NCBI RefSeq assembly: GCF_000517125.1
Contig: NZ_KI912157.1
Coordinates: 92,979 to 156,978, forward strand
Direction: 5' to 3'
From: Arthrobacter sp. MA-N2
GTDB lineage: Bacteria > Actinomycetota > Actinomycetes > Actinomycetales > Micrococcaceae
DNA length: 64,000 nt
Below are positions 1 to 64,000 of the stretch, piece by piece; positions within the stretch are counted from its first letter, which is position 1, and each line of letters starts with the position of its first letter. The position numbers and the translations under genes are program-made. A model generated the notes under the pieces. The model worked only from the letters and a program-made list of their open reading frames with translations, was not told the DNA's origin and did no database searches.

Positions 1-2
1 GT

Positions 3-683
3 TCGGTACTCAGCATCCCGCTGCAATGGAGCTACGGTTATATGCAGTGGGACGCGCGATTCACGACCGAACCAAAGAGCCTGGATGACCTTTTCTCCCC
101 GAAGCTTGCGAGAAAAGTGGGACTCCCGGATGACCCATACGCCGTAATCACCACGTTTGCACGCCTCCTCGGTTACGCGGACCCGCAGAAGCTGAAGCCG
201 AACGAATTCCAAAAGGTCGTTGACACCCTCAATCGTTTCAAGTCACAGCTCCTCACCTTGCATCAGTATGGCGAGGAGCCGGCGCTTCTAGCCCGTGGCG
301 ACATTTGGGTTGATTTGCCGTGTTACGCGTCTTCGTTCCTGGATGCACGTAAAGCGGGCGCAAAAATGGAAACGAGCCTTCTTGGATCGTGGTCTTACCT
401 GGATTGCTGCACCGTGGTGCGGGGGGCGGATATACCGGTGGCTTTGTCCTTCATCAATAACACGCTGGAGACGGGTGCGCAGGCGGCCTTAGCGACCAAG
501 GCCTGGTCCTTCCCAGTTGTCGACAGTGCACTGTACGGCGTACCAAAGGAGCTTCAGTTCTCCAGCCTGGACGCGATTCTCAGCAAGGCACCGCTCCAGC
601 CCGGCGTGCCGTTTGACAACAACAGTGGCTTTGTTTCATTCCCGGAATGGATCAAGGCATGGGAAAGGTTCAAGGCTCTATGA
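3..683 (+). CDS. ABC transporter substrate-binding protein (C-terminal part, cut by window edge)
   Basis: The frame is open to the first bases of the window, so the start and any signal peptide lie outside it. The visible 226 or so residues look like the C-terminal lobe of a PotD/family-1 solute-binding protein, with a LARGDIWVD segment, a TGAQAALATKAWSFPVV stretch and a closing FPEWIKAWERFKAL helix. Such proteins capture polyamines or related small cations outside the membrane and deliver them to a permease. The stop codon overlaps the ATG of the permease gene (ATGA at 680-683), and the ATPase gene follows, so the three form one operon. The substrate cannot be read from the sequence; polyamine import is inferred from family and gene order. 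Confidence 0.8.
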   Translation, partial: SVLSIPLQWSYGYMQWDARFTTEPKSLDDLFSPKLARKVGLPDDPYAVITTFARLLGYADPQKLKPNEFQKVVDTLNRFKSQLLTLHQYGEEPALLARGDIWVDLPCYASSFLDARKAGAKMETSLLGSWSYLDCCTVVRGADIPVALSFINNTLETGAQAALATKAWSFPVVDSALYGVPKELQFSSLDAILSKAPLQPGVPFDNNSGFVSFPEWIKAWERFKAL

Positions 684-2455
684 ACCTGACCGCTGACGTC
701 CCTCGGCAAACAGCAGACCGTAAGGAAAAGCTAGCGTTACTCGCGTTACCATTTTGGGTATACGTCCTGGGTGTCCTTGCCCTTCCATTGGCGATCTTGG
801 CGCTCTACAGCTTCTGGGAGGCGGGGTTCTTCACGGTAACCAGAAATATCACTGCGGCGAACTACGCCGAGGTCTTGGGTTCGCCGCTATATCTGACATT
901 GATCGCAAAAAGCCTTGCAGTTGGCGCCATTGCGGCTGCTTGTATGACTGTCCTGGCGTTCGTCCTCGCATACGCTATTACCTTCAGACTGGGCAGGTTT
1001 GGAAAGCCGGTATTGTTCGCTATCGCACTGTCGTTGCTGGCGTCATACATCGTTCGGGTCTACGCGTGGGGTACGATCCTCGGCACCAACGGGATCGTAA
1101 ACAGCACGCTGATGTCCCTGCACATCGTAGATAAGCCGATTGGATTCTTGTTCTATGGCTATTTCGCGATTGTCGTGACGCTGGTGTACGTGTACTTGCC
1201 AATCGCAACATTGGTCATTTACGGCGGCCTGCAAGATATCGATCCCCGCATCGTGGAAGCCGCCCAGGATTTGGGAGCGGGACGCGTTCGGCGCATGTTG
1301 CAGATCACGGTCCCATTGGCGATGCCTGCAATGAAGGCAGCTTTCGCCCTCACCTTTGTATTAGCGACGACTGACTACATCACCCCGCAGCTTGTTGGAG
1401 GTATCTCCGGCCAGATGGTGGGATCGGTCATCAAGGACCAATTCGGCGGTGCGGCGAACCTGCCTTTGGGTGCTGCGTTGGCATTCGTAGCCGTCGGGTC
1501 CGTCTTTGTTGCCCTCGGCTGCTTCGGGCTCCTGCAGAAAGGCGTAGCGGCTATGATCCCCGCTACAGCCTCGCGTTTCCGGCATCTTATGGCTGGTGCC
1601 CGGGGAATTCCGAATGGTAAGAATCTTCTGACAGGTACTCGGACCTCGCTTTTCCGTCGATTCCCGATAGTGCAGATAGCATCCGTACTTATTCTGATAT
1701 TCCTTGCTGCACCCCTACTGGTCCTCATCGCGTTCTCCTTTAATAGTTCGCCAGTTCCGAGTCTTCCGTTCACGGGCTTCACGGGCCACTGGTACGCGTC
1801 CATTATTCAGACGACGGGATTCGATGCGGCTTTGGGGAACAGTCTGATTCTCATGGGTGCGTCGGTGGTTGGTGGTCTAGCTCTTGGGGTACCCACGGCA
1901 TTCGTACTGGTCCGGAGTCGTCGGCGCCGTCTGACCTCGGCCGCACTGACGCCGGCGGTCTACGCTCCGGTAGCAGTGCCGGGCGTTATGATTGGAATAG
2001 CACTTCTTACAGCGGCCGCCTTCCTGAATCTGGAAGTCGGCCTGGCAGCCAGTGCCCTCGCACACATTCTTATAGCAACGCCTTACATTGTTCTGGTGCT
2101 GCGATCGCGGCTGCTCTCTATGGATATACGAATCGAAGAGGCTGCCAGGGACCTCGGAGCGAGTCAGCTCAAGGTCTTCTTTGACATGACCCTCACGTTG
2201 CTTAAACCATCGCTGATCGCCGCGGCTTTGTTGGCCGCCGCTGTGTCTCTTGACGAGCTGTTAGTCACCAACTTCACGATAGGTACGGGGACCACATTGC
2301 CCGTATGGGTATTAGGCCAGATCCGGAGAGGACTGACGCCAGGCATCAATGCGCTGGCTGTAATGCTCTTAGTCGCATCATTGTTGATCATCGGCGGCGT
2401 CGCGGTTTTGCTCCGCGGCAGCCTTGTAAATGCATTAAGGGGCAGTAAACGATGA
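680..2455 (+). CDS. ABC transporter permease, two permease domains fused (PotB-PotC type)
   Basis: This 591-residue inner-membrane protein has two copies of the binding-protein-dependent permease fold. Each copy has about six hydrophobic segments and an EAA-type coupling loop: EAAQDLGAGRVRRMLQ in the first half and EEAARDLGASQLKVFF in the second. Most polyamine importers use separate PotB and PotC subunits; here one chain supplies both. I chose the ATG at 680 because it overlaps the upstream stop in ATGA and has AAGG-type purines upstream; an in-frame ATG at 647 lies inside the preceding gene. Its stop overlaps the next start in the same way, so the subunits are probably made in equal amounts. 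A putrescine, spermidine or ferric-type substrate remains possible. Confidence 0.88.
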   Translation: MNLTADVPRQTADRKEKLALLALPFWVYVLGVLALPLAILALYSFWEAGFFTVTRNITAANYAEVLGSPLYLTLIAKSLAVGAIAAACMTVLAFVLAYAITFRLGRFGKPVLFAIALSLLASYIVRVYAWGTILGTNGIVNSTLMSLHIVDKPIGFLFYGYFAIVVTLVYVYLPIATLVIYGGLQDIDPRIVEAAQDLGAGRVRRMLQITVPLAMPAMKAAFALTFVLATTDYITPQLVGGISGQMVGSVIKDQFGGAANLPLGAALAFVAVGSVFVALGCFGLLQKGVAAMIPATASRFRHLMAGARGIPNGKNLLTGTRTSLFRRFPIVQIASVLILIFLAAPLLVLIAFSFNSSPVPSLPFTGFTGHWYASIIQTTGFDAALGNSLILMGASVVGGLALGVPTAFVLVRSRRRRLTSAALTPAVYAPVAVPGVMIGIALLTAAAFLNLEVGLAASALAHILIATPYIVLVLRSRLLSMDIRIEEAARDLGASQLKVFFDMTLTLLKPSLIAAALLAAAVSLDELLVTNFTIGTGTTLPVWVLGQIRRGLTPGINALAVMLLVASLLIIGGVAVLLRGSLVNALRGSKR

Positions 2456-3567
2456 GCTTGGTTTCATTGCAGGGCGTCGGAAAGGACTTCGGCGGTACGA
2501 CGGCGTTGGGGCCGATTGATCTAGAGATCGAGGAAGGGGAGTTCCTGACGTTGCTCGGACCTTCAGGGTGTGGAAAATCCACGTTGCTGCGTATCTTGGG
2601 TGGTCTCGAACAGCCGTCCCGGGGTCAAGTCATGTACGGGGGCCAAGACTTGGTTCGTGTTCCCCCAGACAAGCGGCCATTCAACCTTGTATTCCAGAAT
2701 TATGCCTTGTTTCCTCACATGACTGTGTTCGACAACGTCGCCTACGGGTTGCGGGTCTCCAAAACCCCGGAGAGCGAAGTCCGACGCCGTGTCAGCGCTA
2801 TGCTCGAAATGGTTGATCTTACGCCGCTCGGCGGCCGACACCCACGACTTCTATCCGGGGGCCAGCAGCAGCGGGTCGCATTGGCTCGGGCACTCGTGAA
2901 TGAGCCACGGCTCCTCCTCCTGGACGAGCCGCTAGGAGCATTGGATCTGCAGCTCCGTAAGCGGATGCAGGAAGAGTTACGGAGCATTCAGGCACGACTG
3001 GGAACTACGTTTATCTACGTGACCCACGCGCAGGATGAAGCGATGAGCTTGAGCCACCGGGTCGCGTTGATGCTTCACGGGGAAATAAAACAAATAGGAA
3101 CCCCGTTCGAGATTTACCGCCACCCACAGTCTCAATATGTCGCAGAGTTTGTTGGTGATACGAGTCTGGTTCCCTGTCGAGTGATTCACAGTGGTGACGA
3201 GAACGCGGAAATCGAGTGGGCCTCGGGTTCGCGCGAGTTCTTCCCGCATTACTTGAGTTCGCCCTGGACGGTCGGAGAACAGGCGTTCGTTTCGCTGCGT
3301 CCTGAATCGATCACCATTGCCCCAGGGCAGGAGGGAATGTTGGGCGGGAAAGTAGCCGGCGTCATGTTTCGCGGCGCAGGTTTCCGATATGCAATCCAGT
3401 TGGCAGATGGAACAGATATCTGGGTAGATTCACCTAGCGCGGTGTCCGGCATCGCCGTTGGCGACACCGTCGGGGTGTCTGCTTTGCCAGGGGCGGGTGT
3501 CCTCGTTCGCGCTGATGAAAGCGCAAGTGCGATTGTCGACTCGCCTGGCATCAAGCAGCCAGCCTGA
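2452..3567 (+). CDS. ABC transporter ATP-binding protein (PotA-like)
   Basis: This 371-residue cytoplasmic ATPase powers the adjoining permease. Seen in order are Walker A (GPSGCGKST), a Q-loop (LVFQNYALFP), the ABC signature (LSGGQQQRVALARAL), Walker B with its glutamate (LLLLDEPLGALD) and the H-loop (YVTHAQDEA). These are followed by a C-terminal extension of about 130 residues matching the TOBE regulatory domain of the MalK/PotA group. The gene starts in an ATGA overlap with the permease gene. It is the last gene of the operon; a hairpin follows about 60 bases downstream. The length and TOBE domain fit the polyamine/iron/opine importer ATPases, but do not identify the substrate. Confidence 0.9.
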   Translation: MSLVSLQGVGKDFGGTTALGPIDLEIEEGEFLTLLGPSGCGKSTLLRILGGLEQPSRGQVMYGGQDLVRVPPDKRPFNLVFQNYALFPHMTVFDNVAYGLRVSKTPESEVRRRVSAMLEMVDLTPLGGRHPRLLSGGQQQRVALARALVNEPRLLLLDEPLGALDLQLRKRMQEELRSIQARLGTTFIYVTHAQDEAMSLSHRVALMLHGEIKQIGTPFEIYRHPQSQYVAEFVGDTSLVPCRVIHSGDENAEIEWASGSREFFPHYLSSPWTVGEQAFVSLRPESITIAPGQEGMLGGKVAGVMFRGAGFRYAIQLADGTDIWVDSPSAVSGIAVGDTVGVSALPGAGVLVRADESASAIVDSPGIKQPA

Positions 3568-3628
3568 CACCCTATCGGCTGGCGCATCCCCTTGAGGTTC
3601 CCGCTCTCCTGGAAAATTGGTGGCGGCA

Positions 3629-3679
3629 CGAGCTGTTGGGTGTTGCGGCGTTAGAGCGTACGCAACTCCCAACAGCTCG
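3629..3679 (+). terminator. Candidate terminator hairpin after the polyamine-type ABC operon
   Basis: CGAGCTGTTGGG and CCCAACAGCTCG bound an inverted repeat whose arms extend to about 19 bp with one mismatch around a loop of about 13 bases. It sits 62 bases after the ATPase stop. There is no long T-run after it, so either a Rho-aided terminator or an mRNA-stabilising hairpin is possible. Confidence 0.5.
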
Positions 3680-3764
3680 GTTAATTCAGTGCACGTGTGG
3701 GTCAGGGAAAGTGACTGTCGGCTAGATGTGCCATTCTCAGTGTTATTTGGGAGCCGTCACAGCT

Positions 3765-3990
3765 ATGACGGACTGCGGCGCTCATAGCCTGGGGCGTTCG
3801 CCTGTATCGAGGTAACGGAGCGGCAGGGACAGGTGCGTTTTAGCCTCACCTGCGTTCGGGTGCCGGCCGGCGTCCTGACCGATTCCGAGCACCGAGGCCA
3901 GAACCTCATGAAGGGGGTTGGTCTCCACGAGGGCTTCGACCCTAGTCCCAATCTCGTTGCGCTGGCGGTCGGGAGAGCGGCATTTCCGCC
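3765..3990 (-). pseudogene. Possible IS110-type transposase remnant
   Basis: Read on the minus strand, the stretch gives IGTRVEALVETNPLHEVLAS followed by VLGIGQ. This resembles the segment before the helix-hairpin-helix of IS110-family transposases (PxxxVLxSxPGIG). A later piece, YLDTGERPRL, recalls the SIRGERP part of the same family, but the two need different alignments and no complete frame exists. It lies just outside the left end of the IS3-type element. I treat it as a decayed fragment; the assignment rests on short motifs only. Confidence 0.3.
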
Positions 3991-4064
3991 ACTCTTGGCA
4001 ATAGCGTCCCGGTCGCGCCGGCGCCGGGGTGAGGGTGGTTGGGCCCCCGTTAGCAGTCCAGCGT

Positions 4065-4247
4065 CTATGCGATAGCTAATTGGTTTTCTTGCGTCCAGTT
4101 TTCCCAGTAGCGTTTCGGCGTCATGCCGTCCAGGGATCCGTGGGGCCGTTCATGATTGTAGATAGCTTTCCATTCCTCGGCCAAATACTGCGCTTCGGCC
4201 ATGGTGTCCATGATTTCTCCGGAGAGTTGCTCCCTTCTGAACTGGGC
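4065..4247 (-). pseudogene. IS3-type transposase OrfB, C-terminal fragment
   Basis: On the minus strand the frame runs through AQFRREQLSGEIMDTMAEAQ and YNHERPHGSLDGMTPKRYW to a TAG at 4065. The YNHERPHGSL and MTPKRYW motifs are the standard end of IS3-family integrase-type transposases. It has no start of its own: it is the piece of OrfB cut off from the rest at 15802 by insertion of the IS21-type element. The catalytic glutamate (in WQNGFIESFN) lies in the other fragment. Confidence 0.9.
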
Positions 4248-4303
4248 TGAATATGGCAGTTTGATTCAGGACCGGTGTGACGGCTTGAACCAGGACCACC
4301 CAC
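4248..4303 (+). repeat. IS21-type left terminal inverted repeat
   Basis: Begins TGAATATGGCAGTTTG and ends CAGGACCACCCAC. By eye about 46 of 56 positions match the reverse complement of 15746-15801. A partial third copy of the inner part (TGACGGTTTGAGTCAGGACC) follows at 4321, as expected for the multiple transposase-binding repeats at IS21 ends. Confidence 0.88.
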
Positions 4304-4320
4304 GACTCGCCGGTTGCTTG

Positions 4321-4346
4321 TGACGGTTTGAGTCAGGACCACCCCC
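4321..4346 (+). repeat. Internal copy of the IS21 terminal repeat (transposase-binding type)
   Basis: TGACGGTTTGAGTCAGGACC followed by ACCCCC repeats the inner half of the left terminal repeat (TGACGGCTTGAACCAGGACC at about 4277). Arrays of subterminal repeats are the usual IstA binding sites in IS21-family elements. It lies just before istA and could also influence its transcription. Confidence 0.7.
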
Positions 4347-4389
4347 AGTGTTGTTTTCATCTGATGAAAGCGAGCATTGGGAGGTCCGG

Positions 4390-5130
4390 ATGAGGGTGCG
4401 CATGGAGCTGTTTGCCAGGATCCGCAGAGACGCCCGCGTTGAGGGCCTGTCGATCCGTGGGCTGGCAAAGCGGTATCAGATCGGCAGGGACACAGTCCGG
4501 CAGGCATTGTCGGATCCTCTCCCGCCGGCGCGGAAGACGCCAATGAGGTCATCGCCCCGGCTGGACCCTTTCAAGACGGCGATCGATGCCATGCTGACCG
4601 AGGACACCACCGCGCCGAGGAAGCAGCGCCACACCGCCAAGAGGATCCTGGCCCGGCTCATTGAGGAGCGCGGAGCGGCCGATCTGTCGTATTCGACGGT
4701 GCGAGACTACGTGCGGGTCCGCCGGGCGCAGATAGATGTGGAGGCCGGCCGCCGGGTGGAAGTGTTTGTCCCGCAGGAACACGCCCCGGGCGCGGAGGCC
4801 GAGGTGGACTTCGGGGAACTCTGGGTCGTCCTGAATGGGGTCAAGACCAAGTGCCACATGTTCGTCTTTCGGCTCTCCCACTCGGGCAAGGCCATCCACC
4901 GGATCTACCCGACGCAGGCCCAGGAAGCCTTTCTGGAAGGCCACATCGAAGCGTTCCAGGTCTTGGGCGGTATCCCGACCAAGCACATCCGGTATGACAA
5001 TCTCACCAGCGCGGTCACCGCGGTGGTGTTCGGGCAGGGCCGGCAGCGCCTGGAAAATGACCGGTGGGTTCTGTTCCGCTCCCACTACCCGTTTACTGAA
5101 CTACGACACGCGTTTGTGCTGGTTGACGCC
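4390..5130 (+). pseudogene. istA: IS21 transposase IstA, N-terminal part (interrupted)
   Basis: The fragment has an N-terminal helix-turn-helix (GLSIRGLAKRYQIGRDTVRQ) and the start of the DDE integrase core. The first catalytic aspartate is in AEVDFGEL and the second in HIRYDNLTSAV. I chose the ATG at 4390 because GGGAGG precedes it by a few bases. Authentic IstA sequence stops at about SHY (5083-5088); the remaining PFTELRHAFVLVDA is read from element A and ends at TAG. The missing catalytic glutamate lies downstream of element A (8867 on), so this fragment cannot be an active transposase. It might still bind the element ends. Confidence 0.9.
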
Positions 5131-5162
5131 TAGATTCTGGTTCGCTGACTACGGTCTGTCTT

Positions 5163-6401
5163 GTGATGAGCGAAGACGTGGACAGAGACCTGGCTCGACT
5201 GTCGGTGCCGCTGGTAGGGGCGGTTGAAAGCACAGGGGACCTGTGTCGGCCGTGTCGGCTAGTTGATGCCGGAGGCGCACCGATCGCGGCGGTATCGGCG
5301 TTCTTCGACGAGTTGCAGGCGGCAGGCAGATCGGCCTCGACGCTGCGTTCCTACGGGATGGACCTGCTGCGGTGGTTCCGCTTCCTCTGGGAGATCGACG
5401 TCGCCTGGAACCGGGCGAGCCGGGTCGAGGCCCGTGACTTCGCCCGCTGGATGCTGGTATCGGGCAAGCCGCAACGATCGCATTGGCGCAGGCCCGGCGA
5501 ATCAGTGAAGCGCCGGGCGAAGCCGGTCCCGTATTCGCCCGCGGTCCGGGCACACACCGAGACGGTGCTGCGCCGGTTCTACGACTTCCACCTCGACACA
5601 GGAACCGGGCCACTGCTCAACCCGTTCCCGTTGGAGCGTCCACGGCGCGGGGGTCGTGCGCATGCCCATCACAATCCAATGGAGCCCCACCGAAACGAAC
5701 GCAGCGGCCTGTTCCGGCCGCGACTTGCCTCGAGGATCCCGCGCAGCATTCCTGACGCGAAATTCAACGAGATCTTTGCGCGCCTGCCCTCACATCGGGA
5801 TCGTGCGCTGGTTGCCTTCTATGTCTCCACCGGGGCCAGGGCCTCGGAGCTGTTGTCGGCCCTGCGCAGCGGTGTTGATCCGGGCCGGCAGGTGATCACA
5901 GTGATCCGGAAAGGCTCGGGGGCGAGTCAGGAGCTGCCGGCTTCAACTGACGCGTTCGTTTGGCTCCGGCTCTATGAGCTCGAGATGCAAGGACGCCTGC
6001 CGAAAGGGCGATCGATGCCGATCTGGTGGACGCTCCGGGAGCCCTATCGTCCCCTGACTTACCATGCGGCGCACCGAATGTTCGAGCGGGCGGTCCGTGC
6101 GGCAGGGAGCGATGCGACGCTCCACGGGCTGCGGCATACGGCGGCCTACCGGATGGCCGAAGACCCGAATCTGCCATTGACCGATGTCCAGTTCGTGCTC
6201 GGGCACGCGCTGCTGACGACCACGCAGATCTACCTCACTCCGCGCAAGCAGGAAGTAATCCGGCGGGTCTTGGAGCACCACGAGCAACAGACCCGCCAAG
6301 CCGAGCGCCGGGCAGTTCCAGCGCCGGCACCGGGCTATGCGCCCGAGACCCTGCAAATCCTGTTCGGAAGGTCACATGACTATGACTGTCCTGGTCGTTG
6401 A
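5163..6401 (+). CDS. Tyrosine recombinase, TnpA-like (element A)
   Basis: This 412-residue site-specific recombinase has an N-terminal SAM-like DNA-binding region (STLRSYGMDLLRWFRFLW, about residues 58-76) and a C-terminal catalytic domain. The catalytic residues are all present: Arg226 in STGARASELL, Lys250, His321 and Arg324 in HGLRH, His348 in VLGHALLTT, and the nucleophile Tyr357. The start is GTG at 5163 or the adjacent ATG at 5166; no strong ribosome site distinguishes them. The gene overlaps the TnpB-like gene by 26 bases. By analogy with Tn554 it should cut and join the element ends together with TnpB. It appears intact. Confidence 0.88.
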   Translation: MMSEDVDRDLARLSVPLVGAVESTGDLCRPCRLVDAGGAPIAAVSAFFDELQAAGRSASTLRSYGMDLLRWFRFLWEIDVAWNRASRVEARDFARWMLVSGKPQRSHWRRPGESVKRRAKPVPYSPAVRAHTETVLRRFYDFHLDTGTGPLLNPFPLERPRRGGRAHAHHNPMEPHRNERSGLFRPRLASRIPRSIPDAKFNEIFARLPSHRDRALVAFYVSTGARASELLSALRSGVDPGRQVITVIRKGSGASQELPASTDAFVWLRLYELEMQGRLPKGRSMPIWWTLREPYRPLTYHAAHRMFERAVRAAGSDATLHGLRHTAAYRMAEDPNLPLTDVQFVLGHALLTTTQIYLTPRKQEVIRRVLEHHEQQTRQAERRAVPAPAPGYAPETLQILFGRSHDYDCPGR

Positions 6402-8817
6402 CGATCCCAAAGCTCACCGCAGTACCCAGCAGGTCACCGCACCACTGCTGAGCGAATCACTTCGGGCCCGGCCGACCGCCACGCGCTGGGCTGCAACGAT
6501 GCTGGACCGGGACGCAGCGTTGACCCGCATGAGATCGCGACATGTAGAGGCGAGCGATCACATCAAGATCCCCCGTCAGGGCAGTCAATGGGTTCTGGAC
6601 TGGCTTGACGAGCATCCGGGCGCGACGTGGCAGGAACGATGGTCGGCGACCGGCGTTGAAGCAGCAGGTCGGCCCTGGCGGCAGATTCCCCTGGCCTGGC
6701 TGCGAAACCTAGGCAGGGAGAGCCAATGGAATGACGAACAGTTCCTCCGCTCGCTCCACATCGTATTCGGCGCCGACCTGATCCGCCCCTCACTCTCCTG
6801 GCTCTGCATCGCGGCATTCGGGTCCGGGTCCTTGGCCCGGACTATGGCGGCCATGCGCGACCCTGCCGGATTCGCCGAACTCCGGGCCAAATGCACCGCC
6901 GACCCGAACGTCTCCCAGACTGCACTGACCCGCAACCTATACCGCGCCGCCGCGCTGGTCTCGGCCATGGGCGGGACGATCAGCGACATCACCCCCGGTG
7001 ATGTCGTGGAAGTATTGGACGCCGAAGCCTCCACGCGCGGCACCACTATCGGCTCGACCGGCCTGTTCTACCGGCTGCTGCACGAGATGGGCTCCTTCGG
7101 ACCCGACGCGCCAGCCACGTTGCGCCACTTGCGCGTCGCCGGACAGAAAACCCCCGAACAGATGATCGACCAGTACCAACTCTCTTCCGACCACATCCGC
7201 GGTCTCTTGATCGCTTACCTCAAGGAACGCCAGGCAAGCCTCGACTACAGTAGTCTGACCTCGATCACCTACCACTTGGCGGGGCTGTTCTGGGCCGATC
7301 TGGAACGCCATCACCCGGGCATTGACAGCCTCGACCTCCCCGCCGGCGTCGCCGCGGCCTGGAAGCGGAGACTGCGCACCATCACCCGTTCCGTCACCGA
7401 CTCCGATGGCCGTAAACGTGATGCCGAAGTCGAGCGGGTCAGTTACCGCGAATGCCTGACTCCTGTCCGGGCGCTCTACCTCGACCTGGCTCAGTGGGCC
7501 GTCGAGGACCCGGCCCGCTGGGCGCACTGGGTCGCCCCTTGCCCGATCGGAAGGGAGGAGATCGACCGCCGGAAGGCCAAGCGCCACCTGAAGTCCCGCA
7601 TGGACGCCCGCACGCGAGAACGCCTACCGGTCCTGCCAGTCCTGGTCGAGAGCGTGAACCGGCGCCGGAAGGAAGCCGCCGAACTGTTCGAATCAGCAAC
7701 CCGGACGGCCCCGGGAGCGACGTTCACCGCGGCCGGTCAAAACCTGATGCGAGTGGCTCCATCCCGAGCGGCTGCCGTGAAGATCTGGGCAGTCGAACCC
7801 GACACCGGTCAGCGGCGCGATTTGGGTCGCGAGGAAGAACACGCGTTCTGGGCTTTCGCCGCCGTCGAGACCCTTCGGGCTACCGGGATCCGCGTCGAGG
7901 AACTCACCGAACTGTCCCACCACAGTCTGATCCAATACCGGCTGCCCACCACCGGAGAAATCGTTCCCTTGCTGCAGATCGCGCCGTCAAAGACCGATAC
8001 CGAGCGGCTGCTGGTGGTCAGTCCCGAACTAGCCGACGTCCTCAGCCTGATCATCCGCCGCGTCCAGAACCCGAAGACCGGAGCCATTCCGCTGGTCGAA
8101 GCATACGACGACCACGAGCGAGTCTGGAGACCAGCGGCGCCTCTCCTTTTCCAGCGCCGCGTCGTGGGCGAGCACCGCGCGATGAGCGCGGGACTGATCC
8201 GCAAACTGCTCACCGCAGCCTTGGAACATTCCGGCCTGGTCAATCCCGTCACGGGAGAACCGCTGCACTTCACACCGCACGACTTTAGAAGGCTGTTCAT
8301 CACCGAAGCCGTCCTCAGTGGGCTGCCGCCACACATCGCGCAGATCATTGCCGGCCACCGAGACATCAACGTCACCATGGGCTACAAGGCCGTCTACCCC
8401 ACCGAGGCCATCGACGCCCACCTGGCATTCCTCGCCCGCAGACGGTCGCTACGGCCCAGCGAGGAATACCGCACCCCCACCGAAGAAGAATGGAAAGAGT
8501 TCCTCGGGCACTTCGAGAAACGCAAAGTCGCGGCCGGGACCTGCGGACGAGCGTTCGGAACACCTTGCATCCACGAGCACGCCTGCATCCGCTGCCCGAT
8601 GCTTTGGCCCGACCCTGCCCAGCATGGCCGGCTCCTCGAGATCCGCGACAACCTCCTTGCCCGCATCGCCGAGGCTGAACGGGAAGGATGGATCGGCGAG
8701 ATCGAAGGCCTGCAAGTCAGTCTCGCAGGAGCCGAAGACAAACTCGCCCAGGCTCAACGGCGCCGGACGGGCCAACCGACTGTCTCTCTCGGGTTGCCCT
8801 CCGCCAAGAAAATTTGA
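6376..8817 (+). CDS. Large tyrosine recombinase, TnpB-like (element A)
   Basis: About 813 residues from the ATG at 6376, chosen because GGAAGG lies 4 bases upstream; an upstream in-frame ATG at 6337 overlaps the preceding gene more. The catalytic tyrosine-recombinase domain is in the C-terminal half: Arg506 (TGIRVEEL), Lys539 (SKTDTERL), His635/Arg638 (HDFRR), His661 (GHRDINVT) and Tyr670. After it comes a cysteine/histidine-rich segment (CGRAFGTPCIHEHACIRCP), possibly zinc-binding, and a charged helical tail. The N-terminal half has no clear domain. The size and the Cys tail match Tn554 TnpB better than XerC/D-type enzymes. It ends 49 bases before the right border. Confidence 0.87.
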   Translation: MTMTVLVVDDPKAHRSTQQVTAPLLSESLRARPTATRWAATMLDRDAALTRMRSRHVEASDHIKIPRQGSQWVLDWLDEHPGATWQERWSATGVEAAGRPWRQIPLAWLRNLGRESQWNDEQFLRSLHIVFGADLIRPSLSWLCIAAFGSGSLARTMAAMRDPAGFAELRAKCTADPNVSQTALTRNLYRAAALVSAMGGTISDITPGDVVEVLDAEASTRGTTIGSTGLFYRLLHEMGSFGPDAPATLRHLRVAGQKTPEQMIDQYQLSSDHIRGLLIAYLKERQASLDYSSLTSITYHLAGLFWADLERHHPGIDSLDLPAGVAAAWKRRLRTITRSVTDSDGRKRDAEVERVSYRECLTPVRALYLDLAQWAVEDPARWAHWVAPCPIGREEIDRRKAKRHLKSRMDARTRERLPVLPVLVESVNRRRKEAAELFESATRTAPGATFTAAGQNLMRVAPSRAAAVKIWAVEPDTGQRRDLGREEEHAFWAFAAVETLRATGIRVEELTELSHHSLIQYRLPTTGEIVPLLQIAPSKTDTERLLVVSPELADVLSLIIRRVQNPKTGAIPLVEAYDDHERVWRPAAPLLFQRRVVGEHRAMSAGLIRKLLTAALEHSGLVNPVTGEPLHFTPHDFRRLFITEAVLSGLPPHIAQIIAGHRDINVTMGYKAVYPTEAIDAHLAFLARRRSLRPSEEYRTPTEEEWKEFLGHFEKRKVAAGTCGRAFGTPCIHEHACIRCPMLWPDPAQHGRLLEIRDNLLARIAEAEREGWIGEIEGLQVSLAGAEDKLAQAQRRRTGQPTVSLGLPSAKKI

Positions 8818-8866
8818 TCATCACCGACAGCGCCAGCCATCCCTTTCGAGCGAGTTCAGAGAATTT

Positions 8867-9844
8867 GGTTTCGACCCGTTCTACTGTCAGCCCGGTATCG
8901 CCGGAGCTCATGAGAAGGGCGGGGTCGAGGGCGAGGTGGGGTGGTTCCGCCGCAACCGGCTCTCGCCCATGCCTGTCGCTGAGTCTCTGGATGAGCTCAA
9001 CGACCGCATCCGGGCCTGGGAAGCCCTGGACGATGCCCGGCGGATCAATGACAGGATCCGCACCATCGGCCAGGACCTCGCCGCCGAGCAGCCGCTCCTG
9101 GCGCCGCTGCCGGCAGAGGTCTTCGACCCGGGCCTTGTCCTGACACCGCGGGTGGACCGGTCCTCGCTGATCACCGTGCGGATGGTGAAGTATTCCGTCC
9201 CGGCCCGGTTCATCGGCCGGAAAGTCCGGGTGTCCCTGCGGGCCTCCGAGGTCGTAGTGTTCGACGGCCGCACCGTGGCCGCCAGGCATCCGCGGATCGT
9301 TGCCAAAGGTGGGCAGTCGGTGCAGCTGGATCACTACCTGGAGGTCCTCAAGACCAAGCCCGGTGCGTTGCCCGGTTCCACCGCTCTGGCCCGGGCGCGG
9401 GAGTCCGGGACGTTCACCAGTGCCCATGAGGCGTTCTGGGCGGCGTCCCGCCGGGTCAACGGCGATGCCGACGGCACCCGTGAACTCATCGACGTGCTAC
9501 TGCTCCACCGTTCCATGTACGCCGCCGATGTCCAGGCAGGGATCACCGCGGCGCTGGGGGTGGGGGCTGTCAGTGCCGATGTCGTCGCAGTCGAAGCCCG
9601 CAGACACGCAACGGTTGCTTCCGGGGGTGGGTCCGGTTCGGACCGACATCCCGGTGCTCACGATGAAGTCAATGTGCAACGGGTTGTCAGTCTCACCCAG
9701 CGCCGGCTCATGGACCCGGCCGCCGTCATCGCAGGGCTCCCGCCGGACACACGGCCCCTGCCATCGGTCAGCGCCTACGACGAGCTGCTGGCCAAACGCA
9801 CCGAACACCCCGCAGGAACAGCGTCGAAGGAGAACATCTCATGA
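8867..9844 (+). pseudogene. istA: IS21 transposase IstA, C-terminal part
   Basis: IstA sequence resumes at GFDPFYCQPG and continues through the catalytic glutamate region (GAHEKGGVEGEVGWFRR) to the family's C-terminal DNA-binding part (MVKYSVPARFIGRKVRV, LDHYLEVLKTKPGALPGS). It has no start codon of its own; the open frame upstream runs out of frame through the TnpB gene. The stop overlaps the istB start (ATGA at 9841). Translation of istB may therefore depend on reinitiation. Confidence 0.9.
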
Positions 9845-10425
9845 GTCCCACCGCACCGGCCACCACCATCACGCCGACCCTGCGCCGGCGGCGCGGCCTG
9901 ACCGAACAGGCCGCCGTCGCTGCCGTGGACCAGGCCTGCCGCCGGCTGCGCCTGCCCACGGTCCGGGCAGTCCTGGACGAGGCCCTGAGCGTCGCCGGCA
10001 AAGAACAACTCAGCTATCAGGGGTTCCTGGCCGAGCTACTGCTGGCCGAGTGTGATGACCGGGATCGGCGCTCCTCCATCCGCCGCGTCAAAGCCGCCAA
10101 CTTCCCCCGGGACAAGTGGCTCGGGGATTTCGACTTCGACGCCAACCCGAACATCAACCCCGCCACCATCCACACCCTCGCGACCGGGGACTGGATCCGC
10201 AAAGGTGCACCACTTTGCCTCATCGGGGACTCCGGGACGGGAAAATCCCATCTACTCATCGGCCTTGGCACGGCCGCGGCAGAGAAGGGCTACCGGGTCA
10301 AATACACCCTGGCGACCAGGCTCGTGAACGAACTCGTCGAAGCCGCCGACGAAAAGATGCTGGCCAAAACCATCGCCCGCTACGGCCGCGTCGACCTGCT
10401 CTGCATCGACGACCTCTTGTCTTAA
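9841..10425 (+). pseudogene. istB: IS21 helper ATPase IstB, N-terminal part (interrupted)
   Basis: IstB is the AAA+ regulator that loads IstA-bound ends onto target DNA. This part contains the N-terminal domain (EAALSVAGKEQ-like region: DEALSVAGKEQLSYQGFLAE) and Walker A (GDSGTGKSH). Authentic sequence ends inside Walker B, at LLCIDDL (10414-10416). The next codons (Leu-Ser-stop) come from element B. The rest of the protein lies at 14912-15154. ATP hydrolysis is lost in this fragment. Confidence 0.9.
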
Positions 10426-10441
10426 GAGTCCGTGGCTGAAG
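10417..10441 (+). repeat. Element B left terminal inverted repeat
   Basis: TTGTCTTAAGAGTC then CGTGGCTGAAG. The reverse complement of 14881-14905 is the same except C to T at the fifteenth base and A to T near the inner end. The stop codon of the HEPN-like gene falls inside it. Confidence 0.88.
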
Positions 10442-11507
10442 CAGCCCCCGCGAGGGAGGCGAGGGCATGGTCAAGATCTGCCACTGGATGCTTTGCGTGC
10501 TCGCTAAGCCAGGTCAAGATGGGCACCAGGTAGAAGTTTAAGATCCATGTCCTAATGTCCAAATCGAGCTTCGCAGCGTCGCGGGCGACTCCCGTCGAGG
10601 GGTCCCGCATGAGTCCACCGTGGGCGTAGTCGGATCGCGCGTCGTACCAGTCCATTAGCTGGATCCATTCCAGACACAGCCGCTCGGTCGTATCTGTCCC
10701 GTTCACGAGCTTCTTCAGAATCGTTCGGTGGCCGTTGTCCGCGGGGTCCTGCTTTAGCGCCTTGCAGATGTTTCGGTCGCGTCCGCAGAGAGAGTCATTT
10801 AGCCGACCACAACCGAAGAACGCACCGCGGCGGGCAAAGTGAAATGTCTGCGCACTCGTGGAACGGTCTGTGATCATGGCTTCCAAGGCTTGGACCCAGT
10901 GCATCACGTTCACGCTGTGGTTAAGCCCGATCAGAGCCTGGGACATGAGCTCTATTCCAACCGCAGCCTTGCTTTCAGCGCCCTCCGACGGAGTCAGGGT
11001 GGCTATGGCATCCGATGCAAAGGCGAATGCCTTTGACGATCGAAATTCCTCGAGAATCTTTTCCGGTATCTCCACGCCTAGGACATGACCGTCCCTGTGC
11101 CAGCCCGGGGTGACATGTTCCCGTGTGCGTTGCAGAAACGATGTGTTGGCTGTCGACGTCTGCCCTGGGAGCCCGAACGCTGGATGAGCTGCTCCCATCC
11201 GTCCCTGATAGTGATAGAAGAGGCGCAACAAATGGATGGCATTATCGGTCAAGGAAAAGGCTTCATCGCGTGAGTTCGCGGAAACCTCATAGAACGAACT
11301 CGCTGCGAGGTCCTCTAGAAATCTGCTGTGCCGCTCGTGTTGATGCTTGAATTTGTCGAGGCCAGGATCCAACGGGGGAATCTTGTTCGGCGCGTCGGCG
11401 CCGGGGATGAACGAGCCGGCTCCGATCTTGATCGCTGAGGAAATACGTAGCCCTTCCACGGGGAAGTAGAAAACAACGTCATCTCCGGGCTGTTCGCTTT
11501 CGACCAT
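10422..11507 (-). CDS. HEPN-like protein, cargo of element B (possible defence RNase)
   Basis: This is a 361-residue protein with no certain family name from reading alone. Near its C-terminus is LMDWYDARSDYAHGG, with Arg291 and His296 in the RX4-6H spacing of HEPN ribonucleases. About 80 residues earlier is a helix-rich stretch (HWVQALEAMITDRSTSAQ, then FHFARRGAFFG). That pairing is typical of the Apea-like HEPN domain found in some anti-phage proteins. The N-terminal 200 residues have no motif I recognise. It is the last gene of element B, on the same strand as the recombinase genes and 93 bases beyond TnpB. An RNase role in defence or element maintenance is inference. Confidence 0.72.
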   Translation of the reverse strand: MVESEQPGDDVVFYFPVEGLRISSAIKIGAGSFIPGADAPNKIPPLDPGLDKFKHQHERHSRFLEDLAASSFYEVSANSRDEAFSLTDNAIHLLRLFYHYQGRMGAAHPAFGLPGQTSTANTSFLQRTREHVTPGWHRDGHVLGVEIPEKILEEFRSSKAFAFASDAIATLTPSEGAESKAAVGIELMSQALIGLNHSVNVMHWVQALEAMITDRSTSAQTFHFARRGAFFGCGRLNDSLCGRDRNICKALKQDPADNGHRTILKKLVNGTDTTERLCLEWIQLMDWYDARSDYAHGGLMRDPSTGVARDAAKLDLDIRTWILNFYLVPILTWLSEHAKHPVADLDHALASLAGAASATDS

Positions 11508-11600
11508 GGATGAACCCTAGCGCGCCGGCGGACGGACCCATCCAACGCCGGACCGGGCAGGAACGTCCTGTGGCCGGTGGGTGCGGGGCCGCACGGACTC

Positions 11601-13769
11601 TTATCCGGCTGATTCGAGGGCGTGGGCTACGTCGTCGTCGAGTTCTTGGGCTCGGTGGAGTGCACTGCGGAGCCGTTCGATCTCGAGCTCCCGGGCTGCG
11701 ATCTGTCCTGAGGGTTCTCCTGTTTCGCGTGCTTTGGCCAGGGCGCGGGTGTGGGAGGCGATCATTCGGCGAAAAACGGGTGCGGCGGATTTCTTTGGTT
11801 GCGCGTGGGTGCATCCGAGGCAGACGAGACCGCGGCTGCAGTGCTCGCCTGTCGGTAGCGCGCAAAGGTGTGTGCCCATGTCACGGAGGCTGCAGCTTGC
11901 GCTGAATGCTCTCCATTCCTCGGCGGTTGGTGCCCGGAGCGCGGCGTCGTCGTAGATGTCTGTGTAGAGTCCGCGCATGCTGGCCCGGTAGCCTTCGACG
12001 ATGGTGTCGGGGTAGGTCTTGGCGTAGATCATTACTGTGTCGATGCCGGCATGGCCGAGCAGGGCCGCGATGACGTGCACCGGGGTGTTGTTATTCAGGT
12101 GTTCCGTGGCGAAAGCCCGCCTGCAGTCGTGTGGAGACAGCCGCAGCGGTGCCCCGTCCGCGTGCCGCGCGCCAGCTTCTACTGAGAGTGCTTGGAGCCG
12201 TTGGCGCACTGCCTGGATCGACATCGCGCTTGGATGGCCTGACCCCTGCAGCAGGTATGGAGCGGTGGGCAGTGGAACTTTGGCGCTCTCGTCACGGCGG
12301 TCGCATGGCGGCACTGCATCGGAGCGGTAGAACCCTTTGACGTGGGCGATGATTTCGGCGATCACGCGCCCGAGGCCGTCGCCGATCGGGATGACCCGTG
12401 CCCGGTCGTACTTCGACGGCTTGATGTGGAGCATGTAGTAGACCCGGCCGTCGGGAAGATGGCGTTTGAGCACGTCGAGCGTCGTTAGCTCACACGCTTC
12501 TTCGACCCTCAGACCGCTGGTCAGGAGCAGTTCGAGCAATGCCCAATCCCAGAACCGGTCGCGTTCGGCCCTTAGGGCTTTCCGGTCGCCCGGACCGGTC
12601 TCGAGCTGCTGTGCGGCTTCGTGCCAGCGGCGCAAAGCGAAAGCGCGGATGTTCGGGATCTCGCGGCTCAGGTCCATTACCGTTGCTGTCATTCGTGCCG
12701 TGGTTCGAGCCCGTGCAGCGGCGAACCCACCATCATTAAGATCGTGCGTCGTCAGCGGGACCACTGTAGGCACGTGGCCAGCGAGCTCGGAGCCTGGTTC
12801 GGTGCCCCACGTGCACAAGTCGGTGAAGAACGACCGGACATCCACAAGCCAGTCGTAGGTGGTTGTCCGGTCGGCAGTGCCCTTCGTTGCCGTGCTCCGC
12901 TGGACGGTTCGGGCGGTAGCCAGCGCCCAGGGCACGAATCCGCGTGCGTGCCGCGGAAGGACGTTCCGGCACTCGGTGACCTCGGGATGTTCTTCCCTCA
13001 GGTATTTCCAGAAGTAGGCCAGGGAGCGGATCTTCGTCCGGAGCGTGCTGTAGTTGGCGCTGATGCGCTGTGAGTAGGCATTCATGTAAGCGACGGTGAC
13101 CGCCTGGAATGGCTCCGGAACACCGGCTTGAACCAGTTCCGGGATCGATCGGGGAGGTCGCGCCTTATGGCGCGTTGTGCCGCGTCGCGGCGACCGGTCG
13201 AAGACGCCAAGCAGGCACAACGCCGCATCCAGAATGTCGGTGCCGTTTGCACCTTTGCTGGGTATCCGCAGGTCATCGTCGGTCAGCTCGGACAGGCTGT
13301 CGTAGTCGCACGCGACCATTAGCCGCAGGGCAGTGCGGACCGCCCTTGACCGCCCCTTCGGCGACGCCCATGAGATCTGCCCGCAGGCAACAATCAGGCG
13401 CTCCCTCGCCTGCCGCAGCGGATCCTCCGGTGGCAGGACCCGCACCCAAGTCTCGACTCTCACGGCGGCTGCCATGGCCCAGCTCGGGCGCACGAATCGT
13501 CCCATAAACAGCGCCCTGCCACGTTCGGGCGAGTGTCGGATGAGATCCGGTTCGATGACTTCCCACCATTGCTGCAGCGTCGCACACCCAGCAGGCGGAG
13601 ACTTCAGGAGCCGTTCAGTCGCCTGGCGGGCCTCACGCCGACGCCGCGGATCCCACTCCCACGATTCGATGGCCAGAACCACCGGATCCATCACCACTTT
13701 GGGATCGAACGGCTCATTCCTGAGCTCCCGGGCCGGGCGCATCCCGGTCCCCGAAAGCGCCTCCATCAC
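11601..13769 (-). CDS. Large tyrosine recombinase, TnpB-like (element B)
   Basis: This 722-residue recombinase has its catalytic domain in the C-terminal half. The motifs in order are TSGLRVEEACEL (Arg), IKPSKYDRARVIP (Lys), SPHDCRRAFATEH (His and Arg), LLGHAGIDTVMIY (His and the Tyr nucleophile). A Cys/His-rich segment follows (CALPTGEHCSRGLVCLGC), with a charged coiled C-terminus (RELEIERLRSALHRAQEL). The arrangement is the same as in the element A TnpB-like protein, but the two sequences are clearly divergent. Its ATG overlaps the stop of the TnpA-like gene (ATGA at 13766-13769), so the two are translated together. It appears intact. Confidence 0.87.
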   Translation of the reverse strand: MMEALSGTGMRPARELRNEPFDPKVVMDPVVLAIESWEWDPRRRREARQATERLLKSPPAGCATLQQWWEVIEPDLIRHSPERGRALFMGRFVRPSWAMAAAVRVETWVRVLPPEDPLRQARERLIVACGQISWASPKGRSRAVRTALRLMVACDYDSLSELTDDDLRIPSKGANGTDILDAALCLLGVFDRSPRRGTTRHKARPPRSIPELVQAGVPEPFQAVTVAYMNAYSQRISANYSTLRTKIRSLAYFWKYLREEHPEVTECRNVLPRHARGFVPWALATARTVQRSTATKGTADRTTTYDWLVDVRSFFTDLCTWGTEPGSELAGHVPTVVPLTTHDLNDGGFAAARARTTARMTATVMDLSREIPNIRAFALRRWHEAAQQLETGPGDRKALRAERDRFWDWALLELLLTSGLRVEEACELTTLDVLKRHLPDGRVYYMLHIKPSKYDRARVIPIGDGLGRVIAEIIAHVKGFYRSDAVPPCDRRDESAKVPLPTAPYLLQGSGHPSAMSIQAVRQRLQALSVEAGARHADGAPLRLSPHDCRRAFATEHLNNNTPVHVIAALLGHAGIDTVMIYAKTYPDTIVEGYRASMRGLYTDIYDDAALRAPTAEEWRAFSASCSLRDMGTHLCALPTGEHCSRGLVCLGCTHAQPKKSAAPVFRRMIASHTRALAKARETGEPSGQIAARELEIERLRSALHRAQELDDDVAHALESAG

Positions 13770-14890
13770 CGCTGCCCCTGCAAAGAGTCCAGGGCCGCGA
13801 TGGTCTGCGGCGAATAGGCGAACGCATACCGCTCCCCGGCGTGCACGACGTCGAGGTGAGCCCTGCGCTGCCGGCGCGCGGTCTCGACAAGCGCCTCCAA
13901 CATTGCCCGTTCGTCGACATGTGCATACTCATCGACGGTGGTGGAGATACTACGATGCCCCAAGATCTCCTGGGCCACGTGGGGGCCCGCGACGTCGACC
14001 AGCATCTGCGCAACAGTATGACGGAGCATGTGCGGAGTCGCGTGCACTCCGATCCGTGCAGTGGCCGCCCGGAACGCAGCCTCAAACGCCGGGTAGGCAA
14101 GTGGCCGGCCGGCCGCCTGACGGCGGCCTACCCACAATGCCTGCGTTGAGGTCTTGCCCCGCTCATCGGTGAAGTATTCATCCAGCAGCGGCCACCAGTC
14201 ATCGGTCACGGGCACCCGGTGCTCGTCCCGTGCACCTTTGAGCAGGACTGTGATCGTGCGGCGACGCCGGTCGACATCGCAAAATCGCATTCCAAGAACA
14301 CCGTGTCGGCCGTGCTCTCCGCTCCAGTCGCCGATCCGCTGGCCCGTGCGGAGCAGGAGCGTCACGATTGCCCGATCGCGGGCGCAGGCCTGCGCCACGG
14401 CGATCCTTTCGGCGACCGCCGGGTCGAGGTCCTTCGGAAGCACGCGAGGCTCCCGGCGACGGAATTCCAACCGAGCGCCGCGGGTGGGCAGCTCCCGGCC
14501 CCGCATTCCGTGAAGCGGCCCGGCCTCACCGGTCGGGACTGGGTTCTCTCGTTCGCCCCAGCGCCCGCTTCCGTTCTGTCGATCCCGCTGGATCAGGAAT
14601 CCATAGAACGCCGCAAGGGCGGCGAGCCGGTGGTTCACGGTCCGGGCGGCCCTCGGCTGAGCTGACCGGTCAAGGCCAGCTGCGAACGCACCGATATAGT
14701 CGCCGATCAGCGGCTTGGTCACTTCATCCGGCGACTTCGGACTCAGCCATCGTCGGAAGTGTTTCACCCCAAGACCGTACGACCTGACCGTGTAGCTGCT
14801 GCGGCCCATGACAACCAGCCACTCCACGAACTGCTCAACATCATCCACGCACGGCCTCCGATCGTTGATACCGGAAAGCCCATCAGCCAC
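13766..14890 (-). CDS. Tyrosine recombinase, TnpA-like (element B)
   Basis: This 374-residue recombinase has a SAM-like N-terminal domain (SSYTVRSYGLGVKHFRRWL, residues 31-49) and a complete catalytic set: Arg185 (TGQRIGDW), Lys218, His287/Arg290 (HMLRHT), His312 (ILGHRSISTT) and Tyr322. The GTG at 14890 lies inside the right terminal repeat of element B; a shorter version starting further in cannot be excluded. Having the gene begin in the repeat means the promoter lies outside the element or in its last bases, so expression may depend on the insertion site. It is the likely partner of the TnpB-like protein in end joining. Confidence 0.86.
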   Translation of the reverse strand: MADGLSGINDRRPCVDDVEQFVEWLVVMGRSSYTVRSYGLGVKHFRRWLSPKSPDEVTKPLIGDYIGAFAAGLDRSAQPRAARTVNHRLAALAAFYGFLIQRDRQNGSGRWGERENPVPTGEAGPLHGMRGRELPTRGARLEFRRREPRVLPKDLDPAVAERIAVAQACARDRAIVTLLLRTGQRIGDWSGEHGRHGVLGMRFCDVDRRRRTITVLLKGARDEHRVPVTDDWWPLLDEYFTDERGKTSTQALWVGRRQAAGRPLAYPAFEAAFRAATARIGVHATPHMLRHTVAQMLVDVAGPHVAQEILGHRSISTTVDEYAHVDERAMLEALVETARRQRRAHLDVVHAGERYAFAYSPQTIAALDSLQGQR

Positions 14891-14905
14891 AGACTCTTAA
14901 GACAA
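14881..14905 (-). repeat. Element B right terminal inverted repeat
   Basis: Read inward on the minus strand it begins TTGTCTTAAGAGTC, as at the left end. The GTG start of the TnpA-like gene lies within it at 14890. The hexamer GAACTC separates it from the istB sequence that resumes at 14912. Confidence 0.88.
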
Positions 14906-14911
14906 GAACTC

Positions 14912-15154
14912 GGCTATATGGAACTGGACCGCCGCGGCGCCGAACTCCTCTTCCAGGTCCTCACCGAACGCGAAGAGAAGAACTCCATCGCCATCGCAAG
15001 CAACGAATCATTCTCCGGCTGGACCAAAACCTTCACCGACCCTAGGCTGTGCGCCGCGATCGTGGACAGGCTTACGTTCAATGGAGCCATCATCGAAACC
15101 GGGACAGACTCCTACCGTCTGGCACACACCATCGCCCAACAAACCGGAGGCTAG
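14912..15154 (+). pseudogene. istB: IS21 helper ATPase IstB, C-terminal part
   Basis: IstB sequence resumes at GYMELDRRGAELLFQVLTE, directly after the Walker B residues left at 10416. It goes on through SNESFSGWTKTFTDPRLCAA and VDRLTFNGAIIETGTDSYRL, the standard IstB end. There is no start codon at the junction. Together with 9841-10416 it would give an IstB of about 272 residues, the usual length. Confidence 0.9.
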
Positions 15155-15181
15155 CCGGTGCCCTCGGACTACTGATACGAA

Positions 15182-15637
15182 CTATCCGCGAGTGGGATCC
15201 TCGGTAAGGTGCCGATTCCGCGTCTCGATTAGCTTTTGGAGGTAGCGGGCCAGCACCAGCCTCTCCACCAGACGCCCCATGGGGCCGAACGGTGCCGCGA
15301 ACTCGATCCGATCAATCATCGTGGTGCCCGCCGAATCCTGACTGAACTCATGGACGTGCCGGAACCGCCGAAACGGACCTTTGACCTGCTCATCCACAAA
15401 ATAGTTCGGCGACTCCATCTCGGTGATCCGGCTCGTCATGTGAAGCGGAACGCCGAAGTGCCAAGCTCGCCACGTGACTTCCTCACCCAAAGAGATGAGC
15501 CCGGACGTGACGCCGGCAACCGCCTCTTCACGAGACTGCGCCATCGAGTCCTTGTGGGCGTCGATACTCCGGGCACGGTCAAACAGTTCCGATTGGGGCG
15601 TGCTCGTCCGTGTCGTGCACTCAAAGTAAACGGCCAT
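15182..15637 (-). CDS. SRPBCC-family protein, passenger of the IS21-type element
   Basis: This 151-residue protein has the look of the SRPBCC/START-like ligand-binding fold: an N-terminal ECTTRTSTPQSELFDRARS strand-helix, EEVTWRAWHFGVPLHMTSRI, a GPFRRFRHVHEF turn and a long C-terminal helix (PMGRLVERLVLARYLQKLIE). Such domains bind small hydrophobic molecules; no catalytic role can be read. It lies convergent to istB, 27 bases past its stop and within the right IS21 terminus, so it moves with the element. Plain IS21 elements lack such a gene. No ribosome site of note precedes the ATG. Confidence 0.75.
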   Translation of the reverse strand: MAVYFECTTRTSTPQSELFDRARSIDAHKDSMAQSREEAVAGVTSGLISLGEEVTWRAWHFGVPLHMTSRITEMESPNYFVDEQVKGPFRRFRHVHEFSQDSAGTTMIDRIEFAAPFGPMGRLVERLVLARYLQKLIETRNRHLTEDPTRG

Positions 15638-15745
15638 TGTCAGAGTATGGCAGTTCGTTCATGGTCTGCTTGAACATCGGAAGCCAGCCTGCTGCGCCCG
15701 TCACCTCCCGAGGTGGCAAGGTCCAGCACTCAGGCCAGCTGGGTA

Positions 15746-15801
15746 GTGGGTGGTCCTGGATCAGGCCGTCTCAGTGGTCCTGAAACAAGTTGACATACTC
15801 A
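15746..15801 (-). repeat. IS21-type right terminal inverted repeat
   Basis: Read inward on the minus strand it begins TGAGTATGTCAACTTG and ends CAGGACCACCCAC, aligned without gaps to the left repeat. Its outer TGA provides the premature stop of the IS3 OrfB fragment. The CTGGGC target duplication follows at 15802. Confidence 0.88.
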
Positions 15802-16497
15802 CTGGGCATTGAATGATTCGATGAAGCCGTTCTGCCAGGGCGAGCCGGGGTCGATGAACGCGGTGTCGACGCCGGGGGTGTTGCACCACTCGATCAGTGC
15901 CGCGGCGGTGAACTCCGGCCCGTTGTCACACCTGACGTAAGTCGGGGCTGTGCCGGTTTCGGCGATGATGTCCTCCAGCACCGCGACCACGTCGGCGGCT
16001 TTGAAGGACCGGCGCGGAATGACTGCCAGGGCGGTACGGGTGTATTCGTCGATGACATTGAAGAACCGTATGTGCCGCCCGCAGGTGGTCACATCCGACT
16101 GGAAATCAAAGCTGACCACATGCATCGGATACTCCGCTGTGAGGCGCTTCTGCTCCCCGGCGCCGGGCCCGGTCCGGCGCTTCTTCCGCGCCCCGGCTTT
16201 ACAGACCAGACCTTCGTCGCGCCAGAGCCGGCGCACCCGCTTCCTGTTCAGCGCCACCCCGTCCCATGCAGGCTGTGACAGCAGGTGCCATCTGGCCTTC
16301 CGCCAGCCCCAGGCGGGATGCTTCACGGCCACGGCCCTTAGGTCCGCACGCAGCTGGGCCTCCTCGAAGCCCATGTCAGGTTTCTTCTTCCGGAACGCGG
16401 ACCGGTTCTGGCCCAGAAGCGCGCAGGCGAAGCGTTCGGACGCCCCGAACTTCTCCACTGCCATGTGCACGGCACGGCGGCGGGGTTCGGGGCTCAG
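15799..16497 (-). pseudogene. IS3-type transposase OrfB, N-terminal and catalytic part (truncated)
   Basis: The frame holds the DDE integrase core of an IS3 transposase: MHVVSFDFQSDVTT (first Asp), TYVRCDNGPEF (second Asp) and SPWQNGFIESFNAQ (Glu). It also has the upstream HTH_21 region (AVHMAVEKFGASERFACALL, ALNRKRVRRLWRDEGL). It stops at a TGA formed by the IS21 end; the C-terminus is at 4065-4247. OrfB normally joins OrfA by a -1 frameshift, and the two frames overlap here near 16497, where GGGAAAATTC could serve as the slip site. The start given is the approximate junction. Confidence 0.85.
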
Positions 16498-16772
16498 AAT
16501 TTTCCCTTCGCCACCTCGTTGAGGATGTCGATGGCCAGTTCCTTCTCCGCCAGCAGGCGCTTGAGCCGGGCGTTCTCCTTCTCCAGCTCCTTGGTCCGTC
16601 TGGAGGCCTCGGCGTTCTTCTCGGACCCGTACTGATTCAGCCACCGGTACCAGGTCGCCTCGGTGATCTGGAGCTCCTTGATGACCTCGACCATCGGGCG
16701 TCCGTCGTTGAGCATCTTCTGGCCCTGCCGGACCTTGGCGATGACCTGCTCGGGGGTGTGTCTGCGTGCCAT
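16494..16772 (-). CDS. IS3-type transposase OrfA
   Basis: This 92-residue protein from the ATG at 16772 reads MARRHTPEQVIAKVRQGQKM and contains a helix-turn-helix (MVEVIKELQITEATWYRWLN) and a leucine-zipper-like helix (TKELEKENARLKRLLAEKEL). OrfA binds the element ends. TTCCTCCT-type complement (AGGAGGAAAT) upstream gives a good ribosome site. The gene itself is intact, although its OrfB partner is not. The sequence recalls the IS407 group. Confidence 0.87.
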   Translation of the reverse strand: MARRHTPEQVIAKVRQGQKMLNDGRPMVEVIKELQITEATWYRWLNQYGSEKNAEASRRTKELEKENARLKRLLAEKELAIDILNEVAKGKF

Positions 16773-16904
16773 GATTCGTGAATTTCCTCCTGTGTCCATT
16801 CTCGGACACGAAACTCACACAAACACTGGACTACTACCTGGGGACCCAACCAAGGGGTGCCACGTCTTCATCCAACCCCTATATGAGCGAATTAGGGCGT
16901 ACGG

Positions 16905-17822
16905 CTACCAGCCTCGTTGGGCGAGGCGGTGGGGTTCGGGGATTTCCTCGACGTTGATGCCGACCATGGCTTCGCCGAGGCCGCGGGAGACCTTGGCGAT
17001 GACGTCGGGGTCATCGAAGAAGGTGGTGGCCTTCACGACGGCGGCGGCGCGCCGGGCCGGGTTGCCGGACTTGAAGATGCCCGAACCGACGAACACGCCG
17101 TCCGCACCGAGCTGCATCATCATGGCAGCGTCGGCCGGGGTGGCGATGCCGCCGGCGGTGAACAGCACCACGGGAAGCTTGCCGGTGGCGGCGATTTCCT
17201 TGACGAGTTCGTACGGGGCCTGCAGTTCCTTGGCCGCAACGTAGAGCTCGTCCTCGGGCAGGGTGGAGAGGCGGAGGATCTCGGCGCGGATCTGGCGCAT
17301 GTGGGTGGTGGCGTTGGAGACGTCGCCGGTGCCGGCCTCGCCCTTGGAGCGGATCATGGCCGCGCCCTCGTTAATGCGGCGCAACGCCTCACCGAGGTTG
17401 GTGGCACCGCAGACGAAGGGAACGGTGAAATTCCACTTGTCGATGTGGTGGGTGTAGTCGGCCGGGGTCAGGACCTCGGACTCGTCGATGTAGTCCACCC
17501 CGAGGGACTGCAGGACCTGGGCTTCGACGAAGTGGCCGATCCGGGCCTTGGCCATGACAGGGATGGACACGGCGGCGATGATCGCATCGATCATGTCCGG
17601 GTCCGACATGCGGGACACGCCGCCCTGGGCGCGGATGTCCGCGGGAACGCGCTCGAGCGCCATCACGGCAACGGCACCAGCGTCTTCGGCGATGCGGGCT
17701 TGCCCGGCGTTGACGACGTCCATGATGACGCCGCCCTTGAGCATCTCGGCCATGCCGCGCTTAACGCGGTTGCTGCCCGTAACGCTGGCTGCGGACGAAG
17801 GTTGGAATGGCGTCTCAAACAC
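16905..17822 (-). CDS. pdxS: Pyridoxal 5'-phosphate synthase subunit PdxS
   Basis: PdxS joins ribose 5-phosphate, glyceraldehyde 3-phosphate and ammonia to make pyridoxal phosphate, taking ammonia from its glutaminase partner PdxT. The 305-residue (beta/alpha)8 protein shows [38 protein letters not shown], the [19 protein letters not shown] phosphate-binding segment and [20 protein letters not shown]. It is full length and ends [19 protein letters not shown] plus a short tail. pdxT usually lies just downstream, but the space to the IS3-type element is only about 50 bases and holds none. Since several PLP enzymes lie nearby this may be the functional copy, with pdxT elsewhere. Confidence 0.95.
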
Positions 17823-17846
17823 GAATAATTCCTTGGCTGGTGACGG

Positions 17847-17874
17847 TCGATTCCCCTGCTGGCAGGGGAATCGA
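17847..17874. promoter_or_regulatory. Near-perfect palindrome upstream of pdxS
   Basis: TCGATTCCCCTGC and GCAGGGGAATCGA form 13-bp arms around a 2-base centre, 24 bases before the pdxS start. The tight symmetry fits a dimeric repressor or activator site better than a terminator, and no T-run follows on either strand. Confidence 0.5.
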
Positions 17875-17999
17875 GGCAGTTGAAGCTATGAAGGCGAATC
17901 CCTTGAGCGGGAGGACGTGCCTCCAGCTCGCCGACGAGTTGCGGAAGCGAGCGACTTGCGTTGCGGCGGCAATGCCAAGGGCTTGGGACTTTACTTTGG

Positions 18000-18022
18000 C
18001 ATCATATCATTACATGATGATG
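18000..18022. promoter_or_regulatory. AT-rich dyad upstream of the AroE-like gene
   Basis: CATCATATCATTACATGATG contains CATCAT and ATGATG arms about 90 bases before the start at 18105. It resembles the TCATAAT-type dyads at 20530 and 23369 and may bind the same GntR/UTRA regulator. The match is loose. Confidence 0.4.
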
Positions 18023-18104
18023 TGATTATATGTTGCTGATGTGGGCAGCTCAAACCTCGACGGGCATTCCACCCGGTTCATACGCAGACGAGAAAGGGTA
18101 AGAA

Positions 18105-19106
18105 GTGGATATCACCTATGAACATGACACTCTCCAGCCAGCGGTCCGTCCAACCTTGTATTTCATTGGGGTGACGACCGGCAGCTCTTCCATTCGCAGG
18201 GTATTTCCCCTGTGGGCTCAGGAGCTGGGGTTGAGCGGCGTTCAACTTGTCGGCATTGACATGCCGCTGCATGCATCGCCTGACACCTACAGGAATGTGG
18301 TGGCCTTTATTAAGGATGACCCCCTCAGTCTTGGCGCCCTTGTAACGACGCACAAGATTGATCTCTACAACGCTGCCGTGGATTTGTTCGATGTCGTAGA
18401 TCCCCTTGCGGCGCTGATGTCGGAGGTCAGCTGTATTTCGAAGCCGAATGGAATCCTCACCGCTCATGCGAAGGATCCTATTTCGTCAGGCTTTGCCCTG
18501 GAGGATTTTATCCCCCGCGGTTACTGGCGTGACCGTGAGGCCGACGTGTTCGTCATGGGGGCTGGTGGCTCGGCAGTTGCGATCAGTTGGTATCTGACCC
18601 GCCCGGAGAGGGGAACGGACCGGCCTCGGCGGGTCGTAATTTCGAACCGCAGCCAGCAACGATTGGCGAGTCTTCGCCGGGTGCACGACGAACTGAAGTC
18701 GGACGTCCCCCTGGAACTGGTGCATACGCCGAATCCGCAGGACAACGATGCGGTGCTGCAGAACCTCCCGGAGGGTTCTGTAATCATCAATGCCACTGGC
18801 CTGGGTAAGGACATGCCCGGATCTCCACTTACCGACCGGGCCAGGTTCCCGGAGAATGCGATTGTCTGGGACTTGAACTACCGGGGTGACCTTGTCTTTC
18901 TTGCCCAAGCGAGGTCGGCTGACGCTCAGCTAAACGTCACTGTCGTTGATGGCTGGGTCTATTTCCTTCACGGCTGGACACAGGTCATCGCGGAAGTATT
19001 CGGAATTGAGATCCCGGCCTCCGGACCTTCATTCGACCGTTTGTCCGAGTTGGCATTGTCGGGCAAAAGCGAGAGCGGCACATCGATGGCCACCGCCGGA
19101 TTGTGA
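18105..19106 (+). CDS. Shikimate dehydrogenase-like (AroE-family) oxidoreductase
   Basis: This 333-residue protein is longer than biosynthetic AroE (about 270). It has the AroE layout: an N-terminal substrate domain with LGALVTTHKIDLYNAAVD, where the catalytic lysine sits in the THK motif, and a Rossmann domain (VFVMGAGGSAVAISWYL, then VISNRSQQRLASL). Near the end, DGWVYFLHGWTQVIAEVF matches the glutamine-containing last motif. It heads a gene set with a KDPG-type aldolase and a histidine phosphatase, which suggests a catabolic NAD(P)-dependent sugar-acid or cyclitol dehydrogenase rather than the aromatic pathway. A ribosome site (AAAGGG, AAG) precedes the GTG start, GTGGATATC. The substrate is unknown. 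Confidence 0.75.
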   Translation: MDITYEHDTLQPAVRPTLYFIGVTTGSSSIRRVFPLWAQELGLSGVQLVGIDMPLHASPDTYRNVVAFIKDDPLSLGALVTTHKIDLYNAAVDLFDVVDPLAALMSEVSCISKPNGILTAHAKDPISSGFALEDFIPRGYWRDREADVFVMGAGGSAVAISWYLTRPERGTDRPRRVVISNRSQQRLASLRRVHDELKSDVPLELVHTPNPQDNDAVLQNLPEGSVIINATGLGKDMPGSPLTDRARFPENAIVWDLNYRGDLVFLAQARSADAQLNVTVVDGWVYFLHGWTQVIAEVFGIEIPASGPSFDRLSELALSGKSESGTSMATAGL

Positions 19107-19155
19107 CTCCTATTTGCGCCTTAGAATCAGACATCCACGACCGTAGGAATGAACT

Positions 19156-19791
19156 ATGACTACTCCAGTATTGACCGTCCTCAAAGAAGATAGAGTCGCA
19201 GCGGTCATCCGAGCCAAATCCGTGGATGATCCCGTGCGGCTGGTCCGTACGCTCAGCGGTGAAGGTATCCGGTGCGTCGAATTCACTTTCACTATCCCAT
19301 CAGCCGCGGAAATCATCAGGGAAGTCGCTTCCGAGGCATCCGCGGTGGTGGGCGCTGGCACGGTCCTGACCGCAGATCAGGCCCGAGAAGCGATCTCTGC
19401 GGGAGCCAAGTTTGTCGTGTCGCCTGGCCTCGTCCCCGCAGTGGCCGCCGTATGCAACGAACATGACATTCCCTTTTTTCCCGGTGCGTTGAGCCCGACC
19501 GAGGTCTACAACGCCCATTCGATGGGAGCCGCGGCAATAAAGATATTTCCCGCGAATACCGCGGGCCCCAGGTACCTGCGCGACCTCTTGGGACCGTTTC
19601 CCCACCTTGCCTTGGTGCCATCGGGGGGGGTGACGCCAGGAAATGCTCTTGCATTTCTCCAAGCCGGTGCGGTGGCCGTCTTCGCCGGGTCAGATCTGGT
19701 GCCGGGCCTGTCCGCCGAGCAGGGCGCATATGAACTCGTCAGGTCAGGGGCGAAACGGTTTCGTGACGCCCTATCCACTCAGGTGGGATAG
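19156..19791 (+). CDS. eda: 2-keto-3-deoxy-6-phosphogluconate aldolase-type class I aldolase
   Basis: This 211-residue KDPG/KHG-type aldolase cleaves a 2-keto-3-deoxy-6-phospho sugar acid to pyruvate and a phosphorylated aldehyde. The active glutamate lies in GIRCVEFTFTIPSA, the pyruvate pocket in GAGTVLTADQAREAI, and the Schiff-base lysine in GAAAIKIFPANTAGPRYL; the phosphate loop is VPSGGVTPGNALAF. The length is normal. It lies 50 bases after the AroE-like gene and a few bases before the histidine phosphatase gene, so the three are probably cotranscribed. A second, divergent aldolase of this family lies at 54853. KDPG itself as substrate is not established. Confidence 0.88.
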   Translation: MTTPVLTVLKEDRVAAVIRAKSVDDPVRLVRTLSGEGIRCVEFTFTIPSAAEIIREVASEASAVVGAGTVLTADQAREAISAGAKFVVSPGLVPAVAAVCNEHDIPFFPGALSPTEVYNAHSMGAAAIKIFPANTAGPRYLRDLLGPFPHLALVPSGGVTPGNALAFLQAGAVAVFAGSDLVPGLSAEQGAYELVRSGAKRFRDALSTQVG

Positions 19792-19795
19792 GGAG

Positions 19796-20416
19796 GTGCG
19801 ACTCATAATGGTTCGGCACGGGCTCCCGCTGCGTGTCGAGGGGCCAACCGAAACGGTTCCGACTGCGGCAGCGGACCCCGGTCTGGCAGCCGACGGCGTC
19901 CGTCAAGCCCAACAGGTGGCTGACTTTTTGGGTGCGGAACGGATCGATGAGATCTATTCCTCGCCCTTGCTGCGTGCAGTGGAGACGGCATCACCGTTGG
20001 CAAACCGGCTTAGTATCACAGCGACCCTCGTCCAGGAGATTGCTGAATGGGACTCGGCCGGCCCCGCGTATGTGCCGGTTGAAGAACTCAAAAAGGCGAA
20101 CGACCCCCGATGGCAGGCGCTCCGGCAGGGACATTTTTATGACCCTGAAATCGATCTCACCGCGTTCCGAACTCAAGTTGTCGGGGCCGTAGAGTCGATC
20201 ATCCGTAAACATCCAGGTGGTACTGCCGTGTTGTTTACCCACGCGGGCGTCATTAATGCATATACCGGCCATGTTTTGGGCCAAGACAAAGCCTTTTGGC
20301 TTGCCCTTCCCTATTCTCCGGCATATGGATCAATCACCCGGGTGATCGCTGACCAAAGGGCTGCTCGCAGCCTCATTTCGGTGAACGAAACGGGCCATGT
20401 GCGGGACCTTCTCTAG
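19796..20416 (+). CDS. Histidine phosphatase family protein
   Basis: This protein of about 206 residues begins RLIMVRHG, the standard N-terminal strand and RHG motif with the catalytic histidine. The second histidine is in TAVLFTHAGVINAYTGHVLG. EIYSSPLLRAVETASPLA is the usual SSP-RxxxTA segment. The GTG at 19796 keeps the first strand; an ATG at 19808 has a better-spaced GGGAGGTG but would remove it. It follows the aldolase gene by five bases. It may dephosphorylate a phospho-sugar intermediate of the pathway; phosphoglycerate mutase activity is less likely given the context. Confidence 0.82.
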   Translation: MRLIMVRHGLPLRVEGPTETVPTAAADPGLAADGVRQAQQVADFLGAERIDEIYSSPLLRAVETASPLANRLSITATLVQEIAEWDSAGPAYVPVEELKKANDPRWQALRQGHFYDPEIDLTAFRTQVVGAVESIIRKHPGGTAVLFTHAGVINAYTGHVLGQDKAFWLALPYSPAYGSITRVIADQRAARSLISVNETGHVRDLL

Positions 20417-20502
20417 GGCGGCGGAATGATCGACCGTGAGGGCCGCCCAGGCTCTCGATGACAACCGGTAAAGCCGCTCGGTAGCCGCAAGCTATTTTAG
20501 AC

Positions 20503-20530
20503 ACGTGATGACCTTGACAGGTCATCACGT
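20503..20530. promoter_or_regulatory. Strong 11-bp dyad upstream of yhfT
   Basis: ACGTGATGACC and GGTCATCACGT are perfect inverted arms with a 6-base centre (TTGACA). TTGACA also looks like a -35 box, so a regulator binding this dyad would cover the promoter. It directly adjoins the AT-rich dyad at 20530. Confidence 0.55.
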
Positions 20531-20546
20531 CATAATAATATGATGA
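20530..20546. promoter_or_regulatory. AT-rich dyad, candidate GntR/UTRA operator (yhfT leader)
   Basis: TCATAATAATATGATGA is a 17-bp imperfect palindrome, close to TCATAATATGATTATGA at 23369-23385. Both lie at promoters of genes in the same cluster. GATAATAAT-like bases here may also serve as the -10 box for the TTGACA at 20514. Confidence 0.5.
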
Positions 20547-20583
20547 CAAAGTTGGATGCTCGCGGACGAAATTTCTCCCCGAC

Positions 20584-20606
20584 CCACGGCGGTCGCCGTG
20601 GCTTTT
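20584..20606 (+). terminator. Hairpin with T-run in the yhfT leader
   Basis: CCACGGCG and CGCCGTGG form an 8-bp stem with a 2-base loop, followed by CTTTTG. It lies downstream of the dyads at 20503-20546 and about 285 bases before yhfT. It could end the upstream transcript or act as an attenuator in the leader. From 20607 to 20889 I see no gene or further clear structure. Confidence 0.5.
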
Positions 20607-20889
20607 GTATTAGTGGCTGGGGCAAGCGCTTCGTCACTCCGAGATGGAGCAATATGAAAAAGCGAAGGACATAGACCAATTCTGTTGAGCGCAGCTCTGG
20701 TCACAGTGGGTTCAACAATTGCGCCCGCAGTGCACCTGTGGGCTCTGCTGGAGCCAATGCGAATACGGCGAACCGGGAACGCAGCTTAACACAAACGGCG
20801 GAAGCCACAGGTAGAGCCGCAATCCGCTGGTTCTTGTACACACACTCTTCACCCTTTGGAGCGCCCCAATGTTCGGTTCGGAAGTAACT

Positions 20890-22251
20890 ATGCCCGTCCC
20901 TCTGTTGCCACAAGCCATTCTTTTCGCCGCGATGGGAGGGCTATCCGCAGTTCTTGCGAACCGCGGGGTGGCAATATTCCATGACGGGCTCCGACCGATC
21001 TTGCCCTCCTATAAGGCCGGCAACGTGGACACCAAATCCATCCGACGCACGTCGTTTACGCTGGGGCTCGGGTTCCTCTGGGCGTTCGGTTTGCCGTTCT
21101 CGCTCGGCCATGCCATTCCCATGCTCTACCTGATCTTCATTGCAACCGACTACATCGGCGTTGCAATGCGGACGACTCACGATGAGGCCTGGTACAAATC
21201 TCGGCGTGGGCTTTTCGGGGTGCTGTCCTCATTCGTTCTGGGAGCAGCATGGAGCGCGGCTGTTGCCCTCGTTCTTCGGTTGGCTTCGGACCTCATGGCT
21301 GCCGCACCTATTGAGATGGCAAGAACTGTTCAGCTCATCACCCAACCGGCCCTCGAAGCATTCTTCCTGTTTGCCGTTCTCACAGTTTTTTACCACTACG
21401 GACTCAAGCAGGGGTTCTGCTCAGCCATTGTGGCCACAGCCGTGTGGGCCGCCGCCGCGACGCTCGGGCTGCCGTATCCACCGGCCTGGGCCTTCGGGGC
21501 GGGGCTCGTTTATCTCGTGGTTCTAGTCGTGCGCGAAGCGCGTCGGCCAGGAAATGAATTCGGCGATGTGCCGCCGGAATGGCTCACGGATGAGGCCGGT
21601 TCGGGTTCGGTCCAAAACGCCCCTGATGAAGACGACTTCTTCAGAAAAAATACCGGACGCATCAAACGAAACCTGCCGCTGATCATTGTCATCCATGCGC
21701 TGGCAGGGGCGGCATATAATCTCGGGTACATGGCCAGCGACCCGATTTCGGCCTCACTATATCTTCACGGAATGGCAATCCCCGCCGCCCTGGCAGCGGC
21801 CGCCTGGTTCCTGGCCTTCGTCCCAATGAAGTATACGACCGCCGTCATGACCGGCGTGTGGATCCTTACAGGAACCTCCCTGGAACCATCCATCGCCATG
21901 CTGATGCCGAACCCGTGGGTTGCTGCCGGCGCCGTGGCCGTCTTCCGTGTCATCGAAGTGTTCAGCCTCCTGTGGTTCTTCAAGAACCTGGACCGCTTCA
22001 CCGTTGTTCGGGAAATTGCGGACACCATGCGAACCGCGATCTTCCACGTTATGGAAATCGCATTCCTGGCGGGCGGGGCCATGGCCGCAGCAGCATTTGC
22101 CGGCGGCTGGGGAGTGGCGGCCGTCGTTGGCGCCTGGTTCATCAACCAGCGGTCCAATGCACCGGTGATGCCGATGGCCCTGGGCGCGGTGACAGCCATT
22201 GGCGTGGGCATCATTGCCAATCTGCTAGCCCTCGTGGGCGTTTCCCTCTGA
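20890..22251 (+). CDS. yhfT: YhfT-family membrane protein, putative transporter
   Basis: This protein of about 453 residues has roughly 10-12 hydrophobic segments. AVLANRGVAIFHDGLRPILP near the N-terminus matches the AHRSAAVFHDGIRPILP segment of E. coli YhfT as I recall it, and the C-terminal half (IADTMRTAIFHVMEIAFLAG) fits too. The ATG at 20890 has GGAAG upstream; an ATG at 20869 is also possible. YhfT proteins are thought to be transporters but their substrate is not known. Here the gene is convergent with php and near yhfU, HPr and enzyme I. It may be the membrane component of that system. Confidence 0.85.
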   Translation: MPVPLLPQAILFAAMGGLSAVLANRGVAIFHDGLRPILPSYKAGNVDTKSIRRTSFTLGLGFLWAFGLPFSLGHAIPMLYLIFIATDYIGVAMRTTHDEAWYKSRRGLFGVLSSFVLGAAWSAAVALVLRLASDLMAAAPIEMARTVQLITQPALEAFFLFAVLTVFYHYGLKQGFCSAIVATAVWAAAATLGLPYPPAWAFGAGLVYLVVLVVREARRPGNEFGDVPPEWLTDEAGSGSVQNAPDEDDFFRKNTGRIKRNLPLIIVIHALAGAAYNLGYMASDPISASLYLHGMAIPAALAAAAWFLAFVPMKYTTAVMTGVWILTGTSLEPSIAMLMPNPWVAAGAVAVFRVIEVFSLLWFFKNLDRFTVVREIADTMRTAIFHVMEIAFLAGGAMAAAAFAGGWGVAAVVGAWFINQRSNAPVMPMALGAVTAIGVGIIANLLALVGVSL

Positions 22252-22338
22252 CGACCACACCCAGTCAGGGGCGACACATATCCGGAGCTGCGACAGCGGC
22301 TTCCAGGAGCACCTTTCAGTGAGTGCTTCTCCTTCACT

Positions 22339-22376
22339 TGACCCGACTGCCTCCGCCGGCACAGGCAGTCGGGTCA
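22339..22376. terminator. Bidirectional terminator between yhfT and php
   Basis: TGACCCGACTGCC and GGCAGTCGGGTCA form a perfect 13-bp stem with a 12-base loop. It lies between the convergent stops of yhfT (22251) and the phosphotriesterase gene (22386), so it can serve both strands. Confidence 0.75.
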
Positions 22377-22385
22377 TTCCCCGAT

Positions 22386-23321
22386 TCAGGACCAGGTAAG
22401 GAGTTTGGCGGGGTTCGAGACCAGGGTCGTAATTGCGTCCTGTCCAAGGCCGGCTCGTCGAAGCCACGGAACCAGACGGTGGGGGATATGGGTGTATCCC
22501 GGGCCTCCGCCCCAGGAGACCAAAGCGCTTCGCCGAGCCAGGTCGCCTGAGAGACAAACCCTGTCGCCAAATCCGAGTTCCACGAGCCGCACAATGAAGT
22601 CGATCCGCCGGCTGTCCGGTTCGTACCAGTCCTTGGACGTCTGGTCGTAGCCGAGACGGAAGCCTTCCTCGGCAAGGCGGCGCTGTTCCTCAAAATCGAG
22701 GGACCTGTCCAAATGACCGATGCAGACACGTTCCGGGTCGGCCCCCGCATCCAATAATATGCGGGCCTGCGCCGTCGCCATGGTGCCGGCCGTGGTATGC
22801 GTCGTGATGGGTGCCCCAGTCAGCTTCTGAGCGGCCGCAGCGGCACGGAGCACCCGCTCCTCCGTCTCCGTGATTTCACCCCTGGAGCTCCCGGCCTTTA
22901 TGACGCCGGCCCTGACTCCGCTGGTTCCAATACCCATGGTCAGTTCCTCCACCATCTCCTGAACAAGGCACTCCCGCGACATGGAGTCCACGTCGAGCAC
23001 GCCGGCCCAGAAATAGGGCGTGACGTGACCCGTGGTGGCAACGATATGGATATTGCTCCGGACAGCAATGCGCCCGAGTGCTTCGGCATCCCGGCCGTAC
23101 TCTTTCGTTGTGAGTTCGACAAGGGCCCCGCCGCCGGCCTGGTGGAACCTCGCCAATTCCGCCACCGCAAGGTCTTCATCGTCGAGTAGCAGGTCCTCGC
23201 TGCCCTGATCCTCGTGAAGGAGACGGTCGGCTGGGCGGGTGATGAGATGCTCATGGCCCAGAGTCAAGCCCAGTTCCTCCGGTTTCACGTCACCCAGTAC
23301 CGTTCGTACAAAATCACTCAT
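22386..23321 (-). CDS. php: Phosphotriesterase homology protein (YhfV/Php)
   Basis: This 311-residue metal-dependent hydrolase of the amidohydrolase superfamily has the first metal pair in LTLGHEHLITRP (HxH). Further ligands are in GVIKAGSS (lysine), PITTHTTAG (His), VCIGHLDRS (His) and CLSGDLARR (Asp). The ATG at 23321 has GGAAGG upstream; the open frame extends further but without a good start. In E. coli yhfV lies between yhfU and yhfW; here it is separate and convergent with yhfT. Phosphotriesterase-family members close to Php are often lactonases or hydrolases of natural phosphoesters. The AT-rich dyad at 23369 lies about 48 bases upstream. Confidence 0.88.
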   Translation of the reverse strand: MSDFVRTVLGDVKPEELGLTLGHEHLITRPADRLLHEDQGSEDLLLDDEDLAVAELARFHQAGGGALVELTTKEYGRDAEALGRIAVRSNIHIVATTGHVTPYFWAGVLDVDSMSRECLVQEMVEELTMGIGTSGVRAGVIKAGSSRGEITETEERVLRAAAAAQKLTGAPITTHTTAGTMATAQARILLDAGADPERVCIGHLDRSLDFEEQRRLAEEGFRLGYDQTSKDWYEPDSRRIDFIVRLVELGFGDRVCLSGDLARRSALVSWGGGPGYTHIPHRLVPWLRRAGLGQDAITTLVSNPAKLLTWS

Positions 23322-23368
23322 CGCTACACCTTCCCATTGAAGAATTCCTTGACCCGCAACAGGACTCA

Positions 23369-23385
23369 TCATAATATGATTATGA
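23369..23385. promoter_or_regulatory. Perfect AT-rich dyad upstream of php
   Basis: TCATAAT and ATTATGA are 7-bp arms around ATG, 48 bases before the php start. It is the cleanest copy of the dyad also seen at 20530-20546 and, loosely, at 18000. The GntR/UTRA gene lies 267 bases away on the same strand. The stretch between them has no gene that I can support. Confidence 0.55.
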
Positions 23386-23652
23386 CTAGGAGGATCAATG
23401 TTGATATCAACGGCACCGCCGCACGTCGCCGCATCACAGCGGTCTCTCCCGGAGGCGGTCAAAGGACCCGCAGGCCCGCCTCATGGAAGCCGCCGTCCCG
23501 CAGGCGTTGGGGCGGGCCGCCAGTTGCGGGCGCCGCTAGGGGGCCGCAGCGGCGCAGCTGGTGGATCTCTGAGGTTCCGCGGTGGTCCGACTGCAAGGCA
23601 GGCATCTTCGCGTGGCGCCGGCCCAAATCCGCCGGTAGAAGTGGCGGGGCAG

Positions 23653-24411
23653 CTACCGACGAACTACGTCAATTTCCAGTCGGGTCCGGTCGGCTCGATG
23701 CCATGCACGAAAATACTCGACAGGGGTGCCGCCTGCGTCTCGTCCGATCGATTCGATATAGAGCGCCGGGGTCCCTGCCTTGACTTCGAGAATGCCCGGC
23801 AGCACGCCGCTGGTCGTCACCACTTCAAGGGAGCGTCTGCCGGACTCAATGCGCAGGCCCCAGTCTTCTTCAAGAGTTCGGTACAGCGAATTAGTGGAAA
23901 GGTCGGCAGCAATCAGGTCGTCGACCATGTTGGCATCCGCGCTGTTGATGTAGGACTTTGTAAAGGCGATCAGATCTTCATTGACGTAGCGAAGGCGGGT
24001 GATTTCCACGCATTTCGACCCGGGGTCAATTTCCAGTGCCTCGGCAACGGTGTTTTCCGCGCCGACAAGCTTGCAGCTGATGACCTTGCTTTGTACGGAG
24101 TGGCCGCGGAGGCTCAGATCTTCAAAAAAGCCTACGGTGCTCTGCATGAACTGTTCCCTGACCTTCGGACGGGAAATGAAGGTGCCCTTGCCCTGTTGGC
24201 GAACCAGTATGCCCTCGTTAACGAGCTCGCCGATGGCCTGGCGGACCACGGTACGGGAGACCTCGTAGCGTTCACACATGTCACCTTCCGAAGTGAGCAT
24301 GTCGCCGGGCTGCATGTCTCCCGACTCGATTTCCTTCAGAATCAGAAGCTTGACCTGCTCGTAGTAGGGGATCCGCACATTACGGCGGACGGAGGGCGTA
24401 GGCCGGGACAT
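23653..24411 (-). CDS. GntR-family regulator with UTRA ligand-binding domain
   Basis: This 252-residue regulator has an N-terminal winged helix (PYYEQVKLLILKEIESGDMQ, then EGDMCERYEVSRTVVRQAIG) and a C-terminal UTRA domain. The latter includes KCVEITRLRYVNEDLIAFTK and PALYIESIGRDAGGTPVEYF. The HutC/UTRA group usually senses phosphorylated sugars or small acids. I chose the ATG at 24411 because GGGAG precedes it. It is divergent from yhfU, and its own promoter shares a sequence with the divergent promoter at 34660. In E. coli the neighbouring frl genes are controlled by a regulator of this class (FrlR) and yhfZ is also GntR-like. It is the best candidate for local control. Confidence 0.9.
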   Translation of the reverse strand: MSRPTPSVRRNVRIPYYEQVKLLILKEIESGDMQPGDMLTSEGDMCERYEVSRTVVRQAIGELVNEGILVRQQGKGTFISRPKVREQFMQSTVGFFEDLSLRGHSVQSKVISCKLVGAENTVAEALEIDPGSKCVEITRLRYVNEDLIAFTKSYINSADANMVDDLIAADLSTNSLYRTLEEDWGLRIESGRRSLEVVTTSGVLPGILEVKAGTPALYIESIGRDAGGTPVEYFRAWHRADRTRLEIDVVRR

Positions 24412-24460
24412 TATGACTCCCACTCTCTTCTCAATTGAGCGTCACACGTGTAATAACAAC

Positions 24461-24473
24461 GTAACAACATTAT
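24461..24473. promoter_or_regulatory. Candidate operator between the GntR gene and yhfU
   Basis: GTAACAACATTAT occurs here and, with one change, as GTAACATCATTAT at 34660-34672 in the other divergent promoter of the cluster. Both lie in AT-rich intergenic DNA within a GC-rich region. A common regulator is inferred. Confidence 0.5.
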
Positions 24474-24537
24474 AAAGCATGCCAGCTTGGAGCTGTCGGA
24501 AACCCCGACGCGTGCAGCGATAACAAAGGAGTTTCTC

Positions 24538-24939
24538 GTGATAGAAAATCGAGCGGTTCGGATTGTCCTTGCCGGAGTAGATGCCAAGATCATGGCCAAG
24601 ATGGCCCAGGACGCCGGGGGTGACCGGGTGCAGGCTGTCGCAATGGGGGACATGCAAGGAGCAAGACTGGTGAAGAGCGGTCAAGCCGACTACTACCTGG
24701 GCACGTGCTGGTCCGGCGGCGGCGGCGCGCTGGCCGCCGCGACGGCGACGCTCGGTGCCAATCTGGTGGGCATCGCAGGTACTCCGGGCATGCCCGTTAC
24801 CGAAAAGCATGTCGCCGAACTTGTGGGCGAAGGCCGGAGGGCTTTCGGGTTTGCCTATGAGCAGTCGGGTGTCGCAATTCCGATGCTGGTCAGGGAGATC
24901 CTGGCCCACCGGTCCCGCACCGCCGGCGCACCATCATGA
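24538..24939 (+). CDS. yhfU: YhfU-family protein (DUF2620)
   Basis: This small cytoplasmic protein of 133 residues starts from the GTG at 24538, preceded by AAAGGAG. The hallmark is ADYYLGTCWSGGGGALAAAT, with a cysteine just before a glycine-rich loop, after AVRIVLAGVDAKIMAKMAQD. E. coli YhfU is about 117 residues. The function is not known. The fold-like arrangement of a small Rossmann-type protein with a conserved Cys near a Gly loop recalls PTS IIB domains, but that is only an impression. Its stop overlaps the PRD gene start (ATGA at 24936), and yhfW follows. Confidence 0.85.
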   Translation: MIENRAVRIVLAGVDAKIMAKMAQDAGGDRVQAVAMGDMQGARLVKSGQADYYLGTCWSGGGGALAAATATLGANLVGIAGTPGMPVTEKHVAELVGEGRRAFGFAYEQSGVAIPMLVREILAHRSRTAGAPS

Positions 24940-25343
24940 CGGGCACAACGCAGCCGCATGACACGGCGCCAGCCGATGTTCGGGAGTCCTTTCGCGAACG
25001 TCTGGACCTTCTGGAAGATTCGGGAATGGCGAGCCCCGTGGCACGGAAGCTGGCCGAGAGTGCCCTCCTTGAAATTACCAGGCAATTCTCTCTGGAATTG
25101 ACGGAGGAGAATGCGGCTCCCTTCGTGACACACCTTGTCATCGCTCTGACCCGCCTGCAGCGCGGTGAGGCGGAAGCGGCGCCATCGGAGGCTGTCGAAT
25201 CGGAAATCACCGGCCGAGACCGGGAAAAAACAGTGATCGGGGGGATCATGCACAGTTTCGAGGATGAGCTGGGACGGCCCGTGCCAGAGTCGGAAATATC
25301 CTACATAACGGTTCACTTGTGTGCTCTTCTAGAGGAGGACTAG
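24936..25343 (+). CDS. yhfY: Free-standing PRD-domain protein (YhfY-like)
   Basis: This 135-residue protein is made of one PTS regulation domain. His66 in APFVTHLVIALTRLQ and His127 in SYITVHLCALLEED are at the expected positions for phosphorylation by HPr or IIB; SPVARKLAESALLEI precedes them. PRDs usually occur in pairs inside antiterminators or activators, but this one has no DNA- or RNA-binding partner domain, as in E. coli YhfY. It is translationally coupled to yhfU and three genes upstream of HPr. It is probably a phosphorylation-dependent sensor of the system. Confidence 0.85.
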   Translation: MTGTTQPHDTAPADVRESFRERLDLLEDSGMASPVARKLAESALLEITRQFSLELTEENAAPFVTHLVIALTRLQRGEAEAAPSEAVESEITGRDREKTVIGGIMHSFEDELGRPVPESEISYITVHLCALLEED

Positions 25344-25346
25344 CGG

Positions 25347-26567
25347 ATGATGCGGCTCCCCCCGCAACGGCGCGTCGTTATCCTCGTCCTGGACGGCTTT
25401 GGAGTCGGGGCACTCCCCGACTCCGAAGGTCAACAGCCAAATTTCAACACGCTCCGTAGCATCGACGAAACTGCAGGGGACCTGCAGTTGCCGATTCTCG
25501 AATCCCTGGGACTGGGAAATCTTACGCCGCTGTCGAAGATAGCTCCTGCGCCGGTGGCCAAAGGTGCCTATGGACGCTGTTCGCCGATTCACCCCGGGGC
25601 GGACACCTATTTGGGCCATCAGGAACTTATGGGCGGCGGTCTCGATCGCATTGAGTCGAGGCTGCTCTCCGAACTTAAGGTCCCGGTGACTGAGGCGCTT
25701 GTCAACGCCGGATACGAAGTCGACGCATTGGAGAGGGACAGCCCTGCGCTCGTCGTCGACGGATGCGTTCTTGTGGCCGACAACATTGAGGCCGCCTCCG
25801 GACTCAACATCAACGTGACCGGCTCACTGGACGATAAGTCCTTTGACGAACTCACCAGCATCGGGCAGATTGTACGGGCAGTGACACCGGTTGGCCGGAT
25901 CATCGTCGTCGCCAGCCGCGGGTTCGGTATTGACGAGATCCGGGCCCACGTCAAGGAAAAATCCCCGGGACAAGTCGGTGTGGATTCTCCGGAGCTGGGT
26001 GTCTACAACGAGCACTACCAAGTTCGTCATCTTGGCATCGAATTCGACGTGAACGAGCAGTTGCCTACGCGGGCGCTGAACGCCGGGCACGAGGTTGTCC
26101 TCCTGGGGAAAGCGGCTGACGTAGTCCGCTGCGACGGCGCTGTCAGGGACAACGTCGTCGATACATCGGCGGTCATGGCGGGGGTCTGTTCGGCATTGGC
26201 GTCTATGAAATCCGGGTTGGTCGTGGCCAATATTCAGGAAACCGACCTGGCCGGCCACGAGCAGGACGCGCAGCGCTATGCCGAGGTGCTGGAAAGGGTG
26301 GACAGGCACTTGGCGCTTCTTCTCGACCTGCTCGGCGACGAGGACGTGCTGTTCATTACTGCGGACCACGGGAACGATCCGTCCGTCGGCAGCAGCAGGC
26401 ATACCCGTGAGTTTGTGCCATTGCTTGTGGCCGGTTCCAGGGTTCAATCCGTGGATCTGGGCACCCGACGAACATCAGCAGATATTGGGGCGACCGCTGC
26501 GACGCTTCTAGGCGTCGCCCCTTTGGGTTCAGGAACTTCATTCGAGGAGGAAATTGTATGTTTTTAG
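25347..26567 (+). CDS. yhfW: YhfW-family phosphopentomutase-like metalloenzyme
   Basis: This 406-residue protein of the alkaline phosphatase/phosphopentomutase superfamily is close in length to E. coli YhfW (about 408). The metal and nucleophile region begins VVILVLDGFGVGALPD. Further metal-site motifs are HPGADTYLGHQELMG, ANIQETDLAGHEQDAQRY and FITADHGNDPSVGSSRHTRE. Phosphopentomutase shifts the phosphate between C1 and C5 of a pentose; YhfW presumably acts on a related phosphosugar. It starts three bases after the PRD gene and overlaps yhfX by ten bases. Confidence 0.88.
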   Translation: MMRLPPQRRVVILVLDGFGVGALPDSEGQQPNFNTLRSIDETAGDLQLPILESLGLGNLTPLSKIAPAPVAKGAYGRCSPIHPGADTYLGHQELMGGGLDRIESRLLSELKVPVTEALVNAGYEVDALERDSPALVVDGCVLVADNIEAASGLNINVTGSLDDKSFDELTSIGQIVRAVTPVGRIIVVASRGFGIDEIRAHVKEKSPGQVGVDSPELGVYNEHYQVRHLGIEFDVNEQLPTRALNAGHEVVLLGKAADVVRCDGAVRDNVVDTSAVMAGVCSALASMKSGLVVANIQETDLAGHEQDAQRYAEVLERVDRHLALLLDLLGDEDVLFITADHGNDPSVGSSRHTREFVPLLVAGSRVQSVDLGTRRTSADIGATAATLLGVAPLGSGTSFEEEIVCF

Positions 26568-27805
26568 ACGTAACCACGCGGCGGAACCCTGCGCTGATTG
26601 AGGCCGCCGTGAAGCTGCATCAGCAGGGTGACATCCCGGCAAACTGCTATGTCATCGATATCGATACGGTCGCTGCGAATGCGCGTCTGGTCGCCGAAGG
26701 TGCAGCCGCGCATGGCCTAACGACGTACCAGATGACAAAGCAGTTCGGGCGGAATCCCATCGTCGCCAAGGCAATAGCGGAGGCTGGCATTAGCAGTGTC
26801 GTTGCCGTTGACTTCGAAGAGGCCCGGGTCCTATATAGGTCCGGACTGCGCATGGGGCATCTTGGGCATCTCGTCCAGGTCCCTGCGCGCGAAGCACAGC
26901 TTGCCGTGGAGATGGCTCCGGAGTTCATCACGGTTTTCGGAGTCCCGCAGGCGGAGGCTATTTCCCGTGCTGCGGTCGCCGCGGGGAAGGTTCAGCCCGT
27001 GCAGATAAGGGTTTCCCGAGAGGGAGATGTCTACTATCCGGCGCAGAAGGGCGGCGTTCCTATTGAAGACCTGCTGGAAGCGGCCGCAGCGGTGGATGCT
27101 CTTGATGGCGTACGGGTGGCCGGTGTGACGTCCTTTCCCTGCCTGCTGTGGGATGAAACCGATCAGGAGTTCCGGCCAACACCGAACCTGACGACGGTGA
27201 CTCGCGCAGCCGAGCTGCTGCGGGCGAATGGATTCACTGATGTGCAGGCGATAAACGCCCCGAGTGCATCCTGCCTCGCGACCTTCGAAGTATTGGCCAG
27301 GAACGGTGCTACGCATGTGGAGCCCGGCAGCTGCTTGACCGGGCAGACACCCCTCCATGCCGTATCCGACCAGCCGGAACTGCCGGCAATGATCTACGTC
27401 AGTGAAATCACCCACCAAACGGCCGAAGCGACCTACGCACTCGGTGGCGGATTTTATCCCCGGTCCAAGGCCAGGAATGCCATAATCTATCCGAAGTCCG
27501 GAGGTGAACCCGTCAGGGCCACTGTTGAGCTCGACCCCCCGGACGCAATTGACTATTACGGCACGCTGCACGTGACGGGGCCCGGCGAGGTTTCCGTGGG
27601 GGACACCGTGGTTTATGCCTTCCGATCTCAGGTCTTTGTGAGCCGTTGCTTCGTTGCGGTCATCGGCGGCGTGGCCACCAACCCTCAGGTTCTCGGCATC
27701 TTCGACCGCGACGGGTTCGCGCTTGGCCCGGACCTCCTGCCAGCAGCGCAGCCCTCATCGGGCGTCAGTGCACTGGACACGCCCGCACGAGCGGGGGCAT
27801 TGTGA
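26558..27805 (+). CDS. yhfX: YhfX-family PLP-dependent alanine racemase-like enzyme
   Basis: This 415-residue protein has the fold-type III PLP barrel. The lysine expected to bind the cofactor is in TYQMTKQFGRNPIVAKAIAE. Later come SREGDVYYPAQKGG, PSASCLATFEVLARNGATHV and THVEPGSCLTG-type phosphate-binding motifs, then a C-terminal beta domain. A strong GAGGAGG site precedes the ATG inside the end of yhfW. The GTGA overlap at 27802-27805 couples it to HPr. E. coli YhfX is annotated as a pyridoxal phosphate enzyme of unknown substrate. Racemisation or decarboxylation of an amino-acid-like compound is possible. Confidence 0.87.
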   Translation: MFLDVTTRRNPALIEAAVKLHQQGDIPANCYVIDIDTVAANARLVAEGAAAHGLTTYQMTKQFGRNPIVAKAIAEAGISSVVAVDFEEARVLYRSGLRMGHLGHLVQVPAREAQLAVEMAPEFITVFGVPQAEAISRAAVAAGKVQPVQIRVSREGDVYYPAQKGGVPIEDLLEAAAAVDALDGVRVAGVTSFPCLLWDETDQEFRPTPNLTTVTRAAELLRANGFTDVQAINAPSASCLATFEVLARNGATHVEPGSCLTGQTPLHAVSDQPELPAMIYVSEITHQTAEATYALGGGFYPRSKARNAIIYPKSGGEPVRATVELDPPDAIDYYGTLHVTGPGEVSVGDTVVYAFRSQVFVSRCFVAVIGGVATNPQVLGIFDRDGFALGPDLLPAAQPSSGVSALDTPARAGAL

Positions 27806-28083
27806 GCGTTTCGCGAATTGTCACCGTGACCAACCCTTCCGGGCTCCACGCCCGACCTGCGGCAATATTCGTTGCGAAAGCCAAGGAATATGAGTCGGTG
27901 GTAACTCTCGAAAAGGACGGCAAAACAGGAAGTGGAAAGAGCCTGATCGGTCTTCTCAAACTGGGTCTGGTTTGTGGCAGTACGGTGCAAATCAGTGCCG
28001 CAGGCAGTGATGCACGGTCGGCCGTAGAGGACCTCAGTACACTGTTGCTCCAACTGGCTGAGGATGAAGGTGCGGCGGTATGA
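27802..28083 (+). CDS. ptsH: HPr phosphocarrier protein
   Basis: This 93-residue protein starts at the GTG within the yhfX stop. The active-site His16 is in NPSGLHARPAAIFV. The regulatory serine position is Ser47 in GSGKSLIGLLKLGL, the form of the motif seen in HPr proteins that HPr kinase could modify. It carries phosphate from enzyme I to enzyme II complexes or PRD proteins. It is coupled to enzyme I by an ATGA overlap at 28080. It is unusual that this pair sits inside a yhf-type operon with no IIA, IIB or IIC recognised nearby. Confidence 0.93.
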   Translation: MSVSRIVTVTNPSGLHARPAAIFVAKAKEYESVVTLEKDGKTGSGKSLIGLLKLGLVCGSTVQISAAGSDARSAVEDLSTLLLQLAEDEGAAV

Positions 28084-29807
28084 AGCTTCTGGGATTGGGA
28101 GTGTCTCCTGGCCGGGCGACGGCCCTCGTACAGGTATTCCGGGACGAACGCTTCATGTTCAGCGACGAAGAGCCGGAAGAACGTTCTTCCAGTTCGCTTT
28201 CCAACCTCGATACAGCCTTGAGGAGCAGCAAGGCCGAACTTCTGGACGTCGTCGCCGACGCTACCGAGCGGCTCGGCGCCGGTCATGCCGCAATTTTCGA
28301 AGTCCAGCTCTCGATGATGGACGATGCTGAGTGGCTCGATCCAATTGTTGCCGGCATCACTGCGGGAGGGGACGCGGCACGCGTGGTGTGGACCGTCAGT
28401 GGCGAACTTGCTGACGAACTGCAGCTCCTGGACGACCCTTACCTGAGGGAACGTTCTGCAGATATCCGCGACCTCGCGAAGAGAGTCGTGCGCCACCTCC
28501 AGGAGACCAACCCCGGGGCGTCGGCGGCTTCAGCCCGGCCACTGGTTTCTGGCACGGAACCGGTCATTCTTTTTGCTCAGGAACTTACACCGTCGGACAC
28601 CATGGGGCTGGACCCTTCCATGGTCAGGGCGATCGTGACAGAGGCGGGCGCACGGACGTCACATGCGGCGATCCTTGCCCGCCAGCTGGGGATTCCTGCC
28701 GTGGTCTCTGTTCCCGGGCTGATGGCACTCGCGGAGGATGGAATCCAAGCGACGGTCGACGGATCGACCGGCGAATTGCAGATCAATCCGTCCGCCTCTG
28801 ATCTGGCTGCCTTTAGCGCTGTCGAGGAATCCGTCTGGGAAATCGACCCGAACCCCGTCCACACCCTGGATGGAATCGGCGTAGCCGTCTACGCCAATGC
28901 GGGCAGCGCCGAAGATGTCTCCCGTGCTGTTTCCTTCGGGGCGGACGGTGTAGGGCTGTTCAGAACCGAACTGCTGTTTATCAAGGCCGGACAGCTCCTC
29001 GACGAGCAGGCCCAGTTCCTTGCTTATTGCGCCGCAGCAAAAGAGGCAGCCGGCCGCCCCGTCGTTTTCCGTACCCTGGACATCGGGGGAGACAAACCGT
29101 TGCCCGGACTGAGTGTCCCTACCGAGGAGAATCCTTTCCTGGGCTTGCGAGGCGTGCGACTCAGTTTGGCGCACCGTGACGTTTTTTCGGCGCAGCTTCG
29201 GGCACTCGGGAGGGCATCAGCCGAGTATTCGAATATCCGTGTCATGGTGCCCATGGTGTCCGAACTCCGGGAGTTGGATGAGGTCAGAGAACTCATTGCC
29301 GCTGCCGAAGTCGTAGCGCCCCTCCGGATCGGGGTGATGATCGAGGTGCCCAGCGCAGCCATCCTCGCACACGAATTTGCCGAGGAGAGCGACTTTCTGA
29401 GCATTGGGTCAAATGATCTGACGGCATACTTGATGGCCTCCGACCGGAACAACCCTGGGGTACAGCACCTTTACAACGAGATCAGTCCGGCGGTGGTCCG
29501 CATGCTGGCGTTTGTCGCCAGAGCCGGATCCACGTCGGGCACGCCTGTGTCGCTCTGTGGTGAACTGGCCGGAGACGCCCGTGTGCTGCCGTTGCTGGTA
29601 GGCCTGGGTCTGCGGAGCCTGAGTGTCGCTCCCGGTCTCGTGCCACGTCTTAAGGCCCAGATCCAGATGTTGGACACCCGGTTGCTGGCAGGCCCGGCTA
29701 AGGAGGCGATCCGGGCCAGGGATCCGCGGGATATGGAAAACATTCTGGATCGGTTGAACACCCTCCCCGTCCCCATGCCCGGCGATTCAGTCCCTGTCCG
29801 GCAATAA
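28080..29807 (+). CDS. ptsI: PTS enzyme I (phosphoenolpyruvate-protein phosphotransferase)
   Basis: This 575-residue enzyme takes phosphate from PEP and passes it to HPr. His195 in AGARTSHAAILARQLGIPAV is the phosphorylated residue. The PEP-binding C-terminal barrel has GLFRTELLF, RTLDIGGDKPLPGL, GVMIEVPSAAILAHEF, SIGSNDLTAY and Cys493 in SLCGELAGD. The usual motif reads CGEMAGD, so this copy differs by one residue. Length and domain order are normal. The gene is the last of the yhfU-PRD-yhfW-yhfX-HPr-EI run and its end overlaps the convergent HAD gene by 21 bases. Confidence 0.95.
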   Translation: MKLLGLGVSPGRATALVQVFRDERFMFSDEEPEERSSSSLSNLDTALRSSKAELLDVVADATERLGAGHAAIFEVQLSMMDDAEWLDPIVAGITAGGDAARVVWTVSGELADELQLLDDPYLRERSADIRDLAKRVVRHLQETNPGASAASARPLVSGTEPVILFAQELTPSDTMGLDPSMVRAIVTEAGARTSHAAILARQLGIPAVVSVPGLMALAEDGIQATVDGSTGELQINPSASDLAAFSAVEESVWEIDPNPVHTLDGIGVAVYANAGSAEDVSRAVSFGADGVGLFRTELLFIKAGQLLDEQAQFLAYCAAAKEAAGRPVVFRTLDIGGDKPLPGLSVPTEENPFLGLRGVRLSLAHRDVFSAQLRALGRASAEYSNIRVMVPMVSELRELDEVRELIAAAEVVAPLRIGVMIEVPSAAILAHEFAEESDFLSIGSNDLTAYLMASDRNNPGVQHLYNEISPAVVRMLAFVARAGSTSGTPVSLCGELAGDARVLPLLVGLGLRSLSVAPGLVPRLKAQIQMLDTRLLAGPAKEAIRARDPRDMENILDRLNTLPVPMPGDSVPVRQ

Positions 29808-30491
29808 ATGGAGCAGTGTCGGCACCTTCAGGACTGCGTCGGGGAATGCTTGACCCACTGTCCACCGGTTGGGGACCGCGACAGTGGGGATGCCGGCCAG
29901 CACCGCGGCAGTGGCTCCGGAGGATGAGTCTTCGAAGGCTAGGGCCTCGGCAGGATCCAAGTCCAGCAGCTTGCACGCCGTCCGATACGGGTCCGGGAAC
30001 GGTTTGGGCCTGGCAACCATCGCGTGGTCGGCCGTAACAACGGTATGGAAGCAGCCCCCGAACGCCAGAGCACCGAGGGCCGCTTCGACCAGAGGCTGCG
30101 GCGACGATGATACGACGCCGAGCAGTTTTCCGCCTCGCACCGCTTCCAGAATCAGCGCTTCCGCCCCTGGAAGAACTGTCGGTTCGGCGTACCACCGGGC
30201 TAGTATTTCATAACGCTCCGCGAGCAGTTCCTGAAGCCGGGGACGAAGACGAAATTCCGTTCGCAGACTATCGTATGTCTCCTCGGCGGACTTCCCCACT
30301 TGCGCGCCGTACCAGGCTGTCGGAAGCGTGAGGCCGCTGTGCCGTGCCAGGACAGTCTTTGCAGCCTCAAAACAGGCATCTTCGCTGTCGATGAGTAATC
30401 CGTCAAGATCGAAGAGAAGGGCAGCCGCGGCGCGGCCCCGGGCCCGGGCTGCCGAATAGTCGGCAGTCCCGAGGCCGCCGGGCTCAGTCAA
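29787..30491 (-). CDS. HAD-superfamily phosphatase, beta-phosphoglucomutase-like
   Basis: This 234-residue protein has the nucleophile motif LLFDLDGLLIDSEDACFEA, a helical cap, LLGVVSSSPQPLVEAAL (motif II), the lysine in MVARPKPFPDPYRTACK and the acidic motif ALAFEDSSSGATAAVLAG. The DGLLIDSE form is typical of the beta-phosphoglucomutase and sugar-phosphate phosphatase group. It overlaps the end of the hydroxyacid dehydrogenase gene by 8 bases and is the last gene of the minus-strand run that starts with the class III aminotransferase. It probably removes phosphate from a pathway intermediate. Confidence 0.87.
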   Translation of the reverse strand: MTEPGGLGTADYSAARARGRAAAALLFDLDGLLIDSEDACFEAAKTVLARHSGLTLPTAWYGAQVGKSAEETYDSLRTEFRLRPRLQELLAERYEILARWYAEPTVLPGAEALILEAVRGGKLLGVVSSSPQPLVEAALGALAFGGCFHTVVTADHAMVARPKPFPDPYRTACKLLDLDPAEALAFEDSSSGATAAVLAGIPTVAVPNRWTVGQAFPDAVLKVPTLLHLLPDRD

Positions 30492-31416
30492 TCGTTCCCA
30501 GCATCGGCCGACCGGCCAACGCCCGCAGCACCTCTTCGACCGCCATCACGCCGGCCCGTTCAACAGCCTGGACGGTGGTGGCCCCGCAATGGGGAGTGAG
30601 CACGATGTTCTCCAACCCGAAAAGAGCGGTCTCTCTGGTTGGTTCGTCCGCAAATGAGTCAAGCGCGGCGGCGGAAAGCGGTCCGCTCTTCAGCGCTACC
30701 GCCAGAGCTGCCTCGTCAATGATCCCCCCACGGGCGGTGTTGACCAGGACACTTCCGGGACGCATCGCTGCCAAAGCGTTCGCGTCGAAGAGACCCGCAG
30801 TCTCCGAGGTCAGAGGGGCATGGATGGAGATCACGTCGGAACGGCTCAACAGTTCCTCAAAGGTGACCAATGCTAGCGGCGACACGGCGGCGAAAGGGTC
30901 GAAAGCGATGACATCCATGCCAAGGGCTTTGGCCCGTACCGCAACTTCCTGACCGATCCGTCCGGCTCCCACCAGTCCGAGGCAACGACCGGAGAGCTCA
31001 AAGCCCGTTTGCCGCTGCCAGGAGCCCTGCCGGATGCTTCTGTCCATAGGCAGGATTCTTCGGGCTGCGGCAAGCATGAGTCCCAAGGCCAGCTCCGCGA
31101 CGGACGTCGCCGTCGCCCCGGGTATGGTGGCCACTTTCACACCGTGACGGCGCGCTGCGAGGAGATCGACGTTATCCGCTCCTGCGCCGAACCGGACGAG
31201 GATTTCCAGCCCGGGTGTTGCCAGGACGCTTTCGGAGACATCGTCAAGTCCCACTATGGCCGCCCGGCAGCCCGCCACGAGTTCGCTCAGCTCCTCCACC
31301 GTGAGCGGTCTGTCCTGCGCGGGGTAGCGGGGACTAAGTCCGTGGTCCCGCAACAATGCCTTATGCCGCCCCTCATTGCTGCGAAACCCGCGGGGGGTAA
31401 TGGCAATGGTGGTCAT
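30484..31416 (-). CDS. D-2-hydroxyacid dehydrogenase (phosphoglycerate dehydrogenase-like)
   Basis: This 310-residue NAD-dependent enzyme starts MTTIAITPRGF at 31416, in an ATGA overlap with the cupin gene; a longer frame upstream has no support. The cofactor motif is LGLVGAGRIGQEVAVRAKAL. The catalytic Arg is in GSVLVNTARGGIIDEAAL and the catalytic His in VLTPHCGATTVQ. There is no C-terminal ACT domain, so it is not the long regulatory type of SerA. A second protein of this family (57352) belongs to the other catabolic locus. It probably oxidises or reduces a hydroxy sugar acid. Confidence 0.88.
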   Translation of the reverse strand: MTTIAITPRGFRSNEGRHKALLRDHGLSPRYPAQDRPLTVEELSELVAGCRAAIVGLDDVSESVLATPGLEILVRFGAGADNVDLLAARRHGVKVATIPGATATSVAELALGLMLAAARRILPMDRSIRQGSWQRQTGFELSGRCLGLVGAGRIGQEVAVRAKALGMDVIAFDPFAAVSPLALVTFEELLSRSDVISIHAPLTSETAGLFDANALAAMRPGSVLVNTARGGIIDEAALAVALKSGPLSAAALDSFADEPTRETALFGLENIVLTPHCGATTVQAVERAGVMAVEEVLRALAGRPMLGTID

Positions 31417-31979
31417 GCCTGCTGAAACCTTGGGTTTGGCACGGCTTCGGGTCCGTTTTCGCCCTCGACGATGATGACGGGAAAGCCGCCCTGATGTTCG
31501 ATGGCGAGGTAGTCCTGCCCGGCATCTGCAATATAGACGGCGTAGAACACCAGCGGTTCTTCGCCTACGTTGACGCTGCGGTGGGCCCACCCTCCTGGCA
31601 CGTAATTAACGCTTCCGGCGCGCATTTCCTCTACCACGACCTCCCCGCTTTCGGAGGACATCAGCAGTCTGCCTTCTCCGGAGAGGCCTATGTAGACTTC
31701 CGCGCGGTCACGCTTCTGATGGAAGTGGCCCTTGGTCATGTAGTACTCGCCGTTGGTCTTCCCCGGGTAGAGCGTAGTGGTCGAGGAGAGAAGGTTTGAG
31801 TTCGTGGTGGGGACGTCGATCTGTCGCACTTCGTATACGAGGTCGTCGCCGGAAGTTTCCTGGGCGTAGGCGGTCTTCATGTCGTCGAGGCGCCGTTGTA
31901 CGGGTGGGCGTTCAGGAGCCAGTGTTCCGTTGACCGTATCGATGGCAAAACTAAAGGGGACTAGCAGCGTGTCTTTCAT
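31413..31979 (-). CDS. Cupin-type glucose-6-phosphate isomerase family protein
   Basis: This 188-residue cupin resembles the archaeal-type PgiA phosphoglucose isomerase. The metal-binding motif is NGEYYMTKGHFHQKRDRAEV (His, His, Glu), with a second histidine in VPGGWAHRSVNVG; TTLYPGKTNGEY precedes them. Such enzymes interconvert aldose and ketose 6-phosphates. The ATG at 31979 has AAGGA at good spacing; a nearby ATG at 31985 is also possible. It overlaps the next gene by ATGA and follows yhfS by about 23 bases. In this context it could isomerise an unusual sugar phosphate. Confidence 0.82.
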   Translation of the reverse strand: MKDTLLVPFSFAIDTVNGTLAPERPPVQRRLDDMKTAYAQETSGDDLVYEVRQIDVPTTNSNLLSSTTTLYPGKTNGEYYMTKGHFHQKRDRAEVYIGLSGEGRLLMSSESGEVVVEEMRAGSVNYVPGGWAHRSVNVGEEPLVFYAVYIADAGQDYLAIEHQGGFPVIIVEGENGPEAVPNPRFQQA

Positions 31980-32002
31980 ATTCATGTCCTTATTGGTAGG
32001 TG

Positions 32003-33217
32003 TCAACGCTCGGAGGAAGACTTAGACGTTTCGAGCGAGGAAACGGCGTTGCGGAACGATTCGTCGGAGAGGCTGGCCCGCAAAATGCGCAGGATCGTGT
32101 CCGGCCCTGAACGCATCGGGTTGATGCGGATGGCGTATTGCTCGAGCCCTGGCATGGCCTTGAGGAAGGTGCTGGTCAGGTAAGTGAACAGGGGCAGGAA
32201 CTCATACTGGGCTTCTTCACCGACGGACTGGCTGGGGGACCCGTTTCGCCATGCGGACCGAACAAATTCTTCCGCCAGAGGGCGGTCGAAGGTGAGCACG
32301 ATGGATCGGATTCCAGGTTGCGCGGCGAAAGCCCGGTGGACAAAGGGAAGCTCCCCGGAAATCGCCAGTTCGTTGATGCGCTGCGTTGCATCGAGCACGG
32401 TCTGGTTTTGAATCGCCAGGGCAATGGGTGCGTGAACCAGCATGCGCAACGCTCCCATGGCTTGCGATCCTTGTACCTGGCAACCGGCGGACGACAGATC
32501 CCGGCGTATCGAGTTGACCAGCTTTCCGTCTCCTACGACTACCCCGATGGGTGTGGGGGCGAGGAGCTTGAACAGCGAAATCGCGGATGCATTGGCACCC
32601 ATTTGAGCGCCGATCTTCCGGGCACGCATCACTGCGTAGTTGTCATCGACGAGGATGGCCGCATCTGCGCCGCAGATCTCCCTCGCGGATTCGATGACTG
32701 CGGCAATGTCATGAGAGTCGCCGAGCTGCTGTGGAACGTGCTGGACGTAGATCCCATCGGGCCGGGCGTTATGCAGCGTGTCCTTGAGGCCTTTCAAGTC
32801 ATTGAAGTCCGCGTAGACCAGCTGCAGTCCCATGTGATTCATGGCCGGCAGAGTTGTTTTATATGGATGCGCGTTGTGCAGCACGACTTTGGCCCCCGGC
32901 CTGAGGCCGGCGTTGAGCATTCCCCGGATGGCACCCGAACCTGCGCCGTGTATCAGTACAGCGTCTTCGGTTCCGAAGAAGTCGGCCAGCACCTGTTCGA
33001 CATTGGCCGTACTTCTGGGCCGTCCTCCGCCTCCGAAACCGACCGTTGCCAAGTCCCTGACCTGCCCGTAGTCTTCGGTGAAAACCGCGTCCGAGCCCAT
33101 CACGCGCTGCGCGGCATCCACGAGGGCGAACTGGCTCGTGATTGCTTCTGCGACGTTCATGTGGTCCCGTACGGCCGTAGTTTCCAGTCGTGCGCAGACC
33201 TGTTCGATGAATTCCAC
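32003..33217 (-). CDS. yhfS: YhfS-family PLP-dependent aminotransferase-like enzyme
   Basis: This 404-residue enzyme starts at the GTG at 33217, preceded by GGAGGCGG. It shows VEQVLADFFGTEDAVLIHGA, AGSGAIRGMLNAGLRPGA, ILVDDNYAVMRARKIG and the PLP lysine in SAISLFKLLAPTPIGVVVGD. QHVPQQLGDS and AIRINPMRSGPDTILRILRA also match E. coli YhfS as I recall it. YhfS is distantly related to class V aminotransferases and its reaction is not known. It lies 25 bases after the class III aminotransferase gene, on the opposite strand from yhfUWX. Confidence 0.87.
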   Translation of the reverse strand: MEFIEQVCARLETTAVRDHMNVAEAITSQFALVDAAQRVMGSDAVFTEDYGQVRDLATVGFGGGGRPRSTANVEQVLADFFGTEDAVLIHGAGSGAIRGMLNAGLRPGAKVVLHNAHPYKTTLPAMNHMGLQLVYADFNDLKGLKDTLHNARPDGIYVQHVPQQLGDSHDIAAVIESAREICGADAAILVDDNYAVMRARKIGAQMGANASAISLFKLLAPTPIGVVVGDGKLVNSIRRDLSSAGCQVQGSQAMGALRMLVHAPIALAIQNQTVLDATQRINELAISGELPFVHRAFAAQPGIRSIVLTFDRPLAEEFVRSAWRNGSPSQSVGEEAQYEFLPLFTYLTSTFLKAMPGLEQYAIRINPMRSGPDTILRILRASLSDESFRNAVSSLETSKSSSER

Positions 33218-33242
33218 TTTTCCGCCTCCGTCAGATGACTCG

Positions 33243-34640
33243 CTATTTTGGAAGGTCATTGAGGACTTCGTCGATTGCGCGCATGGTCGCCGTGACCATG
33301 TCTTCAACTTCGGATCGGGTCGAGACGAGGGCTGGAAAGAGGGTGATAACGTCTCCCGACGCCCGGCACATGAAGTTCTGGTTCATGGCCGTTTGGACGA
33401 CCTTCTTGCCCACGCCCCACGCTGCCGGGAACGGCTCACGGGTCTTGGTGTCTCGAACAAGTTCAATGCCCATAAGCATGCCCTTGCCTCGGACGTCCCC
33501 CACATGCGGGTGGCGTTCGCCGAATTCGCGGAACTGGTCGAGCATCCATGAACCGAGAACGTCTGCATTCTGGACCAGGTCCTCATTCTCGATCGCGTCG
33601 AGAACTGCGAGTCCGGCGGCGCAGGCGGCAGGATGTGCGGAGTACGTGTGGCCTGCGACCTTGGCCTGGGGCCCCTCGAGCAGCACATCCATGATGCGCT
33701 GCGAGGCGATGGCTGCGCCGAGCGGGATGTAGCCTCCGGTGATGCCTTTGGACGAGGTAACAATGTCGGGCTGTGCGCCGTAGTGCTCAAACCCGAAGTA
33801 TTTTCCGGTCCGGCCAACGCCGATGAACACCTCGTCATCGATCCACAGGATGTCGTATTTGTCGCAGATCTCACGAAGACGTTGCAGATAGTTGGGCGGC
33901 GGTGTCAGGACCAACGCAGCGGGAATTGCTTCGGCGAGGATGCCGGCGACGGTGTCGGGACCTTGTGTGAGGATTTCGTCCTCGATGGCCTGAGCGCAGA
34001 GCTCACCGTATTCTTCTGGGGTCATGCCCTTGGGCCGCCGGTAGACGTAGCAGGCGTCAAGCTCGATGAATCCTGGTGCGAGGGGTTGAAACCATTCCCG
34101 GAATTCGGGGCTGCTGCTGGCGCTGGCACCGATCAGGCTGGTGCCGTGATAGCTGGACTTCCGGTACAGGAACTTCGTTTTTGACGGATTGCCCCGCTTC
34201 TTGTGATAGGACTTGGCGATCTGGGTGGCGCTCTCAACCGCCTCGGAACCAGAGCTGACGAAAAAGGAAGTTGTGAGGTCCCCTGGGGCGATCTGCGCGA
34301 TGCGTTCCGCCAGCCGGATCGACGGTTCGTTAAGGAAAGTACGCAGGGAAACCCACGCCATATTCCGCATCTGCCTGGAAACCGCGTCCGCCACATCATC
34401 ACGGCCATGTCCAAGGGTGGCCGCCGCCGAGCCCCCCGAAAGAGCGTCCAGGTACCGGCGTCCATCGATATCGTCGATGTATACCCCCTGGGCCTTTACT
34501 GCCACCGGACCCTCGGCTCGGAGCGTCTCCTCGGTAGTTACGCCGTGCCGCCACAGATGCTTGACAGCACTGTCAACCAGGGCGCCTTTACGGTCGGAAG
34601 ACATAGAAATCGAGTCCGAGGACTCGGAAAGAGTTTCCAC
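33243..34640 (-). CDS. Class III pyridoxal-phosphate aminotransferase
   Basis: This protein of about 465 residues matches the class III (omega) aminotransferases. FFVSSGSEAVESATQIAKSY binds the cofactor phosphate, ILWIDDEVFIGVGRTGKYFG holds the PLP-pyridine aspartate, and the Schiff-base lysine is in VTSSKGITGGYIPLGA. YSAHPAACAAGLAVLDAIEN follows. The GTG at 34640 has GGGAG upstream; TTG at 34652 and ATG at 34604 are alternatives. It is the first gene of the leftward run yhfS, cupin, dehydrogenase, HAD and is divergent from the SIS gene. It probably moves an amino group from the substrate to a keto acid. Confidence 0.9.
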   Translation of the reverse strand: METLSESSDSISMSSDRKGALVDSAVKHLWRHGVTTEETLRAEGPVAVKAQGVYIDDIDGRRYLDALSGGSAAATLGHGRDDVADAVSRQMRNMAWVSLRTFLNEPSIRLAERIAQIAPGDLTTSFFVSSGSEAVESATQIAKSYHKKRGNPSKTKFLYRKSSYHGTSLIGASASSSPEFREWFQPLAPGFIELDACYVYRRPKGMTPEEYGELCAQAIEDEILTQGPDTVAGILAEAIPAALVLTPPPNYLQRLREICDKYDILWIDDEVFIGVGRTGKYFGFEHYGAQPDIVTSSKGITGGYIPLGAAIASQRIMDVLLEGPQAKVAGHTYSAHPAACAAGLAVLDAIENEDLVQNADVLGSWMLDQFREFGERHPHVGDVRGKGMLMGIELVRDTKTREPFPAAWGVGKKVVQTAMNQNFMCRASGDVITLFPALVSTRSEVEDMVTATMRAIDEVLNDLPK

Positions 34641-34659
34641 ACTAGCTCCCAATGTTGTT

Positions 34660-34672
34660 GTAACATCATTAT
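34660..34672. promoter_or_regulatory. Candidate operator in the aminotransferase/SIS divergent promoter
   Basis: GTAACATCATTAT differs at one base from GTAACAACATTAT at 24461-24473. It lies in the 70-base gap between divergent genes of the same cluster, so one bound regulator could act on both directions. Confidence 0.5.
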
Positions 34673-34710
34673 CAGTCGTATCACGCTAACATGCAGAAGG
34701 GACCGCCGCA

Positions 34711-35756
34711 ATGAATGGAAAAACTCCTGGCGAGTGGATGCTCGAGGACATGTACGAACAGCCCGATCGGGTGGCTTCAGCACTACGGGAGGCGGGGTCA
34801 AAGGCTGACTCCCTGGCCGCGGTATTGGAAGCAGCGGACTTTGTCGTGCTGCTCGGACGCGGATCATCTCGTTCCGCCGCCACGTACGCAGCTGAGCTTT
34901 TCCGGAACGTCGCGGGAAAACCCGCCTACTTGGTGTCCCCTGCCCAGCTCGGCTGGGGAGCAACCGCAACGGATCTTCGCCGCGCAGCCGTCATCGCCAT
35001 ATCCCAGTCTGGGGAGAGCCGGGAAATCCTGGCTGCCGCGAGGCGGGCCCTTTCCTTGGGCGCACAGCTGATTGTTGTGACCAATTCACCGGATTCCGAG
35101 TTGGCCGCGCTTGTTCCCTCGGATCTCGTCGTTGACTACAGGGCAGGTGTGGAAGTTGCTATTCCTGCGACGAAGAGCTTCACAGCTTCATTAGCGGCAC
35201 TGCTCGGCATCGCAATGTCATCCCGGCCCGGTCAGTTGAGCGACGCCATTGCGGAGATTCCGCGGAGAATGACCCAGGTTTTGCACGACGAAAGAGCGCG
35301 ATTTACCACGTGGGCTTCGGGATTTGTACTCGCGGGGGAAGGCTTCGCGGAAGCTGTTGCAGAAGAAGGAGCGATCAAACTCAGAGAGACGCTGCTTCTT
35401 CCGGCGTCCGTCTTTGAAGCCAGCGAATTCCTCCACGGAAGCATCAATTCCGCGTCGGCGACTACCACGGTCGTCGCCATCGCCGCAGACTCGGTGGGCG
35501 CCCATCTTGCGGCCCAGGTAGTCGAAGGGGGATTGGCAAGAGGCGCAAACACGGTGTATATCGGCAGCAACCTCCCACCGATCGGAGGTCAGGTCATCAC
35601 TATCCCGGAAGTGGCGCCGGAGTGGGTTCCGTTCTTGGCGATAATTCCCATCCAGTTCGCCGCCCGAGCAACGAGCCTCCGTGAAGGCCTCGACCCGGAT
35701 CTTCCGTCAGGGCTTTCGAAGATCACCCGGATCGAGAACAGCAACCATGTGCCCGG

Positions 35757-35760
<4 letters not shown>
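34711..35760 (+). CDS. SIS-domain sugar isomerase/deaminase (GlmS/NagB-II/FrlB type)
   Basis: This 349-residue protein has two SIS domains and no glutaminase domain. The N-terminal GEWMLEDMYEQPDRVASALR is the usual lead-in of GlmS-isomerase-like proteins. VVLLGRGSSRSAATYAAELF and AVIAISQSGESREILAAARR are sugar-phosphate-binding loops, with PATKSFTASLAALLG at the end of the first domain. Relatives remove ammonia or an amino acid from amino-sugar phosphates or fructosamine 6-phosphates (FrlB). AGAAGGGA precedes the ATG. Its location next to yhf genes parallels the frl-yhf neighbourhood in E. coli. The exact substrate is open. Confidence 0.87.
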
Positions 35761-37549
<1,789 letters not shown>

Positions 37550-37931
37550 GAATGAAACGGCGGCGGATGTCGATGTCGGAGTAGCCGTCGAAAGCGGCGC
37601 GGCAATTGCTGCTGGCTCCAGCAATCGGCGAACACTGCCGTCACGCCATCGCTGAGTGAAAATCAATGAGCGCGCATCGGATCCCGGGGAACACGATCAG
37701 CTACTGCGGCGCGGGCATCGCCGGCCGGCACGCCCCCTCATGGTGGAGCACCCGTGCCTCTGCCAGGGGGCCCGGATCGTCGGTCGGTTAGATCGCAGCA
37801 CGGGCACATCGCGCCTGACCGTTGAAACTGTGCAGCCTTCGCGATGCGGGAAGCCGTGTTTAGTCGGTTCAGAACCCGTCGTCGCAGACCGTTGCTGGGA
37901 CGCCGATTCTGGCATTCGGTTGCGTAACGCT
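37550..37931. other. Intergenic stretch, no gene recognised
   Basis: This stretch separates convergent gdhA and nagB. I see no convincing coding frame, repeat or RNA. A weak hairpin (TGCTGGC/GCTCCAGCA) occurs near 37605 and may act as the gdhA terminator. Confidence 0.4.
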
Positions 37932-38708
37932 TTAACTGGACTGGTCGGGCTTGTTTCTGTGGATGTATTTGTAGAAATCCGCAAGCTCCAGCCCGGCGGC
38001 AGCTGAATTATCGACATACACTGTCACCGATGGATGCAGTTGGATAACCGAGGCGGGGCATCGGCTTGAAACCGGGCCTTCGAGTGCCGCAGCTATGGCC
38101 TCGGCCTTTGTAGCTCCCTGTGCAAACAGCAGCAATTGCCGAGCGTCCATAATGGTTCCCAGACCTTGGGTTATGCAGTGTCGCGGGACCTCGTCGAGGG
38201 TGGAAAAGAACCGAGCGTTATCTTCCCTGGTCAGCTGGCTCAGAGTTTTGATTCGGGTGCGGCTGGCGAGCGAAGAGCCCGGTTCGTTGAAGCCCAGGTG
38301 TCCGTCACTTCCGATGCCGAGGATCTGGACATCGACGCCTCCAGCTGACTTGATCGCTGCCTCGTATCGGTCTGCAGCCTGCTGGGGGTCTGCTGCGTCG
38401 CCCTCGGGAACATGGACAAGTTCGGGGTTCAGCCCGAGCGGCCCTGTTACTTCACGCTCAATCGTGGCGGTATACGACCGCTCGTCCGATGCCGCGATCC
38501 CGATGTATTCGTCCAGGGCGAAGCCGCTCACGTTCCGCATGTTTAGCCCTCCTGACACGTATCGCTCCATCGCTTGGTACAAAGGCAGTGGGGACGATCC
38601 GGTGGCTAGGCCAAGGACGGTTTCCGGGTTTTCATTGATAATCCGGGCAAGCCGCTTCGCTTCTACTTCTCCGGCTTCCTCAAGTGATTCGACGATGATG
38701 ATTTCCAT
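37932..38708 (-). CDS. nagB: Glucosamine-6-phosphate deaminase
   Basis: This 258-residue enzyme converts glucosamine 6-phosphate to fructose 6-phosphate and ammonia. It shows VLGLATGSSPLPLYQAM (phosphate loop), VSGFALDEYIGIAASDERSY with the catalytic Asp/Glu region, and ILGIGSDGHLGFNEPGSSLA with the active histidine. The length is normal for NagB. It follows the ROK kinase gene on the same strand across a 133-base gap that contains a 25-bp tandem repeat. With the kinase and the ROK repressor it forms an amino-sugar module. NagA is not seen in the window. Confidence 0.94.
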   Translation of the reverse strand: MEIIIVESLEEAGEVEAKRLARIINENPETVLGLATGSSPLPLYQAMERYVSGGLNMRNVSGFALDEYIGIAASDERSYTATIEREVTGPLGLNPELVHVPEGDAADPQQAADRYEAAIKSAGGVDVQILGIGSDGHLGFNEPGSSLASRTRIKTLSQLTREDNARFFSTLDEVPRHCITQGLGTIMDARQLLLFAQGATKAEAIAAALEGPVSSRCPASVIQLHPSVTVYVDNSAAAGLELADFYKYIHRNKPDQSS

Positions 38709-38763
38709 GGTGCTCCTTTTCCGCTGCTGGGCGATGGCTGACGCAGCTGAAGATGATAGGTCG

Positions 38764-38813
38764 GCCGAGTGGGTGATTGCATTAGGAAGCCGAGTGGGTG
38801 ATTACATTAGGAA
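38764..38813. repeat. 25-bp tandem direct repeat upstream of nagB
   Basis: Two head-to-tail copies of GCCGAGTGGGTGATTRCATT-AGGAA (38764-38788 and 38789-38813), differing at one base. They lie 56-105 bases before the nagB start and after the ROK kinase stop. They may be paired regulator sites or a short local duplication. Confidence 0.7.
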
Positions 38814-38841
38814 ATCGCGCGGTCCGGCTGGTGGGACTGGC

Positions 38842-39885
38842 TTAGAGTTTCCGACGTCCGGCGATTGCGGCACCGATGACCCCGGCGTCCTCGCCGAGTG
38901 ACGCCGGTAGAACGAGAGGCGACGACGTCGCTCCTAAGACCGACAGGGCATCGTTGAGTGGATGGAAAAGATCCGGACCGGATTCGGCCAAACCGCCGCC
39001 CAGGACCATGACCTCAGGACCGATTAGCGCCGAGATCTGGACTATCGCTTCCGCCAGAGCGTCGACAGCTTCCAGCCATACCGCTTCAGCGGAACGGTCG
39101 CCGTTCTTCAGGCGCTGGACCACTTCATCTGCGCCCGTGACTGGGGTTCCGGAACGGGCGTTGTATCTTCGAACGATGGCCGCGGCCGAAGAAATGGCCT
39201 CCAGGCAACCGGTCGCTCCGCAGGCGCATGCCGTATGGGCCGCAACCCTGAGGTGCCCGATTTCCCCTGCCCTACCTCGAGCGACGCAGATCCTGCCATC
39301 CACAAACAGTGCTGCCGCTATTCCCGTGCCCAATGCCATGATGACCGCGTTTTCGTACCCGGAAGCCGCCCCAAGGCGGTATTCCGCTAGGCCAGCGGCG
39401 CGAACGTCATGCCCGAAATAGACGGGCATCTGGAGTCTTTGTTCAAATATCGGCCGGAACGGCACATTGCTCCAGCCAAGGTTGTGCGCGAGGACACCGG
39501 TGCCCGCTTCCTCATCAACAATCCCGGGCACAACCACCGCGGCCGCGCACCGGTCCGATCCCGCGAGCTCCTGCGAGAAGTCATGGATGGTTCGCTCAAT
39601 GAGGTCGACGAGCAGTGCAGGGGTCTCCTTCCCCGCGACGGGTGTGGGGATCCTGCGGACCGGACTCATCTTGCCGTCCGGATGGATAAGCGCTGCCTTG
39701 ACCGCGGTCCCTCCGACGTCAAAGGCGACCACTGTTCCGTTTGCGGGTCCCAGATTGACTTTCGGGGGCTGGGCTGCGACCGCCCTGCCCACATCGGTGC
39801 CGGCATCGGTTCCGCCTCCAGCGGCCCTGTCTAGCATCTTGTTCCTCGCTTGTGGCTGTTGTACTCGGAATGCGTCACGTTTCAT
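38842..39885 (-). CDS. ROK-family sugar kinase
   Basis: This 347-residue sugar kinase of the glucokinase/ROK family has the ATP site VVAFDVGGTAVKAALI, the PGIVDEEAGTGVLAHNLGW loop and GHDVRAAGLAEYRLGAA with the catalytic Asp. The ROK zinc motif is GHLRVAAHTACACGATGCLE. There is an N-terminal extension of about 45 residues rich in Gly and Ala before the fold begins. The ATG at 39885 has GAGAGGG upstream; starts further in are possible. It follows the ROK repressor gene by 28 bases. N-acetylglucosamine, mannosamine or glucose are likely substrates given NagB. Confidence 0.88.
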   Translation of the reverse strand: MKRDAFRVQQPQARNKMLDRAAGGGTDAGTDVGRAVAAQPPKVNLGPANGTVVAFDVGGTAVKAALIHPDGKMSPVRRIPTPVAGKETPALLVDLIERTIHDFSQELAGSDRCAAAVVVPGIVDEEAGTGVLAHNLGWSNVPFRPIFEQRLQMPVYFGHDVRAAGLAEYRLGAASGYENAVIMALGTGIAAALFVDGRICVARGRAGEIGHLRVAAHTACACGATGCLEAISSAAAIVRRYNARSGTPVTGADEVVQRLKNGDRSAEAVWLEAVDALAEAIVQISALIGPEVMVLGGGLAESGPDLFHPLNDALSVLGATSSPLVLPASLGEDAGVIGAAIAGRRKL

Positions 39886-39913
39886 GGGGTGGCCCTCTCC
39901 GGCCGGCAGGCAA

Positions 39914-41128
39914 TCAGCAATCCGCGGTGCCACGGCTGACCTGCTCGAAGAGGCCTTCCGGATCCCGAAGCAACGGTTCGAAGGCTATTTCGGCGGCACC
40001 GAAGATCTGTGCGTCGTCAAAGGTGGAACCGACGAGCGTCACCGGCTGTATCTGGGCAACGACAGAGATGTCCAGAGCGTCGTTCATTCGTTCCTCAAAT
40101 CTCGACATTAAAGGGGACAGCGTCCCCGCGAGAACGACACGATCGGGTGAAAGCGTGTTAACAAGACTGATCAAGCCGACCTGCAAATGACCGACGATTC
40201 GATCCATTGCCGCGGGGAGGGGGGTGTCGCGGCTTAGGGCATCAAGCGCGGCCCTCAAAGAGAAGGGAGCGGATGCGACTTCACCCATTGCGGCGACCAG
40301 GGCGCGTCCGTCAACGAGGAGTTCCAAACAACCCCTCGATCCGCAGCTGCACTTGGGTCCTAAAGGATCGACGATCAGGTGTCCTGCCTGCAGGGGTTGG
40401 TCGGATCGGCCCGTTTGTCCATCGGCCAGGATTAGCGCTGAACCCACACCGATCTGCTGCCCCGCGAGGTACAGAAGTCGCTGCGCCCCCCGTCCCGCGC
40501 CCATACGGAACTCCGCAAGCGCCCCGAGCGTCGCGTCATGGGCAATCAACGTCGGCACGTTGGCAGGTAGCCACTGCTCCAGGACCGCTGCCATCGGGAT
40601 GTTGCGCCATCCCAGAGGAAGGACGGCACGAGCTATGCCTGCGTGGGGGTCGAACACGCCCGGGACGGAGATGCCGATACCTACACACTTCGGCCCCAAC
40701 GCCCCGTGTACCTCGTTGATGGTCTTGGCGATTGTTGCCAGCGTCTCAAACGGATCCATGCCTGTGGCGTTGAAGGATTCGAACCGGCGCAGCTTAATGG
40801 TGCGTGCCAGGTCCATGACGGCCAGATCCAGGCCGTTGGAACCAAGGACACACGCAATGACTACCGCACCGGAATCAACTATTTCAAGTGTGGCGGACGG
40901 TCGGCCTGGCGTGCCGTCTCCGACGGTCGAGCCGGCACGGAGCAGGGCCAAACGTTGAAGGTCATCCACCGCCTTTCCTGCTGCACTCCGGGCCAGCGAA
41001 GCCGCCGCAGTGGCGTCCGACCGCGTCATGGGGCCGTCCGTGCGAATGGCACTCAGCATTCGTCCTGCGGCTGTCGAACCAATGAGCGGTATTGCCGAGG
41101 GCGTGCTTGTCGGGTAGTTTGTTCTCAC
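39914..41128 (-). CDS. ROK-family transcriptional repressor (NagC/XylR type)
   Basis: This 404-residue protein has an N-terminal winged helix (RMLSAIRTDGPMTRSDATAA, then ARSAAGKAVDDLQRLALL) followed by a ROK domain. The domain includes GIGISVPGVFDPHAGIARAV, IAHDATLGALAEFRMGAGRG and the zinc motif KCSCGSRGCLELLVDG. It probably senses a sugar or sugar phosphate and controls the divergent ABC operon (41240 on) and itself. The GTG start lies inside the 34-bp dyad at 41111-41144, so bound repressor would block its own gene. It is the first gene of the repressor-kinase-nagB unit. Confidence 0.9.
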   Translation of the reverse strand: MRTNYPTSTPSAIPLIGSTAAGRMLSAIRTDGPMTRSDATAAASLARSAAGKAVDDLQRLALLRAGSTVGDGTPGRPSATLEIVDSGAVVIACVLGSNGLDLAVMDLARTIKLRRFESFNATGMDPFETLATIAKTINEVHGALGPKCVGIGISVPGVFDPHAGIARAVLPLGWRNIPMAAVLEQWLPANVPTLIAHDATLGALAEFRMGAGRGAQRLLYLAGQQIGVGSALILADGQTGRSDQPLQAGHLIVDPLGPKCSCGSRGCLELLVDGRALVAAMGEVASAPFSLRAALDALSRDTPLPAAMDRIVGHLQVGLISLVNTLSPDRVVLAGTLSPLMSRFEERMNDALDISVVAQIQPVTLVGSTFDDAQIFGAAEIAFEPLLRDPEGLFEQVSRGTADC

Positions 41129-41144
41129 GAGAACAAACTACCCG
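41111..41144. promoter_or_regulatory. 34-bp operator dyad at the ROK repressor start
   Basis: CGGGTAGTTTGTTCTC and GAGAACAAACTACCCG are perfect 16-bp arms around a 2-base centre. The dyad overlaps codons 1-6 of the repressor gene and lies about 96 bases before the divergent ABC operon. A second, looser TAGTTTCTTG follows at 41146. It is the clearest operator in the window. Confidence 0.78.
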
Positions 41145-41239
41145 ATAGTTTCTTGCAATCCAAGGCCCAGCCGGCGTGATTCAAGCCCTCCAAGGCCCTG
41201 CATCAGATATTTCAATGACGAAAGAAAGGCGGTTTTCTC

Positions 41240-42355
41240 TTGAAAACCAATCGTAATTACCGGTCTGCCGCCGTGGCGTTGGCCGTTTTCGCAGTAGCCG
41301 GTTTGGGACTGAGCGGATGCGCCGAGCCCTCAAATTCCCCGGCAGCGACGGCGGCCCCCAGCGGAAAGATTGCGCTGCTGCTTCCTGATCTGGTGACCGC
41401 GCGCTGGGACCAGCAGGACAAGCCGGTCTTTGAGGCAGCAGCCAAAGCCGCTTGCGCTTCCTGTTCTGTTACTACTTACAACGCCAAGGGCTCGGCCAGC
41501 ACGCAGCTGCAGCAGGCCGAGGCGGCGGTGACGAACGGTGCGACGGTCGTGGTTGTGGCTCCCGTCGATTTCCGGTCGGCGGCGCAAATCGTGGACAAGG
41601 TGCATTCTTCCGGGGCGAAAGTGATCAGCTACGCCAGTATTATCCAGAGCAAGAACGTTGACTATGGTGTGACAACGGACATCGCCGGCATCGGAGCGCA
41701 GCAGGCCCAGAGCTTGGTCGACGGGCTGAAGGCCAAGGGCATCACGAGTGGCGGACTCATCGTGATGAACGGGTCTCCCTCCGACGCCTTCGGCTCAAAA
41801 TATAAGGCGGGGGCGCACTCGATTCTGGATAAGACAAATTTCAGCATCGCCGCCGAGTATGACACCAAGGACTGGTCCGCCGACAACGCGCAGAATCAGA
41901 TGTCCCAGGCGATCACCAAGGTGGGTAAAGACGGATTCGTCGGTGTTTACGCGGCGAATGACCAGCTCGCCGGCGGCGTAATCGCAGCAATGAAGGCCAA
42001 CGGCATCGACCCGACCACCCGGCTGATCACCGGACAGGATGGGGCGTCTGCAGCCCTGCAACGGATCCTCACTGGTGAGCAGTACAACACCATTAACCTG
42101 CCGATCAAGGAATTCGCCGCGAATACCGCAAAGATCGCCGTCGCTTTGGCGCAGGGCCAGACACCTCCCGCGAATCTGGTCAACGGCACCGTGGATGGCC
42201 CCGACGGAGTAAAGATTCCTGCCTACTTGTGGTCCAACAACGTCATCACCGTCAAGAACGTCGCAGACATGATCGAACCCAAGGGCTTCTGGAAGCTGGA
42301 CGAAATCTGTACCCCGGACTACAAGGCGGCCTGCACCAAGGCCGGGCTGCTCTGA
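41240..42355 (+). CDS. Sugar ABC transporter substrate-binding lipoprotein (RbsB/XylF-like)
   Basis: This 371-residue protein has a lipoprotein signal: KTNRNY, a hydrophobic stretch, and the lipobox LSGC at residues 24-27. The mature part is a periplasmic-binding fold of the ribose/xylose group, with GKIALLLPDLVTARWDQQDK, ATVVVVAPVDFRSAAQIVDK and GVYAANDQLAGGVIAAMKAN. The start is TTG at 41240 with AAAGG upstream. ATPase and permease genes follow. The cargo is a sugar or cyclitol, consistent with the downstream isomerases and dehydrogenases. Confidence 0.92.
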   Translation: MKTNRNYRSAAVALAVFAVAGLGLSGCAEPSNSPAATAAPSGKIALLLPDLVTARWDQQDKPVFEAAAKAACASCSVTTYNAKGSASTQLQQAEAAVTNGATVVVVAPVDFRSAAQIVDKVHSSGAKVISYASIIQSKNVDYGVTTDIAGIGAQQAQSLVDGLKAKGITSGGLIVMNGSPSDAFGSKYKAGAHSILDKTNFSIAAEYDTKDWSADNAQNQMSQAITKVGKDGFVGVYAANDQLAGGVIAAMKANGIDPTTRLITGQDGASAALQRILTGEQYNTINLPIKEFAANTAKIAVALAQGQTPPANLVNGTVDGPDGVKIPAYLWSNNVITVKNVADMIEPKGFWKLDEICTPDYKAACTKAGLL

Positions 42356-42394
42356 AGCTGACCCAAACTATGAACACAAAGGAGTCATGGCATC

Positions 42395-43147
42395 ATGACT
42401 GAAGCCCTTTTGAGCTTTCATTCTGTAACAAAGTCATACGGGACAATCCGTGCATTGGAGGACGTCTCCTTCTCCATCAAAAGAGGGGAGGTTGTCGCTC
42501 TTGTGGGTGACAACGGTGCCGGCAAATCGACATTCGTCAAAGTGCTGTCCGGAACCGTAGCTCCAGATAGTGCCGTGATGGAATTTGAAGGCAAAACCAT
42601 CCACCTCGACAGCCCTCTCGCCGCCGTGGACCTGGGGATCGCCACCGTTTACCAGGACTTGGCCGTGTGCAGCAACCTCGACGTGGTGGCGAACCTCTTC
42701 CTGGGCCGTGAACGCCACCGCGGATCGATTCTGAACGAACTCGAAATGGAACAGGAAACCAGCCAGCTACTGGCCGAACTTTCTGTCCATCCCCGCTCCC
42801 TGCGTGTACCCATCAGCAGTCTCTCCGGGGGCCAGCGGCAGTCTGTTGCGATTGCCCGGTGCCTGCTGGGTAACCCCAAGCTAGTCATTCTCGACGAACC
42901 CACCGCCGCCCTCGGCGTAGCACAGAAGGCCCAGGTCATCGACCTCATTCGGCGGCTCCAGGCACGCGGCCTCGCTGTGGTGCTGATCAGTCACAACCTT
43001 GCCGAGGTTTTTGCCGTGGCTGACCGGATTGAAGTTCTGCGGCTCGGCCGAAATGGGGGGTCCTTTCCCGGGGACGAGCAATACCAAGACGAAGTTGTGG
43101 CCGCGATTACCGGCACACAGCTTTCAACGCCGAAGGAAGTTGCATGA
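42395..43147 (+). CDS. Sugar ABC transporter ATP-binding protein (single-domain)
   Basis: This 250-residue ATPase has Walker A (GDNGAGKSTFVKVLSG), the Q-loop (TVYQDLAVCSNLDVV), the signature (LSGGQRQSVAIARCL) and Walker B (LVILDEPTAALG). It has one ATPase domain, unlike the duplicated RbsA-type protein at 62343, and so resembles FrcA of fructose-type importers. It must act as a homodimer. AAAGGAG precedes the ATG, and ATGA at 43144 couples it to the permease. Confidence 0.92.
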   Translation: MTEALLSFHSVTKSYGTIRALEDVSFSIKRGEVVALVGDNGAGKSTFVKVLSGTVAPDSAVMEFEGKTIHLDSPLAAVDLGIATVYQDLAVCSNLDVVANLFLGRERHRGSILNELEMEQETSQLLAELSVHPRSLRVPISSLSGGQRQSVAIARCLLGNPKLVILDEPTAALGVAQKAQVIDLIRRLQARGLAVVLISHNLAEVFAVADRIEVLRLGRNGGSFPGDEQYQDEVVAAITGTQLSTPKEVA

Positions 43148-44367
43148 GCGCCCAAACACTGATTTCTCCGTCACCCGACGGGCCCCTCAAGGATAGAGAC
43201 ATTTCGCTCGCCGCCAGGCTGCGGGGACTGGTTCGCGCCGACGATGCTACCCGCGTCGGCGTTCTCCAGGTCGTGATCGGCCTGGCCGTAATTTGGGCGG
43301 TGTTCTACATCCTGAACCCGGCATTTCTCTCACCGACCAACCTCACGAATCTGGCCCTGCAGATTGTGGCAGTCGCGACGATGTCAATCGGAGTTGTCCT
43401 GGTCCTGCTGATCGGCGAAATCGACCTGTCTATTGGAACGGTAAGTGGCCTCGCCGCATCCGTGATGGCGGTCCTGAACGTGTCACAAGGCCTGCCCGCC
43501 GCGTGGGCAATCTTTCTCGCCCTTGGATGCGGCGCGGTGGTGGGGCTCATCCATGGCCTGATCATCTCCACCTTCGGCGTTCCGTCCTTTGTCGTGACTC
43601 TGGGCGGCCTCATCGGCTGGCAAGGTCTTCAGCTGCTGCTGCTCGGAGACACCGGAGCCATCAACCTCACCGATCCTGCCATTGAGGGCCTTACAAGCTC
43701 CTTCTTCGCTCCGTGGGTTGGGTGGGCCCTGACGGCGATCCTGGTAGCTGCCATATCGGTCCGGACATTCGGTGTCCGAGTCAACCGCCGCAAGGTGGGC
43801 TTGAACAACACTCCGGTTGCCGCTGACATGATCCGGCTCGCGGTTATTGCGCTTGTCCTCGCCACCACTGTCCTTGTCTTAAGTGCAAGCCGGGGCATTC
43901 CGTTGAGCGTGCTCCTGCTTCTCGGACTTGTGCTGCTGATGGATTTCATTTGCCGCCGCACGCTCTTTGGTCGTCGGCTGTTCACGGTCGGCGGCGACGC
44001 CCAGGCGGCCTCCCGTGTGGGCGTCCACGTGAAAACCACCACTGTTCTGGTATTCGTGCTCGTCTCGACCTTCGCTGCCCTCGGCGGAATCCTTTCCGCA
44101 TCACGGCTGCTGGCAGTCAACGAGACGTCCGGCGCAGGGGAAATCCTCCTTAACGCCATCGCCGGAGTCGTCATCGGCGGGACAAGCCTCTTCGGCGGCC
44201 GCGGCAGTGTCTGGTCTGCCGTTCTCGGCGCCCTCGTTATCGGATCTATTTCCAATGGAATGGACCTGCTCGCGCTTCCTTCGCCCGTGAAATACATGAT
44301 TACCGGGGCAGTGCTGATTGCGGCCGTCATATTCGACGCCGTTATGCGGCGCAGGCAGAGCAGGTAG
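43144..44367 (+). CDS. Sugar ABC transporter permease (RbsC/XylH-like)
   Basis: This 407-residue membrane protein has about ten hydrophobic segments of the BPD_transp_2 family. VVLVLLIGEIDLSIGTVSGL is the conserved second-segment motif, and GEILLNAIAGVVIGGTSLFG, with GGRGSVWSAVLGALVIG, is the coupling region. The length is nearer to XylH than RbsC, with an extra central loop (RVNRRKVGLNNTPVAADMIR). It is coupled to the ATPase gene by ATGA. Confidence 0.92.
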   Translation: MSAQTLISPSPDGPLKDRDISLAARLRGLVRADDATRVGVLQVVIGLAVIWAVFYILNPAFLSPTNLTNLALQIVAVATMSIGVVLVLLIGEIDLSIGTVSGLAASVMAVLNVSQGLPAAWAIFLALGCGAVVGLIHGLIISTFGVPSFVVTLGGLIGWQGLQLLLLGDTGAINLTDPAIEGLTSSFFAPWVGWALTAILVAAISVRTFGVRVNRRKVGLNNTPVAADMIRLAVIALVLATTVLVLSASRGIPLSVLLLLGLVLLMDFICRRTLFGRRLFTVGGDAQAASRVGVHVKTTTVLVFVLVSTFAALGGILSASRLLAVNETSGAGEILLNAIAGVVIGGTSLFGGRGSVWSAVLGALVIGSISNGMDLLALPSPVKYMITGAVLIAAVIFDAVMRRRQSR

Positions 44368-44376
44368 GGAACGAAC

Positions 44377-45222
44377 ATGAAAAAAGGAATCAACGTCTGG
44401 TCGTTGGCATCCGGAACGTCGCCCGAGGAAGCCCTCCGGCTGTCTCACTCAGCCGGCTTTCAGGGTGTGGAACTGGTTCTGTCGGAGACCGGGAAGCTTA
44501 GTCTTGAGAGCACCCCGCAGGAACTACGCTCTCTCAGGGGACATGCGGAAGACCTGGGTATCGAAATTCATTCCCTGGCGACAATGCTGCAGCTGCAGTA
44601 CAACTTGGTGAGCGATAGTCCCCTTGTCCGCCAAAAGGCAGTAGATGCAACCAAGGTCCAGATCGAGACCGCCAAAGTCCTCGGAGCCGAAACGGTACTG
44701 GTCGTGCCGGGTTACGTAGGGGTGGATTTCATTCCGGACGCGGAGACTGTGCGCTACGACCACGCCTATGACCGCGCCCTGGACGCCTTTCGCGAGCTGG
44801 CGCCCTTCGCTGAGGCGGCAGGCATCCGCATCGGAGTAGAGAACGTGTGGAACCGATTCCTGACCACTCCCCGAGAAATGCGCGAGTTCCTGGACGAAGT
44901 CGGCAGTCACTACGTGGGTTCGTACTTTGACATTGGAAATGCGCTCGGAACGGGATTCCCCGAGCAATGGATCGAGATCCTGGGGCACCGGATCGTCAAG
45001 GTCCATGTGAAGGACTACCGCACCAACCCAGGAGGACTGAGTTCCTTCGTGGACCTGCTTTCCGGCGACGTGAACTTTCCGGAGGTCCTGCGGGCGTTGA
45101 CGGAAGTCGGGTTCAACGACTACTGCTCCGCGGAAGTGACCCCGTACCGGTGGCACCCCGAACAAAGCGCTTATAACGCTTCCGCCTCGATGGATCGAAT
45201 CTTCGGCTGGAACCAGAACTAG
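44377..45222 (+). CDS. Sugar phosphate isomerase/epimerase (TIM barrel)
   Basis: This 281-residue protein is of the xylose isomerase-like/AP endonuclease 2 family. It begins KKGINVWSLASGTSPEEALR and shows LGAETVLVVPGYVGVDF, GIRIGVENVWNRFLTTPREM, SYFDIGNALGTGFPEQWIEI and HVKDYR, where Glu, Asp and His would bind the metal. Related enzymes epimerise keto sugars or dehydrate inosose. It follows the permease gene by nine bases, so the imported substrate is the probable target. Confidence 0.88.
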   Translation: MKKGINVWSLASGTSPEEALRLSHSAGFQGVELVLSETGKLSLESTPQELRSLRGHAEDLGIEIHSLATMLQLQYNLVSDSPLVRQKAVDATKVQIETAKVLGAETVLVVPGYVGVDFIPDAETVRYDHAYDRALDAFRELAPFAEAAGIRIGVENVWNRFLTTPREMREFLDEVGSHYVGSYFDIGNALGTGFPEQWIEILGHRIVKVHVKDYRTNPGGLSSFVDLLSGDVNFPEVLRALTEVGFNDYCSAEVTPYRWHPEQSAYNASASMDRIFGWNQN

Positions 45223-45275
45223 CGGCCGCCAGGCAGGCCAGCGTACGAAAGAACTATGGTCAGGAGGGCCATCCC

Positions 45276-46889
45276 GTGAGTAATGAATTTGACTACATCA
45301 TCGTCGGCGGAGGAACAGCGGGCTGCGTCGTTGCAGCGCGCCTCACCGAAAATCCGGGCACCAAGGTCCTGCTGCTGGAGGCAGGGCCGGACTACCCCAC
45401 CAACGAAGCAACGCCAGACGGCGTGCACGAATCGCGCTACGTTCCAATGCGCGGCCACGCACCCGAGGTCGATCCCCGCCACGACTGGGGACTCAACATT
45501 GAAATGAATGGCGCGACGATTGTGGTTCCTCAGGCCCGGCTCATCGGCGGCGGCTCTGCCATCAACGGCACCCTGGCCCTTCGCGGAGCCACCGCCGACT
45601 ATGCAGAGTGGGCTGGCGCCGGCAACCCCGACTGGTCCTGGGACCAGGTGCTCCCCGCGTTCCGTGACCTGGAGGACGACACCGCTCCCGGCGTCGGCAT
45701 CCACGGGCGCGGCGGTCCCTATCCGATCACACGAACGGCGGAGCCGGAACTCGCGCGCCTGCAGAAGGGCTTCGTGGACAGTGCACGCAGCGTAGGAGCG
45801 ACGGACTGCTGGGACTTCAACGCCCCCGACGCGCAGGGTGTCGGCCCGGTGCCCCAAAGCCGTGCCGGAAACCGCCGCGTCTCCACCGCTATCGCCTATC
45901 TCAACCCGGTCCGTCACCGCGAAAACCTCACTGTTCGCGGGGAGACCCTGGTCTCGCGCGTACTTTTCGACGGTGCTCGGGCGACCGGCGTTGAGCTGGC
46001 GGACGGCAGCACCATCACGGCCGGTGAGGTGGTCCTAAGTGCTGGCGCCATTGTGACGCCAGCACTGCTCCAGCGCTCCGGCGTCGGACCCTCGGGGCTC
46101 CTCGCGGCAATGGAAGTTCCGCTCGTCTCGGACCTACCCGTTGGCGAAAACCTGGCCGACCACAGCTGTGTGCCCTTGATGGCGCCTCCCCGTGAGGGGT
46201 CCTGGTCTCCTGACGACGCCAGCCTCCAGGCGGTATGGCGGTTTTCCACCAGCCAGCAGCCGGACAGCCTCGATGCCCAGCTGACCATGTTCAGCTACCT
46301 TAATGTGCGCACCACTGGAGACGGTGCCCGCGGCATGGCCGGAGCCGGCAACGAGGGGCTGGACAACGTGGCCGGCATCGGCTGCGTCATCAACAAACCC
46401 CGGTCCACCGGCGTCGTCCAGATCACCTCTACGGACCCTGCCGTACTACCCTTCGTGGACCCCAGATACCTCTCGGATCCGATTGATCTAGCTGTCATGC
46501 GAGAGATCGTCCGGCGCGGGTGGCAAGTCTTGACGGCCGAACCGCTGGCCGGCCTGCTGGGGGAACCGCTGGGCATGGATGAAGAAACTGTAGCGGACGA
46601 TGAGTCGCTGGATGCGGCCATCTACCGGACGATCGCTTCCGGGTATCACTTCACCGGTACCTGCAAAATGGCGCCGGTTAACAACGGCGGCGTGGTCGAT
46701 CAAAGCGGGCTTGTCTACGGGTGCCAAGGCCTGCGTGTCGTTGATGCCTCGGTTCTTCCCACCATCCCCGCCGCTAACCCCATGCTGCCAATCGTCATGG
46801 TTGCCGAACGGCTCGTGGCGATGGCCCGCGGCATAACCGTCCCAGACCCCAGTACAGACGAAACCCACGACTTGGCGCGGACCGCCTGA
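45276..46889 (+). CDS. GMC-family FAD oxidoreductase
   Basis: This 537-residue flavoprotein is of the glucose-methanol-choline type. FAD is bound by the N-terminal DYIIVGGGTAGCVVAARLTE and by ARLIGGGSAINGTLALRG. The C-terminal catalytic histidine is in GYHFTGTCKMAP and the second conserved part is AANPMLPIVMVAERLV. The GTG start has AGGAGGG upstream. No signal peptide is seen, so it acts in the cytoplasm. It lies between the two isomerase genes and probably oxidises a hydroxyl of a sugar or polyol to a ketone. Confidence 0.9.
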   Translation: MSNEFDYIIVGGGTAGCVVAARLTENPGTKVLLLEAGPDYPTNEATPDGVHESRYVPMRGHAPEVDPRHDWGLNIEMNGATIVVPQARLIGGGSAINGTLALRGATADYAEWAGAGNPDWSWDQVLPAFRDLEDDTAPGVGIHGRGGPYPITRTAEPELARLQKGFVDSARSVGATDCWDFNAPDAQGVGPVPQSRAGNRRVSTAIAYLNPVRHRENLTVRGETLVSRVLFDGARATGVELADGSTITAGEVVLSAGAIVTPALLQRSGVGPSGLLAAMEVPLVSDLPVGENLADHSCVPLMAPPREGSWSPDDASLQAVWRFSTSQQPDSLDAQLTMFSYLNVRTTGDGARGMAGAGNEGLDNVAGIGCVINKPRSTGVVQITSTDPAVLPFVDPRYLSDPIDLAVMREIVRRGWQVLTAEPLAGLLGEPLGMDEETVADDESLDAAIYRTIASGYHFTGTCKMAPVNNGGVVDQSGLVYGCQGLRVVDASVLPTIPAANPMLPIVMVAERLVAMARGITVPDPSTDETHDLARTA

Positions 46890-46904
46890 AGGGAATACCA
46901 AATC

Positions 46905-47780
46905 ATGAAGACGAATGCCCTATTCGCGCTGGACACCTGGTTCTATAACTCGCTTGGCTCCTACAATCTCGAGGCCAAATGCGAGATGCTGGCCGAGCTC
47001 GGCTACGACGGCATTAACCTCACCCTCTGGAGCGATGAATCCTGGGCCGATGTCGCGAGGATCCCCGCAATCAACCAGCGCTTCGGCATCGACGTCACGG
47101 GGGTCTACGCCTCGGTGTCCGGCCCGGACGACGCCGAAGGGGTGCGCCGGGTTTCTGAGCTGCTGGAGACGATGGAAGGCTGCACGCTCGTCGACTTAGC
47201 CATCCTCGGCAGCCCGGAGGCCCACACCAATTCCGACCCCCGCGGTGATGCCTCCGTGCAAAGAATGTTGAAGGACCTCCTCGCCATCGCCGAGCGACGT
47301 GGCATTACGCTGTCCCTGTACCACCACATCGGATGCTGGATGGAAACCCTCGACGACGCCATGCGCCTATGCCTTGCTGTCAACCACCCCAACCTCAAGA
47401 TCACATTCTCCAGCCACCACTGGTACCTCACCGACGGCAAACATCCGGAACGGACATTGGAACGCATCAGTCCCTACCTGTCCGGGGCAAACTTCTGCGG
47501 TAGCCGCCGCGTTCCCAGCGACAACGGCACGGATGCAACAATCGAGCTCCTGGATGATGGTGAACAGGACAATTTCTATTTGCTGAGCTTGCTTCAGAAG
47601 ACCGGCTTCACGGGGCCAATCGGCGTCCAAGGATTTTCCATGGGCGGGGACGTCTACTCGAAACTCCGCCGGTCCATTGCCGCCTACGAGGACATCCAGC
47701 GTCGGCTGAAGCAGCACCCCGAATGGGCGGATTTCCGCAACGACCCCATCCCCTCAGCCCGTGAGGACGTATTGGCGTGA
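46905..47780 (+). CDS. Sugar phosphate isomerase/epimerase (second copy, divergent)
   Basis: This 291-residue TIM-barrel protein belongs to the same broad family as the product of 44377 but is clearly different. It begins ALFALDTWFYNSLGSYNLEA and shows ITLSLYHHIGCWMETLDDAM, KITFSSHHWYLTDGKH and IGVQGFSMGGDVYSKLRRS. His replaces some of the usual acidic metal ligands (SLYHHIG where ENV-type is common). It is coupled to the next gene at 47777 by an overlap. Its precise reaction is unknown. Confidence 0.83.
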   Translation: MKTNALFALDTWFYNSLGSYNLEAKCEMLAELGYDGINLTLWSDESWADVARIPAINQRFGIDVTGVYASVSGPDDAEGVRRVSELLETMEGCTLVDLAILGSPEAHTNSDPRGDASVQRMLKDLLAIAERRGITLSLYHHIGCWMETLDDAMRLCLAVNHPNLKITFSSHHWYLTDGKHPERTLERISPYLSGANFCGSRRVPSDNGTDATIELLDDGEQDNFYLLSLLQKTGFTGPIGVQGFSMGGDVYSKLRRSIAAYEDIQRRLKQHPEWADFRNDPIPSAREDVLA

Positions 47781-48772
47781 GCGAACGAAGAGTCGGAATC
47801 ATCGGCACGGGGTTCATGGGCGAAGTTCACACGGCCGCCTGGCGTGCTATCGGCTCGGCCCCGTCGGCCGTTCTTGCACGGTCCACAACGCTCCGACCCG
47901 CGTATCTGGGCAACCTGGAAGTCGACATTTACGACGACCTCCAGGAATTCCTGGCAGCGGTGGACATAGTTGACATCTGCGCCCCAACGCATCTCCACGC
48001 AGAATTTGCTTTGGCAGTGGCGGCGGCGGGCAAGCCGGCAATCTGTGAAAAGCCGCTGTCCCTCAGCGTAGACGAGGGGCTGGAGGTCATCAGCGCCTTC
48101 GAAAGGGCCGGCGTGCACCTGCACGTCGGACACATACTCCGCTACAGCCCGGAATACACGGCTGCACGGCAGGCCGTCGAAGCCGGCCGGATCGGAGAAC
48201 CGGCCGTGCTTCGGCTCTCCCGTCTGTCATTTGCCCCGGAACGCGGCCAGGCGAGCTGGTTCGAGGACGACAGTAAGTCGGGCGGAATCGCGTTCGACCT
48301 AATGATCCACGACCTGGACTATGCCCGCTGGATTGCTGGAGAGGTGGTCTCGGTCTTCGCCAAGTCAGCCCCAAAGTCGCGTGGCCACGCCATCGCCGTA
48401 CTCAAGCACGCTGGCGGTGCTATCACCCATATCGAAAGTTCCTGGTCAAGCCCCGTTCCGGAATTCCGGACAAGCTTCGAAATCGCAGGCGAACACGGCA
48501 TTCTCGGATTCTCATCGGATGAATCCACGCCGCTGACCCTGCGGCTGCACGAAGAACGGAACGACAGCAGCACAGGTCTCGGCAATATGTCGCTGGCGGC
48601 CAACCCGTTCGAACTGGAGCTGCAGAATTTCCTGGAAGTAGTTGACGGAACAGCACATCCGGCCATCACGCCCCGTGACGCCCTCGCGGCGGTTCAACTG
48701 GCGGCCGCCGTGCGGCAATCCGCACGCACCGGTCAGCCTGTCCGGATTGAATCAATAGGAAAAGGTGAATAA
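47777..48772 (+). CDS. Gfo/Idh/MocA-family dehydrogenase
   Basis: This 331-residue NAD(P)-dependent oxidoreductase has the Rossmann motif VGIIGTGFMGEVHTAAWRAI, DICAPTHLHAEFALAVAAAG and the conserved lysine in PAICEKPLSLSVDEGLEVI. Then follows the substrate-domain GGIAFDLMIHDLDYARWIAG with the catalytic Asp and His. The GTG start overlaps the end of the isomerase gene. Members oxidise sugars, inositols or related compounds. It is followed immediately by a second member of the family. Confidence 0.92.
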   Translation: MSERRVGIIGTGFMGEVHTAAWRAIGSAPSAVLARSTTLRPAYLGNLEVDIYDDLQEFLAAVDIVDICAPTHLHAEFALAVAAAGKPAICEKPLSLSVDEGLEVISAFERAGVHLHVGHILRYSPEYTAARQAVEAGRIGEPAVLRLSRLSFAPERGQASWFEDDSKSGGIAFDLMIHDLDYARWIAGEVVSVFAKSAPKSRGHAIAVLKHAGGAITHIESSWSSPVPEFRTSFEIAGEHGILGFSSDESTPLTLRLHEERNDSSTGLGNMSLAANPFELELQNFLEVVDGTAHPAITPRDALAAVQLAAAVRQSARTGQPVRIESIGKGE

Positions 48773-49777
48773 GTGGAGCGCATAGGCATTTTGGGCGTGG
48801 CTCATCTGCACGTTGACGCCTACATCCGGAACCTGCGTGAGGCCGGCGCCCAGGTCGTTGGCGTCTACGACCGGGACGCAGCCCGCGGGGCCGCCTGGGC
48901 GCGCAAATACGAGGTGGCTTACTACTCGGACGCCGACGAGCTGCTCGCTCAGGGCGTCGACGGCGTACTCGTTTGCGCCGAAACCCTTTACCACCGCGAA
49001 CTGGTGGAAAAGGCGGCCGAGGCCGGTGCAGCCGTCTTGTGCGAAAAGCCGCTCGGGGTGGACATGGAGGACTCGCAGGCGATTGTCCGCAGCTGCCGGG
49101 AGGCAGGGGTCCCGTTGATGACCGCTTTCCCAATGCGCTTCGACAAGTCCCTCAGCCAAGTGAGGGATCTGGTCATCAGCGGACAACTCGGGCAGGCGCG
49201 AGCTTTCTCCGGTACCAATCAAAGCGTCATGCCCATGCGGGAGCGCTCGTGGTTCGCCGACGGCGCACTGGCAGGTGGAGGCGCGATGATGGACCATATC
49301 GTCCACCTCGCCGATGCTTATAGCTGGATCATGGGCACACCACCGGAGGAGGTCTACGCGGTCAGCAACCGCATCGTCCACTCCGAATCGGTGACTGTGG
49401 AGACATCCGGACTCGTAATGCTCACCTACCCCGGAGGCGTTTTCGCCTCCATAGACTGCAGCTGGAACAGGCCGCTGAGCTATCCAACGTGGGGCGGTAT
49501 GACTCTCTCCGTGGTCGGCGACGGCGGAACGGCCGACGCCGACCTGTTCAGCCAGCGGCTAACCCAGTTCGGTGGGGACCAGAACTTCGGCTGGATTCAG
49601 TGGGGCTTGGATACCAACCAGCTCATGATCGACGATTTCGTTGCATCCATCCGGGATAGCCGGAAACCGGCGGTGTCCGGCAGGGATGGCTTGATCGCGA
49701 CGGCGGTGGCCATTGCTGCCCTCGAATCTGCCTCCACCGGCGCTCCCGTCTGTCTCTCACCTGATTTGTTCACTTAA
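48773..49777 (+). CDS. Gfo/Idh/MocA-family dehydrogenase (second copy)
   Basis: This 334-residue protein has IGILGVAHLHVDAYIRNLRE, where the usual GxGxxG glycines are partly replaced by AHLH. It also has GVLVCAETLYHRELVEKAAE, the lysine in AAVLCEKPLGVDMEDSQAI and GGGAMMDHIVHLADAYSWIM. The altered nucleotide loop is a feature of one subgroup of this family and may point to a different cofactor contact. AAAGGTG precedes the GTG start, directly after the previous stop. The two dehydrogenases may form a hetero-oligomer or act in sequence. Confidence 0.9.
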   Translation: MERIGILGVAHLHVDAYIRNLREAGAQVVGVYDRDAARGAAWARKYEVAYYSDADELLAQGVDGVLVCAETLYHRELVEKAAEAGAAVLCEKPLGVDMEDSQAIVRSCREAGVPLMTAFPMRFDKSLSQVRDLVISGQLGQARAFSGTNQSVMPMRERSWFADGALAGGGAMMDHIVHLADAYSWIMGTPPEEVYAVSNRIVHSESVTVETSGLVMLTYPGGVFASIDCSWNRPLSYPTWGGMTLSVVGDGGTADADLFSQRLTQFGGDQNFGWIQWGLDTNQLMIDDFVASIRDSRKPAVSGRDGLIATAVAIAALESASTGAPVCLSPDLFT

Positions 49778-49796
49778 CCTACGAAGGAGCCAACCG

Positions 49797-50813
49797 ATGC
49801 GCGCGGTTGTATTTGAATCACCTGGTCAACTCATGGTCAAAGACCTGCCAGACCCCACCCCAGGTCCCAAGGACGTCCTCATTAAGGTTGCAGCAGTCGG
49901 AATGTGCGGCACTGACATCCACGTATTCGAGGGCGACTACCTCGGGGGCCAATTCCCGATGATTCCCGGCCACGAGGCCACAGGCACCGTCGAAGCAATC
50001 GGCGAGGCTGTCACCGGATTCTCGATCGGGGACCGGGTGGCGGTCGATCCAACGATGACCTGCGGGGAATGTGAGTACTGCCTCAACGGCCGTAACAACC
50101 TTTGCCGCAACTGGGACTCGATGGGTGTGATCAGCAGCCACGGCGCCTCGGCAGAGCTTCTCCTCGCCCCGGCGAAAAACGTGTACGCCTTGGCCCCGGA
50201 TGCAGACCTCTACGACGCCACGATGATCGAACCGATTTCCTGCGCTATCCGGGCCCTTGACATCCTTCCGCGCAGAATCGGCGAGCACTACCTGATCTAC
50301 GGTGCCGGCACCATGGGCCTGTTGCTGGCTCAACTCGCCCCCCGCGCGGGCGCGGCCTCGGTCAGCGTCGTGGACCCCAACGAGAGCCGCCTGCAGCTCG
50401 CCAAGGAAGTCGGCGTCCAAATTGTTGCTACCGGCGCCGGTCAACTCGAGCGTGAAACGTGGGACGTTGTCATTGACTGCACCGGGGTCATTGCGGCCAT
50501 CGAAGACGGAATGCCGAGGGTGAAGCCGGGCGGCTATTTCCAGCAGTTCGGAGTCGCCGCCGTCGACGCCAAGGCCCGATACTCGCCACTGAGCATCACC
50601 AAGGATGAAATCAACATCGTCGGATCCATGGCTGCACGGCACACCTTCGGACGAGCCGTAGAGATGTTCACGGCGGGCGCCATCAACGTCAAGCCGATGT
50701 TCAGCCACGCTTTTGCCTTGGACGACTACGAAACGGCCATGGATACCTTCCGCCGGGGCACCGGCCGTAAGCTTCAGATCCGGCCCGGGGCTACCGAGTC
50801 CAAGGTACTCTGA
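49797..50813 (+). CDS. Zinc-dependent alcohol/polyol dehydrogenase
   Basis: This 338-residue medium-chain dehydrogenase starts MRAVVFESPGQLMVKDLPDP. Catalytic zinc is bound by MCGTDIHVFEG, GHEATGTVEAIGE and the later Glu; structural zinc by CGECEYCLNGRNNLC. The NAD motif is YLIYGAGTMGLLLAQLAPRA. GAAGGAG precedes the ATG at 49797; the open frame extends into the upstream gene without use. It resembles the sorbitol/threonine dehydrogenase group. It ends the operon that began with the ABC importer. Confidence 0.92.
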   Translation: MRAVVFESPGQLMVKDLPDPTPGPKDVLIKVAAVGMCGTDIHVFEGDYLGGQFPMIPGHEATGTVEAIGEAVTGFSIGDRVAVDPTMTCGECEYCLNGRNNLCRNWDSMGVISSHGASAELLLAPAKNVYALAPDADLYDATMIEPISCAIRALDILPRRIGEHYLIYGAGTMGLLLAQLAPRAGAASVSVVDPNESRLQLAKEVGVQIVATGAGQLERETWDVVIDCTGVIAAIEDGMPRVKPGGYFQQFGVAAVDAKARYSPLSITKDEINIVGSMAARHTFGRAVEMFTAGAINVKPMFSHAFALDDYETAMDTFRRGTGRKLQIRPGATESKVL

Positions 50814-50993
50814 CTGCCCACTCACGGACACGATAGGTGGCCAAGTCCGGGATCGACGCCTCAGGGCGTTTGGAGCCGAGTTTTTGGGTAGCGAAATAGA
50901 CTTCACAGGAACCAAGTTTCGAAGCGGAAGTAGATTTCCGGTCACCCACAATGTGGACGACGCCCCTAATCGTTCCCTGGGGAAATGGCGAGT

Positions 50994-51287
50994 CTAACGC
51001 GGCTTGTAGACGTCGGACCGGTGTTCGATGCGGTGGATGTACAGGATGTGCGCTTCAATGTCCAGGGTGAACAGCACCCTGTAGTCGCCGCGCCGTGCGG
51101 TGCGGAGTCCGAGCAGTTCGTTCGTGAGGGGTTTGCTCAGCCGGTGGGGATTGTCGGCCAGCGCGCCGGTGACGAATCCGATCATCGCGGTTGCCGCTTT
51201 CTCTGGCAGCCGCCGGAATCCCTTCAGTGCCGGGCTGGTGACCTCGACGTTCCAGGGTGCGGGGCCGGTGGATTCTGGCTGGGTCAC
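50994..51287 (-). CDS. RelE/ParE-type toxin
   Basis: This 97-residue protein fits the RelE superfamily: WNVEVTSPALKGFRRLPEKA, HRLSKPLTNELLGLRTARRG, DYRVLFTLDIEAHILYIHRI then EHRSDVY. The basic C-terminal residues (Arg, His, Tyr) are those that cut mRNA on the ribosome in RelE proteins. Its start overlaps the antitoxin stop (ATGA at 51284-51287). It is intact. It separates two metabolic regions, a usual location for a stability module. Confidence 0.9.
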   Translation of the reverse strand: MTQPESTGPAPWNVEVTSPALKGFRRLPEKAATAMIGFVTGALADNPHRLSKPLTNELLGLRTARRGDYRVLFTLDIEAHILYIHRIEHRSDVYKPR

Positions 51288-51559
51288 CGCGGAGGCAGCC
51301 CGAATTCACGGCGGAGCTCTGCGCCGCTGGTCGTGTTGCCCTCGACGATGTCGCGCCGGGCCTGATCCAGGTCTTCGCGGATGCCCGGCTGTGAGAGCCA
51401 GTGGATGGTTTCCTGCAGGGATTCCAGGTCATCGGCGGACATCAGCACCGCCGATGGGTGCCCGTGCCGGGTGATCTGGATGATCTCGTGCGTCGTGTCT
51501 GCTTCCTCCACGAGGGCGGAGAGCTTGTCCTTGGCTTCGCTGAGCGGTACGGTTCTCAT
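51284..51559 (-). CDS. RelB/Phd-type antitoxin
   Basis: This 91-residue protein begins MRTVPLSEAKDKLSALVEEA, the Phd/YefM DNA-binding fold, followed by EIIQITRHGHPSAVLMSADD and a C-terminal helix that would wrap the toxin. It precedes the toxin gene and overlaps it by four bases, as expected when the antitoxin must be made in excess. It probably represses its own promoter. Confidence 0.9.
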   Translation of the reverse strand: MRTVPLSEAKDKLSALVEEADTTHEIIQITRHGHPSAVLMSADDLESLQETIHWLSQPGIREDLDQARRDIVEGNTTSGAELRREFGLPPR

Positions 51560-51648
51560 GCGGGAAATTATAGCCTGATGTCAGGCCATCAACTAGCCCG
51601 ACTTTTAGCCGATAACCAGCCTTATGTAAAGTAAAATACTTTAAGCTT

Positions 51649-51726
51649 CAACTAAATTCCGGGACTGTGTCCTGTCCCATTGTCCTTTCTCAATTTAGTT
51701 GGCCATTTTCGCAACTTACTTGGCCA
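51649..51726. repeat. Inverted and direct repeats in the debris region
   Basis: CAACTAAATT (51649-51658) and AATTTAGTTG (51692-51701) form a perfect 10-bp inverted pair. TTAGTTGGCCA (51695-51705) and TTACTTGGCCA (51716-51726) form a direct pair with one difference. They lie between the antitoxin promoter and a broken gene, and could be the end of a lost mobile element. From 51560 to 51648 I see only the presumed antitoxin promoter. Confidence 0.5.
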
Positions 51727-51747
51727 CGTACGGGTTCCTCGCCCGCC

Positions 51748-52017
51748 AAGAACGGTGGCTTCCTGATACTTGACGTTCTCTGGGAAACGGACAAGGGCAT
51801 GACGAGCACGAACCCGCTGTACTTCACCGCCAAGGATGCTGACGGTCGCGAAGCCTACTCTGAGCTGGGGATCGATGGTCAGCTTGGTACGGGCCAGGTC
51901 CCTGTCGGTGACAAGACGCGCGGCAATGTAGCGTTCGACATCAAACCGGGTACATCGATCGTGGTTATCACGAGCCCGTTGCTGGATGAGGTGGCTCGCA
52001 TCACGGTGACGCCATAA
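51748..52017 (+). pseudogene. C-terminal fragment of a DUF4352-like surface protein
   Basis: The frame reads GGFLILDVLWETDKGMTSTN, ADGREAYSELGIDGQLGTGQ and RGNVAFDIKPGTSIVVITSP. This resembles the beta-sandwich end of DUF4352-type lipoproteins. The signal peptide and first half are missing: upstream bases are the repeats at 51649-51726, and the frame has no proper start. I read it as the remnant left by insertion or deletion. The stretch from 52018 to 52329 holds no gene that I can support. Confidence 0.5.
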
Positions 52018-52329
52018 CCGTAGGAAGGCCCGGCACTCCCTTACGTGGAGTGCAGGAGGCAACCGTGAATCCTCAGCGGATATTTCACTCCTTCACACCC
52101 CTCCCAACTCGGTCATTTTGATTCCCCGACCAACCGCGGAGAAGTCAGCGAGGGTCCGAATTGTCACGGCTGGTGTTGCTGCACCGGACTGGATCTTCCA
52201 GGTACTGCTCCGTGTCAGCGAAGGTGGCGGTCTGGATCTGCGGTTGATGGTTTTTGCGTTGCACTTGGCAGCACAAGAAGCACCGGCAGGTGTGTTTTCT
52301 CTGAGTCCGGAGAATCGTCCTGAGGCCGT

Positions 52330-52602
52330 TCAAACGGGGGACTCCTGATACGCGTGGCCAAGTGACTGGAGCAGCCTGATGCCTTCCCAGTGTCCGTACA
52401 TCTTCCGTCCGTGTCCGTTTGAGTTGGTTACCCAGACAATCTTTGAGTCCGGTGACTTAGCATCCACTCTTGCTTTGTAGGAAACGCCCATCGGGTATTG
52501 CACCTCCACATCGGCGCCGACTTCAATCCAGGACCAGTCCTGCATGGGATACCGCGGTTCCGCAGGTTGCTGTCCAGCCTTCTTTCTCCTCATTCTGTCC
52601 AA
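52330..52602 (-). CDS. Small hypothetical protein
   Basis: I do not recognise this 90-residue protein. It begins with a basic stretch (MDRMRRKKAGQQPAEP), then DWSWIEVGADVEVQYPMGVS, ARVDAKSPDSKIVWVTNSNG and GRKMYGHWEGIRLL. The alternating pattern suggests a small beta-barrel, perhaps Tudor- or SH3-like. A GAGAAAGGGG-type ribosome site precedes the ATG. It lies in an area of gene debris, so it could be decaying; the frame is intact. Confidence 0.42.
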   Translation of the reverse strand: MDRMRRKKAGQQPAEPRYPMQDWSWIEVGADVEVQYPMGVSYKARVDAKSPDSKIVWVTNSNGHGRKMYGHWEGIRLLQSLGHAYQESPV

Positions 52603-52779
52603 TTCCCCTTTCTCGACCTCTTACCACGTCACGCTTGTAGGCCGCCCCATGATGCGTTGTCCGTAGGTTCGCCATTGTGTTGGAATATCTGACTCGACTG
52701 TCTTTTCTTGCTGTGGCGTCGCGTGGTCGAGCCCGCATGGCTGCAGTCCATCCCATCAAGGGATCGAGGGTGAGGGAAC

Positions 52780-53718
52780 TCACTCCAAATCTCCCGTGCC
52801 GGCCGAAGCCAGGGCTTGGAGCTGGTACCAAAGCTGCTTTGGAATATCCCAATCAAACAGGCGTGCAGTTTGATCAATTCGCTCTGGATCCGACATCCCA
52901 ACCAAGGTGGAACTTACACGGGGATCGCTCGTGGAGAATTGAAGCGCCGCAGCGGCGAGCGGTACTCCGTAATCCCCGCACAGCTGCTGCATCGCTGTAA
53001 CACGTTCGAGGACGGCTTCGCTGGCCGGCCCGTAGCAGTAACTGCGCACCGCGGCGGGGCCCTTGGCGAGCATTCCTCCGCCGTAGGGTGCGGCGTTGAC
53101 GAACCCAATGCCGCGAGCAGTCGCGGCCTCCAGAAGCGGTTGTGCCGTCTGATCAACCAAGCTGTAGCGGTTGTGGCTAAGAACCACGTCAAACGCGTCA
53201 GTTGCTAGATACTTCAGTTCCAAGTCAATGGGCGCTCCGGCGACACCCAAGTGCTGGATGACTCCCTCGTCCTGCAATTCGAGCAGAGCCTCGAGAGGAC
53301 CGCCGGGTGCCGTTCCTTCCTCAAAGGTGATTCTTTCAGGATCATGGAGGTACACGAGCTGGAGGCGATCCAGGCCAAGCCGCCCGAGGCTCTCTTCCAC
53401 AGACCGGCGGACTCGATCGCCCGAGAAATCTGCAGTCTCCTTGCATGGGTCCACTTTGGTGGCTAAGACGAAGCCTTCGGGAAGACCGCCGTTTTCACGG
53501 ACGACGAGTCCGATTCTTCGCTCGCTTTCGCCTTGGCTGTATTCATTGGAGGTGTCCAGGAAGTTGAACGGGCCTTCAAAAACCCTCCTGACCGTGGCAA
53601 CGGCGGTATCAGTGTCGACTTCGTAGCCGTATTGGGTGGGGTGGCTGCCGAGAGCGCACGTCCCTACGCTGATCGGTGAGACTGACAGGCCCGTACGGCC
53701 AAGGACGCGGTGGTTCAT
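52780..53718 (-). CDS. Aldo/keto reductase family protein
   Basis: This 312-residue NADP-dependent reductase begins MNHRVLGRTGLSVSPISVGT. It has FNFLDTSNEYSQGESERRIG with the catalytic Asp and Tyr, VLATKVDPCKE with the catalytic lysine, and LQLVYLHDPERI where His aligns the substrate. The L-fucose/galactose-dehydrogenase-like subfamily has the same form. It is on the same strand as the sugar-acid operon but 163 bases beyond the kinase gene; that gap shows no other feature. It probably acts on a sugar of the same pathway. Confidence 0.9.
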   Translation of the reverse strand: MNHRVLGRTGLSVSPISVGTCALGSHPTQYGYEVDTDTAVATVRRVFEGPFNFLDTSNEYSQGESERRIGLVVRENGGLPEGFVLATKVDPCKETADFSGDRVRRSVEESLGRLGLDRLQLVYLHDPERITFEEGTAPGGPLEALLELQDEGVIQHLGVAGAPIDLELKYLATDAFDVVLSHNRYSLVDQTAQPLLEAATARGIGFVNAAPYGGGMLAKGPAAVRSYCYGPASEAVLERVTAMQQLCGDYGVPLAAAALQFSTSDPRVSSTLVGMSDPERIDQTARLFDWDIPKQLWYQLQALASAGTGDLE

Positions 53719-53881
53719 GGTTCTCCTTGAGATCTATTCAACTTTGAGCAGTGCACAGCAGAGCACCGGAGACCTCCGAAGTCCCCGTTCAGCTCCCGCT
53801 CACGCCATGGTCATCTCCAACGGAGGTAGGAGCTCCGCTTTCGAATCGCCGTGCCCGGTTCGTTCGGTGGCGTGGCCCAAG

Positions 53882-54856
53882 TCAGCGTGCCACCGGTTCG
53901 ATTGCCTCTAGCAGTGCCAACTCTCCGCGACGGGGCATTCCCTCCCAGTCACCGGGAACGAGACAGGCAAACGCTCCGGTGCGTACGGCCATGGACAAAC
54001 GCTCCTCGACACAGCTGCCGCGCAGGTGTTCCGATACGTAGCCCGCTACGAAAGCATCGCCTGCGCCCACCGTGTCCACCGGTTGGATTTTCAAGGCGTC
54101 GGCCTCGTATTCGACACCGTCTACAACCGCTACGCAGCCGGCCGGACCTCTTTTGATAATTGCCTGGCTCGGGCCAAGATCACTGAGCCGATGGGCCAGC
54201 TCCAGAGAAGTTCCGGGACCAACGGCGATTCCTGCCTCGTCGTCACCTGCGAAGACGATGTCCGATTGGGCCGTAAGCCTTCGGAAATGAGGTCCTGCTT
54301 TCTCGGGCGCCCATAGCGCTGCCCGGTAATTCAGGTCGAACGAAACTAGTTTGCCCGAGGTGCGCGCCCTGTCGATGGCATAGTCCACTGCATCTGAGGC
54401 GGAGGAAGAAAGGCCGGGGGTGATACCCGTGATGTGCAACAGCCTGGCTGTGTCGATCAGCCCAACAGGAACGTCCTCGCGGGTCAGGCGGGAGCCGGCG
54501 CTGCCCGAACGGTAGTACCAGACTTTCACTGCGTCAGGAGTACGCCTTTCCTTAATCATTAGTCCGGTTGGAGCCCCATAATCCCGTAGAGCTATGACTT
54601 CTAAGCCTTCGGCCATCAGCTCCCGCACGACCAGATCTCCCAAACTGTCGTTTCCAACCCGGCCCGCCCATGCCACGGAAGTTCCCAGCCGCCGCAGGGC
54701 AATCGCAAAGTTGCTCTCCGCTCCGCCGATACCCAGGCCAAGTGAGCGTGCCTGTGCTAGCGGACCTGGGGACTCAGCCCTCATCAGGGCCATGGTTTCC
54801 CCGAACGTTATGACTTCAACCGGTCCGGTGAACGATGACGCTCGGACGGTGGTCAT
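53882..54856 (-). CDS. PfkB-family carbohydrate kinase (2-keto-3-deoxygluconate kinase-like)
   Basis: This 324-residue kinase shows VITFGETMALMRAESPGPLA, GIGGAESNFAIALRRLGTSV, KRGPAGCVAVVDGVEYEADA and the PfkB signature QPVDTVGAGDAFVAGYVSEH with the catalytic Asp. The N-terminal GETMALM form and length fit KdgK, which phosphorylates 2-keto-3-deoxygluconate. It overlaps the aldolase gene by ATGA (54853), so kinase and aldolase would act in sequence. Confidence 0.9.
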   Translation of the reverse strand: MTTVRASSFTGPVEVITFGETMALMRAESPGPLAQARSLGLGIGGAESNFAIALRRLGTSVAWAGRVGNDSLGDLVVRELMAEGLEVIALRDYGAPTGLMIKERRTPDAVKVWYYRSGSAGSRLTREDVPVGLIDTARLLHITGITPGLSSSASDAVDYAIDRARTSGKLVSFDLNYRAALWAPEKAGPHFRRLTAQSDIVFAGDDEAGIAVGPGTSLELAHRLSDLGPSQAIIKRGPAGCVAVVDGVEYEADALKIQPVDTVGAGDAFVAGYVSEHLRGSCVEERLSMAVRTGAFACLVPGDWEGMPRRGELALLEAIEPVAR

Positions 54857-55548
54857 CGCTGGCCACCTGTCATCATCTTCCCGTTCCTCGCTGCTAGGGA
54901 TTCTGCTACGCGAGCCGTCAGATCGTCTGCGCGCTTGGCGAGACCGGCCAGGTCAGCGCTGTCAAAGACATCCTGCAGCAAGGGGCTACCGATGCTGACG
55001 GCCATGGCGCCTGCCTCGATCCATGCAATGGCATCGGCAGTTCCGACTCCTCCGCTGGGTATGACTTGGATGTCTGGAAACGGGCCACGTAGCTGCGCGA
55101 GATAGCCCGGGCCAACGGTTGAAGCGGGAAAGACTTTCACTGCCGTAGCGCCCGCGTTCCAGCCTTCGAGCAATTCCGTCGGGGTCAGGCCCCCAGGATA
55201 AACAGGTATCCCGCGGGCCGCGCAGGACTTCAAAACTTCAATGTTCATGGTTGGGGTGACCAAGAAGGCTGCGCCTCCTGCGAGGGCCCGATTCGCCTGA
55301 TTCCCCGACGTTATTGTCCCTACACCAATTTCGGCTTCAGAGCCGAACTCTCTGACAAGAAGGGGCAATGCATCAAAGACGCCTTCTGTGCTGAGCGTGA
55401 GTTCAATCGTGCTGATACCACCTCTGACCAGCGCGTCGATGACGGGCAGATACTCCCGCGCATGAGAGGCACGCAGCACTGCTATGACAGGAGTTTTGAG
55501 AAGCAGCCCGGACGGTGCCGGTCGTTGAGTTCGGGTCTCAATGATCAT
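54853..55548 (-). CDS. KDPG/KDPGal-type aldolase
   Basis: This 231-residue class I aldolase has GISTIELTLSTEGVFDALPL (active glutamate), GVGTITSGNQANRALAGGAA and the Schiff-base lysine in GATAVKVFPASTVGPGYLAQ. The phosphate loop is IPSGGVGTADAIAWIEAG. The ATG at 55548 overlaps the SDR stop in ATGA; an upstream GTG lies at 55560. It cleaves a 2-keto-3-deoxy-6-phospho sugar acid to pyruvate and a triose phosphate, the step after the neighbouring kinase. It is clearly divergent from the aldolase at 19156. Confidence 0.9.
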   Translation of the reverse strand: MIIETRTQRPAPSGLLLKTPVIAVLRASHAREYLPVIDALVRGGISTIELTLSTEGVFDALPLLVREFGSEAEIGVGTITSGNQANRALAGGAAFLVTPTMNIEVLKSCAARGIPVYPGGLTPTELLEGWNAGATAVKVFPASTVGPGYLAQLRGPFPDIQVIPSGGVGTADAIAWIEAGAMAVSIGSPLLQDVFDSADLAGLAKRADDLTARVAESLAARNGKMMTGGQR

Positions 55549-56303
55549 CTTGCCAGCCACCCCCCATCGACCGGCAGGACGGTGCCGTGCACATAGTTCG
55601 CAGCGTCCGAGGCCAGAAACACGACGCTGCCGGCGATGTCTTCAGGAGCTCCCCATCTTCCGGCAGGGATTCGGTCAGAGATCTGCTCTCGACGTTCGTC
55701 GTCCGCGATCAAGGCACCGTTCATTTCGGTCGAAAAGTAGCCTGGCGCAATGGCGTTAACGTTGATGCCACGGTGGGCCCATTCGTTGCAAAGGGCTTTG
55801 GTCAGCTGACCAACAGCGCCTTTTGATGCCGCGTATGCCGGCACTCTGAAACCGCCCTGAAATGTTAGCAGAGATGCGAGATTGATGATCTTGCCGTAAC
55901 GGCGCTGGAGCATTCCGGGGGCGAACCCTTGGCAGAGCTGGAAGACTGCGCGTGTGTTGATGTTCATTACCGCGTCAAAGTCACTCAGAGGAAAGTCCGT
56001 GGCGTCGTGGCGTATTTGGGTGCCCGCGTTGTTAACAAGGATGTCCACGTCATGGACTGCCAGGGTTTGCTCGATCGCTTCGGCAATGGAGGCTTCACTG
56101 GCCATGTCCACAGGTATGTGGGTGAGCTGCGCGCGTGATTTATCGGCGAGTGCCACCAGCTTCTGCGACAGAGCACCGCGCTGCAAGGCGGCCACGCTGG
56201 CGCCAGCGTGAATTAGCCCGGCCGCGATCGCTTCACCGAGACCGCGGGAGGAACCCGTCACGACGGCTGTTTTTCCCGTGAGGTCGAAGGGGGGTGGCGT
56301 CAT
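55545..56303 (-). CDS. Short-chain dehydrogenase/reductase (KduD/gluconate 5-dehydrogenase-like)
   Basis: This 252-residue SDR has the cofactor motif VVTGSSRGLGEAIAAGL, NNAG (DILVNNAGTQIRHDATDF), the catalytic Ser in IINLASLLTFQGG and Tyr/Lys in PAYAASKGAVGQLTKALCNE. The C-terminal AANYVHGTVLPVDGGWLAR is standard. The sequence resembles KduD and gluconate 5-dehydrogenases. It overlaps both neighbours by ATGA, so ADH, SDR, aldolase and kinase are one translational chain. Confidence 0.9.
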   Translation of the reverse strand: MTPPPFDLTGKTAVVTGSSRGLGEAIAAGLIHAGASVAALQRGALSQKLVALADKSRAQLTHIPVDMASEASIAEAIEQTLAVHDVDILVNNAGTQIRHDATDFPLSDFDAVMNINTRAVFQLCQGFAPGMLQRRYGKIINLASLLTFQGGFRVPAYAASKGAVGQLTKALCNEWAHRGINVNAIAPGYFSTEMNGALIADDERREQISDRIPAGRWGAPEDIAGSVVFLASDAANYVHGTVLPVDGGWLAR

Positions 56304-57355
56304 GATCGTCGGTCTCCCATTAGATCCTCGTTCGGGGTGACAAGAACCTTCAGCTTGCCGCTGGCTGACATGGCCTTGTCAAAGGCGGATGCAGCGTCTT
56401 CCAACGCAAAGACTTCAACAGGTAGTCTGCCCAGGCCCAGGGCGTCGGTTTCGAGCAATTCGACGGCGCGCTCGACATCATCACGGGTATAGACGCGCAC
56501 ACCGATGACCGTATTCTCAGCGAAGGTTAGGGCTTGGAGGTCCACCTCTGTCGGTTTCTTGTAGACACCGACGAGCACAATGGTGCCTAGCACGCGTACG
56601 GTTTGCGGCAGGATCGCCGCCACTGAGGGGTGGGCTGCGGAATCGAAGACGATGTCGGCCCCGTTCCCTTCAGTTATCGAGAGAACTGTCGCTACGGGGT
56701 CCCCTCCCTTGGGCACAGTGGCAAAGCCGAGGTTCTGCGCGACGAGGCGGCGTTCGTCGCTTGGTTCTACGATCAGTATTTGTCGTGCGCCTCTGTGTCG
56801 GGCCACCAGCGCGGTCAGGATGCCGATGGGGCCGGCGCCGAAGACGACTACGTCTTCTCCCCCGGTCATGCCTGAGCGGGAGACGGCATGGACAGCGACG
56901 GCAAGCGGCTCGGCCAGTGCCACTTCCCTTGCCGGCACGGTTTCCTTCACGGGAATGAGCACGGAAGCTGGTAAGGCTATGAATTCAGCCAGCGATCCGG
57001 GTGCATCGATTCCGTAGAGATTCAAATTACGACAAACGTGCCTGTTGCCTTGGATGCACGGCGGGCATGTGCCGCAGTTTATGAGGGGTTCGACGGTGAC
57101 CCGGGTGCCGGCTGGGGGCCCGTGAGCGCCAGCGACTTCTACAACACCTGTAATCTCGTGGCCCATGATGAGGGGTGATTCCGCGCGGGGGTGAGTTCCG
57201 TGCAGGATGGAAAAGTCCGTTCCACAAAGACCTGTGAATTCAACCCGGACAAGTGCCCACCCCTCCGGGACGTTGGGAACCGCTACTTGCTGGTTTTCGA
57301 TGACGTCAGGGGCAGTCAATATGGCCGCCCTCATCGTCTCCGTCAGTCGTGTCAT
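56300..57355 (-). CDS. Zinc-dependent alcohol dehydrogenase
   Basis: This 351-residue medium-chain dehydrogenase has catalytic zinc residues in FTGLCGTDFSILHGTHPRAE and GHEITGVVEVAGAHG, structural zinc in CGTCPPCIQGNRHVC, and the NAD motif VVVFGAGPIGILTALVARHR. The ATG at 57355 overlaps the preceding stop; the frame extends upstream without use. L-threonine/sorbitol-type enzymes are nearest in appearance. It probably oxidises a sugar or sugar-acid hydroxyl. Confidence 0.92.
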   Translation of the reverse strand: MTRLTETMRAAILTAPDVIENQQVAVPNVPEGWALVRVEFTGLCGTDFSILHGTHPRAESPLIMGHEITGVVEVAGAHGPPAGTRVTVEPLINCGTCPPCIQGNRHVCRNLNLYGIDAPGSLAEFIALPASVLIPVKETVPAREVALAEPLAVAVHAVSRSGMTGGEDVVVFGAGPIGILTALVARHRGARQILIVEPSDERRLVAQNLGFATVPKGGDPVATVLSITEGNGADIVFDSAAHPSVAAILPQTVRVLGTIVLVGVYKKPTEVDLQALTFAENTVIGVRVYTRDDVERAVELLETDALGLGRLPVEVFALEDAASAFDKAMSASGKLKVLVTPNEDLMGDRRS

Positions 57356-58326
57356 ACGAGGATCTCCGGGTTGATAATGTTGCGGGGCGTCCGGCCGGCA
57401 CAAACGTCAACGATGTTTTCCATGGCGCGCCGCTTTAGCTCGCCATAGGATTCTTCGCTATACCAAGCCACGTGAGGTGTCAGCACGGCATTTTCAAGGG
57501 ACATCAGTGCATGGGTAGCGGGCAGTGGTTCTTCCTCGAACACGTCAAGTCCTGCCCCCCGCAGTCCGCCAGATACGAGAGCATCTGCCACGGCGGAAGT
57601 ATCTACGACGGCTCCCCGGCATGTATTGACCAGAACAGCGCTCTCCTTCATCCGGGCAAGCGCCTGGGCGTTGATGAGGTGATGGGTTTCAGGCTTCAGC
57701 GGTACGTGTAGAGAAACGACGTCCGCCTGGGAGAGGAGTTCTTCAAAAGCCACGACGCTTACGCCATCGTTGGTGATTGTTCCTGGTTGGAGCAGCGGAT
57801 CATGGCCAATTACCGAGTATCCGAGTCCCTTGGCCTTGCGGGCTGTGGCCGAGCCGATCAGTCCCAGCCCAACCACTCCGAACACACGGGTGTTTACTCT
57901 GTGGAGTGGTTGAACAGCCGCGAGATCGTACTCTCCCCTTCGTATCCGGCGATCCAACTGAACTACGCCGCGCTCAAGGGACAGCGCCAAAGCAATAGCG
58001 TGGTCGCTGACGTCCTCGGTTCCATAATCGGGGACGTTGCACACTGCGATGCCCCTGGCCGTGGCGGCACCAACGTCTACGGTGTCAAGCCCCACGCCAT
58101 AGCGGCCGATGGCCTTAATATCAGGCAAGGCATCGAGAACCCTGGCGGTGATCGGTGCATATTGAACGAGCACCCCATCCGCTCCTGTCGCTGCCAGAAT
58201 GACGTCGTCTTCGGTGCGGCACTGTGCCATCATCAGGCGTATCTGATGCTCGTCGGCAACTGCGCGTTCTATGGCAATGGAATCGTGATCACAGTCTGTA
58301 ATAACGATTCGTGTAGTTGTTTCCAC
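57352..58326 (-). CDS. D-2-hydroxyacid dehydrogenase
   Basis: This 324-residue NAD-dependent enzyme has GVVGLGLIGSATARKAKGLG for the cofactor, SAVLVNTCRGAVVDTSAVAD with the catalytic Arg and AVLTPHVAWYSEESYGELKR with the catalytic His. The Ala-Trp after the catalytic His is frequent in CtBP-like/phosphoglycerate dehydrogenase relatives. The GTG start has GGGAAGG upstream. It opens the run of five overlapping genes. It may reduce a 2-keto sugar acid or 2-ketogluconate. Confidence 0.88.
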   Translation of the reverse strand: METTTRIVITDCDHDSIAIERAVADEHQIRLMMAQCRTEDDVILAATGADGVLVQYAPITARVLDALPDIKAIGRYGVGLDTVDVGAATARGIAVCNVPDYGTEDVSDHAIALALSLERGVVQLDRRIRRGEYDLAAVQPLHRVNTRVFGVVGLGLIGSATARKAKGLGYSVIGHDPLLQPGTITNDGVSVVAFEELLSQADVVSLHVPLKPETHHLINAQALARMKESAVLVNTCRGAVVDTSAVADALVSGGLRGAGLDVFEEEPLPATHALMSLENAVLTPHVAWYSEESYGELKRRAMENIVDVCAGRTPRNIINPEILV

Positions 58327-58686
58327 TTTGACCTTCCCTTCTCGAAACGCGCGCTGTGCGCCTACTGCCGGATATTTCCAACTCGGTCCGTGGAGGAGGT
58401 TCTGCTCCCATCAGCATGGGAGATCCCACGGGACCCTAAATTTCCTGAGTGACATGGGGCCGTTATGTCTTCGCGTGCTTTGCGCATCGCACTACCACAG
58501 GCCGACGACCGTTCTTTGTGCAGCCCGATTTGCCGGCTGGTGTGGCGTTCGGACGCGCACTTCTTGGTGTTTCCGCTGCGGGGTGCTCCATTTGACCCCA
58601 AGCTGGCGGAGGCTTCCGCGTTGACGCGCGTGCCAGAAAGGACCGTCCGGGGTTGGCGCCCGCACCACCAACCCCGGATAGGCCGG
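58327..58686. other. Intergenic stretch, no gene recognised
   Basis: 360 bases separate the GMC fusion gene and the dehydrogenase gene on the same strand. It probably holds the promoter of the five-gene run, since the ribosome site of the dehydrogenase lies at its left edge. I see no clear repeat, terminator or RNA; open frames here lack a ribosome site and family resemblance. Confidence 0.4.
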
Positions 58687-61149
58687 TCATTCAGACTTTT
58701 TGTCCGAGGACCACTTGTAGGGCCATTCCATCTCTCCCAGCATGTATTTCTCGACGTTGAATTTGCCGTTCGCGCTGTCTTCAAGGCTCTTGGGGCCATC
58801 GAAGCCGACTACATCCCAGCTGACGTGATTTCGGTTTCCTCCGTAGACGGGGTCTCCATAGAACCCTTGCCTGGTGTGCAGCAACAGCGCGGAGAAAAAG
58901 TCTGCGCCGTTGTCGGAAGCGCCGCGGTCGGAGGCGGCGGCGCTGGCGGGGACGGTAACCAGCTTCTCGGTCAGTTCGATGGTCTCGGGTTTTGGCGCCC
59001 CGGAGTAAGCGGCCAGAACATTATCTTGCTGTTCATCGGTCAGTGCTTTGAAGTCGGCCGCGTATGCTTCTCGGCTCAGCCGGTCGAGTTCTTTAATGCC
59101 TTCTCGGTACGTCTCCTGCAACTCGCCTATGCGTCCACGCCAAGCGTCTGCCTCTTTCCCGCTCAGCTCAAGGAAGCCGCTGCCGTCCGCTGACGCATAG
59201 ATGTACTCAATCCCGGAGAGGTAGCGGTCGATGAACAGCGTCACGCCGGCTTCCTTTGCTCCGGGTTGGTGATCCGTGGGCATGATTCGTGCCGTGGCTG
59301 CCTCCACTGTGGCCCATTCGTGTTCGTCGAAGAAGAGCCGTTCGGTGGAGTCCGGGTCGATGGGAGGGATTGTTGTTCGCCATGCGGCTTTGCTCGTCGG
59401 GTGAACTTCGTCGCTTTCGAGCCGTCCACCGTCCTTCGGAACGTAAGGCCGGGCCGTGGCCTTTGGCCGCTTGCTTGTGTCGGCGGCCGAGTGCTTGCCG
59501 ATCCCAGGAGTCGCAGCGATTTTTTCCGCGCACCGCCAGGCGTTCGCCATCATGAGCGGTGTCGGGTTGACTCCGGTTGCGGTCGGGAAGGAGCTTCCGT
59601 CGAGTATGAAGAGGTTGTCCACGTCGTGTGCCTGGCACCACTCATTCAGAACGGATGTCGCCGGGTCGAACCCCATGCGGGCAGTACCATGCTGATGGGT
59701 AGTGGTTCCGGGGATCATGTCTGCCAGGCCGACGGTGTGAATACGCGAAGCTCCGGCCGCCTCCAGGATTTCGGCGTTACGTGCCACCTGCCAGTTCGCC
59801 ATCGCAACGTCGTTCGGATGATTCTTATATGTGATCCGGGCCGCCGGCATGCCCCACGCGTCTTTAACGTCCGGGTCCAGATCGACCCGGTTGGATTCCT
59901 GCGGCAGGTCGTGAAGGATCATGCCGATCTTCATGGCGTAGTTGAAGTAGTCACGGTCTGAGTTCTTCATGGCTTGCCCCCAGAGGGGCCGGTCCGGCAT
60001 GGACCAGTTGATCGGCTGCAGCGTGCCGGATGCCGTGATGAAGGAACCGTTGATGTGCCCTCGCGACTCGTCCGTCTCATAGAACTGGAATGAGCCGCCG
60101 TTGAGGTAGTAGCCGGTCCAGCCATACAGGGGATCATGAACGTCATTATCGAAAAGACCGGTGGCGTAGCAGTATTCGTGGAAGGTGGCATTTCGACCCA
60201 CTTGTCCGCTGCTGTTGGCCAGACCGTCCGGAAAGAGGTTGGACTTGGACTGGAGCAGCAACCGTGCGGTTTCGATGGCGGTGGAGCACAGGATGATGAT
60301 GTCTGCTTCTTGTTCCACCTCTCGTCCGTCTGAGTCGATGTAGAGAACGCTCTTAGCGCGTCCGTCCGGGCCGACGTTCACACGTGTCACGTATGAGTCT
60401 GCCCGCAGCTCGTACAGCCCTGTGGCCAAGGCACTCGGGATGAAACTTGTCAGGGTTGTGGACTTGCTCAGTCCGGGGTCGCCATAGAGGTTCCAAAAGC
60501 CGGTGCATTCGGCCGCCGGACGGCCGTTGTGTTCCCTGGTGACCAGTCCTTGTGGAACGGGCGAGGCATCGATTCCGAGCGTCTCGCAGCCTTCATAGAA
60601 CTTTCGGCCGAACGCTGTAACCGGGGGCGGAGGAGTCGGGTAGGGGCGGCTGCGCCGCACTTCATACGGGCTCTCCCGGTCCAGGCCGCTGCAGCCGAAC
60701 TCCCACTCAATTTTCGTCAGGTACGGTTCGATGTCGTCGTAGGAAATCGGCCAGTCCGCCAGGCTCGCGCCATCGATGTTCCCATGAATGGAAAGCTGTC
60801 GGAAGTCGGAAGGCCGGGGCCGGGGCATCCAGGCGTTCCAGTGAACTGTCCCGCCTCCGACCATCTGTGGGAGAGGTGAGAACGGGAAGATTTCTGACTT
60901 CGAGTTCTCATCGGGCCGTCTGGTGCGAGGTTTGATTCGCATGTCCGGGTGCAGATAGTTGCGGCCCAGGTATTTGATTTCGTCGAAGGAGAAGTCCTTA
61001 GGCGTCAGCCAGGGGCCCCGTTCCAGGCCCACGACCGACAATCCCGCTTCGGTCAGCACCTTTGCTGCCGTTCCACCGGTCGCCCCGGCGCCGACTATGC
61101 AGACATCCACCCTTTCAGGCTTACGCGCATATTCCTTTTTTGTTGACAT
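58687..61149 (-). CDS. GMC oxidoreductase fused to gluconate 2-dehydrogenase subunit 3 domain
   Basis: This protein of about 820 residues is in two parts. Residues 1-560 are a GMC flavoprotein of the gluconate 2-dehydrogenase large-subunit type: FAD motif VDVCIVGAGATGGTAAKVLT, HWNAWMPRPRP, GTTTHQHGTARMGFDP and ATGVNPTPLMMANAWRCAEK. After a charged linker, residues 600-820 match the gluconate 2-dehydrogenase subunit 3 family (FFDEHEWATVEAATARIMPT, GVTLFIDRYL, FFSALLLHTRQGFYGDPVYG). Normally these are separate proteins and subunit 3 carries a Tat signal; none is seen here, which suggests a cytoplasmic enzyme. The ATG at 61149 is chosen by the start of the fold. It lies next to the ABC importer genes. 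Confidence 0.9.
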   Translation of the reverse strand: MSTKKEYARKPERVDVCIVGAGATGGTAAKVLTEAGLSVVGLERGPWLTPKDFSFDEIKYLGRNYLHPDMRIKPRTRRPDENSKSEIFPFSPLPQMVGGGTVHWNAWMPRPRPSDFRQLSIHGNIDGASLADWPISYDDIEPYLTKIEWEFGCSGLDRESPYEVRRSRPYPTPPPPVTAFGRKFYEGCETLGIDASPVPQGLVTREHNGRPAAECTGFWNLYGDPGLSKSTTLTSFIPSALATGLYELRADSYVTRVNVGPDGRAKSVLYIDSDGREVEQEADIIILCSTAIETARLLLQSKSNLFPDGLANSSGQVGRNATFHEYCYATGLFDNDVHDPLYGWTGYYLNGGSFQFYETDESRGHINGSFITASGTLQPINWSMPDRPLWGQAMKNSDRDYFNYAMKIGMILHDLPQESNRVDLDPDVKDAWGMPAARITYKNHPNDVAMANWQVARNAEILEAAGASRIHTVGLADMIPGTTTHQHGTARMGFDPATSVLNEWCQAHDVDNLFILDGSSFPTATGVNPTPLMMANAWRCAEKIAATPGIGKHSAADTSKRPKATARPYVPKDGGRLESDEVHPTSKAAWRTTIPPIDPDSTERLFFDEHEWATVEAATARIMPTDHQPGAKEAGVTLFIDRYLSGIEYIYASADGSGFLELSGKEADAWRGRIGELQETYREGIKELDRLSREAYAADFKALTDEQQDNVLAAYSGAPKPETIELTEKLVTVPASAAASDRGASDNGADFFSALLLHTRQGFYGDPVYGGNRNHVSWDVVGFDGPKSLEDSANGKFNVEKYMLGEMEWPYKWSSDKKSE

Positions 61150-61202
61150 TAGGTTTGCCTCCATCAAAATCTTGTAACCGTGCATGAACTAATAGAGAAC
61201 TT

Positions 61203-62306
61203 CTACGGGTTTTGTCCGGAGCCCGCTTCGGCTCCAGTCCCCTGACGGATTTTCAGGGGACCGGAAAGGAACAACGCCTTCAGGCGGCGGCCCATACCAG
61301 TGGCACCTCCGCCGGACGTCAGGTATACGGCTAGTAGGACAAGAAGCCCCTGGATGATGAGCTGTCCCTCTGCTTCTACGTTGCGGAGGTTCATTATGTT
61401 TGAGATCGTCCCGATGAGAAGAGCGCCCAGCACGGCGCTGATCGGGTTTCCCTTGCCTCCAAACAGTGCGGCGCCGCCGACGACTGCGGCGGCAATCGCG
61501 TTGAGCTCGTATCCTTGGCCGACCAGGGAGCTGCCGCCTGAAAGCTGAGCGGCGAGCAGCAGACCGGCCAAACCCGCGAGGGTGCCTGAAATGGCGTACG
61601 CGGCGATCAGATTGCGGCGTACGGGCAGGCCGGACAGGCGTGCTGCCTCCAGGTTTCCCCCAATTGCATATTGCTGCCGGCCGAAAATGGTCCAGCGCAT
61701 GACAATCGCCGCAATGGCGGTGACAAGAATGAAAAGGATGGTCGGCGACGGGATCCCCAGGATGCGGCCGTCCAACAGTTCCAGGAACTGTTCGTTGGTT
61801 ATCGCAATGAGCGACCCGCCCTGGACGAAAAACGCGATTCCTTGAATGATGCTCATCGTGCCCAACGTGGCGATGAATGGGGTAATTCGAGCGAACACCA
61901 CAGCTAATCCGTTGAGCACGCCGACACCAGCAGATAATACGAGAGCGCCGACGATGGCGATAAGCATGGATTGGCCTTGTGCCATGACCCAGGCGGAAAA
62001 TACGGTCGACAGGGCAGCGACAGCGCCGACCGAAAGATCTATTCCGGCGGTGACAATCACCATGAACTGCCCTACGGCAAGAATTGAGACAATGGCGCCG
62101 GTCAGGACAATGTTCTCAAGGTTCCTGGGAGTCAGAAAGAACGGTGAGGCGACCGATCCAATGATGATGACAACGATGATTCCGAGCAGCAGGAAAGCAT
62201 AGCCGCCAAGGAAGTACTGCCTGAATCGCTGAAGTAGCGTCTGTTTTCGGTTCCGGTCGGGTGAACCCGTTTTTCCTGCATCCCGGTCTACGGTGGAAAC
62301 TTGCAT
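61203..62306 (-). CDS. Sugar ABC transporter permease (RbsC-like)
   Basis: This 367-residue membrane protein of the BPD_transp_2 family has about ten hydrophobic segments. The conserved motif is FMVIVTAGIDLSVGAVAALS, and the coupling region is GYELNAIAAAVVGGAALFGG then KGNPISAVLGALLIG. A hydrophilic N-terminal stretch of about 30 residues precedes the first segment. It follows the ATPase gene by 36 bases and precedes the GMC fusion gene, so it probably imports that enzyme's substrate. Confidence 0.93.
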   Translation of the reverse strand: MQVSTVDRDAGKTGSPDRNRKQTLLQRFRQYFLGGYAFLLLGIIVVIIIGSVASPFFLTPRNLENIVLTGAIVSILAVGQFMVIVTAGIDLSVGAVAALSTVFSAWVMAQGQSMLIAIVGALVLSAGVGVLNGLAVVFARITPFIATLGTMSIIQGIAFFVQGGSLIAITNEQFLELLDGRILGIPSPTILFILVTAIAAIVMRWTIFGRQQYAIGGNLEAARLSGLPVRRNLIAAYAISGTLAGLAGLLLAAQLSGGSSLVGQGYELNAIAAAVVGGAALFGGKGNPISAVLGALLIGTISNIMNLRNVEAEGQLIIQGLLVLLAVYLTSGGGATGMGRRLKALFLSGPLKIRQGTGAEAGSGQNP

Positions 62307-62342
62307 GTAGATCTGTGTCCTCTCAGAGCATGTGGATGGGGG

Positions 62343-63932
62343 CTAGCGCAGCATGGATAGGAGGCCGTCGGAGTCGATCATGTCGTGAGCAAACGAGGTC
62401 GAAAGCCGGCCGCGTTGCATGACATAGATTCGATCGCTCATCAGTGCTTCCTCGATCTCGGATGTGATGAGGAGGACGGAACCTCCCTGCGCCAGGTAGG
62501 TCCCAATGGCCTTGTAGATGGTTTCTTTCGCTGCTACATCAACGCCGCGCGTAGGCTCACTGACGATGAGCAGTTCTGCTCCAGCAGCAATCCACTTGGC
62601 GAAAACGACCTTCTGCTGGTTGCCGCCACTGAGAGTGCCAACGTGTTGGTCGGCATCCCTGACTCGAATTCCGAGGCTGTGGATCATACCGTCTGCGAGC
62701 CGCCGCTCCTTCGAGCCCCTTCGAAAGCCAAACCGCCTGATCGTGTGGAGACTGGGCATGGATATGTTTGCTTGGACCGACATGTCAAGAACCAGGCCCT
62801 GGCTCTTGCGGTCCTCCGGAATCCACCCAAGTCCGGCTTTGATCGCGTCGCGCGGCGTCCGGATGGAGACCTGGCGCCCGCGCATGAGGAACTCACCTGT
62901 GAGATGTGGCCGGCTGCCGAACAGGCACGCGGCCAGTTCAGACTGACCGCTCCCGACCAGACCGGTGACGGCCACCGCTTCCCCAGGCATTACACTCAAG
63001 GCGACTTCGTCCAGCAAATGTGAATCGCTGAGGTTTCGGACTTCCAGCATGGGCTTTTCTTTGCCGCTGTCTACAGTGCGAGGATTGATGCGCCGCCGGC
63101 CGCCAGTGGTGAGCTGACCGACGAGCTCCCCGATGAGATTTTCGCCCACCATCGCCCGCACCGCTTCTTCTTCTGGGAGCTCGGCGGAAGTTCGGGTCAG
63201 CACTTTCCGACCATCTCGCATTACGGTGATCCGGTCGCATAGGCGGTAGACCTCATCGAGCCTGTGGGAGATGAACACTATTGCCACACCCTCTCCCCTG
63301 AGTCGTTCCACCAACTCGAAGAGCTTTTCCACTTCAGGTTTCGGCAACGTGGCCGTTGGTTCATCCAGAAGGATCACCCTGGCTTTTCGGTGAACGGCCT
63401 TGGCGATCTCGACGGCTTGTTGTTCAGCCATGGACAAGGTGCCAACCGGCGTGTCAGCAGGAATGTCGAAGCCCAGGTTCAGGAGGTCTTCTGTGGCTCT
63501 ACGGTGAAGTCGGTTCCAGTCGACAAGCCCAGCGCGTGTCGTGGGAAGGTCGGAGAGATAAATGTTTTCCGCCACGGACAGTCCGGGAGCAAGACTCAAC
63601 TCCTGATGAATCGTGTAGATACCGTTCGCCTGCGCGTCACCGGGATTGCCAAAGCGCCGCGGGCTGCCCTCGAGAATGATTTCTCCCTCGGTGGGAACCT
63701 CCACCCCTGACATCACCTTTACAAGCGTTGACTTGCCCGCTCCGTTCTGGCCCAGTAATGCGTGGCATTCCCCCGGCCAGACATCAAGGTCGACACCCTC
63801 CAGCGCTTGGACACCGGGATAGCTCTTCGAAATTCCGCGGAGGCTCAGCGCTGCCGATGTCCGTGGTGATGTGTCCGACCCACCGGGATGCCGGGTCCCG
63901 GCATTGATCCGCGGCTCATTATTCAGGTTCAT
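62343..63932 (-). CDS. Sugar ABC transporter ATP-binding protein, two ATPase domains (RbsA-like)
   Basis: This 529-residue protein has duplicated ATPase domains. The first has GQNGAGKSTLVKVMSG, LSMAEQQAVEIAKAV in place of a canonical signature, and VILLDEPTATLP. The second has a degenerate Walker A (GLVGSGQSELAA), the signature LSGGNQQKVVFAKWI and LLIVSEPTRGVDVAAK. This asymmetry is normal for RbsA, XylG and MglA. It lies between the permease gene and the substrate-binding protein gene that begins beyond the window edge. Confidence 0.94.
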   Translation of the reverse strand: MNLNNEPRINAGTRHPGGSDTSPRTSAALSLRGISKSYPGVQALEGVDLDVWPGECHALLGQNGAGKSTLVKVMSGVEVPTEGEIILEGSPRRFGNPGDAQANGIYTIHQELSLAPGLSVAENIYLSDLPTTRAGLVDWNRLHRRATEDLLNLGFDIPADTPVGTLSMAEQQAVEIAKAVHRKARVILLDEPTATLPKPEVEKLFELVERLRGEGVAIVFISHRLDEVYRLCDRITVMRDGRKVLTRTSAELPEEEAVRAMVGENLIGELVGQLTTGGRRRINPRTVDSGKEKPMLEVRNLSDSHLLDEVALSVMPGEAVAVTGLVGSGQSELAACLFGSRPHLTGEFLMRGRQVSIRTPRDAIKAGLGWIPEDRKSQGLVLDMSVQANISMPSLHTIRRFGFRRGSKERRLADGMIHSLGIRVRDADQHVGTLSGGNQQKVVFAKWIAAGAELLIVSEPTRGVDVAAKETIYKAIGTYLAQGGSVLLITSEIEEALMSDRIYVMQRGRLSTSFAHDMIDSDGLLSMLR

Positions 63933-63970
63933 GGCGTCCTCCTCCCAACGCTTGGCCTTTGCATGCCCTG

Positions 63971-64000
63971 CTAGAACTTCTGCTCAGGCTTGAACTGTTG
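63971..64000 (-). CDS. C-terminal end of a gene cut by the window edge (probably the ABC substrate-binding protein)
   Basis: On the minus strand nine codons (QQFKPEQKF) lead to TAG at 63971. The location directly upstream of the ATPase and permease genes makes a sugar-binding protein the likely product. The sequence itself is too short to show the family. Confidence 0.5.
   Translation of the reverse strand, partial: QQFKPEQKF

Follow-up and report, generated by a model that had tools for sequence, protein, structure and literature searches.

The window, a stretch of 64,000 nucleotides from Arthrobacter sp. MA-N2, contains at positions 4036-16852 an IS3-type element that is split by an IS21-type element, which in turn is split twice, in istA by one twin tyrosine recombinase transposon (element 1) and in istB by another (element 2). 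This nested arrangement had been proposed in the initial annotation and is confirmed here. The insertion order proposed there, first IS3, then IS21 and then the inner elements, is backed in the same way as the arrangement: relatives lacking the insertions exist, and the broken frames can be rejoined.

The outer element lies on the minus strand in two parts, for which the outer ends are approximate. The 5' part (15802-16852) holds OrfA and most of OrfB, and the 3' part (4036-4247) holds the end of OrfB in a frame, AQFRREQLSGEIMDTMAEA, that continues the right half. The features of an IS3 member, OrfA and OrfB with an rve integrase core, are present; the 5' part matches Pfam rve (3.7e-14) and HTH_21, as well as NCBIfam transpos_IS3 at 4.8e-42, where the score of 144.5 bits is under the cut-off of 160 because the gene is cut. 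Minus-strand translation of each part separately gives ...NGFIESFNAQ as the end of the right part and AQFRREQLSG as the start of the left part, so that OrfB can be rejoined across CTGGGC as first proposed. This hexamer is found inside both parts, at 4242-4247 and 15802-15807, and is the duplication flanking the IS21-type element. The outer ends at 4036 and 16852, placed from an inverted repeat, are plausible, and no duplication was recognised flanking them.

The IS21-type element spans 4248-15801 on the plus strand and has all that is expected of its group: istA and istB, terminal inverted repeats (4248-4306 and 15743-15801) and the target duplication CTGGGC. It shares its ends with a related IS21 element, L080, whose alignment starts at window position 4248 and reaches 15802. 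On the plus strand, the 5' part of istA (4390-5085; NCBIfam transpos_IS21, 1.4e-53), its start placed by alignment to L080, runs to ...RSH, the next codon, Tyr, being inside a 6-bp core, and the 3' part (8870-9844) matches transpos_IS21 at 2.9e-10 and Pfam Mu-transpos_C_2 at 4.1e-17. The 5' part of istB (9841-10410, plus strand; Pfam IstB_IS21, 9.3e-33) goes up to the putative Walker B codons, and the 3' part (14912-15154, plus strand), beginning with GYMELDRRGAELLFQ, carries on the IstB frame of another copy in the same genome, C4. A passenger gene of 151 aa follows on the minus strand (15182-15637) with a match to Polyketide_cyc2 at 1.4e-4, below the Pfam cut-off; this stretch recurs at 95% in a further copy of the genome, C1. 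Besides three close copies (window, C4 and C1; 95-100%), a search of the genome with IstB gave one fragment of 28 residues and some IstBs of lower similarity.

Element 1 is 3,772 bp long (5092-8863, plus strand), with borders taken from the C4 and C1 copies and from relatives, and has the ends TTTACTGAACT and AGTTCAGAGAA. On the plus strand it carries tnpA1 (5163-6401), for a tyrosine recombinase of 412 aa (Pfam Phage_integrase, 5.3e-18), and tnpB1 (6337-8817), for one of at most 826 aa with a long N-terminal part (Phage_integrase, 1.1e-11); a start of tnpB1 at 6376 is more likely than one at 6337. Its left core, TACCCG (5086-5091, plus strand), is identical in C4 and C1, while the right core, TTTGGT (8864-8869, plus strand), reads TATGGA in C4 and TACGGG in C1. 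The target is the Tyr-Gly codons of istA, which belong to a strongly conserved part of the gene and precede what we take to be the catalytic Glu by about 20 codons.

Element 2 is 4,489 bp long (10417-14905, minus strand), bounded with the help of an identical copy in C1 and an empty site in C4. Its ends read TTGTCTTAAGAGTC[CT]GTGGCTGA, and 22 of the first 23 bases form terminal inverted repeats. The cores, on the plus strand, are GACCTC on the tnpA-distal side (10411-10416) and GAACTC on the tnpA-proximal side (14906-14911). On the minus strand are tnpA2 (13766-14890; 374 aa; Phage_integrase, 3.1e-22), tnpB2 (11601-13769; 722 aa; 2.5e-19), both for tyrosine recombinases, and one extra gene of 361 aa without a family match (10422-11507). 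Its target, the Asp-Glu/Asp codons in istB (presumably those of the Walker B motif), likewise lies in a part of the gene that is strongly conserved.

The initial annotation had placed the inner joins at SHY/GFD in IstA and at IDDL/GYM in IstB; more precisely, the inner elements are flanked by 6-bp cores and do not start from clean cuts. When related IS21 copies were aligned across the two joins they read straight through. Eight plasmid copies were compared, five of them from the upper part of the match list and three (L084-L086) chosen for an unannotated istA under the match. The istA join, TA[CT]-GGN, is unbroken in six of them (L079-L083 and L086), L084 is continuous by alignment, and L085 has an altered core, a scar-like site that is a single case. 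The Asp-Glu-Leu-Gly codons of the istB join are unbroken in seven of the eight and also in the C4 copy; L085 has a 2-bp frameshift there. An origin of the istA halves from different elements is not borne out: individual IS21 relatives match the two halves about equally well (85.0 and 85.5% to L080).

What the earlier reading, right about successive nested insertion, had overlooked is that both inner insertions are site-specific, with the same codons being hit in other IS21 copies. This genome has three close IS21 copies that are nearly complete, and all of them carry element 1 at the same istA codon and in the same orientation; in C1 only its ends can be read, the inside reading N. C4 has element 1 and lacks element 2, and the nesting gives no order between the two. 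C1 has element 2 in the same istB codons as the window, in the opposite orientation relative to istB. The end sequence of element 2 occurs with zero mismatches in exactly three pairs in the genome, the third of which bounds a decayed relative that breaks the same codons of an IstB only 33% identical. Same codons in diverged IS21 copies, near-identical elements, empty sites, conserved ends and 6-bp cores together make it very probable that elements 1 and 2 are Tn554-related site-specific transposons, each entering one short site of an IS21 gene in this genome.

Nested IS elements are common, and the three IS21 copies that all carry element 1 do look like duplicates, so four elements could have been nested by chance and the whole nested unit then copied. 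The step in identity at the element borders argues against such a history, as does the copy in inverted orientation. Between the window and C4, element 1 differs by one 2-bp indel over its 3,772 bp, whereas its 200-bp flanks have 164 and 160 matches (80-82%); between the window and C1, element 2 shows no difference across 4,489 bp against 187 and 189 matches (about 94%) in its 200-bp flanks. Elements that are 99.9-100% identical within such flanks, opposite orientations of element 2 in two copies, and relatives at the same position in IstA genes just 27-28% identical leave this explanation with hardly any credibility. Gene conversion between the IS21 copies, by which either element would have inserted once in this genome and then been passed on, would account for inserts at homologous positions, and conversion does homogenise inserts, but the tract would have to start and stop at the element borders. 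The right cores of element 1 moreover differ among the copies, the inverted element 2 in C1 has cores that neither simple inversion between its ends would yield, and the third element 2 sits in that distant IstB, so that we find conversion very unlikely as well.

Site-specific insertion is also what the relatives of element 1 point to. Its ends are conserved among them, and the left flank stops at the same IstA position (HY) in Mycobacterium (L025/L078; IstA 64% identical), Streptomyces (L026; 27%), Rhodococcus (L075; 28%) and L038 (28%). The flank gene of L026 is IS21 by NCBIfam (4.3e-32), and those of L075 and L038 were assigned to IstA by alignment and likeness to L026; in L024, from R. jostii RHA1, the right flank, read by eye, starts at the matching IstA position. 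In a TnpA tree of 46 rows, made by a quick method and with a long outgroup branch, the smallest clade with element 1 (SH-aLRT 90) has six out of six rows at one IstA position. The target labels of the 17 assigned rows need seven changes, the minimum, compared with 9.8 when shuffled, and none of 200 shuffles was as low. The tree excludes the duplicates L001-L004, L014 and L042 and rows of fewer than about 331 aligned residues; of the plasmid records, 140 matched TnpA1 and 17 of these were retrieved.

Other members of the family are inserted in other istA sites, in a Tn3 transposase and in the tnpB of a sibling, and four of the 17 assigned targets are outside transposition genes (two LGFP-repeat, two ParB). 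In the same genome a distant relative (L012; 37% in TnpA) lies in a ParB-type gene, and another (L011; 43%) has a site without an assigned target. One could think that these elements recognise a short DNA word that many genes contain, and that IS21 is hit by virtue of being numerous on such plasmids. The LGFP-repeat, ParB-type and Tn3 insertions fit this, as do the 29 rows of 46 without an assigned target and the element 2 relatives L033 and L066 (47 and 53% in TnpB), which have DNA on both sides in which tblastn gave no IstB match. On the other hand, the element 1 clade keeps to one IstA position in six out of six rows, with IstA identities of 28-64% where measured, and no close tnpA1 copy and no element 2 ends were found outside IS21 in this genome. 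We regard the short-word explanation as unlikely, although it is partly compatible with site-specific entry into IS21 genes and the probabilities of the two overlap.

In searches for relatives of element 2, family genomes gave two of 395 at 1e-20 (this genome and one at 33%), phylum genomes one of 396 at 1e-35 (this genome), genome contigs four loci, three of them at 53-66% in TnpB, and plasmid records three matches to TnpA2 and three to TnpB2, of which two at 34% were not fetched. A Rhodococcus plasmid (L034) has a decayed relative that ends at the same istB codons; among the other fetched relatives no IstB flank was found, neither in L036 (31% in TnpA) nor elsewhere, two of them (L067 and L068) being cut on one side. 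A search of the 395 family genomes for the istA-site pattern gave 42 matches in 34 genomes, none with a CCG core. Thirty of these loci were read upstream, 29 being uninterrupted and one being the C1 copy, and the remaining 12 include the C4 copy; the istA site of the window begins with TT and is thus outside the pattern.

By their genes, twin tyrosine recombinase transposons related to Tn554 are a kind known since 2012. Actinobacterial members have a short (about 350 aa) and a long (611-828 aa) tyrosine recombinase, adjacent and in the same direction (PMC3414803), and no TnpC (Van Houdt et al. 2012, PMC3414803). Elements 1 and 2 agree with this group, their recombinases of 412/826 and 374/722 aa being overlapping and co-oriented, and all four having R..HxxR..H..Y. 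L024 corresponds to the RHA1 pRHL2 element of Table 2 (NC_008270, PMC3414803), and is 72.5% identical to element 1 in TnpA and 64% in TnpB; element 2 is about 26-30% identical to element 1 and 27% to L024. The difference is that the target is identified here, while section 10 of that account gives no target genes and its text nowhere contains the word IS21 (PMC3414803). Tn554 and Tn552-II of Staphylococcus are described with tnpABC, a preferred att site and a circular form, and with a 7-bp att carried in from the donor flank (PMC12486829); they have a third protein, TnpC, and other genes as targets (PMC12486829). The cores of element 2 fit the Tn554-type rule if C1 was the donor of the window copy, and those of element 1 look mirrored relative to it. 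SEs, for which one insertion into insJ of IS3 is mentioned, have four conserved genes, intA-tfp-intB-srap, compared with two in element 1 and three in element 2. GInts and RIT elements carry several tyrosine recombinases each, with one GInt group preferring ssb genes (PMC5385486, PMC3414803), and have three recombinase-type proteins (adjacent in RIT) where elements 1 and 2 have two each.

Each element would be excised as a circle carrying one 6-bp core, and strand exchange would then take place at the target core. The near-palindromic, GAGCTC-like target core of element 2 would allow it to enter in both orientations. Each insertion would disable its host IS21, at probably little cost to the cell, and the site would recur with the spread of IS21 elements of this sort. 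Conserved motifs are also the homing sites of group I introns and inteins, and conserved coding positions widen the host range; introns and inteins splice out, whereas the insertions of elements 1 and 2 break the gene. The site-sharing copies and relatives suggest mobile elements specialised in invading other mobile elements. A more tentative extension, which we hold to be possible rather than probable, is that the twin-recombinase family has specialised lineage by lineage, homing onto conserved codons in the transposition genes of other elements (istA at several positions, istB, Tn3 tnpA and a sibling's tnpB), as hyperparasites that travel with their host elements, shut them down and can come to occupy all close IS21 copies of a genome.

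Searches of the open-access PMC literature turned up no account of elements that home onto conserved IS21 codons. The target is here explicit and testable, with named istA and istB codons and natural empty and filled sites, and the elements point to pairs of recombinase proteins whose target sites are distinct and mapped. If general, some transposons would be natural brakes on others, with the DNA that encodes conserved motifs as their homing site.

No third gene was recognised in element 1. The 361-aa gene of element 2 gave no match in Pfam, NCBIfam or PADLOC and zero relatives in a plasmid search at E 0.001, and a single-sequence structure model of its product, at a mean pLDDT of 40, was of no use. 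It has an R-x4-H stretch that may resemble that of HEPN RNases, and a decayed copy, up to 45.6% identical, is present in L070.

The initial annotation read this region as a series of successive insertions, and its nesting, with an IS21-type element inside an IS3-type one and two further elements inside the IS21, one in istA and one in istB, is borne out by the reading frames, the repeats and uninterrupted relatives. The IS21-type element (4248-15801) is bordered on either side by CTGGGC (4242-4247 and 15802-15807), and across this word the minus-strand frame of IS3 OrfB can be joined, from ...NGFIESFNAQ, read in the right-hand part, to AQFRREQLSG, read in the left-hand one. The IS21 ends are shared by a related copy in Arthrobacter sp. 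YA7-1 (L080). A search with parts of istA and istB matched 188 plasmid records, from which eight IS21 copies were fetched, three of them picked because istA was unannotated under the match. At the istA join, TA[CT]-GGN is uninterrupted in six copies (L079-L083 and L086), L084 is continuous by alignment, with another element further upstream in its istA, and L085 reads TTC-TAA-CCG-TTT. The istB join is uninterrupted in seven of the eight, the other being L085 with a 2-bp frameshift, and also in the copy on contig C4 of the own genome; the halves of both genes had been joined correctly. L082 (P. phenanthrenivorans Sphe3 pASPHE301) and L084 (Arthrobacter sp. D5-1 pAD51) carry a near-identical IS21 adjoining merA, intact in the former and with istA split at HR/IYPTQA by another twin-recombinase element (42% TnpA) in the latter, and form a natural empty/filled pair (identity 98.1 and 99.9% on the two sides). 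The IS21 of the window also holds a passenger gene (15182-15637) with a weak likeness to polyketide cyclase/lipid transport proteins, below the Pfam cut-off; this stretch is present in the copy on contig C1 too.

The earlier reading can be extended, since the inner insertions are site-specific for IS21 genes, in the own genome at least, and not a chance nesting. Element 1 (5092-8863, with tnpA1 and tnpB1) lies in istA. An IstB search of the genome gave three close IS21 copies (the window on contig C3, C4 and C1), a 28-residue fragment and distant IstBs, and element 1 sits in all three close copies at the identical istA codon and in the identical orientation, C1 being readable at the ends alone. 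The inside of this C1 copy (L010) is a run of about 100 N. The own-genome search placed the second tnpA1 copy in C4, and two more distant relatives (43 and 37%) elsewhere. Window and C4 copies differ by a single 2-bp indel over 3,772 bp: the window has two extra bases at 6373-6374, by which tnpA1 is shifted near its end and the last TnpA residues are changed. Of the 200 bp flanking them on each side, 164 and 160 agree. Against C1 the left flank matches at 166 of 200 and the right at 79 of 200 ungapped, a count spoilt by an indel (88.7% by gapped blastn). The left core, the 6-bp word bordering the insertion, is TACCCG in all three copies, and the right cores differ (TTTGGT in the window, TATGGA in C4, TACGGG in C1). 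Element 1 is, in short, site-specific.

Element 2 (10417-14905, minus strand, with tnpA2 and tnpB2) is likewise site-specific and occurs in both orientations. Its C1 copy is identical across 4,489 bp and lies at the same istB codons, reversed relative to istB, with flanks matching at 187 and 189 of 200. The end sequence is found in exactly three pairs genome-wide with zero mismatches, and in four further single hits with one or two. The third pair (L070) encloses a decayed relative, which interrupts an IstB of 33% identity at Asp-Glu-Val; its TnpA is 77% identical over the first 52 residues and 31-40% in later pieces, its TnpB 31-34% and its extra gene 37-46%. The intact form of this extra gene (10422-11507) matches no family in the libraries searched. 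The cores are GACCTC and GAACTC in the window, GAGGTC and GAACTC in C1, and GAGGTC and GAAGTA in L070, each of which can be read as the istB target codons on one of the two strands. A decayed relative on a Rhodococcus plasmid (L034) stops at GACCTC-GTCGATG, which gives these codons when reverse-complemented. Read tnpA first, the window copy has as its far core the word GAGGTC, which C1 and L070 both have on the tnpA side. If C1 was the donor of the window copy, these cores would fit the rule of a brought-in core described for Tn554-type elements (PMC12486829, PMC10214605).

The residues R..HxxR..H..Y are kept in all four recombinases, and we infer that the elements excise as a circle carrying the 6-bp core, which would re-enter at a target kept constant in its DNA, presumably because the protein motif is conserved. 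The near-palindromic target of element 2 (GAGCTC-like) would account for its two orientations; the target of element 1 (TACGGN) lacks this symmetry, and the element 1-type insertions read at the shared IstA position all face one way. Which of its two cores is the native one appears, as read here, to differ between the two elements. In L085 (Arthrobacter sp. YA7-1 pYA7-1b, about 4980-5000) the istA frame is open but for TAACCG, which replaces TACGGN at precisely the site of element 1; this single case may be an excision scar. At the element 2 codons its istB is frameshifted (2 bp), with other damage besides, and no L085-like core occurred among 42 istA-site matches in 395 family genomes.

Actinobacterial Tn554-related transposons are defined by Van Houdt et al. 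2012 (PMC3414803) as carrying two tyrosine recombinases, a long and a short one; the list there includes the R. jostii RHA1 pRHL2 element, which groups in the clade of element 1. Several identical attB sites are suggested, and the section on these transposons gives no target genes. SEs and Tn554 are mechanistic analogues of elements 1 and 2, and one SE insertion into insJ of IS3 is mentioned in PMC10214605. A Paenarthrobacter paper (PMC10494377) notes nic gene clusters bordered on one side by Tn554-related transposases, IS21 or IS256. Titles and abstract starts in the literature gave no report of homing onto IS21 genes.

TnpA relatives of element 1 are found in 140 plasmid records (tblastn, 1e-20), from ten named genera, all actinobacterial, and nine more records without a name; in class genomes 26 of 394 match at 1e-60, the own genome counted. 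Most close relatives keep the left end CNG-TTGACTGAACTA, with variants, and the right end AGTTCAGAGAA; some rows (e.g. L041, L046, L063, L064) have no such left end. The IstA position of the window is hit in M. avium and M. intracellulare plasmids (L025, L078; left flank, both flanks in L078; IstA 64% identical in each), in Streptomyces YIM 121038 (L026; left flank, IS21 by NCBIfam, 27%) and, assigned by alignment or by eye, in Rhodococcus DK180 (L075; left flank, 28%), L038 (left flank, 28% over 87 residues only) and R. jostii RHA1 (L024; right flank). Pfam recognises neither the L038 flank nor the 5' part of the window istA. Other members lie elsewhere in istA, about 33 codons further on (L030), in the C-terminal part (L028, L072) or at HR/IYPTQA (L084), and in a Tn3 transposase (L031; NCBIfam transpos_Tn3, 3.1e-107). 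The family nests also in itself, L040 lying in the tnpB of a sibling. There (384-1490) one member starts within the tnpB of another, at a CIHEHA motif. Further targets are an LGFP-repeat gene in L029 (Pfam 0.0006, short of the cut-off) and, by likeness to it, in L076, and a ParB-type gene (L012, L059; left flank only).

A target was assigned in 17 of the 46 TnpA rows: the shared IstA position in seven, elsewhere in istA in four, Tn3 and tnpB in one each, LGFP and ParB in two each. Transposition genes make up 13 of these 17; the remaining 29 rows lack an assignment, and the share is not a family-wide rate. On the tree the target labels require a minimum of seven changes; shuffled labels average 9.8, and none of 200 shuffles came as low. 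For the shared-position label the figures are two and 5.7 (2 of 500). The near-copies L025/L078 and L024/L075 push toward such clustering. Six shared-position rows form one clade (SH-aLRT 90), and L026 groups with two unassigned rows.
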